Source of the DNA: SAR202 cluster bacterium Casp-Chloro-G4
GTDB lineage: Bacteria > Chloroflexota > Dehalococcoidia > Lucifugimonadales > JADFKI01
Assembly (NCBI GenBank): GCA_002816705.1
Contig: MUCK01000005.1
Span: forward strand, 1 to 32,422
Direction of reading: 5' to 3'
DNA: 32,422 nt
The position numbers were made by a program, and so were the translations under genes. Under the pieces are notes generated by a model that searched no databases, had not been told where the DNA came from, and was given only the letters and a program-made list of their open reading frames with translations. Positions 1-32,422 of this stretch are shown in pieces (position 1 is the first letter of the stretch; every line of letters starts with the position of its first letter).

Positions 1-2
1 TC

Positions 3-989
3 TTGGGATGCGACGATCCAATGTGGAGTCAGTATCTGAAGCATTTGAAGAACTACGCCACGGGTAACTTCGACGTTTCGTTTGGATTTTATCCTCGATC
101 TGTAGGAAGCATCTTAATGGAGCGCCTTCCAAGAACCGTGATGCTTTTCGTGACAGCATCGGTGATCTCTTTTTACATGGGTTTCTCAATGGGCAAATTG
201 ATAGCCTGGCGACGGGGCAGTGTAACTGAATACGCCGCTACCTTGGGCGGTGTCTCCCTTTTCACTATCTTCACTCCCTGGTTCGCCCTGATGATCCTCT
301 GGTTCTTTGGACTCACACTGAACTGGTTTCCTGTAGGTAAATTCTTGGACCCGCTGCTGTGGCGGGATGCTACTGTGGACGGGAATTATGTATTTATCAG
401 GATGTTTTGGAGTGTTGGCGCCATATTCGTAGTCTTACTAGCAATCAAGCTAGCTTCTCTTAGATTTACGTCGTTGCGACGGCGCTGGGTGACGCCCGTG
501 GCTGCGGCCCTGTCGTTGGCTTTCATTGCTTTGATTTGGGACGCAACAGGGCTGGGATACCTGACCATCGATATCATGAGGCATATGATTCTGCCCTTGG
601 CCACACTGACGCTAATCTCCTTCGCGGGCACCATGTTGATTACCCGCAACAGTATGTTGGAAACCATGAAAGAGGATTTCGTTCTTGCTGCGCGGGCCAA
701 AGGGTTGTCCGAGAAGCAGGTGCGCGATGGCCACGTGGCCCGAAACGCCATGCTTCCCGTGGTGACCAGTTTTCTGTTCTCCCTGACTTTCGCCATTGAC
801 GGTGGCGTCATCATCGAGTCCGTTTTTTCCTGGCCAGGGATGGGGCAGGCTCTGGTGAGCGCCGTCAGACAAAATGACATACCCCTGGCCTTGGGTGCGT
901 TCGTATTCACAGGACTGCTGGTTGTGGTGGCGCATCTGGTGGCCGACCTGCTCCATATGTATCTGGACCCCAGGCTCAGGCATCGCTAA
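3..989 (+). CDS. dppB: Peptide/nickel-type ABC transporter permease, DppB-like (5' partial)
   Basis: Inner-membrane permease of a peptide/opine/nickel-family ABC importer. The reading frame is open from the window edge. The first residues (LGCDDPMWSQYLKHL) match the periplasmic stretch that normally follows the first membrane helix of DppB proteins, so roughly 70 N-terminal residues lie outside the window and the apparent TTG start is not real. Several hydrophobic segments follow. The cytoplasmic EAA loop is visible around residues 230-250 (AARAKGLSEKQVRDGHVARN), the site that contacts the ATPases. The stop codon TAA overlaps the next gene's ATG by one base (989), which implies translational coupling with dppC. 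The substrate cannot be read from the sequence; peptides are the default inference. Confidence 0.9.
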   Translation: MGCDDPMWSQYLKHLKNYATGNFDVSFGFYPRSVGSILMERLPRTVMLFVTASVISFYMGFSMGKLIAWRRGSVTEYAATLGGVSLFTIFTPWFALMILWFFGLTLNWFPVGKFLDPLLWRDATVDGNYVFIRMFWSVGAIFVVLLAIKLASLRFTSLRRRWVTPVAAALSLAFIALIWDATGLGYLTIDIMRHMILPLATLTLISFAGTMLITRNSMLETMKEDFVLAARAKGLSEKQVRDGHVARNAMLPVVTSFLFSLTFAIDGGVIIESVFSWPGMGQALVSAVRQNDIPLALGAFVFTGLLVVVAHLVADLLHMYLDPRLRHR

Positions 990-1939
990 TGGCCGAGCAA
1001 ATTCAGCAAACAGGCGTTGATGTCCCTATCTGGAGAATACGCTTTTCTCTTTGGGATGAAAAACTAAGGTTCCATTGGGCCCTATTTGTCCAGACGAAGA
1101 TAGGTCTGATAGGCCTGGGGATAATCGGGTTCTACCTGCAACTGGTGATTGTCTACCCGGTGCTCATGCATACGGTGTGGAACCCCGCAATATACGATCC
1201 GGTGATTGGCTTAGACCTCAGCCAGATTGATCAGCCTGCATCGCCAAGTCTTCAACATCTCTTGGGCACGGACCCTTATGGACGGGATGTGTTAAGTCAG
1301 CTAATGGCCAGTGCCCGGTCTGAATTCCTGCTGGGCGTTTTCGCAGCCCTGGTCACGGTGACCATTGCTACGTCTGCGGGCGCCGTAGCGGCATACTACG
1401 GTGGGATCGTAGACATGCTCCTCATGCGCCTTGCCGACCTGATGATTATGATGCCGTTCATATCATTACTAATAGTTTTAGGAGGATTCTTTAGCATTGG
1501 TTTGCTGGAATTGGGACTGGTCATAGGTGTGCTTGGCGGTTTCGGCACGGCGGCCGTAGTAGTGAAATCACAGGCGTTGGGCATTAAGGTCAACCCCTAC
1601 ATCGAGGCCGCTCGTTCGGCCGGTGGGAGCCACTTCCACATCATCACGAGGCATATTGTTCCCAGTCTGCTTCCGGTCTCGTTTCTATACATGATGTTCA
1701 CTGTGACGGGCGCAATTTTCTCTGAGGCGACTCTCTCATTTCTTGGTCTTCTGGATACCCGCATTAGCTGGGGCCTGATGATTCATACCACCGAGAGCGC
1801 GGGGTTTCTTCTCCTGGTAAAGGACTACTGGTGGCTGATGTTGCCCCCCAGCCTGTCCATCACATTATTGTGCTCTTCCTTCTACCTGGTAGGGCGTGCG
1901 TTGGATGAGGTCTTCAACCCAAGGTTAAGACGCCAATGA
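989..1939 (+). CDS. dppC: Peptide/nickel-type ABC transporter permease, DppC-like
   Basis: Second inner-membrane permease of the importer, 316 aa, a normal length for DppC. One N-terminal transmembrane helix lies near residues 38-55. The family motif LLGTDPYGRDVLSQ follows the periplasmic loop, as in DppC/OppC. The EAA loop is around residues 205-220 (EAARSAGGSHFHIITRHIVP) and the C-terminus is RLRRQ. The gene starts at an ATG overlapping the dppB stop by one base and ends in an ATGA overlap with dppD, so all four subunits should be made from one transcript in balanced amounts. Confidence 0.92.
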   Translation: MAEQIQQTGVDVPIWRIRFSLWDEKLRFHWALFVQTKIGLIGLGIIGFYLQLVIVYPVLMHTVWNPAIYDPVIGLDLSQIDQPASPSLQHLLGTDPYGRDVLSQLMASARSEFLLGVFAALVTVTIATSAGAVAAYYGGIVDMLLMRLADLMIMMPFISLLIVLGGFFSIGLLELGLVIGVLGGFGTAAVVVKSQALGIKVNPYIEAARSAGGSHFHIITRHIVPSLLPVSFLYMMFTVTGAIFSEATLSFLGLLDTRISWGLMIHTTESAGFLLLVKDYWWLMLPPSLSITLLCSSFYLVGRALDEVFNPRLRRQ

Positions 1940-2967
1940 GCCGACCGCTTCTGGAAGTACGGGACCTTACCTTGCGATACCAGACGATGCAAGGCAGCCT
2001 GACCGCCGTTGACTCGGTGTCGTTCTCGTTGGACAGGGGGCAATCGTTAGGCCTGGTGGGTGAGTCAGGCGGTGGAAAGACATCGTTGGGTCTTGCCTTG
2101 ATGAAGCTGCTGCCTGAAAACAGCAAGCTCACAGGCGGACGAATCTTGCTGGACGGGGTCGATCTGTTTCATCTGGATGAGAACCAGATGCGCCCCTATA
2201 GGTGGAACAGAATTTCCATGGTGTTTCAAGCCGCTATGAACTCTCTGGACCCGGTATACAAGGTCGGGGAGCAGATTGCGGAGGCCATAGAGGCGCACCA
2301 GAGCGTTTCTCATCATCAGGCCATGAGTACGGTTGGGGATCTGTTTGACCTGATTGGATTGGACCGCAATTTCATGAACAGATACCCTCACGAGTACAGC
2401 GGAGGCATGAAGCAGAGGGCCGTCATCGCGATGGCATTGTCCTGCGAGCCAGACCTGGTTATCGCTGACGAACCCACAACTGCGCTGGACGTGATATCCC
2501 AGGACAGGATTCTGCGACAGTTACGATTGCTGCAAAAGCAGCTCAACATGGCGATGATCTACGTGACGCATGACATAGGTGTTGTGGCCGAGGTTACGGA
2601 CTATGTTGGTGTTATGTATGCCGGGCAACTGGTGGAGTTGGGCAAGACATCCGAAGTGTTAAGCAGCCCCAGGCACCCCTACACAGCGGCGCTGATGTCG
2701 TCCTTTCCCAGTGTTACAGGGGAGAAGAAAGAGCTTGTCGTCTTGGAAGGTGAGCCGCCGGACCTAACCGTCGAGTCTGAGGGCTGTAGGTTCGCTGACC
2801 GCTGCGCCCACTCCACAGACATGTGCAGGATCATACAGCCAACGCTGGTGGACCACCTGGGTCACCGATATGCCTGTTGGAATCCGCAGGACGGTGCCCT
2901 GGAGCGTCCGGTCACGCACAGGACGGAGCTGCCCTCGGGAGACGTTAACGGGGTGCCAACGAGGTGA
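1936..2967 (+). CDS. dppD: Peptide ABC transporter ATP-binding protein, DppD/OppD-like
   Basis: Cytoplasmic ATPase subunit, 343 aa. Walker A is GESGGGKTS (about residues 42-50), the ABC signature is SGGMKQR, Walker B is LVIADEPTTALD, and the switch histidine lies in VTHDIG. The C-terminal oligopeptide/dipeptide ABC domain carries the cysteine-bearing motif CRFADRCAHSTDMCR, which in this family can bind an iron-sulfur cluster (family knowledge, not shown here). The gene overlaps dppC by 4 bp (ATGA) and dppF by 4 bp (GTGA). The full set of motifs suggests an active ATPase. Confidence 0.93.
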   Translation: MSRPLLEVRDLTLRYQTMQGSLTAVDSVSFSLDRGQSLGLVGESGGGKTSLGLALMKLLPENSKLTGGRILLDGVDLFHLDENQMRPYRWNRISMVFQAAMNSLDPVYKVGEQIAEAIEAHQSVSHHQAMSTVGDLFDLIGLDRNFMNRYPHEYSGGMKQRAVIAMALSCEPDLVIADEPTTALDVISQDRILRQLRLLQKQLNMAMIYVTHDIGVVAEVTDYVGVMYAGQLVELGKTSEVLSSPRHPYTAALMSSFPSVTGEKKELVVLEGEPPDLTVESEGCRFADRCAHSTDMCRIIQPTLVDHLGHRYACWNPQDGALERPVTHRTELPSGDVNGVPTR

Positions 2968-4022
2968 ATCCCCACGATGTCGAAGTCGTGGACACTGCGC
3001 CGTTACAGGTCAGTACTGACACGAATGATGCCTCCGTCGGAACGTTGTTGGAAATGCAGGAAGTTTCTAAACGCTTTGCCATGTCAGGCGGTTTCATAAG
3101 CAGGCGGAAGAGCTATCTGCATGCTGTCGACGATGTAACCCTGAAGATACCCCGTGGCGGAAGTCTCGGTCTTGTCGGTGAATCCGGCTGCGGTAAGACC
3201 ACATTGGCCAGGCTTGCATTGAGATTGATTGAGCCTTCGTCTGGAAGCGTAACATTCCACGATTTTCAGAACGGCCCTGTTGACGTCGCGACGCTGAATG
3301 GCCGCCAGTTGAAGGCCTTTCGGTCTCAAGCTCAGATGATCTTTCAGGACCCCTATCAGTCGATAAATCCTCGCTTTACCGTCTTCGACGCAGTCGCTGA
3401 GCCTTTGGTGGTGCAGGGGGTAGGCAACATCTTGGAGCGCCGCCATCGCGTCTCCGAAATGCTGGAGATGGTGGGAATGTCTCCGGCAGAAGGCTTTCTC
3501 TTTCGATACCCACACCAGCTTTCGGGTGGTCAGAGGCAGAGGGTCGCCATAGCGCGGGCCCTGGTGCTAGGCCCGGCATTGGTCGTTGCAGACGAGCCAA
3601 CGTCTATGTTGGATGTGTCCGTCCGTGCTGGAGTGATGAAGCTGATGAACGACCTGCGTAGGGACTTGGGAATCGGCTATCTGTACATCACGCACGATCT
3701 AGCCACGGCCCGCTATATGTGCGATCAAATTGCCGTGATGTATATGGGTAAAATAGTGGAGTCAGGTGAAACAGAGGATCTGCTGCGCAACCCCAAGCAC
3801 CCATATACCAAGGCTTTGCTCTCCGCTGTGCCGGTACCCGACCCCTCCTACGTGCGCCCCGAAGTGGAAATTAACGGCTCTGTGTCGGCGCCCATAGATC
3901 CGCTGGACAGGTGTCGGTTTTATGAACGATGTCCCATGGCCATCGAATTTTGTAAAGCTGCGCCTCACCCGGGTCTTGAACCCAAGGGCGACGGCCGTTT
4001 GGCCGCTTGTTACCGTATTTAG
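2964..4022 (+). CDS. dppF: Peptide ABC transporter ATP-binding protein, DppF/OppF-like
   Basis: Second ATPase subunit, 352 aa, which pairs with DppD. It starts at a GTG in a GTGA overlap with the dppD stop. An N-terminal extension of about 30 residues precedes the ABC domain. Walker A is GESGCGKTT, the signature is [12 protein letters not shown], Walker B is [12 protein letters not shown], and the H-loop is in ITHDLA. The C-terminal oligopeptide domain has the motif CRFYERCP with later cysteines. This is the last gene of the transporter operon in the window; no substrate-binding protein is seen, and it may lie upstream of the window or elsewhere. Confidence 0.93.
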
Positions 4023-4148
4023 AGGTACTCTGTACTTCAAAAATATTAACCACCCCCACACTCTAACTAAACGATACGCAACCCCCGCACATACGGCCAA
4101 TACACCCCCAAACCGATAGACTTTTGCTTGAAGTGGTATCCTTCTCCG

Positions 4149-4163
4149 GCAGTTTTAAACTGC
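4149..4163. promoter_or_regulatory. 15-bp perfect palindrome upstream of the CMD-like gene
   Basis: GCAGTTTTAAACTGC is a perfect 7-1-7 palindrome lying 45 bases before the ATG at 4209, in the 186-base gap after dppF. It could be an operator or part of a promoter region. No convincing -35/-10 pair with correct spacing was found around it, so its role is open. Confidence 0.35.
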
Positions 4164-4208
4164 AATTGGCGCTAAAGGTTTATGCCTAAAATATGGAGGA
4201 GGATAACT

Positions 4209-4514
4209 ATGCAGCAGCAACGACCGCCTTATGCGGCGGCATTACAGGAAAACGACCCCAAGCTGGCTGAGCTCCTTGGCTCAGGCCGAGAGCTTATCCT
4301 GGCAGACGGCGCACTTTCCGCCAAGGTCAAGACGTTGATGACCATGCTTTGCGACGCGCTTTTAGCCCACGCCGACGGGGTTGCGGCAATATCAAATAGA
4401 GCAAGGGCATTGGGCGCCACTGAAGAGGAGATCGCCGAAACGATTCGGGTGGCCTTCTGGATGGGTGGACTGCCTGCGCTTGTCACAGGCGTGAACGCTT
4501 TTAAGACTAACTAA
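4209..4514 (+). CDS. Carboxymuconolactone decarboxylase (AhpD-like fold) family protein lacking the CxxC
   Basis: Small cytoplasmic helical protein, 101 aa from the ATG at 4209. That start is chosen because a strong Shine-Dalgarno sequence (GGAGGAGG, 4195-4202) lies six bases upstream; a longer reading from 4182 has no such site. The C-terminal half matches the CMD/AhpD pattern: ALGATEEEIAETIRVAF followed by MGGLPALVTGVNAF. In AhpD-type proteins the CxxCxxxH catalytic motif precedes the AGAT segment. Here the aligned stretch reads HADGVAAI, so both redox cysteines and the histidine are absent; one unaligned cysteine lies nearby. Peroxidase-reductase activity is therefore unlikely, and the true function is unknown. 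It is followed by a large hairpin and then converging genes. Confidence 0.8.
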   Translation: MQQQRPPYAAALQENDPKLAELLGSGRELILADGALSAKVKTLMTMLCDALLAHADGVAAISNRARALGATEEEIAETIRVAFWMGGLPALVTGVNAFKTN

Positions 4515-4548
4515 GGCTGCACGTCTTGCGTTTTAGGTTTAAGAATTA

Positions 4549-4610
4549 CCTGGCAGGTCTGGGAATGGTTGATGATGGCATTGGGTTGGGTGGTTCCCAG
4601 ACCTGCCGGG
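4549..4610. terminator. Large hairpin, possible bidirectional terminator
   Basis: The arms 4549-4565 and 4594-4610 pair over 17 positions. Fourteen of these are a perfect inverted repeat (GGCAGGTCTGGGAA with TTCCCAGACCTGCC) and one is a G-U pair. The loop is 28 bases long. It lies between the CMD-like gene (+) and the hydroxyacid dehydrogenase gene (-), which converge. There is no U-tract after the stem on either strand, so a classical intrinsic terminator is not certain. Confidence 0.5.
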
Positions 4611-4702
4611 GTCTTTGGGATAGATGGCAATTGATTCTTGCAGTAACAAATCTGCGCCATGGAGAAATGGCTCCCCAAGGCCTCAAGCATTGCTGCCGCT
4701 AA

Positions 4703-5692
4703 TTATCGCTGATTGGCGGCCTCTGGATTTACGCACGAAGGCATAGTCTGTCCCTCTAACGCGGCCAATATGTTTGCTGCCGCCATCTGCCCCATTTTTC
4801 TCACGGTGGCGGAGCTTGCGCTGGCGATGTGTGGAGATATAAGCACGTTTGGCAGCGTTAGCAAAGGGTCGTCGATTCCGATAGGCTCTGGGTCTGTTAC
4901 GTCAAGGGCCGCTCCGGCAATACCTCCACCAGACACAGCTTCATAGAGGGCTTTAGGGTCCACGGTGCGTCCCCTCGTCGTGTTAATAAGGAACGAGGTC
5001 GGCTTCATTAGGCCCAACTCCCGAGGGCCAACGACGTACTCCGTATCAGCCGTTAGGGGCATGTGCAGCGAAACGTAATCCGCCTCTCTGAAAATGGAGT
5101 CCATTTCGGGTCGCCACTCCAGGCCAAGGCTTTCCTCAAGTTCCGGCTTGCGAGTACGGGAGTAGTAAACAATCTTCATGTTGAAGGCCTTAGCCCGTCG
5201 GGCCACTGCCGTTCCGATTAGCCCCATCCCGATAATGCCCAAAGTCGCTTCGTAAACGTCTGTGCCGAGATAGGGAATCTGATCGAAGACCTTCCATGCT
5301 CCCGCCCGTATCTGTCTGTCCCCATAAGTTATGTTCCGTGCCAGCGAAAGCATCAGGCCGAAGGTGAAGTCTGCGCAGGACTCGTGCAGGACGCCCGGGG
5401 TGTTGGCGACCATTACTCCATGGCTTGTAGCCTCCAGGATGTCGATGTTGTCCATGCCCACGGCCCTGTTAGCCACAACTCGCAACGTTGATGTCTGGTC
5501 CAACAGTTCTTTGTCGATTACGTCGGTTATCTCCGTAAGCATTCCCGCGCACTCGCTCGCCTTCTTGATGAGCAAGTCTCTGGGCGGCGCGGAGCGCTCT
5601 TTCCAGACTTCAACGTCGTGGTGTTCAGCCAAATACGCAATCGCCTCCGGGATTATGTGCTCCCGCGTTACGAATATCTTCTCTCTAGCCAT
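4703..5692 (-). CDS. D-2-hydroxyacid dehydrogenase (glyoxylate/hydroxypyruvate reductase-like)
   Basis: Cytoplasmic NAD(P)H-dependent oxidoreductase, 329 aa, normal for the family. The Rossmann motif GMGLIG is at residues 155-160. The catalytic triad is complete: Arg240 (NTTRG), Glu269 (TDPEP) and His288 (SPHIAS). After the second nucleotide-binding strand the sequence is YSRTR, with arginines instead of an acidic residue, which favours NADPH. The pattern is closest to glyoxylate reductase/D-glycerate dehydrogenase, but the exact substrate is an inference. The ATG lies five bases after the stop of the upstream GGT-like gene, so the two are almost certainly co-transcribed. Confidence 0.9.
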   Translation of the reverse strand: MAREKIFVTREHIIPEAIAYLAEHHDVEVWKERSAPPRDLLIKKASECAGMLTEITDVIDKELLDQTSTLRVVANRAVGMDNIDILEATSHGVMVANTPGVLHESCADFTFGLMLSLARNITYGDRQIRAGAWKVFDQIPYLGTDVYEATLGIIGMGLIGTAVARRAKAFNMKIVYYSRTRKPELEESLGLEWRPEMDSIFREADYVSLHMPLTADTEYVVGPRELGLMKPTSFLINTTRGRTVDPKALYEAVSGGGIAGAALDVTDPEPIGIDDPLLTLPNVLISPHIASASSATVRKMGQMAAANILAALEGQTMPSCVNPEAANQR

Positions 5693-5697
5693 TCAAC

Positions 5698-7356
5698 CTA
5701 CCATCCGACGGCGAGACCATCTCTGCGAGGGTCTGCGCCGCCTTCCAAAGTGCCAGAATTCGGGTTAAGCCGGAATCCCTGTGCACCGCCTACGGACATG
5801 GCCCAGGGTTCCAGTACAGTTACATCGTGTCCTTTTTGCTCCATAGCATGGCGAACATACAGGGGGAATCGCTCCTCCATCTGGACGCTGACGCCGCCGT
5901 AGTATCGGAATCGCGGCGCCTCAATGGCCTCCTGCGGATTCATGCCGAAATCCAGAAGATGCATTAGGAACTGGGGCGTAGTTTGCAAGATACCCCAGCT
6001 TCCCGGAGTGCCCATGCTGGCGTAGAACTGACCGTTACGGAACGTCTGCGTTGGAGCCACGCAGAAGTCGACCCTCTTGTCGGGGCCTATCCGGTTTGAG
6101 CTGCCCTCTTCCAGGTCGAACCAGTGGCACATGTTGTTCAGAAAAATGCCTGTGTCTCCAGGGGCGAAGCCGGAGCCGAAGCTACCGCCCAACGTCTGCG
6201 TGACGGATACGACGTTGCCGTCCCTGTCGGTCACCGCGAAATGGGTCGTCATGCCGCCATCGAACGCCTCTGGGCTGCCCGCCATCAGAGAGCCTGTAGG
6301 CACGCCTGCTGCGAAGGTCTCCCCGGAAACGGTTGATGCCTTGCTACGGTCGACCCGGCCCCTCTGCTGGGCAGCGTAGCCGTTTGAAAGCAGGCCGCCA
6401 ATGGGGATGTCCAAGTAATTCGGGTCGCCGCCATACCTGATCCTGTCAGTGACGGCCAATTTCACGGACTCCATCATCAGGTGTAGAGTCTCCGGCGACT
6501 GAAAGACGAGGTCATTGCCGCTGAAGCCTTCCATGAACTTCAAGGTCTGCAGAATCTGGAAGCCCGTGGAGTTCGGCGGCGTCGTGAATATCTTGTAATC
6601 GCGGTAGGAGATGCTGACGGGATCCTGCCATTCCACGCGGTAGTCTGCCATGTCATCCATGGTCAGCAGACCACCGGCTGCCTGAACGCCTCTTACAATG
6701 CGCTCGGCGATACCACCACGGTAAAAGGCCTCAGTGCCGCCTTTAACCATGGCCTTAAACGATTCAGCCAGTTGCGGCATGCGTAACCTATCGCCGGCCG
6801 ATGGCGTGCTGCCGTCCGGGCCAACAATAATCGATCCGGAAGGGAACTTGGTTAGCCTTGAGGCGTTGTTGGCCATCGTTCGGGCGTTGAGCCTCGTGAC
6901 AGGCATGCCACCCTCGGCGTAGTTGATGGCAGGTCGGAATAGCCGCTCCCGGTCCATGGAGCCGTGGGCCTCATGTAAGGCTAGCCACCCGGCGACGTTG
7001 CCAGGAATCAGCGGAGACATTGCGCCAGCGTCCTTCTTTCCTTCTGTGAAAAGTGAAGGCTCGGCGGCTTTGGGGGTGCGGCCTGAGAAGTTAAGGGCAC
7101 GCAACTGCCTGTCGGACGCTGTATACACCAGCGCCACGCCTATGCCACCCATGCCCGACATGTAGGGCTCCCCAACGCCAAGGACGGCCGCTGTTGCAAT
7201 GGCAGCATCAAAGGCATTGCCGCCTTCCATGAGTACCTGTAGGCCAGCAGCGGACGCCAGTGGATGAGCTGAAGTTACCATGCCGTTAACGCCCAGCGCG
7301 GCCGGTCGATTGGCGGCTGGAAATTCGGAGGTTGAAATACCCTGTCTGTTTGCCAA
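5698..7356 (-). CDS. Gamma-glutamyltransferase-like Ntn hydrolase
   Basis: Member of the gamma-glutamyltranspeptidase family, 552 aa, starting at TTG with AGGGT upstream. Precursors of this family self-cleave before a threonine that becomes the N-terminal nucleophile. Here that is Thr370 in GGMTTHFAVTDRDGN, giving a predicted large chain of 369 and a small chain of 183 residues. The N-terminal GNAFDAAIA and SGMGGIG segments are typical. Two pocket sites differ from classical GGT: the Ser-Ser pair that holds the gamma-glutamyl carboxylate aligns with Phe431-Cys432 (before VAPT), and the usual PGG of the oxyanion region reads PGSWG. No signal peptide is visible, so it is probably cytoplasmic. 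It may act on other gamma-glutamyl or amide substrates. Co-transcribed with the dehydrogenase that follows. Confidence 0.85.
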   Translation of the reverse strand: MANRQGISTSEFPAANRPAALGVNGMVTSAHPLASAAGLQVLMEGGNAFDAAIATAAVLGVGEPYMSGMGGIGVALVYTASDRQLRALNFSGRTPKAAEPSLFTEGKKDAGAMSPLIPGNVAGWLALHEAHGSMDRERLFRPAINYAEGGMPVTRLNARTMANNASRLTKFPSGSIIVGPDGSTPSAGDRLRMPQLAESFKAMVKGGTEAFYRGGIAERIVRGVQAAGGLLTMDDMADYRVEWQDPVSISYRDYKIFTTPPNSTGFQILQTLKFMEGFSGNDLVFQSPETLHLMMESVKLAVTDRIRYGGDPNYLDIPIGGLLSNGYAAQQRGRVDRSKASTVSGETFAAGVPTGSLMAGSPEAFDGGMTTHFAVTDRDGNVVSVTQTLGGSFGSGFAPGDTGIFLNNMCHWFDLEEGSSNRIGPDKRVDFCVAPTQTFRNGQFYASMGTPGSWGILQTTPQFLMHLLDFGMNPQEAIEAPRFRYYGGVSVQMEERFPLYVRHAMEQKGHDVTVLEPWAMSVGGAQGFRLNPNSGTLEGGADPRRDGLAVGW

Positions 7357-7444
7357 CGAAAATACCCTGTGAAGGTGTTGTTCACGCGACGCGTCGGCTT
7401 ACAAGCTAGAGCCTGGGCAGGGGATTGTCAAGATGTGAATGTAA

Positions 7445-8857
7445 CTAGGGCAGGGGCAACCAGGCCATGGACACTGCGCCCTTGGTTTCGGGGATAACAC
7501 CAGATACTTTGCCGTCGAAGGAAACAATGGTGATGCCTCGGTCGTCGATGGCCGCCACGTGCATGTCGTCCGGGGACCATCGCGGCGAGGTTGGGGCACC
7601 CTCCAGCAACATGCGGGGCGTATAAGAACCCTCGATGGGCGCAGTCATAAGGCCCTGCGATGACGAAAAGACGACACTTTCACCGCTGGCGGAAAGGTCC
7701 ACATTGGTGGAGGCTGGCGCGAGGACACCAGAGGCTACGGTGTTGAATATTGCCCCGGTGGCGAATATGCTGCCAAACGCTTCTCCCGACTGCTGCACGG
7801 CGTACACGATCTTTTTGCCGTCCTGCGTCCACATGAACCGAAATTGTTGATTCCGTTCTTTGGCTGTTCCCGCATCCAGCAACGTCACTACGGGATGGAA
7901 GTAATTGGTGAAGGACTCGTCATAAGTGACCGGTTTGATCTGGTCGTCGTAGGCGCGGACCAACCCGACGTAATATTGCACGCTGAGCTCGTAATGCACG
8001 AACACCAGCTTCTTGCCGTTGGGAGACAGCGCAGGACTACGGTCCACGGCGCCTCCGAAGGTGTCGAATACGTCCTCCGTGCGTTGGGTGGAGATGTTGT
8101 ATTCCACAAAGCCCTTGAAGGGTTCTGAGATAATCGCGGAACGTCCGTCGGAGGACCACGCGAAGTCTTCAGAGTTCTGTATGCGGGCGATAAGCTGATA
8201 ACGGCCTAAATCGTCTACTTCCATCACTCGCCAGACTTTGACTGGAATGTTGTTAACAGTCTTATTCTCCCTGAAAGCCACCCGGCTTTTTGCCGGCGAC
8301 CATACCGGCGACTGAGACGGGTCCACGTCTTTTGCCAGGAACGTCTTTCCGGAACCGTCGGCGTTGATAAGCCATAAATTGCCGTCGCTGTCGATGTACG
8401 TGAGGCTTCCGTTCACATCAATTGCTAGGGGAGTAGGCGAAGCTGATGGCAGCGGGGTCGGCGTGGCCGTCGCGCTGGGCTCAGGCGTACTTGTTGGTAC
8501 GGGAGTGGGTGTATCTGCCAGTGGCGGCATAGCCGTCGCTGGGATAGTTGGCGTGGCCGTGGCTGTTGACGCCTGGGTTTCGGTGGGAGTGGCCGTAGGG
8601 TGAGTTCCCGCGCTGGTGGTAGCCGTTGCCGTTGTAATTGGCACAGTTGCCGCTGAAGGAGCCTTCGTTGGGGTGGCGATTTCCGCAGGCTCAGGCGTTT
8701 GGGTGCGAGTTGCAGTGGGCGTGGCGCTGGGTACTACATTCACCACTGGTGGGGTGAAGGGCGCAGGACTCTGGCACCCAATGGCAAGCAGGAGGAAGGC
8801 CAATGCGGTCACTGAAGTCTTTAAACCGCGAGGCATAATTAATCTTGTTTTATCCAC
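7445..8857 (-). CDS. Lipoprotein with Pro/Thr-rich stalk and TolB/PD40-like beta-propeller
   Basis: Probable surface-anchored lipoprotein of 470 aa. The signal peptide ends in a lipobox (LLAIGC, Cys28). Residues of about 35-145 form a low-complexity stalk of Pro, Thr, Ala and Ser. The rest repeats WD40/PD40-like blades, for example GSLTYIDSDGNLWLINADGS, SPVWSPAKSRVAF, and SPRWSPDDMHVAAI near the C-terminus. Such propellers bind proteins or ligands; no catalytic residues are apparent. The assigned start is a GTG; an ATG seven codons later (8836) is an alternative that keeps the signal peptide. It lies 41 bases behind the Nmad3-like gene. Function is unknown. Confidence 0.82.
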   Translation of the reverse strand: MDKTRLIMPRGLKTSVTALAFLLLAIGCQSPAPFTPPVVNVVPSATPTATRTQTPEPAEIATPTKAPSAATVPITTATATTSAGTHPTATPTETQASTATATPTIPATAMPPLADTPTPVPTSTPEPSATATPTPLPSASPTPLAIDVNGSLTYIDSDGNLWLINADGSGKTFLAKDVDPSQSPVWSPAKSRVAFRENKTVNNIPVKVWRVMEVDDLGRYQLIARIQNSEDFAWSSDGRSAIISEPFKGFVEYNISTQRTEDVFDTFGGAVDRSPALSPNGKKLVFVHYELSVQYYVGLVRAYDDQIKPVTYDESFTNYFHPVVTLLDAGTAKERNQQFRFMWTQDGKKIVYAVQQSGEAFGSIFATGAIFNTVASGVLAPASTNVDLSASGESVVFSSSQGLMTAPIEGSYTPRMLLEGAPTSPRWSPDDMHVAAIDDRGITIVSFDGKVSGVIPETKGAVSMAWLPLP

Positions 8858-8898
8858 CTCTATGGATTACACCAAAGTAAAGGCAGGGTAACATGCCC

Positions 8899-9663
8899 TC
8901 AAGAATGCCTGGCAACCCAGTCCCACATAATCGTCGCCTTTTCGGCCTGGCCAGGCGTTGCAGGGTCGATGACGCACCGGCAACTACGGGTGTAAGAGCC
9001 TATCACCTGTAAGTCGCTGCGGCCTGTGTCCCATTTCCAGGGCGAGCCGCCCGCCGACGAAAACACCTGCAAGGCTAGCTCTCTCGTCACCGGGACTGCC
9101 CGGCGGAACCTACGAGAGTTCGGCGTCCCAGCAAAGACCCAGAAACGATCCCAAAGTGTCTTATCGCTCAGCCCTCTGAGGACGTGGGCGTTGGTCCCGT
9201 AACGTTCCATTTCGACATCGGTAGGCCGTTGCGTAACATCCTTCAGAATCCCCTCGATTTCCAAAAATCCTACCAGGTAGAAGCCGTGTACCGAGGGTTC
9301 CTTGGTTTTCTTCTCCCGGGTGAGTCTGGCGAGAAAGAATATGAAGTCGCCCGGCGCCATGCGCTTCAACGAGGCGGCCCTGGGACTGGTCTCGCAGTTG
9401 TCTCCGTAAGTGAAGGTCTCGAACTCGGGGTCGAAATGTGTTGGGAAGTTCCAAAGGCGTTGAGGTATGTAGTCCTGTATTGACTTGCCGGGGTCGTAGA
9501 ACGAGGTCAAGCTGCCGTAGCGCACGGCGTGGTCGCCCGGGAGGTCTTGATCCTCCGGTATCGTTATGAATTCGAAAGTGCCGTCGTCGAATATAGGGCT
9601 GTCGAAGGAGTGGCTGGCGTTGGCCCCTACGTTGGCCAGGAAAATGCGCCCTGAAGCCGTCAT
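8899..9663 (-). CDS. Nmad3-like (nucleotide-modification-associated domain) protein
   Basis: Protein of 254 aa with no signal peptide. The N-terminus reads IFLANVGANASHSFDSPIF, then DDGTFEFITIPE. This hydrophobic strand, followed by a Pro-Ile-Phe-x-Asp-Gly and an Ile-Pro-Glu motif, resembles the start of Nmad3 domains, which were predicted from gene context to act with modified-nucleotide systems. That assignment is recalled pattern similarity, not a search result. Later segments include GDFIFFLARL, HGFYLVGFLEIE and a C-terminal cysteine pair (RSCRC). The ATG overlaps the queG stop by 4 bp, so translation is coupled to a tRNA queuosine enzyme. The biochemical activity is unknown. Confidence 0.55.
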   Translation of the reverse strand: MTASGRIFLANVGANASHSFDSPIFDDGTFEFITIPEDQDLPGDHAVRYGSLTSFYDPGKSIQDYIPQRLWNFPTHFDPEFETFTYGDNCETSPRAASLKRMAPGDFIFFLARLTREKKTKEPSVHGFYLVGFLEIEGILKDVTQRPTDVEMERYGTNAHVLRGLSDKTLWDRFWVFAGTPNSRRFRRAVPVTRELALQVFSSAGGSPWKWDTGRSDLQVIGSYTRSCRCVIDPATPGQAEKATIMWDWVARHS

Positions 9664-10802
9664 GCCTGTACTTCCGCTGCCAGATGACGTAGTGCGTCCA
9701 GGATTTCCTCTTGGACATCTTCTTCTTGCGGCTTAAGCGAAGCGGATCGCAGCGTCTGCACTGCTTCAGCGCCGCCGATGCGGCCTAACGCCCAGGCGGC
9801 GTGGTCTCTGACTAGCGGACTGTCGGATTCCAACGCCTTTGCCAGAGCAGGGACAGCAATGGCGTCGCCGATGTTGCCGAGCGCCACACACACATTTCGT
9901 TGAAGACCTACATGCTTGGCCCGCTTGATAGCGCTATTGCGGAAGCGCTCCCTGAATCCCTCTTCGTCCAGTTCCAAAAGAGGTATCAACTCGGGCGCAG
10001 AGAAGTCATGTCGCTGTTGGAAGGCTGGCTCCAATGTCTGAGTTGCCTTCCGGTTAACGGGGCAAACGTCCTGACATATATCGCAGCCGAAGACCCAATC
10101 GCCTATCAGTGGACGTAAGTCCTTGGGGATGGGGCCCCGCAGTTCTATGGTGAGAAACGAAATGCACTTCCGATTGTCGATAACGTACGGCCCTACTATG
10201 GCCCCTGTAGGGCAGGCGTCAATGCACAGGACGCAACTTCCGCAGGTTTTTTTGAGCGGCTCGTCCGGTGAGAGCTTTAAGTCGGTTACTACCTGAGCCA
10301 GGAAAACCCATGAGCCGTGACTTGGGGTAAGGATGTTGGTGTTCTTGCCGAACCAGCCCACACCAGCACGCTCCGCAGCGGCTCGGTCGTTCATGGGGCC
10401 GTCGTCCACGAATATTCTGGTGCGGACAGGCTCGCCCAGACGGGCCTCAAGGCCTTCGCAGAACTGGCGTAGGCGTTTCTTGATTACGTCGTGGTAATCG
10501 TCGCCCCAGGCGTAGCGGGCGATTTTGCCTTTCGGGCCGCTGCCATCCGCATCAGGCGGTCCCGAGTTGTAGCTTAGGGCTAGGGAAATAACCGACTGGG
10601 CACCCTCCAGGAGGACCTCTGGTCGGTTGGCACGCCGCACGCGCTCCTCGGTATACCACCCGAGGCCGTCCATCAGGCCAGCCTGTACTCTCTCTAATGC
10701 GGCCTGTTCGTCACGCAAAAAAGGCTCCGCTGTTGTGATGCCCACAAGGTCGAATCCCAGCCCTGTCGCGTAACCTCGAACGATGTTTTCACGAGACGTC
10801 AT
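9660..10802 (-). CDS. queG: Epoxyqueuosine reductase QueG
   Basis: Cobalamin- and iron-sulfur-dependent enzyme that reduces epoxyqueuosine to queuosine at position 34 of tRNAs with GUN anticodons. It is 380 aa, a full-length form with the C-terminal HEAT-like region (about residues 300-370, ALGRIGGAEAVQTLRSAS). The catalytic aspartate is in FVDDGPMNDR (Asp133/134). Two 4Fe-4S clusters are supported by CGSCVLCIDACP (Cys187, 190, 193, 197) together with Cys213 and CDICQDVCP (Cys240, 243, 247). It is the first gene of a closely spaced run on this strand, with a TATAAT box upstream. Other queuosine genes are not in the window. Confidence 0.93.
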   Translation of the reverse strand: MTSRENIVRGYATGLGFDLVGITTAEPFLRDEQAALERVQAGLMDGLGWYTEERVRRANRPEVLLEGAQSVISLALSYNSGPPDADGSGPKGKIARYAWGDDYHDVIKKRLRQFCEGLEARLGEPVRTRIFVDDGPMNDRAAAERAGVGWFGKNTNILTPSHGSWVFLAQVVTDLKLSPDEPLKKTCGSCVLCIDACPTGAIVGPYVIDNRKCISFLTIELRGPIPKDLRPLIGDWVFGCDICQDVCPVNRKATQTLEPAFQQRHDFSAPELIPLLELDEEGFRERFRNSAIKRAKHVGLQRNVCVALGNIGDAIAVPALAKALESDSPLVRDHAAWALGRIGGAEAVQTLRSASLKPQEEDVQEEILDALRHLAAEVQA

Positions 10803-10845
10803 ATGTCCGCACTTATCTGGATTTCAAATCACTTAGGTCAGATTT

Positions 10846-10851
10846 ATTATA
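10846..10851 (-). promoter_or_regulatory. Candidate -10 box for queG
   Basis: On the minus strand the sequence reads TATAAT, a perfect -10 hexamer, 43 bases before the queG ATG. The -35 position 17 bases upstream (GCCGAA) is poor, so this rests on the -10 box and location only. Confidence 0.4.
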
Positions 10852-11280
10852 GGACAGGATAACCTTTATTCGGCTGGCACCGTTGACCTACCTTACTTAC
10901 AGTCCTATTATCAATTAAACTAGATTCGATTGTAATTGACCGCACGGAGAAGGTGCCAGATTGGCGGAAGCGAAAATGAATGTTCGCCTAAGGTATTGCC
11001 AACACTGGGGCCACGCCCTTCGAGCAGGATGGATGGCCGGCCAAGCGCCAGGCCGATCCAGAGAGCAATTCGATTCGTTCGTACTAACCCCCAACGATCA
11101 CCGCAAGTTTCACCCACTCACCAACGACGCGCTTTTCGCAGCTGAGGAATCAACCAGAGGCTCGTTTATTTCCGCTGTCGTGGGACACGATGAAAGTCAT
11201 ATCGTCTCGGATTTTGGAAGGTCTTGAGTTGGAGGTGAAGCCAGAAATTACATTATCACTCAAATTGATGAAACCCAAGC

Positions 11281-11309
11281 TTGACGTAAAAATTATGCTT
11301 TGTTATAGT
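11281..11309 (+). promoter_or_regulatory. Sigma70-type promoter of guaB3
   Basis: TTGACG (11281-11286) and TATAGT (11304-11309) are separated by exactly 17 bases. Transcription would begin near 11316, giving a leader of about 26 bases that contains the ribosome-binding site GAGAGGGG (11327-11334), seven bases from the ATG at 11342. Confidence 0.75.
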
Positions 11310-11341
11310 CCAAAAAATTTCAGCCTGAGAGGGGCAAAATA

Positions 11342-12481
11342 ATGGTCGCACCCCAGCTTAAGGAAATTCGGCGAGCCTACGGATTCGATGAAGTTGCTAT
11401 CGCACCGGGCGAACTGACTGTTAACCCAGAACTAACCAACATTGATTTTTCTGTCGAAGGTATTACTCTTAGCACCCCTATATTGGCGGCTGCAATGGAC
11501 GCAGTGGTCTCCCCGAAATTCGCGGGCCACATGAGCGAGCTCGGCGGCATGGCTGTTTTGAACCTGGAAGGAATCCAGTGTCGATACGAAAACACAGAAG
11601 AGATATTGAACGAGATTGTGACTACCCCCCAGGAAGAAGTCACCAGCCTCCTACAGAAGCTTTATACCGAGCCTATCAAGGATCATTTGATAGCGGCTCG
11701 AGTAGAAGAAACCAGGAAGAACGGCGCTAGGTGCGCCGTTTCTGTTACCCCGGCCAGCACGAAACGGTTCGCCCCCATAGCTGCGGAGGCTGGCGCAGAC
11801 ATGATCGTCGTACAGTCCACGGTGACTACGGCCAGGCACATTTCTAGCAGCCAAATTGGGCTCCGTTTCCCGGAGTTGCTTGAGATGGTGAATGTGCCGG
11901 TGCTTGTGGGCAATTGCGTTGGCTACGACGTAGCCCTGGAGTTAATGGAAACAGGCATACATGGTCTGCTTGTTGGAGTCGGCCCGGGAGCGGCCTGCAC
12001 CACGAGAGAAGTCACAGGAGTCGGAGTACCGCAGGTTACTGCTACTCTGGACTGCGCCGCGGCCCGCGACGAGTACTTCAGGCGTAGCGGTCGCTACGTG
12101 CCGGTGATTACCGATGGTGGCATTCGCACTGGCGGGGACTTGTGCAAGTCTTTCGCTTGCGGCGCCGACGCGGTGATGTTGGGATCGCCTCTGGCCCAGG
12201 CCAAAGAGGCCCCCGGTAAAGGCTACAACTGGGGCATGGCCAATCCCCATCCCGCGCTGCCTCGCGGCACCCGTGTCAACGTAGGCATCAAAGGGACTCT
12301 TAAAGAGATACTCTTCGGCCCAACCTCCGCTACTGACGGTACTCAGAACCTGATGGGCGCTTTGAGGGTTTGCATGGGCATGGTTGGCGCGCAGACCATC
12401 CAGGAGATGCACAACGCAGAGGTAATCATGGCCCCGTCCATCAAGACGGAAGGCAAGCACTACCAGTTGGGCTTCGAGTAG
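11342..12481 (+). CDS. guaB3: GuaB3-type IMP dehydrogenase family protein
   Basis: IMP dehydrogenase-superfamily TIM-barrel enzyme, 379 aa, without the two CBS domains that regulate classical GuaB. The catalytic loop GPGAACTTREVTGVGVPQ contains Cys219, the residue that forms the covalent XMP intermediate. The phosphate and ribose-binding segment TDGGIRTGGD (Asp258) is intact. This layout matches the GuaB3 group, which is common in actinobacteria and cyanobacteria; members have been shown or proposed to oxidise IMP to XMP for GMP synthesis. It stands alone with its own promoter and a strong downstream terminator. If no CBS-containing guaB exists in the genome, this would be the main IMPDH, which cannot be judged here. 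Confidence 0.88.
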   Translation: MVAPQLKEIRRAYGFDEVAIAPGELTVNPELTNIDFSVEGITLSTPILAAAMDAVVSPKFAGHMSELGGMAVLNLEGIQCRYENTEEILNEIVTTPQEEVTSLLQKLYTEPIKDHLIAARVEETRKNGARCAVSVTPASTKRFAPIAAEAGADMIVVQSTVTTARHISSSQIGLRFPELLEMVNVPVLVGNCVGYDVALELMETGIHGLLVGVGPGAACTTREVTGVGVPQVTATLDCAAARDEYFRRSGRYVPVITDGGIRTGGDLCKSFACGADAVMLGSPLAQAKEAPGKGYNWGMANPHPALPRGTRVNVGIKGTLKEILFGPTSATDGTQNLMGALRVCMGMVGAQTIQEMHNAEVIMAPSIKTEGKHYQLGFE

Positions 12482-12532
12482 TCTTACGGGGAAAACTCGC
12501 CATCGGTAAGTGACTAAGTAGAAGAGTAATTT

Positions 12533-12563
12533 AAATGAGGCGGCCTTAATGGCCGCCTCATTT
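12533..12563. terminator. Bidirectional intrinsic terminator between guaB3 and prmC
   Basis: AAATGAGGCGGCC (12533-12545) and GGCCGCCTCATTT (12551-12563) form a perfect 13-bp stem with a 5-base TTAAT loop. The stem overlaps the prmC stop codon (12558-12560), so the last two codons of prmC are part of the hairpin. On the + strand the A-T-rich end serves guaB3; the same stem can end the prmC transcript. Confidence 0.8.
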
Positions 12564-13406
12564 GCATTTAATAACCAGCACTCTAGCCAGACCAAGCAGG
12601 TCGTCCGCGTGCGAGACCTCAGTCAATGGGAAGGCCTGCGCTGCAAGAATTTCGGCGTTGTCCATCTGCTGAGGAGACAGCTCAACCAGCATTAAGCCCC
12701 GCGGCTTTAACTTAGTTGGAGCCTGCCCTATTAATCTTCGGAAAGTATCCAGACCATCGAGGCCGCCGTCCAGCGCTTGCCTGGGTTCCTGCTGAACCTC
12801 AACCGCCAGCCCTTCGATCTCATCGGTGGGAATGTAAGGCGGATTAGAGACGATAATGTCCACTTGTCCCTGGATAGGTTCCAAAAGGTCCCCTTGAAGC
12901 AAGTCCACTCTGCCCTGTACGTCATGGCGTCGGAAATTCGCCCGCGCAACTTCTATCGCTCCGTCGTCCCATTCGGTCGCAAACGCAGTAGCGCCAGGTA
13001 GGTTGATAGCCAGTGCGATGGCGATGGCGCCGCTGCCTGTTCCCACGTCCGCGATACTGAGCTCACTTGGCGCCCAATCCTTTGCGAAATCCAGGGCCAG
13101 GTCCACCAGAAGTTCGGTCTCTTGTCGGGGTATCAGGACATGGTTGTTTACTACGAAATCCAGCCCGTAAAACTCACGATGCCCCGTGATGTACGCCAAT
13201 GGCTCTCCGGACGCTCTACGCGCTACCAGGGCGTCCATGGCTGCGGCTTCATCGGAGGTTAGAGTGCGTTCCAGGTCGGCAAAGAACTGCTCGCGGCTGA
13301 TACGTAGGGCGTGGCGTATGAGGACTTCCGTTTCCAGTCTCGGATTAGCATGTGGGGCGGCAGGAATGTGCTCGCTGGCGTTACGAAGGTACTCTCTGAG
13401 GTTCAT
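12558..13406 (-). CDS. prmC: Release factor glutamine methyltransferase PrmC (HemK)
   Basis: Cytoplasmic SAM-dependent methylase, 282 aa, that modifies the glutamine of the GGQ motif in peptide-release factors. It has an N-terminal helical domain (about 1-75), the SAM-binding motif DVGTGSGAIAIALA (about 120-133) and the glutamine-binding NPPY at 188-191. It lies 37 bases after prfA, its substrate, on the same strand, the usual arrangement. The 3' end is embedded in a terminator stem. Confidence 0.93.
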   Translation of the reverse strand: MNLREYLRNASEHIPAAPHANPRLETEVLIRHALRISREQFFADLERTLTSDEAAAMDALVARRASGEPLAYITGHREFYGLDFVVNNHVLIPRQETELLVDLALDFAKDWAPSELSIADVGTGSGAIAIALAINLPGATAFATEWDDGAIEVARANFRRHDVQGRVDLLQGDLLEPIQGQVDIIVSNPPYIPTDEIEGLAVEVQQEPRQALDGGLDGLDTFRRLIGQAPTKLKPRGLMLVELSPQQMDNAEILAAQAFPLTEVSHADDLLGLARVLVIKCK

Positions 13407-13443
13407 GCCCTTAAATTAACTCCGCCTGGCGTGTAGCCATGCT

Positions 13444-14520
13444 TTATAGGGCGGTGTCGGCCAGCTTCTCGGACTGCTCCCGTTGCTGAAGCTCCTGCAC
13501 GAACTCGTCGATGTCTCCGTCCAAAATCTGCTCCAGGTTGTAGCTAGAGAAGTTGATTCTGTGGTCGGTTACGCGGCCCTGCGGGAAATTAAAGGTGCGA
13601 ATTCTCTCAGAACGGTCTCCACTGCCAATCTGTGAACGGCGATTTGCAGAGACCTCCTGATGTTGGCGTTCGATCTCCTGAGCAAGAATACGGGAGCGCA
13701 ACACGCCCATGGCCTTCTCGCGGTTCTTGAGCTGGGAGCGTTCATCCTGGCAGGTTGCGGTTATGCCGGTAGGTATATGAGTAATGCGGACAGCCGTCTC
13801 CACCTTCTGCACATTCTGGCCACCGTGGCCACCGGCGCGGAAGATGTCGATGTCCAGGTCCTCGGGTCTGATATCTACGTCAACCTCTTCGGCTTCAGGA
13901 AGCACAGCCACGGTTGCGGCGGATGTGTGAATTCGCCCGCTGGACTCAGTTGTGGGAATCCGTTGGACTCGATGCCCACCGCTCTCATATTTCAAGCGGC
14001 TGTACGCGCCTTGACCCTTGACCGCGAAGACTATCTCTTTCATAGCCCCTACTCCGGTCTCGCTGGCGTCGATCACTTCGGTCTTCCAGCCCATGCGCTG
14101 AGCGTACCGCATGTACATGCGGTAAAGGTCCGCTGCGAAGAGGCCCGCCTCATCGCCGCCGGTGCCTGCGCGAATTTCCATGATTACGTTCTTGTCGTCG
14201 TTAGGGTCCTTAGGTATGAGTTCAAGGCGGAGACTCTCTTCCAACTCGGCCTTACGGACCTCAAGCTGGCCCTCCTCTTCCTTGGCGAAGGCCACCATTT
14301 CCGGGTCCGATTCCTGCCGAACAATCGCGGTTGTCTCCTCCAGCTGTTTAAGGACGCCACGATATTCACGCGAGAGCTGCACCACGGTGCGCATAGTGGC
14401 CTGCTCTTTAGCGAGGTTTCGTATCCGTGTGAAATCAACCGCTAATTCCGGGTCGGCCATTAGCTCTTCAATTTCGTCGTATCGGTTTTCGACTGAAGCC
14501 AGTCTTGTTAGCATGGTCAT
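13444..14520 (-). CDS. prfA: Peptide chain release factor 1 (RF1)
   Basis: Recognises UAA and UAG stop codons in the ribosomal A site and triggers peptide release. It is 358 aa, full length for RF1. The GGQ motif sits at residues 233-235 ([16 protein letters not shown]). The stop-codon-reading tripeptide position (PxT) reads Pro189-Thr-Thr191 in [16 protein letters not shown], compared with the common PAT/PVT. The histidine-threonine-serine stretch after it is typical of RF1. It is followed by prmC and preceded, 123 bases away, by hisS. The upstream gap holds an 11-bp direct repeat. Confidence 0.95.
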
Positions 14521-14542
14521 AGCTAGACCTGCGAATCACATA

Positions 14543-14567
14543 ATTAGTATTGGGCCATTAGTATTGG
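14543..14567. repeat. Direct repeat upstream of prfA
   Basis: ATTAGTATTGG occurs at 14543-14553 and again at 14557-14567, a 14-base period. It lies 23-47 bases before the prfA start, between the candidate TATACT (minus strand, near 14580) and the gene. It may be a regulator site or chance repetition. Confidence 0.45.
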
Positions 14568-14643
14568 CCTCAGGACTCAGTATATCAAACACACCCCCGC
14601 ATAAACCTGATTTTGCTTGGGTATAGCGGTGCTGAAGGGCGCC

Positions 14644-16005
14644 CTATTTTACGAGCTTTGCGATTTCGTTGCTCAAATTAGCGATGAGCACGCTCTGTTC
14701 GTCTCCGGATTCCATATCGCGGAAACGCACTTTTCCGTCGGCAAGGTCTTCGTCCAGCGGAATGACGGCCACCTTGAAGCCCTTGCGGGATGCGTAGCGT
14801 AGCTGTCGGGCCAAACGGGCCTTCTCGAAGTATATTTCCGTGGAAATGTCATTGGACCGCAGGTCGCTGGCGATCTCTATGGCCTTTCGATACAAAGATT
14901 CGTCCGGCGTGGTCACTAGCACCGGGGCCACGGTAGCGGCACCTGCCTGTAAAATATCGGCACGGAGCAGCTGAGAGAATAGCCGGCTAAGGCCGATGGA
15001 TATGCCTACACCTGGCAGCGTCCGGCCCACATAGTAGCTGGCGAGGTCGTCGTAGCGCCCGCCGGAGCAGATGCTGCCCAGTTGTGGATGGTCCAGAAGA
15101 CGGGTCTCGTAAATGGTGCCGGTGTAGTAATCCAGGCCGCGTATGATGCCGAGGTCGACCTGCAAATTGGCTTCAGGAATGCCGAAGGAAGACGCGAACT
15201 CTACCACAGTGGACAGCTCTGAAACGCCCTGTTCGTATCGATCACCGATGCCTGTCTTGGCCTTCAGGGAGGCTAGAATTTCCTGCGAGGAGCCTTCCGC
15301 CTGGACCAGTTCCAATATGCCATCGATCTTGGAGGCGTCTGCACCGTTACCTTCGAGGTATTCGCGAACTGGGCCTACGCCCTGCCGCTCTATCTTGTCT
15401 GCTTCCCTGAGAATGTCTGCAGTTTCCACTTCGTTATAGCCAAGGTGTTCCAGGTATCCGGTCAGAATCTTGCGGTTGCTGATTCGGATGCAGAAGTTCC
15501 CTATATCCAACCTGCTAAAAACTTCAGATATGACAGCTGGGATTTCTGCGTCCGCCATCAAGCCCAATTCGCCGTCGCCTACGATGTCGATGTCGCACTG
15601 GGTGAATTCGCGGAAGCGTCCGTGCTGAGGTCTTTCGCCCCGCCAGACCTTCTGAATCTGGTATCGCCGGAAAGGGAAGACCAGATCCCCGTAACGCTGT
15701 GCCACATACCGGGCCAGAGGCACAGTGAGATCAAAATGTAGGGAGTACTCGCGGGCGTCTTCTACGCTTTGCGGGTAAAGGCTCGTCAGCCGGTAAATCT
15801 GCCGCTCCGCTTCCGCGCCACCTTTGGCCGTAAGAACGTCGTTTCGCTCCACGGAGGGTGTCTCAATAGGGGAGAAGCCGTATCGCTCGAACGACGCCCT
15901 TATGGTGTCGAGCATCCGCTGCTCCAGGATTCGTTCGGCGGGCGTCCACTCGGGGAAGCCGCTAATTGGGCCTACGGAGACCCTTTCCGTCTGCTTGGCG
16001 CACAT
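14644..16005 (-). CDS. hisS: Histidyl-tRNA synthetase
   Basis: Class II aminoacyl-tRNA synthetase, 453 aa, that charges tRNA-His. Motif 2 is FRRYQIQKVWRGERPQHGR, followed by REFTQCDIDIVG. The histidine-specific segment is GLDYYTGTIYE, motif 3 is GVGISIGLSRLFS, and the C-terminal anticodon-binding domain covers about residues 350-453 (PVLVTTPDESLYRKA onward). The start chosen (MCAKQTERV) leaves only a short leader before motif 1. An extended -10 element lies 85 bases upstream on this strand. No T-box specifier structure was recognised. Confidence 0.95.
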   Translation of the reverse strand: MCAKQTERVSVGPISGFPEWTPAERILEQRMLDTIRASFERYGFSPIETPSVERNDVLTAKGGAEAERQIYRLTSLYPQSVEDAREYSLHFDLTVPLARYVAQRYGDLVFPFRRYQIQKVWRGERPQHGRFREFTQCDIDIVGDGELGLMADAEIPAVISEVFSRLDIGNFCIRISNRKILTGYLEHLGYNEVETADILREADKIERQGVGPVREYLEGNGADASKIDGILELVQAEGSSQEILASLKAKTGIGDRYEQGVSELSTVVEFASSFGIPEANLQVDLGIIRGLDYYTGTIYETRLLDHPQLGSICSGGRYDDLASYYVGRTLPGVGISIGLSRLFSQLLRADILQAGAATVAPVLVTTPDESLYRKAIEIASDLRSNDISTEIYFEKARLARQLRYASRKGFKVAVIPLDEDLADGKVRFRDMESGDEQSVLIANLSNEIAKLVK

Positions 16006-16089
16006 TAAGCGTAGTGACTCCAGTTACGATTTTGATTCGGCGTTACACCTGCGGCACGGCCTGCGGGAGAAGGCGTAAACTGGCTATGC

Positions 16090-16095
16090 ATCATA
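16090..16095 (-). promoter_or_regulatory. Candidate extended -10 promoter for hisS
   Basis: On the minus strand the sequence reads TGATATGAT, an extended -10 (TGn-TATGAT). The -35 region is weak. The inferred start lies about 77 bases before the hisS ATG, in the 237-base divergent gap between hisS and rel. Confidence 0.4.
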
Positions 16096-16242
16096 TCACA
16101 GGCGCTCCGGCCTAAAGGATATGTTTCATGGTCGGATGGCGGATACTGGTTTCCAGGCCGATTTAGACTGCATTATGGTGTGGATATTGGCGACGTGGGA
16201 GAACCCAATGCCAATTGATAGAGTTTCCAAGCTCGGATATAC

Positions 16243-18447
16243 TTGATACATAACTACTACGATCCGAAATGCGCACTGGAAGAAAGGCATTTCTTGGAAA
16301 TTCTGCTTGCCAAAGCCAGAGAATACGTCCCCGAAGACCGAATCCACATAATTGAAGAGGCCTATAAGTTCGCAGCAGCGGCCCATGACGGGCAGGTGCG
16401 GCGTTCAGGAGAGCCCTTCATTGAGCACCCTCTTCAGACCGCGATCTTTCTAGCTGATCTGAGGCTGGATCCGAGCGCGTTGGCGGCTGCGCTCCTTCAC
16501 GACGTCGTTGAGGACTGCGATATATCAATGGAAGAGATAGCGTCCATATTTGGCGACGAGGTCGCCACGCTTGTGGACGGCGTAACCAAACTTACAAAAA
16601 CCGAGGCTCTGGCTGAGCAGTTGGGCAACCTGGGCTCATCTGGGTCAGACGGGGATCTTGCCAAAGCAGCAAGCATTAGAAAAATGCTGGTGGCCATGGC
16701 GGAAGATATCCGTGTGGTGCTAATTAAGCTGGCCGATCGCCTCCACAACATGCGCACCCTCGGGTCGATGCCGGAGAATCGGCGGCTGGCCATTGCCCAG
16801 GAAACCCTGGACATCTACGCGCCGTTGGCCCACAGGCTAGGCATATGGGAAGTCAAGTGGCAACTGGAAGACCTCGCCTTCCAGCACATAAACCCAGATG
16901 CCTACAAGCAGATTTCAATAATTCTCAGCTCCAAGAGGCAGGAGCGGGAGGATTACATCGAGTCTGTAAGGGAGTCGCTGCAGCTTGACCTGGACACCGC
17001 CGGATTAACAGCAGAGGTCACTGGACGCCCCAAGCATATTTACAGCATTCATAGGAAGATACAGGCATACTCTCAGCAAAACCTTGGTGTCGACGACATT
17101 CACGACCTGTTTGCCCTTAGGGTACTGGTGACGGAAGAGTCGGACTGTTACGCGGCTCTGGGCGTGGTTCACTCCAAGTGGAGGCCTCTGCCGGGCGCGT
17201 TCGACGATTACATCGCCAACCCCAAGGACAACCTGTACAAGTCACTGCATACCAGCGTGTTGTGCGTGGATGCGCACCCTGTTGAGGTCCAGATTCGGAC
17301 CCATGAGATGCATAGAGTGTCTGAATACGGTGTAGCGGCACACTGGCTTTACAAAGAAGGCCGCAACTCAGATGTGGACTTCGAGGAGAAGATGACCTGG
17401 CTTCGCCAGATACTGGATTGGCAGCGAGACGTCAGCGGGGCCGAAGAGTTCGTTGAGTCATTCAAGACGGATATCTTTAAGAATCAGGTGTTCGTCTACA
17501 CTCCGAAAGGGGACCTCAAGGAATTGCCAGCCGGCTCAACTCCTCTGGACTTGGCGTACAGAATTCACACGGACATTGGTCATCGCTGCATTGGCGGCAA
17601 GGTCAACGGCAAGCTCGTTGCGCTGACATATAAGCTCAAGAACGGCGACACCGTGGAAATAATGACCAGCAGGACGGTTCGCGGACCTAGTTTGGACTGG
17701 CTTAACCCGAATCTGGGCCACGTGAATACGACCTCGGCACGGACCAAGATACGTCAGTGGTTCAACAAACAGGAACGAGGAATAAACATTCAGCGCGGCC
17801 GCGAAATCTACCAGAAGCAATTGCGTAGGTTGACCTCGTCCATTGCGGACGGGGATTTAGCTGGGCTGATGAAGTTTGACAGCGCAGACGAGTTCCTAGC
17901 GGCTCTGGGAGGCGGAATGATTACCGTCGCACAAGTAGTTAGCAAGATGTCAACGCAGTCGGTTGAACCGGAGCACGAGGTGGCAATCTCGGTGCCCGTT
18001 AACAGCCCGCAGTCTGGCGTAGAAGTGTTGGGCGTAGGCGACCTGCTGACGCGCATGGCCAACTGCTGCACGCCAATCAACGGTGATGAGATAATTGGGT
18101 ACGTTACGCGCAGTAGGGGTGTTACAGTACATCAGAGGGATTGCCACAACGTTCGCGCGGAAACGGAAACGGAACGTCTTATTCCAGTTGACTGGGGCAA
18201 GACGCAAACCTTCTTTCCCGTTAGAATCAGGGTTGAGGCATATGATAGGGTGGGACTCCTTGGAGATATTACTTCCCGTGTGTCGGAAGAACGTGTTAAT
18301 ATAACATCGTGCGTTTCGGAAGAGCACGGGAACGTCAGCGTGATCTCCCTTACGGTCTACATTACTGGTATAGACCAGTTGAATGTTATGTTCTCCAAAT
18401 TAGAGGGCGTGAGAAACGTTTTTAGCGTCAGCAGAGCAAGAGACTGA
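16243..18447 (+). CDS. rel: RelA/SpoT-family (p)ppGpp synthetase/hydrolase
   Basis: Long RSH stringent-response enzyme, 734 aa. The hydrolase HD domain looks active: His48 (AHDGQ), His62 (IEHP), His86-Asp87 (LLHDVVED) and Asp165 (KLADRLHNM) are all present. The synthetase domain follows (RPKHIYSIHRK, DDIHDLFALRV, Glu348 in VEVQIRTHE), then TGS (about 415-476, FVYTPKGDLKELPAGSTPLD), a zinc-finger-type region with CC at 608-609, and a C-terminal ACT domain (about 660-734). The motif that usually reads RFKD in bifunctional Rel and EFDD in monofunctional RelA is AFDD here (319-322). The only in-frame start after an upstream TGA is TTG 16243. rpsT follows after 25 bases. Confidence 0.93.
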   Translation: MIHNYYDPKCALEERHFLEILLAKAREYVPEDRIHIIEEAYKFAAAAHDGQVRRSGEPFIEHPLQTAIFLADLRLDPSALAAALLHDVVEDCDISMEEIASIFGDEVATLVDGVTKLTKTEALAEQLGNLGSSGSDGDLAKAASIRKMLVAMAEDIRVVLIKLADRLHNMRTLGSMPENRRLAIAQETLDIYAPLAHRLGIWEVKWQLEDLAFQHINPDAYKQISIILSSKRQEREDYIESVRESLQLDLDTAGLTAEVTGRPKHIYSIHRKIQAYSQQNLGVDDIHDLFALRVLVTEESDCYAALGVVHSKWRPLPGAFDDYIANPKDNLYKSLHTSVLCVDAHPVEVQIRTHEMHRVSEYGVAAHWLYKEGRNSDVDFEEKMTWLRQILDWQRDVSGAEEFVESFKTDIFKNQVFVYTPKGDLKELPAGSTPLDLAYRIHTDIGHRCIGGKVNGKLVALTYKLKNGDTVEIMTSRTVRGPSLDWLNPNLGHVNTTSARTKIRQWFNKQERGINIQRGREIYQKQLRRLTSSIADGDLAGLMKFDSADEFLAALGGGMITVAQVVSKMSTQSVEPEHEVAISVPVNSPQSGVEVLGVGDLLTRMANCCTPINGDEIIGYVTRSRGVTVHQRDCHNVRAETETERLIPVDWGKTQTFFPVRIRVEAYDRVGLLGDITSRVSEERVNITSCVSEEHGNVSVISLTVYITGIDQLNVMFSKLEGVRNVFSVSRARD

Positions 18448-18472
18448 CGAATTAATTGGAGGTAAGGCAAAG

Positions 18473-18730
18473 TTGCCTAGTGCAAAATCACATAGAGTAT
18501 CCGAGCGAAAGCGGGTTCAGAATGCTCCGCTTCGAAGTAGGGCCAAGACTGAAGTGCGTAAGGCTCGTCAGCTAATGGCGGGCAGCGACCCGGAGGCCGC
18601 GTCAGTAGCGGTCAATTCAGCCGTAGTCGCGTTGGATAAGGCGGCTCAGAAGGGTGCGATTCACGCGAATAACGCATCTCGCCGAAAGTCGCGAATTATG
18701 GCGCAACTTCACAAGGTCAACGCGGGCTAG
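18473..18730 (+). CDS. rpsT: 30S ribosomal protein S20
   Basis: Basic helical primary-binding protein of the small subunit, 85 aa. The N-terminus MPSAKSHRVSERKRVQN and the C-terminal IHANNASRRKSRI are characteristic of S20. The start is TTG at 18473, supported by a strong GGAGGT (18458-18463) nine bases upstream. It sits behind rel with a short gap and is followed by a hairpin with a T-run. Confidence 0.95.
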   Translation: MPSAKSHRVSERKRVQNAPLRSRAKTEVRKARQLMAGSDPEAASVAVNSAVVALDKAAQKGAIHANNASRRKSRIMAQLHKVNAG

Positions 18731-19147
18731 AAGTAGTCCGGGTTTAATATGTTATCTCCTTTCTTTTAGGGAGCTGGCAGGGAATAGGGCGGTCTCTTGG
18801 CGTTGGCATTGGGGAGTGTCGGCGCCTAACTTAAATAATGCCTCGATCCTCCGGTATTATTGATCAGTTTTTTTTCAACACCTAGGCCTTCTGGCCGTCC
18901 CCCTGCTGTTCCCAACTCAATAATTTATCTCCCCGTAGGACTCCCTAACGTAACGTCGCAGTTTTAAATCACCTAACAGATTCGTCACAGATTCGCCACC
19001 GAGTTTTTCACTACGTAGTAGTAACATTCAATTGGGGAAAGTCCTAGAGGCCCAGCCCATTTGCCTTGGCTGCATTTCTCGCTACCCTCTCGCCTTTCCT
19101 CGATTCATTTCGAAGCATTACGATTACATTATCGTTAGGTGATAGTT
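18731..19147. other. 417-base gap between rpsT and the zinc-ribbon gene
   Basis: The first half contains the rpsT terminator. The second half has an 11-bp tandem repeat (ACAGATTCGTC at 18976-18986, ACAGATTCGCC at 18987-18997) and a 10-bp palindrome ACTACGTAGT (19010-19019). No open frame of credible coding quality was seen on either strand. These elements could belong to the promoter region of the small gene at 19148. Confidence 0.4.
18834..18875 (+). terminator. Probable intrinsic terminator after rpsT
   Basis: AATAATGCC (18834-18842) pairs with GGTATTATT (18853-18861) with one G-U pair and a 10-base loop. Six bases later comes an uninterrupted run of eight T (18868-18875). The A-T-rich stem makes it a moderate candidate. 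Confidence 0.5.
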
Positions 19148-19312
19148 ATGGTGAGCAAAAAATCCGAGACCTCAACCGTTGAGACTTTCATTTGCTGGCT
19201 TTGCGGCTTTGAACAGCCCTCCAAAGTTGACGCGAGGTCCATGCGGGACCAGGAATGCCCCAACTGCAAGCTCAAGGCAGCATTTCTGCCAAGGCCCGTC
19301 AGCGGAGCATAA
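19148..19312 (+). CDS. Small zinc-ribbon protein (54 aa)
   Basis: Unlisted short gene. The ATG at 19148 is five bases after a good Shine-Dalgarno (AGGTGA, 19137-19142). The product has two CxxC knuckles, FICWLCGF (Cys16, Cys19) and ECPNCKLK (Cys37, Cys40), spaced as in a zinc ribbon (C-x2-C-x17-C-x2-C). The N-terminus is basic and hydrophilic, and there is no membrane segment. Such small ribbons often bind nucleic acid or a protein partner, but no family was recognised. It lies between rpsT and the rpsP promoter, transcribed in the same direction. Confidence 0.62.
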   Translation: MVSKKSETSTVETFICWLCGFEQPSKVDARSMRDQECPNCKLKAAFLPRPVSGA

Positions 19313-19400
19313 TCGTAACAAGCTCCGCTCCGGTATCGGGCGGCGGCTTGTTGGTTTCCGCGCCGCGTGCGCAACCCTTCTACAGATATCCCTCGATTCG

Positions 19401-19430
19401 TTGACAAGCTCTCTCTATGGGGGCTAAAAT
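19401..19430 (+). promoter_or_regulatory. Promoter of rpsP-khpA-rimM
   Basis: TTGACA (19401-19406), a perfect -35, and TAAAAT (19425-19430) are separated by 18 bases. Transcription would begin near 19437, leaving a leader of about 95 bases before rpsP. The leader starts with the hairpin described separately. Confidence 0.65.
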
Positions 19431-19435
19431 TTCTA

Positions 19436-19483
19436 TGGCTAAATGCAGTTGTATGGGTGCGTCCTATTATGTATATTTAGCCA
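19436..19483 (+). promoter_or_regulatory. Leader hairpin upstream of rpsP
   Basis: TGGCTAAAT (19436-19444) is perfectly complementary to ATTTAGCCA (19475-19483), enclosing 30 bases. The 5' arm begins at the predicted transcription start. It could stabilise the mRNA or control translation; no known ribosomal-leader motif was recognised. Confidence 0.35.
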
Positions 19484-19531
19484 ATATACCTTTCAAATTT
19501 ATTTGATTACAGGCAATGAAAGTGACAACAC

Positions 19532-19789
19532 ATGCTTAAAATGCGTTTACGAAGGGTTGGCGCCAAGAGCCAGCCTAGCTACCGAATAGTGGTTGCCGAT
19601 TCCCGCGCCGCCCGCGACGGCGCATTTGTCGATCATATTGGACACTACGACCCCAGGACCGATCCCCCAACCGTGGTGATGGACGAGGAGAAGGCCCTGA
19701 AGTGGCTTCGCGTGGGCGTTCAGCCCTCAGACGCTGTCAACCACATGCTCAAGAAACTCGGCACATTGGAGAAGGTAAAGGGCGAATGA
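19532..19789 (+). CDS. rpsP: 30S ribosomal protein S16
   Basis: Small-subunit assembly protein, 85 aa. The N-terminal pattern MLKMRLRRVGAKSQPSYRIV and the segment FVDHIGHYDPRTDPP are diagnostic. The ribosome-binding site is weak. The TGA stop lies inside an ATGA overlap with khpA, so the two are translationally coupled. Confidence 0.96.
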   Translation: MLKMRLRRVGAKSQPSYRIVVADSRAARDGAFVDHIGHYDPRTDPPTVVMDEEKALKWLRVGVQPSDAVNHMLKKLGTLEKVKGE

Positions 19790-20013
19790 AGGAACTGGTT
19801 GAGTTTATCGCAAAATCCATCGCCTCAGAGCCGGACGAGGTTCGGGTAACAGAGGAAGAGGAAAACGGTCGCGTCATCATCAAGCTCGAAGTTGCCCCAG
19901 ACGATAAAGGCAAAGTCATCGGACGACAGGGCAGGGTGGCGCAGTCCATGCGCGTTCTGTTGCGCGTGGCGGCCGTGAAAAAGGATACCAGCGCTGTCCT
20001 GGAAATCGTTTAA
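19786..20013 (+). CDS. khpA: KH-domain RNA-binding protein KhpA (YlqC family)
   Basis: Single KH-domain RNA-binding protein of 75 aa. The ATG at 19786, overlapping rpsP by 4 bp, is chosen over a longer out-of-family N-terminus because it yields the standard start MKELVEFIAKSI. The GxxG loop is GRQG in GKVIGRQGRVAQSMR. KhpA proteins lie between rpsP and rimM in many bacteria and affect RNA stability and cell division (family knowledge). Confidence 0.93.
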   Translation: MKELVEFIAKSIASEPDEVRVTEEEENGRVIIKLEVAPDDKGKVIGRQGRVAQSMRVLLRVAAVKKDTSAVLEIV

Positions 20014-20057
20014 TTCTCCTGACTTCTCCACGTAAAGACCCTCCACAGCAGGCTCAA

Positions 20058-20588
20058 TTGCCGTCCCGCGACGTCAAGCCCCAGGCCAACCCGACTCCCG
20101 GCCACGTTGTGGTTGGGCATATTCGGGGTGGATGGGGAATCAAGGGCGAGATCAAAGTGGAACTCCTTTCGGACGCTCCAACCCGATTTGCTGACAACAG
20201 CGTGGTGCATCTAAAGGGCAAACCCGTTAAGGTCGAACACTCCCGCAGGTCCAAGGGCATACTGCTCGTAAAATTGGCCTCGGTGCGAGACCGTACCACG
20301 GCCGACAGCCTTAGAGGCCAACTGCTCACTGTTCCGGAGGCCGACGCCGAACCTTTGCCCAATGGCGCCTATTACTACTTCCAGATAATGGAGATGCCTG
20401 TGCAAACGGCAGATGGCGAGAAATTGGGTCGCATCGTGGAGATAATAGAGACCGGCGCAAACGATGTGTATGTTGTGCGTCTTGAAGGCCGCAGGGACAT
20501 CCTAGTTCCAGCCCTGGAAGACGTGATATTGAGCGTCGATCTTGAGGGCGATGGCATGACAGTGCAGCTACCCGAAGGGCTGGTGTAG
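20058..20588 (+). CDS. rimM: Ribosome maturation factor RimM
   Basis: 30S assembly factor that binds S19, 176 aa. The N-terminal RimM domain begins HVVVGHIRGGWGIKGEIKV and the C-terminal PRC barrel covers about residues 100-176 (DVYVVRLEGRRDILVPALED). The start is TTG at 20058, the only start codon ahead of the conserved domain; the ten residues after it are unconserved. It is 44 bases after khpA. The usual next genes, trmD and rplS, are absent, and a terminator follows. Confidence 0.93.
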   Translation: MPSRDVKPQANPTPGHVVVGHIRGGWGIKGEIKVELLSDAPTRFADNSVVHLKGKPVKVEHSRRSKGILLVKLASVRDRTTADSLRGQLLTVPEADAEPLPNGAYYYFQIMEMPVQTADGEKLGRIVEIIETGANDVYVVRLEGRRDILVPALEDVILSVDLEGDGMTVQLPEGLV

Positions 20589-20678
20589 AAGCTCCGTCTT
20601 CGATTGGATGCCATGGTCACATCTGTGGTGCAAGTCACTAGTCGGCCTATTGGGCTTGTGATAACATATCCGAAAATA

Positions 20679-20703
20679 AAAGGGCGCATTCAGCGCTTTT
20701 TCT
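20679..20703 (+). terminator. Intrinsic terminator after rimM
   Basis: AAAGGGCGC (20679-20687) pairs with GCGCTTTTT (20693-20701) through four G-C, two G-U and three A-U pairs, with a 5-base ATTCA loop, then TTCTTT. The T-run is part of the stem and continues past it. Confidence 0.65.
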
Positions 20704-20753
20704 TTATGTCTGTTAATGAGACTAAGTATCAATAAGTCAAACGAGAAATATTC

Positions 20754-21710
20754 GTGGTAACCAGCGGTGTGCGGCACTTTTCTGTCGCGCTATGGCTTGT
20801 TGCCGGGCTTTTTGGTGTGGCCTGCACCAGGGGCACCCTGCCGCCAAGCCAACAGGCATCTGAGGTACGAGTTAACGTCGTTAGCACCAGCAGCATTATT
20901 GGCGACTGGGCCAGACAGGTGGGAGGAGACGGCGTGGGGGTGGTAGACCTGATTCCACCTGGAGTAGATCCTCATTCCTTTCAGCCGGGGGCAAGGGATA
21001 TTGTCAGCGTTGCCGACGCGGACCTTGTGTTATTCGTAGGCCTGAATCTGGAAGGACAGTGGCTGCGAGAAACCATAACAAATGTGGAGGCAAAGGGAGC
21101 CAGCCATTTGGCCGTCGGACCTCTGGTAGAGCCTATGCTAGCGTCTTCTGAGGAGGAAAGGGCTCCACGTGCCGAAGCGGTGCTGGACCCGCATTTCTGG
21201 ATGGACCCCGTACGCGCCAAATTAGCGGTGTTGGCAATCGCCGAGGAGCTGGCGAAGGTAGACCCTGGGCACGGCGATGAGTACCGAGATAACGCGGTGG
21301 CCTATTCCAAAAAACTAGACGACCTCCACCAGTGGATTAATGCTGAGCTCCAGGACGTACCGCTCAGCGACAGGATACTGGTGACCTCTCACGATTCCCT
21401 TGGGTATTTTTCTGAAAGGTACGGATTCCGAGTGGTTGGAGCAATCATTCCCGGCATCTCCACCGAGCGGGACCCGTCTGCCAGCGAGATGGCGGATCTG
21501 GTCGATGCAATACGGCTAAATGACGCCAAGGCCATATTTGTTGAGGCAGCGGTGGACGACCGCATGGCGCGACGCATTTCCGAAGAGACTGGCGTTCCTG
21601 TTGTTGATGGGCTCAGGGTAGGCACATTAGGCCCAGTCGATAGCGACATTGGAACCTACGATGGAATGATGAGGCGAAACGTGGAAATAATTGTTAAGGC
21701 GCTCAGGTAA
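20754..21710 (+). CDS. znuA: Metal ABC transporter substrate-binding lipoprotein (zinc-type)
   Basis: Cluster-9 metal-binding lipoprotein, 318 aa. The signal peptide ends in LFGVAC (Cys24). Three histidines align with the metal site: His74 (DPHSFQP), His147 (DPHFWMDP) and His213 (VTSHDSLGYF). The third ligand is His, as in zinc-type proteins, rather than the Glu of manganese-type ones. The loop before His147 is short and acidic (SSEEERAPRAE), not the His-rich loop of ZnuA. GTG start at 20754. It heads an operon with the ATPase (3-base gap) and permease; zinc is most likely, manganese possible. Confidence 0.85.
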   Translation: MVTSGVRHFSVALWLVAGLFGVACTRGTLPPSQQASEVRVNVVSTSSIIGDWARQVGGDGVGVVDLIPPGVDPHSFQPGARDIVSVADADLVLFVGLNLEGQWLRETITNVEAKGASHLAVGPLVEPMLASSEEERAPRAEAVLDPHFWMDPVRAKLAVLAIAEELAKVDPGHGDEYRDNAVAYSKKLDDLHQWINAELQDVPLSDRILVTSHDSLGYFSERYGFRVVGAIIPGISTERDPSASEMADLVDAIRLNDAKAIFVEAAVDDRMARRISEETGVPVVDGLRVGTLGPVDSDIGTYDGMMRRNVEIIVKALR

Positions 21711-21713
21711 ATC

Positions 21714-22475
21714 ATGGTCAATGGTGCGCCTCAGGCTGCGCTTATCGTAGAGAACGTCAGCGTTAGGCTAGGGGGTGAGGTAGTATTGAGCGACGTCACT
21801 TTCGAAGTCCAACGGTCTACTCTACTGGGTGTTGTGGGTCCGAACGGCGGTGGGAAGAGCACGCTGTTCAATGCTGTAGCTGGCATTCTTCCGTTGCAGA
21901 CGGGGCGTGTGCTGATTTATGGCGTCCCTCCGGACAAGTCCAAAGGTAGGATTGCCTACGTCCCTCAACGGGAAGAGGTCAATTGGCGATTCCCGTTGAC
22001 CGCTGTGGATGTGGTGCTGTTAGGGCGCAGCCGCAAGGTGGGCTGGCTCCGTAGGGCTGGTAAGAAAGATACGGCAATTGTCGAATCTTCCCTGAAGCGG
22101 GTAGGCATGTGGGATGAGCGGTCATCCCTTATTAACGAGCTTTCGGGTGGCCAGCGACAGAGAGTCTTCGTAGCCCGGGCCTTGGCCCAGGAGGCAGATA
22201 TTCTGCTATTGGATGAAGCCTTTAGCGGGGTAGACGTAGCCTCTCAGGAGGGGCTGGTGACGGTGCTGCGCGGTTTGCGAGACGATGGCAAGACGATTCT
22301 CATGGCAACGCACGACCTGACGAACATGGCCGAGCGTTTCGATGAAGTTCTGGCCATCAACCATCACGTATGCGCATTTGGTTCGCCAGAGACTGCCTTT
22401 ACGCCGGAGGTTCTGGAAGAGCTTTACGGGGCGCACGGAGTGGTCTTCGGTAACGGTGGGGGACATCACGCTTAG
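21714..22475 (+). CDS. znuC: Metal ABC transporter ATP-binding protein
   Basis: Cytoplasmic ATPase, 253 aa. Walker A is GPNGGGKST, the signature [12 protein letters not shown], Walker B ILLLDEAFSGVD, and the switch histidine is in ATHDL. It sits three bases after the binding-protein gene and abuts the permease gene without a gap. The fold and the neighbours assign it to the zinc/manganese import system. Confidence 0.92.
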   Translation: MVNGAPQAALIVENVSVRLGGEVVLSDVTFEVQRSTLLGVVGPNGGGKSTLFNAVAGILPLQTGRVLIYGVPPDKSKGRIAYVPQREEVNWRFPLTAVDVVLLGRSRKVGWLRRAGKKDTAIVESSLKRVGMWDERSSLINELSGGQRQRVFVARALAQEADILLLDEAFSGVDVASQEGLVTVLRGLRDDGKTILMATHDLTNMAERFDEVLAINHHVCAFGSPETAFTPEVLEELYGAHGVVFGNGGGHHA

Positions 22476-23300
22476 ATGGAAGCCGCACTAACCGCGATAC
22501 TCGCCCCTTTTAGCTACAGCTTCATGCTGCGCGCGCTAATCGTATCTGTCATGGTTGGCGTAATGTGCCCAATCCTTGGAGCCTACGTCGTTACCAGGAG
22601 CCTGGGATTTATGGGCGATGCGCTCGCTCACGCTGTGCTGCCCGGTATGGTTATTGCATTTATGCTTGGCGTTAGCCCGTTCTTTGGCGCTGTGCCGACC
22701 GGTATTGCGGTGGCGATCCTGGTGGGATACCTGAGCCGCAAGGCGGGCCTGAGCGAGGATACCACCATAGGCATACTTTTCGCCGGACTTTTTGCTTTAG
22801 GTCTCGCGCTTATGACGGTGGCCCGAGGACTTCCGGTGGACATCGAGGACGTGCTTCTGGGGCAGGTGCTGGCCGTATCCAATGCAGATGTTGCGGCCAC
22901 TTTGGCACTAGCCGCCACCGTGATTGTGGTGCTTTACGCCTTCCACAAGGAGCTGGTCTTTAACAGCTTCGACCCTACCGGGGCCAAGGTGATAGGCCTT
23001 CCCACCCGTGCGTTGGATTACCTTCTGCTGGTTTTGCTGGCGCTGGTTATCATAATAGCATTGCAGGCTGTAGGCATCGTTCTGGTCATCGCCATGCTTA
23101 TAACCCCGTCTGCGACCGCATTTTTGCTGGTAAGGCGTTTTACATCGGCCATGGCGCTGGGGGCTGTCATAGGCGCTGGATCGGCGGTGGTGGGTCTGTA
23201 CATATCGTTCTATTTGAACCTGCCATCCGGCCCTGCGATGACTCTGGTGGCTACGGCGGTGTTCGTCGTTGTGGCGGCATTACGCAGAAGGGTGGCCTGA
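22476..23300 (+). CDS. znuB: Metal ABC transporter permease (ABC-3 family)
   Basis: Inner-membrane permease, 274 aa. The pattern is typical of ZnuB/MntB: MVGVMCPILGAYVVTRSLGF, then LGDALAHA-like MGDALAHAVLPG, and KLPTRAL-like GLPTRALDY before the ATPase contact. About eight hydrophobic segments can be seen. It begins directly after the stop of the ATPase gene and ends 20 bases before the convergent Fur-family repressor gene. Confidence 0.93.
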   Translation: MEAALTAILAPFSYSFMLRALIVSVMVGVMCPILGAYVVTRSLGFMGDALAHAVLPGMVIAFMLGVSPFFGAVPTGIAVAILVGYLSRKAGLSEDTTIGILFAGLFALGLALMTVARGLPVDIEDVLLGQVLAVSNADVAATLALAATVIVVLYAFHKELVFNSFDPTGAKVIGLPTRALDYLLLVLLALVIIIALQAVGIVLVIAMLITPSATAFLLVRRFTSAMALGAVIGAGSAVVGLYISFYLNLPSGPAMTLVATAVFVVVAALRRRVA

Positions 23301-23320
23301 GTTTAAGTAAGGGAGAAGTC

Positions 23321-23764
23321 TCAGGGGGCAGACTTGGCAAGGCAGTCTTCGCAAACGATATGAAATTCTATGCTGTGGCCAACTATATCGCCGGAGATGT
23401 CCTCGCCTATGGTACGGAGTAGGCGCTCGATAGTGGATGCGCGGAACTCGCCCACACGTCCGCATTTAACGCAGAGCGTGTGATGGTGATGCTCAGCGCG
23501 GGCCAGGCTGTACTTGGCTGCCCCATCAGGGAAAGAGAGCTTGCAGACCACACCAGTTTCCACCAGTAGCTTGATCGTTCGGTAGACAGTGGCGCGACCG
23601 ACGTTCGGCAGTTCCCCACAGATCTCCTCGGTGCTAAAGCCTTCCCCCTTGCTGTCCAGTAGAGCGATAACGCTCCGACGAGGGCCCGTCAACCTATAGC
23701 CCTGGTCTTCCAAAACGGTAAGTAGGTCTGGCCTGGCTGGGAGGCTGGTCTGCTCAGCAGTCAC
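23321..23764 (-). CDS. zur: Fur-family metalloregulator, probably Zur
   Basis: DNA-binding metal-dependent repressor, 147 aa from GTG 23764. That start is preferred because GGAGGAG lies about 11 bases before it; an upstream TTG (23794) would add ten residues without a ribosome-binding site. The winged-helix domain reads GYRLTGPRRSVIALL then RATVYRTIKLLVETG. The metal-binding C-terminal half has EHHHHTLCVKCGRVGEF and a second CxxC, CEDC, for structural zinc. It converges on a zinc-type ABC transporter, which makes Zur the best reading, although Fur cannot be excluded by sequence. Confidence 0.88.
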   Translation of the reverse strand: MTAEQTSLPARPDLLTVLEDQGYRLTGPRRSVIALLDSKGEGFSTEEICGELPNVGRATVYRTIKLLVETGVVCKLSFPDGAAKYSLARAEHHHHTLCVKCGRVGEFRASTIERLLRTIGEDISGDIVGHSIEFHIVCEDCLAKSAP

Positions 23765-23867
23765 CGGAAGAAGTCTCCTCCGACGGGCATTCAAGTGATA
23801 CTAGGCTTGAATCACCTTAGCATCCAATCCCTGGGGTAGTCAAAGGTTACCGGCGTCAGTCAGTGCC

Positions 23868-24062
23868 CTACGTTGATTTCATAGACGGGCATTTCTTATC
23901 CGCGTACGAACAGAACACGCAGCAGTCGCCTTCTTTGGGCCGGAGCACGGCCCGACAACTGACACACTCATAAAAGAACTGGCAGGAGTCTATAGGCATG
24001 TCCGCCTCTTGCACGGTGCCGCACTGAGGACACGTTAGATTGGCTTTCGTATCAATGGGCAT
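23868..24062 (-). CDS. GDCCVxC-type cysteine-rich mini-protein
   Basis: Small protein of 64 aa from the ATG at 24062; GAGG lies about ten bases upstream. A longer TTG start (24122) would add 20 residues of no clear origin. It has cysteines at 11 and 14 (CPQC), 27, 33 and 36 (CVSC), 47-48 and 51 (GDCCVFC) and 58. The GDCCVFCSY segment matches the GDCCVxC family, which has selenoprotein versions; here all positions are Cys. The family function is unknown, although a metal or redox role is plausible. It lies directly upstream of the Fur/Zur gene, about 100 bases away, on the same strand. Confidence 0.72.
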   Translation of the reverse strand: MPIDTKANLTCPQCGTVQEADMPIDSCQFFYECVSCRAVLRPKEGDCCVFCSYADKKCPSMKST

Positions 24063-24194
24063 CTGCCTGTATTCCTCTACCCTCGGGCCATCAATAAAAG
24101 ACTTTGACAGGCGCCGGATCAACGCAGGTGGAATCGCACGCGTGCAGGTCTACGGCACTATCCCGTGCCCGCGTTCCAGTAGATCGGATGATAT

Positions 24195-24878
24195 CTAGCT
24201 AGTGGCCCAGTCGATACCGTTCAACACCAGCTTCTGGAATTCAGGCGTCTCGAAGCTCTGGCCGTTATGCCCCAGTAGGGTCACGAAGACCTTGCCCTGC
24301 CCAAATGAACGGGTCCAGCCTAGTGGAAATGTTCCGCCTGCCATGAACTTGGGCGAGCCGCCCCTGGAAGGCCACACATGAGTGCTTTCCTCGGCGTCGC
24401 CCGTAAGAAAGACATCGTTGCCGTCCCCCCGATACTCGATGCCCATGTAAAGCTCGTCGTTAGTAACGAAGTCTGAAATGCCTTTTGCTCCGGGATGGGC
24501 AGAGTTTTTGACGTTAACCTTGAACTGCCCATAAGGTGGGTGGTAGCTTTCGCCGGAAATCCATCCGCCGCCGGTGATGTCGTAGTACTCTCGCCATTCA
24601 GGTGGCGCAGCGCCGGCGATATGAATGCAGACGAAGCCTTTGCCGCCCTTGATGAACTCGGTCATGCCGGAGCGTTCGGCCTCCGACATAGTCATGTCGC
24701 CATCGCGCTTCGTATTGAATACCAGAGCGTCGAAACCCGCCATGCGACCGGCGTCCGCGAGCACACTGGCGTCCTCCGTGATTTCAAACTGGTGTCCCGC
24801 CCCCCTGAGGAAGGTTTCCAGAACCGGAGTGGACTCCTCATAAGGGTGAGGTCCGCCGGATAAGACTAGTAAATTCAT
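24195..24878 (-). CDS. ThuA-like (glutamine-amidotransferase-fold) protein
   Basis: Cytoplasmic protein, 227 aa, with the ThuA pattern: MNLLVLSGGPHPYEEST at the start, VFNTKRDGDM, GKGFVCIHIAG (about residues 77-90), the segment GESYHPPYGQF, and FVTLLGHNG near the C-terminus. Family members act in trehalose or other sugar-acid use and often have no proven catalysis; no clear catalytic triad was identified. It precedes the GDCCVxC gene on the same strand, across a gap of 132 bases. Its own upstream region is a 222-base gap that divides it from the divergent globin. Confidence 0.8.
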   Translation of the reverse strand: MNLLVLSGGPHPYEESTPVLETFLRGAGHQFEITEDASVLADAGRMAGFDALVFNTKRDGDMTMSEAERSGMTEFIKGGKGFVCIHIAGAAPPEWREYYDITGGGWISGESYHPPYGQFKVNVKNSAHPGAKGISDFVTNDELYMGIEYRGDGNDVFLTGDAEESTHVWPSRGGSPKFMAGGTFPLGWTRSFGQGKVFVTLLGHNGQSFETPEFQKLVLNGIDWATS

Positions 24879-25100
24879 GAAATTCCGCCTGTAGCGTCTT
24901 CTTTATTTGAAGGCGCCTTGTTCGTCGATGGCTGCAAGTTTATCACCCAGGAATATCCTGGTCAAGGAATGTTGTAAGTCTGTAAATTCAGTACCTCGAC
25001 ATAACCAATAGTGATGTTGTTGTCGTTTCAAGGGCCTTACGATGCGTCCAATTTCAGATAAGAACATAAACAGAAAACCCTCTTTGGAAGGAGAATTCTC

Positions 25101-25537
25101 GTGGAGCCTCAACAGATTACGCTGGTGCAGGAAAGCTGGGATAAGGTGGTCCCGATAGCAGACAAAGCTGCGGAGCTCTTCTACGGAAAGCTTTTCGAGA
25201 TGGACCCTTCCGTCGAAGCCTTGTTTGAGATCGAAGCCGAGGAGCAGGGCAAAAGCTAATGAAAACCATCAACTTGGCAGTTCGTGGCTTGAACAAGCCT
25301 GAGGCGCTTGTCCTGGTCTTAAAGGAGTTGGGACGCCGCCATCTAAACTACGGGGTGCAAGACGAGCACTACGACACCGTCGCCGGGGCGCTGCTCTGGA
25401 CCCTGGAACAGGGTTTGGGTGAGGCCTTCACAGACGAAGTTAAGGAGGCCTGGACCGCAGCCTACGTGCTAATGGCAGGCGTAATGAAAGACGCTGCCGC
25501 TGCCGTTAACTCCGAGCATGCAGGGCTGGAAGCCTAG
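25101..25537 (+). CDS. Single-domain globin, interrupted by a frameshift
   Basis: Oxygen/NO-binding haemoglobin of the bacterial single-domain type. GTG 25101 follows a strong GGAAGGAG (25086-25093, 7-base spacer). Helix A-D residues read ITLVQESWDKVVPIADKAAE, then FYGKLFEMDPSVEALF, followed by EEQGK. The frame meets a TAA at 25257-25259, but the second frame (ATG 25259) continues without a break with KTINLAVRGL, the proximal histidine in ELGRRHLNYGV and the C-terminal ALLWTLEQGLGEAF. Adding one A to the run of four (25251-25254) joins the two as EEQGKKLMKT. The restored length of about 145 aa is normal. It is either a sequencing error, true decay or slippage. Confidence 0.85.
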
Positions 25538-25558
25538 TTTAATAAGCACTGGTTAAAT

Positions 25559-25598
25559 AAAACGCCGGGTTCCCTTCTTAGGGTAACCCGGCGTTTTT
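25559..25598. terminator. Strong bidirectional intrinsic terminator
   Basis: AAAACGCCGGGTT (25559-25571) pairs with AACCCGGCGTTTT (25585-25597); an inner CCCT/AGGG step extends the stem with a single bulged T. T-rich bases follow on the + strand and A-rich bases precede, so it can end both the globin and the NHL gene transcripts. Confidence 0.85.
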
Positions 25599-25632
25599 GT
25601 TTACCTAAAATTCAGAGGGTTTTGACCTTGAC

Positions 25633-26694
25633 CTACTTGACCACCCTGATGCGGTGATTCTCGCTGTCGGCTATGTACATTGCGTCGTGACTATCGGCAA
25701 CGATGCCATGAGGCCTGGCTAAACCTGCCTGGAGGGCATCACCGCCATCCCCTTCCGTACCCCTGTGACCGCCGGCAACAGTGTCGATAATGCCAGTTGA
25801 TACGTCCAACTTGCGGATCGCATGGTTTTCCGTATCCACGATGAGCACATTGCCCTGTCTGTCACATCGGATTGCCTTTGGCCCGTTGAATACGACGCCA
25901 ATGGCTGGCCCACCGTCGCCGGAGTAGCCCTTTTCGCCATTTCCGGCTATCAATGTGATGATCCCCGATGCGTCCACTTTACGTAGGGTGCCGCCCTCTC
26001 GCTCGCATATGTATGTGTTGCCCTTGCCGTCCGCGCAGATGGCTCTCGCACCGAAAATACCGGCCTCAGTGGCCTTGCCTCCATCGCCGGTGTGCTCTTT
26101 TTCGCCGGTGCCTGCAAACGTGGTCATCAGTCCGCTGGCCAGGTCCAACCTGCGAACCCGCTGGTCCTGAATATCTGCGATCAGCAGGCCACCAACGCCG
26201 TCTAACACACAGTCGTTGGGCTCTCGCATCTGGGCCTGGGTTGCGGGTCCGCCGTCCCCGCTGTAGCCTACGGTGCCGTTGCCCGCCACGGTAGTGATGG
26301 TGCCGGTGCCTACATCGACCTTCCTTATCGAAGGGTTGAAACGCTGCAGCAGGTAGACGTGCCCCTGGGTATCAACCTGAATAGCGTAAATCTCGTCTAT
26401 GCTGGCCTCGGTGGCCGGGCCGCCGTCTCCGGTGTAACCTTGCTCGCCATTACCAGCGAAGGTTGTGATTTCGCCGCTCTGCATGTCTACCCTGCGTACC
26501 CTGTAGTTAAAGCAGTCCGCGATGTACAGGTAGTGTTCCTGGGGGTCGAACTCTACGTGAAAGGGATTGTCCATCAGGGCCGAGGTGGCCCGCCCGCCAT
26601 CGCCCGCGTAGCCCTGCATGCCGTTTCCTGCCAAGCTGCTGATTCTTAAAGCCATTGGTATTGGGTACCTCGTGTCTGTGGAATAATTAGCCAT
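25633..26694 (-). CDS. NHL-repeat beta-propeller protein
   Basis: Six-bladed propeller in which AGNGxxGYxGDGGPAT-like units recur about every 55 residues, with conserved blade elements IADxxNxRVRRVD. The last two copies are less regular (AGGHRGTEGDGGDA). Such propellers bind peptide, sugar or RNA partners; no enzyme residue is seen. The frame is open from an ATG at 26805, but the repeats begin at Met51 of that reading (26655). ATG 26694, which gives 353 aa, is given here as a compromise because the longer N-terminus is unlike any propeller. No signal peptide is visible with any of these starts, so location is uncertain. It follows the acyltransferase fusion. Confidence 0.8.
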   Translation of the reverse strand: MANYSTDTRYPIPMALRISSLAGNGMQGYAGDGGRATSALMDNPFHVEFDPQEHYLYIADCFNYRVRRVDMQSGEITTFAGNGEQGYTGDGGPATEASIDEIYAIQVDTQGHVYLLQRFNPSIRKVDVGTGTITTVAGNGTVGYSGDGGPATQAQMREPNDCVLDGVGGLLIADIQDQRVRRLDLASGLMTTFAGTGEKEHTGDGGKATEAGIFGARAICADGKGNTYICEREGGTLRKVDASGIITLIAGNGEKGYSGDGGPAIGVVFNGPKAIRCDRQGNVLIVDTENHAIRKLDVSTGIIDTVAGGHRGTEGDGGDALQAGLARPHGIVADSHDAMYIADSENHRIRVVK

Positions 26695-26813
26695 GTGAAG
26701 GTCTAGGTGGGCAACCAGTTTAGGCTGCCCGGCAAGCCCCCGGATGGCGTGCTCCATTTTAGCCCACTGAGATGCCCGGTAACAATATGACCTCAATTGC
26801 CGCATACGGGCGA

Positions 26814-29331
26814 CTAAGAGGCGATATTGCCGCCCGAGAGGTGCAATTCTCTTACAGCACTCTCTATGCCTCTGGTGGCCTCCTCGTACGTCGTGCCTGG
26901 GGTGAAAGTGATTGGTTTACCGAACTGAACTGTGACGTGCTCACGGAAGGGGAACCATCTGCTTCCGCGCCGCTTTGTGCAGGTCAGGCCTACGGGCACC
27001 ACCGGTGTGTTGGACTCAACGCAGAGTAGCCCTGTGCCGCTCTGGAACTTCAGCATGGGCTGGCCTACATGCTGGTCACCCTCCGGGAATATGACGACGT
27101 TCCAACCGGAGTCCATCATGTGGCCAAGATGCTCCAGGCTGGGGCGAATTGCGTTTTCGCGTGAAAGAGGGAAGGCGTTGGCCACCACGTAGGCCGCGGT
27201 GCCCAGCCATTTCTTCGCAAAAGTAATCTCTGCCGCTGCCGCAAATGAGAGCTGACGCCTGTACTTGCGTGGCGTTACTTTGGTAATGACTAAGCTGTCC
27301 CACTGGATTGCATTGTGGTTGGCAGCAAATAAAGAGGGCCCGTGGAGAGACGCTAGATTCTCCGTTCCGGACTTGGTGGCCTTGTACATTATCGTGAGTA
27401 TCGGGAAAGGCAGGGAATGGTGTAGTAGTTCCCTGACCCATTTAAACCAGAGAGTTATGGGCCACTTGTAAAATCGTGGCAGATTCGCCGTGGCCTCCTG
27501 CTGCGAATCGATCATGACTTCCAACTGGGCCACCGTAGTCGGGGACGATACCAGCGACTCGTCTATGTACACCCCCAGTTCCTGCTCTATGGAAGAGAGA
27601 AGCTCCACGCGGCCCAACGAATCGAGACCCAGGTCGTTGCCGACTGTCATGCCCGGCGTTATTTCCAACGCAGGAATGCCGGACACCCTGGCCAACAGGC
27701 CAAGCAGCGTCACCGGGCCAGCGTTGCCACTGGATTGAACGGCCACGGCCGATTCCGAATTGCCCGCGGCCAAATTCGACAAGTACTCGATAACGTCGTT
27801 CTTCTTGACCTTTAGCGTGTGAGTGCGCGGGAAGTCTTCCTCCGGCCAGATGGTGAAGCCCCGGATCTGCTGGTGCTCGGTCATGCGCTGATTAACGGCC
27901 TCGACGGCGGACGCCGCGCCGTCGGCATTGGCAACCAGCGCCGCGTGAACCTCCTGGCCTGATGAGCCGGGCATGCCCACGACGGCTGCATCGGTTACGC
28001 CGGTTTCCTGTCTCAGTTCAGCTTCAATGTCGTCGGGAATGACGTTCTGGCCATTGGGCAGCACTATTATGTCTTTTTTGCGGCCCATGATGTGCAGGAA
28101 GCCCTCGTCATCCACGAATCCGATATCGCCGGACTTATACCACGCGCCGTCGAATGCCTCGGCAGTATGATCTGGGGCCTGCCAGTAGCCGGGCGTGATA
28201 TTGTCACCGCGTCTCTGAATTTCGCCGTCATCTGCAATTCGGACCTCGACACCGGGTAGAGGGCGGCCTACAGAGTCGAATCTGGGTTCTTTTACAGTGT
28301 GGGAGCTAATACCGGGCGACGCTTCTGTTGCGCCATAGCCTTGGAGTACTTTCACACCGATTAGGTTCCACTTCTGGCCCATGTCTGCGTCGAGGGCTGC
28401 ACCACCGGACACGATGTACTCCAGATGGCCCCCAAAGCGAGCGTGTACTTTCTTGAATAATCGGCGTCGAATTGGATGGGGCAAATGCTTGGCCAGAGAC
28501 AGCATCCTAAGCCAGATTGTGGTCTTGCCCTGGCGCTCCACTTCAGCCTCGATGCCGTTCATGAACAGCTCCAAGGCCTGAGGCACCAGGAGCATCATCG
28601 TTAACTTGCGTTCCTGCATTATTTTGAACAGGATGGTGGGCTGCCGGCTAATGGCAAACGTAATGCTGGCTCCGCCGCCTAGCCCCATTATCATGCAGCC
28701 CATTTGCTCGAACATGTGGCTTAATGGGAGCAGGGAGAGCAGTCGATACCCACGGGGGTTGGGAATTACATGCTGGAGGATGGAGCCGAGATTGGCCATC
28801 AGGTTGCCGTGCGTGAGCATAACCCCTTTGGGATCGCCGGTGGTCCCGGACGTGTACATGATTTCCGCCACGTCGTCGGAAGACAGCGGCACCTCTGAAG
28901 GCTCTGGTAGCTGATAGGTCAGCGCTTCCAGGTTCTCGAAGTGTAAGGCGGGTATTCCAAGCGGCTCTGTGTCAAAGGCTGGCATGCTTGAAGTAAGCGC
29001 CAACACTGGCTGAGACTGGTTGACGACGTGCCGCAGGAAATCCTGGGTGGACCTGATGTCGATGGGAACGATAATGGCCCCTGCGCGAACGCATCCAAAG
29101 AACGCGAACACCCATTGTGGGCAGTTGGGCCCCCAGATAATCACCCTGTCGCCCTTCTGGATACCCTTGCTTTGTAGGAGGGTGGCGACGCGACCACTGA
29201 CTTCCCAAAGCTCCTGGTAGCTGGTGACGGGGTAGCGGAATCCGGGCTTGAACAGCAGGGCTGGAGGAATACTTCTCAGAAGATTCCCTCAGCATGTCGG
29301 ATAGTGTTTGGAGCATTTGGGGTGTCTCCAA
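26814..29331 (-). CDS. Adenylation-ACP-acyltransferase fusion, frameshifted near its 5' end
   Basis: Multidomain lipid enzyme. TTG 29331 begins METPQMLQTLSDMLRESSEKY, then the frame must shift (29260-29271) to reach PALLFKPGFRYPVTSYQELW. The main frame continues 776 residues from 29144. Residue numbers below count from there. The AMP-binding motif is YTSGTTGDPKG (97-107), with GYGATEAS (269-276), YKSGD and GRKKDII. A phosphopantetheine site is GLDSLG (Ser509). A PlsC-type domain follows, with FPEG (686-689) and PVVPVG, but its HX4D motif reads H610-NAIQW-D616, one residue longer. The order A-ACP-acyltransferase suggests activating a fatty acid, holding it and transferring it to a lysolipid or glycerol, an analogue of Aas with reversed order (inference). 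Confidence 0.8.
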
Positions 29332-29384
29332 TCTATTCCCGGCGAGGCACCTGTCGATTATTCAACAGGTGCCTCATGAAGAGA

Positions 29385-31229
29385 CTACGTGGCTTTCCCC
29401 TTAGCTCTGCTACCAGTTCGCCTCAGGCGGTGTCGCGCCAATGTGGACAGTTCTCGTTTACGGAGCCTGTAGTTCTTGGGTGTGACTTCCACCAGCTCAT
29501 CTGGAGCGATGAATTCCAGCGCCTCTTCAAGGCTCATCTTAATTACGGGACTAAGTCGGATGGATATGTCCGAGGTTGAAGACCGTACGTTGGTCAGCTT
29601 CTTTTCCTTGCAGACGTTAATTTCGAGAGCTTCCAACCTGGGGTGGACCCCAACGATCATGCCTTCGTACACCGGCGTGCTGGGCTCTATGAAGGTTCCG
29701 CCACGTACCTGGGCGTTTAGTAGGCCGTTTATCACGGCAATGCCGGACTCCGAGGCTATTATTACGCCGGAATCCGTGTCCTTAACTTCACCAACCATCG
29801 GCTTGTATTCTGTGAATATGCTGCTCATTACGCCGTGGCCCCTGGTGGACCGCAGGAATTGTGAGCGGAAACCAATAAGACCCCGTGTCGGTATGTTGTA
29901 CTCTAACCTTACGTTGCCGTTGGTGTCGTTTTTCATATCGGTTAGTTGTGCCAGACGTCCGGAAAGGTCCTCCGTCAGGCTACCGATGTACTCTGATTTA
30001 CTATCGATTGTAAGAACCTCGTATGGCTCATGGCGGCGACCGTCTACCATCTTGGTAACAGGCTCAGGACGGGATACCTGGAACTCGAAATCCTCTCGCC
30101 TCATGGTCTCCACCAGAATCGAAAGGTGAAGCTCTCCACGACCCGATACAAGGAACTCCTCCGCGCTTTCGGTGCGCTCGACTCGCAGGCTTACATTGGT
30201 TAGCAGTTCGCGTTGCAGCCTGTCGTAAATCATGCGGGATGTGCAGAACGCTCCCTCCTTGCCCACGAAGGGTGAGGTGTTTACCCCAAAGGTCATCATG
30301 ACCGTCGGCTCCTCTATTTCGATGGGAGGAAGAGCGTCCGGTTGCTCCACCGAAGCGATAGTGTCTCCGATGGACACGTTGCTTACGCCGGCTAGGGCAA
30401 TGATATCTCCGGCTTGGGCCTCCGAGACCTCTATCCGTTGCAAACCATGGAATACGAATAGCTTCTCCAACTTGTGGCGCGTGGGTACCCCGTCCCTCCC
30501 GATATGGGCAACCGTATCCCCGGCTTTCAGATTGCCTCGGAAGACTCGTCCGACGGCAATCTGACCGATATAGTTGTCGTAGTCAAGTGCCGCCACAAGC
30601 ATCTGAAGGGGACCTTCCGCTACTTCTGGGGCTGGAATGGTTTCCAGAATGGCGTCAAAAAGGGGAGTTAGATCAACTCTTGGGTCCTCCATATTCGCCA
30701 TTGCGTAGCCGTTCCGCGCAGAAGCGTACAAGATTGGGAAGTCCAACTGATCGTCCGTTATTGCAAGCTCAAGAAACAGGTCTTGCACCAACTCCACAAC
30801 TTCTTCGACCCTGGCTTCGGGCCTGTCTATCTTGTTGATGAGGACTATGGCCTTGACGTTTTCTTGCATTGCCTGCTTCAGAACGTACCTAGTTTGAGGC
30901 ATAGGGCCATCTACGGCGTCGACCAGCAAAAGGCAGCCGTCCGCCATATTCATGATGCGCTGAACTTCACCGCTAAAGTCGGCATGGCCCGGGGTATCGA
31001 TAATGTTGATCTTCACGCCTTTGAAGTTCACGGCGGTGTTCTTCGACAGAATGGTTATGCCGCGTTCGCGCTCCAGCGGGTTGCTATCCATTATTAGCTC
31101 GCCAATTTCTTGGTTGACGCGAAAGACATGCCCCTGTTTTAGAAGGGCGTCTACCAGCGTCGTCTTTCCGTGGTCGACGTGGGCTATTATGGCGAGATTT
31201 CTTATATTCTGATTCGTGGAAGCTTGCAT
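29385..31229 (-). CDS. typA: Translational GTPase TypA/BipA
   Basis: Ribosome-binding GTPase of 614 aa, the usual length. G1 is AHVDHGKTT (16-24), G3 DTPGHADF, and G4 NKID. The EF-G-like domain III-V and the BipA-specific C-terminus are complete ([28 protein letters not shown]). It aids 50S assembly and growth in cold or stress (family knowledge). ATG 31229 with GGAG upstream. Confidence 0.95.
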
Positions 31230-31817
31230 TCTTCTCCAGTTATGGCAGGAAATGCCAATAATATTGAGCTATCTAGATTGTCCGGGTTTGTTGTGAACAA
31301 TTTACGGTCAACCTATTTATTGGACCGTTTCAGAGGCACAGCAAACGAAATCTGTCTCTTAAAGCTCTGCTAGAAACAGCTTAACCTATTAATTATATGT
31401 GGGATTTCGTACATATGCACCTTATTATCTACTATCCATTTGCTTGATTAGTCGAACGTACTGTTCAAGAGGGGGGCTGGAGGGAATTCATAGATGATGC
31501 GGGTCCAGGCATTGGCACTCTTTTGCTTCGCTGCCTGTGAGCGGGGCAGTAGGCGATTATGGGTCTGCGCAGGCTGATTTCATAACAGGCCAAAGAGGGT
31601 TAGGGCTCTTAATAGAGGGATGGATGGGTGGCCGGTCGCTCACGGGAGGTCATAAGCCGCCAATCGGCAAAAAAAAGAAGACCGAGCATTTAGGGTTTCG
31701 GCTTTCCCGTAATGCATCGGCCTTTGAAGCTTCTCACAGAAACTCTGATCAACATGGTCGGGCGCAAATTGCTTGACGCCCGAGAACCACGTGAGAGGAT
31801 AGGCTATGCCTCCGCGC
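31230..31817. other. 588-base gap between the response regulator and typA
   Basis: The part next to typA (about 31230-31450) is A-T rich and probably holds the typA promoter and leader, but I found no spacing-correct -35/-10 pair. From 31669 there is a minus-strand terminator for the response regulator. The remaining stretch (31450-31660) is G-rich and shows no convincing frame; the 79-codon + frame at 31537 has no ribosome-binding site and overlaps the terminator. Confidence 0.4.
31669..31720 (-). terminator. Intrinsic terminator of the response-regulator transcript
   Basis: On the minus strand CCGATGCATT (31711-31720) and the following GGG pair with CCC and AATGC-CGG (31682-31695), leaving a 10-base loop. 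Then comes TCTTCTTTTTTTT (A-run 31669-31676 on the + strand). It lies about 100 bases after the response-regulator stop. Confidence 0.75.
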
Positions 31818-32288
31818 CTAGTACGAGGCTGTAACGCCTTCGCTCCTGTCCTTCTCCAATGCCGCAGCGACGCGCTGCAGTAGGTCGGACATATCGATGG
31901 GTTTCGCAAGAAAACCCTCGATTGAATTGCCCAATAGTTTAACAATGAGCATTTTCTCGACCTGTTGCCCAGAACCCGATATCATCAAGATCGGAATTTC
32001 GTCCATCAGTCGAACGATCTTGCAGAATTCGTACCCGTTCATTCTGGGCATGTCCAGGTCGGATATGATCAGGTCTGGCCGCTCCTGATAAACCATTTTC
32101 AGGCCGTGCGCGCCATCGTCGGCTACCTGGACTTCGTATCCTTCGGTTTCGAGGACAGCTGAGTAAAGCCTTTGAATTGCCGCATCGTCATCTACGACTA
32201 GTATCTTCTTAGCCACTTCCGTATCTCCGTTTAATTTAGTCTTGGAGTCCGAGCTGTAGCCCTGGTTCGTATTCGGCATTTCGTTCAT
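31818..32288 (-). CDS. Stand-alone response regulator (receiver domain only)
   Basis: Single REC domain, 156 aa, without a DNA-binding output. The phospho-acceptor is Asp77 (ISDLDMPRMNG), the acidic pocket is Asp33-34 (VVDDD), the switch Ser is 104 (ISGSG) and the Lys is 129 (LAKPI). A long hydrophilic N-terminus of about 26 residues precedes the domain. The ATG overlaps the upstream gene's TAA by one base (TAATG), which supports this start. An alternative GTG at 32213 has GGAG eight bases upstream and would give 131 aa; internal initiation there is possible. Such receivers usually signal by protein contact; the partner kinase is not visible. Confidence 0.88.
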   Translation of the reverse strand: MNEMPNTNQGYSSDSKTKLNGDTEVAKKILVVDDDAAIQRLYSAVLETEGYEVQVADDGAHGLKMVYQERPDLIISDLDMPRMNGYEFCKIVRLMDEIPILMISGSGQQVEKMLIVKLLGNSIEGFLAKPIDMSDLLQRVAAALEKDRSEGVTASY

Positions 32289-32422
32289 TATCCGTTCTTG
32301 CCATTGCCAGTGTTTCCAGCTTTCTTTACTAGGTCAACATTGCCCTCATTGGCAGGCGCGTTGCCATTTTGGGTACTGCCCCCATTACCATTACCGTCGT
32401 TAGCCGGCGTTGGGTCGGCGGG
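32288..32422 (-). CDS. C-terminal fragment of an Asn/Gly/Pro-rich protein (partial)
   Basis: The minus strand is open in one frame from the right edge to TAA 32288-32290; the other two frames have stops. The 44 residues visible are low complexity, rich in Asn, Gly, Ala and Pro (for example PANDGNGNGGSTQNGN), then VDLVKKAGNTGNGKNG. The stop overlaps the response-regulator ATG by one base, so both are co-translated. The bulk of the gene is outside the window and its function cannot be read. Confidence 0.6.
   Translation of the reverse strand, partial: PADPTPANDGNGNGGSTQNGNAPANEGNVDLVKKAGNTGNGKNG

Follow-up and report, generated by a model that had tools for sequence, protein, structure and literature searches.

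The window (the whole stretch of 32,422 nucleotides analysed here) carries on its minus strand an open reading frame of 776 codons (26814-29144; 776 aa), along which Pfam domains follow one another in the order AMP-binding, AMP-binding_C_3, PP-binding and Acyltransferase. The corresponding E-values are 4e-64, 2.4e-5, 3.9e-9 and 2.7e-15, each match lying above its cut-off, and the last of them (PF01553) reaches 56.8 bits against a gathering cut-off of 23. The features of this fusion gene and its surroundings are the following:

25633..26805, minus strand: NHL-repeat protein (Pfam), 8 bases downstream of the fusion
26985..27374, minus strand: PlsC/LPLAT-type acyltransferase domain (Pfam Acyltransferase, residues 591-720, E 2.7e-15; top fold match PlsC 5kym)
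27072..27089, minus strand: motif III of the acyltransferase, FPEGDQ, with Gln where PlsC has Arg159
27297..27317, minus strand: motif I of the acyltransferase, H610-NAIQW-D616 (HX5D), kept in L031, L034 and L042; NHNITRWD in L033
27522..27710, minus strand: acyl carrier protein (ACP) domain (Pfam PP-binding, residues 479-541, E 3.9e-9)
27789..29138, minus strand: adenylation (acyl-activating) domain with its C-terminal subdomain (Pfam AMP-binding, residues 3-321; AMP-binding_C_3, residues 358-452)
29264..29316, minus strand: N-terminal start region in another frame, with ATG at 29316 and reading MLQTLSDMLRESSEKYS (three-frame translation)
29385..31229, minus strand: TypA/BipA GTPase, the upstream neighbour (NCBIfam TIGR01394, above cut-off)

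The fusion and the NHL-repeat gene are possibly co-transcribed. The succession of an NHL-repeat gene and a ThuA-like gene (24195-26805) behind the fusion recurs in the same-genus locus L031 and in none of 11 other loci. As a guide to the acceptor, no shared neighbours beyond those of L031 were found among 12 loci, several of them short or ending at the gene, in a comparison that scored only genes resembling five named window proteins.

The catalytic inventory of the open frame is complete. The adenylation domain retains the core motifs YTSGTTGDPKG, GYGATEAS, YKSGDIG, GRKKD and RTHTLKVKK, compared across 22 rows, and the Lys of the last one (A10) is present in all 22. The carrier domain keeps its phosphopantetheine Ser, Ser509, in GLDSLGR (codon 27618-27620, minus strand), and the His and Asp of the acyltransferase, together with its FPEG, are likewise retained. 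An earlier note on this DNA had described an adenylation-ACP-acyltransferase fusion in the reverse of the E. coli Aas order, with an intact Ser in an ACP placed between the two enzymes. The Pfam order and the position of Ser509 within GLDSLGR bear this out, and the reported positions of His610 and Asp616, as well as the five-residue spacing between them, are exact. Judged by its sequence, the gene product is probably an acyl-ACP synthetase, an ACP and a lyso-lipid acyltransferase joined in one chain.

The most conspicuous feature of the acyltransferase is its motif I. The window and four other loci depart from the HX4D spacing usual in the LPLAT/PF01553 family, reading NHNAIQWD in L031, L034 and L042 and NHNITRWD in L033; L031 shares a contig stretch with L002, and L042 with L014. 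In an alignment of motif I across 26 loci (five of them repeats of others), every other locus with an acyltransferase has the four-residue spacing; L041 ends ahead of that domain. The note had named a spacing peculiar to this assembly, with HX4D in the homologues, as the finding that would undo its proposal. Alignment with relatives instead reveals an HX5D conserved within a clade, and an assembly artefact is ruled out by the four other loci that carry it. L033 is labelled Actinomycetes on the strength of a MAG contig of 6 kb, possibly through a binning error.

In a full-length tree of 22 fusion rows the five HX5D proteins form one clade (support 96/99.9), and 16 rows have the four-residue spacing, one of them (L015) being a decayed copy that lacks the His. 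The wider survey points in the same direction. A search for relatives gave some match in 60 of 60 genomes, mostly to the adenylation domain alone, with long fusion-like matches in the minority. An acyltransferase profile, applied at E 1e-30, finds matches at class level in 43 of 393 genomes and at phylum level in 87 of 400, and loci were fetched from the best 30 of each of these two sets, some stand-alone proteins being included. Because HX5D proteins supplied the query profile, the survey would, if anything, favour finding this spacing. The resulting 73 acyltransferase rows (81 matches minus 8 rows repeating other loci, with the identical pairs L037/L078 and L038/L079 retained) comprise 66 with four residues, including L015 with Pro for His and some non-fusion rows, 5 with HX5D and 2 with HX9D; L102, L103, L104 and L115, which yielded no motif I with the patterns used, are excluded from these counts. 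HX5D as a general trait of the fusion family is ruled out by the 66 four-residue rows. In the tree of these 73 rows HX9D is one change, and HX5D is a single clade and likewise a single change, with an SH-aLRT of 89 that falls short of a starred value; the motif columns were retained in both trees. HX5D thus appears to have arisen once, in this sub-clade.

The HX5D proteins also differ from their relatives elsewhere in the domain. They have a second gain of one residue about 35 positions downstream of the extra one (xxW-LG versus NPxW), and their motif III reads FPEGxQ, where the relatives mostly have YPEGxLT. Paired gains of this kind, accompanied by a change in motif III, are to be expected if the fold has adjusted, and not from a sporadic error.

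A longer spacing is seen in two further fusions of the same architecture, L088 (the same gene as L100) and L094 (the same gene as L101 and L131). Their motif I reads NHNFGVGTIGLD and NHHFAAGTFGMD, with nine residues between His and Asp, and the subsequent DPAAAW..LPR aligns to the usual D....LP. The two proteins are 64% identical over about 720 residues. In their class, the domain is matched in 8 of 29 genomes and the long spacing occurs in these two, the fragment L138 being unreadable. Literature searches, for one of which the 15 top matches were considered, turned up no HX9D acyltransferase. This two-member branch may deserve more attention than HX5D itself.

The note had also asked whether His610 and Asp616 still pair. 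In an AlphaFold2 (AF2) model of the window acyltransferase domain, which is of middling confidence (12-row alignment, mean pLDDT 66.4, pTM 0.69), DSSP assigns a strand to residues 61-64 and a helix from Asp72 on, with His66 in the loop between them. In the HX4D control, L035 (the same 12 rows, pLDDT 80.1), the strand covers residues 71-74, followed by His76 and by a helix that starts at Asp81. Since the Asp opens the same helix in both models, the extra residue falls within the loop. Both models have PlsC 5kym as their top fold match (for the window, Foldseek E 3.4e-8; VIA Z 15.5, rmsd 4.0 over 193 residues), and the mark of a PlsC-type fold, a helix that follows the His loop and begins with the Asp, is present in the window model. 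At the level of predicted secondary structure there is no sign that the pairing is lost. HX5D would then lengthen, by one residue, the loop that joins the end of the beta-strand to the helix opened by Asp, most likely without disturbing the catalytic pair. In the homology model described for SalA of marine roseobacters, His109 and Asp115 remain adjacent despite HX5D (PMC8319176).

From this anatomy a reaction sequence may be outlined. The adenylation domain, given its retained core motifs, would convert free fatty acid and ATP into acyl-AMP, whose acyl group would then be taken over by the phosphopantetheine that the adjacent ACP bears on Ser509. His610, paired with Asp616, would deprotonate the hydroxyl of a lyso-lipid, as fold and motif suggest, and this hydroxyl would attack the acyl-ACP thioester, so that the acyl group would be transferred directly from the enzyme's own ACP. 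CoA might be the working acyl carrier in place of ACP. The reading that we prefer, with a probability of about 0.6, is that of an Aas-like enzyme for fatty-acid recycling or scavenging, or for lyso-lipid acylation, which carries its own ACP in a one-chain synthetase-ACP-acyltransferase and whose HX5D arose once with the catalytic pair intact.

The likely acceptor has been approached through motif III and through the lipid genes of related genomes. The Arg of PlsC motif III is described as phosphate-binding in PMC8319176, and corresponds to Arg159 of 5kym, in FPEGTR. At this position Arg occurs in four of four aligned non-fusion PlsC-type proteins and Ile in E. coli Aas; among the fusions, Leu is found in most HX4D members, L040 has Val and L074 Arg, and Gln occurs in all five HX5D proteins, whose motif III begins FPEGD, FPEGE or FPEGA. 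The motif is suggestive only, and would point away from lysophosphatidic acid (LPA) and toward a lysophospholipid, as in Aas, or another acceptor. The argument is not a clean one, given the Arg of L074, the Val of L040 and the fact that non-fusion PlsC-type proteins match Aas by blastp as well as the fusions do.

The genomic context bears on the possibility that the fusion is a second LPA acyltransferase, a PlsC isoform supplied by free fatty acids. PlsC is indeed the top fold match, and the PlsC-like TIGR00530 comes first among NCBIfam models for the window domain, with 50.8 bits, and first or second for three of five fusion acyltransferase domains; the window score nonetheless falls below the cut-off of 102.95, and Gln replaces the motif III Arg. 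Moreover, the 12 related genomes hold 26 PF01553 matches, each genome having a non-fusion PF01553 gene besides the fusion. Motif I could be read in 25 of the 26: 11 non-fusion genes with HX4D, 11 fusion or long paralogous genes with HX4D, and three with HX5D, which are the fusions of G000, G001 and G002. The 11 non-fusion genes read (open frames of 220-464 aa, covering 11 of the 12 genomes) all combine HX4D with FPEGxR. A PlsC isoform is accordingly an unlikely description of the fusion. The PlsY family is above cut-off in all 12 genomes, and with PlsY and a separate PlsC-type gene present, bulk phosphatidic acid synthesis is covered; the fusion is therefore probably accessory, and its role likely lies outside that bulk synthesis. 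As a separate observation, the PlsY-family matches number two to six per genome, above expectation for a single committed phosphatidic acid step.

The integrity of the window copy has to be considered as well. The note had given the fusion as one span, 26814-29331; the fusion frame does lie there, but not as one open frame, since the 29331 end lies in a different frame. Nor is the GTG at 29144, the starting point of the 776-codon count, the homologous start, relatives reaching about 60 residues further. In a three-frame translation the conserved frame runs from about 29264, where it reads PALLFKPGF..., to 26814, and a frame break between 29269 and 29264, overlooked by the note, splits the N-terminus. 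From PALLFKPGF onward the in-frame stretch matches relatives strongly by blastp (E about 1e-39), and the out-of-frame stretch weakly matches the N-termini of L011, L009 and L040 (E 0.09-0.7). The true start is probably the ATG at 29316, in another frame. L031 starts inside the gene at a contig edge, and the break may be either a genuine lesion or an error of sequencing.

The break, near 29264-29269, might mark the window copy as a decaying pseudogene, and a relative is damaged too: L015 (G049) has stops, a frame shift and NPSLGLD replacing NH in its His region, and is itself apparently a decayed copy. Against such decay, the remaining 776 codons of the window gene are open with every catalytic residue retained, the same-genus L031 has no internal stop in its 756 sequenced residues, over which the identity is 80%, and an assembly error would account for a single indel in a MAG contig just as easily. 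We consider a pseudogene quite unlikely.

Comparison with known systems places the fusion among enzymes that share parts of its design. E. coli Aas (b2836) is likewise an acyl-ACP synthetase fused to an LPLAT acyltransferase, to whose acyltransferase part the fusion is related by hhalign with a probability of 96.7%. Most HX4D fusions have a motif III, [FY]PEG-x-L-T, that resembles the FPEGRIT of Aas, and the window protein and Aas both lack the motif III Arg of PlsC. The fusion differs from Aas in its HX5D, in the FPEGxQ of its sub-clade and in its organisation: Aas has the acyltransferase ahead of the synthetase and uses ACP in trans, whereas the fusion has the reversed order and a built-in ACP. 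Against the NCBIfam Aas equivalogs (NF005959; the MFS-type NF006386 and NF005291) the whole frame scores 155.4 versus a cut-off of 1221 and 143.3 versus 1349, and the acyltransferase domains of five fusions give 15.7-23.1 bits (23.1 for the window) with the bifunctional Aas model, whose cut-off is 886. PlsC of Thermotoga maritima (5kym) shares the fold and the FPEG motif, and differs in being a single domain with HX4D and Arg159.

Precedents for HX5D exist in the family. SalA, which acylates a sulfur-containing lyso-aminolipid, is described as an LPAAT-domain protein whose PlsC-family domain has HX5D, lacks the Arg found at position 159 of PlsC and carries a motif III FP[E/S]G[T/V] (PMC8319176); the five proteins considered here share the HX5D and differ in being fusions with FPEG[DEA]. 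HX5D is also reported in motif I of fungal GPAT-A/B (PMC4207751) and in yeast Sct1 and Gpt2 (PMC7613133). For GPAT-A, motif III is given as FPEGGSHD, with a conserved QF in motif I (PMC4207751); the window motif III is FPEGDQHV. Such documented members mean that HX5D is no bar to membership of the LPLAT/PF01553 family, and with HX5D enzymes already on record the picture of acyltransferase chemistry is unchanged.

For the architecture, the closest counterpart is ElbD of Myxococcus xanthus (Lorenzen 2014, as cited in PMC9131029 and PMC9426513); by description, it joins an acyl-CoA/ACP synthetase, an ACP and an AGPAT-like acyltransferase in one chain and in the same order. The window fusion differs in its lack of FAR1 and of an elb operon, in its Chloroflexota-type host and in the HX5D of its sub-clade. 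ElbD is described as FAR1-like, ACS, ACP and AGPAT-like acyltransferase domains, with ACS and ACP activity in vitro and no acyltransferase activity detected (PMC9131029), and elbD homologues of the same four-domain order are reported from sponge symbionts, within Acidobacteriota and Poribacteria (PMC9426513). An ElbD-like ether-lipid enzyme would pass acyl-ACP to a reductase in trans and acylate an alkyl-glycerol or dihydroxyacetone-type precursor. Past FAR1, the domain order is that of ElbD; homologues of the ElbD type in other phyla are said to be almost all without FAR1 (PMC9131029), and ElbD matches are reported in 37 of 558 Chloroflexota MAGs from the Black Sea (PMC11868695). This role is nevertheless improbable, as the frame contains neither a FAR domain nor any reductase family in Pfam, its neighbours are TypA and NHL, and a strong NAD_binding_4 (about 200 bits) occurs in four of the 12 genomes and not in the HX5D carriers G000, G001 and G002 (best 51.5 bits), an absence that is limited in G000 by its completeness of only 67%. 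PF10520 (CarF family) is matched in none of the 12 genomes, but in none of the controls either, and hence says nothing about ether-lipid genes. In another genome, at G010:C1:306176-308344 (L118, L139), a strong FAR-like NAD_binding_4 adjoins a PF01553 HX4D match, apparently in the same open frame of 836 aa, in an order that resembles the description of MXAN_1675.

The note had proposed a "distinct self-contained lipid acylation enzyme". The anatomy is indeed self-contained, with activation and transfer in one chain, but "distinct" now has less behind it: the domains follow ElbD minus FAR1, HX5D is already in print, most fusion relatives are HX4D and the window gene is frame-broken. Neither a PlsC-ACP-AMP-binding fusion nor acyltransferase lipids of SAR202 brought up anything pertinent in the literature; architecture and HX5D are each already known, and their combination in this Chloroflexota sub-clade was not found among the papers listed.

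A more far-reaching and very doubtful proposal is that loop length has changed at least twice in the ACS-ACP-acyltransferase family (HX5D, and HX9D in L088/L094), with motif III changing as well in the HX5D branch, through a re-aiming from lysophospholipid to a non-phosphate acceptor, as proposed for SalA; these Chloroflexota would then make an undescribed acylated membrane lipid via a one-chain enzyme.

With an activator, a carrier and a transferase in one chain, the Aas-like enzyme preferred here would be handy for testing the channelling of acyl groups from synthetase to ACP to membrane lipid. The HX4D, HX5D and HX9D versions that occur naturally in the family offer a test of how much His-Asp spacing is tolerated. 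For uncultured bacteria of the SAR202/Dehalococcoidia type, the finding suggests that fatty acids are recycled alongside PlsY and PlsC.
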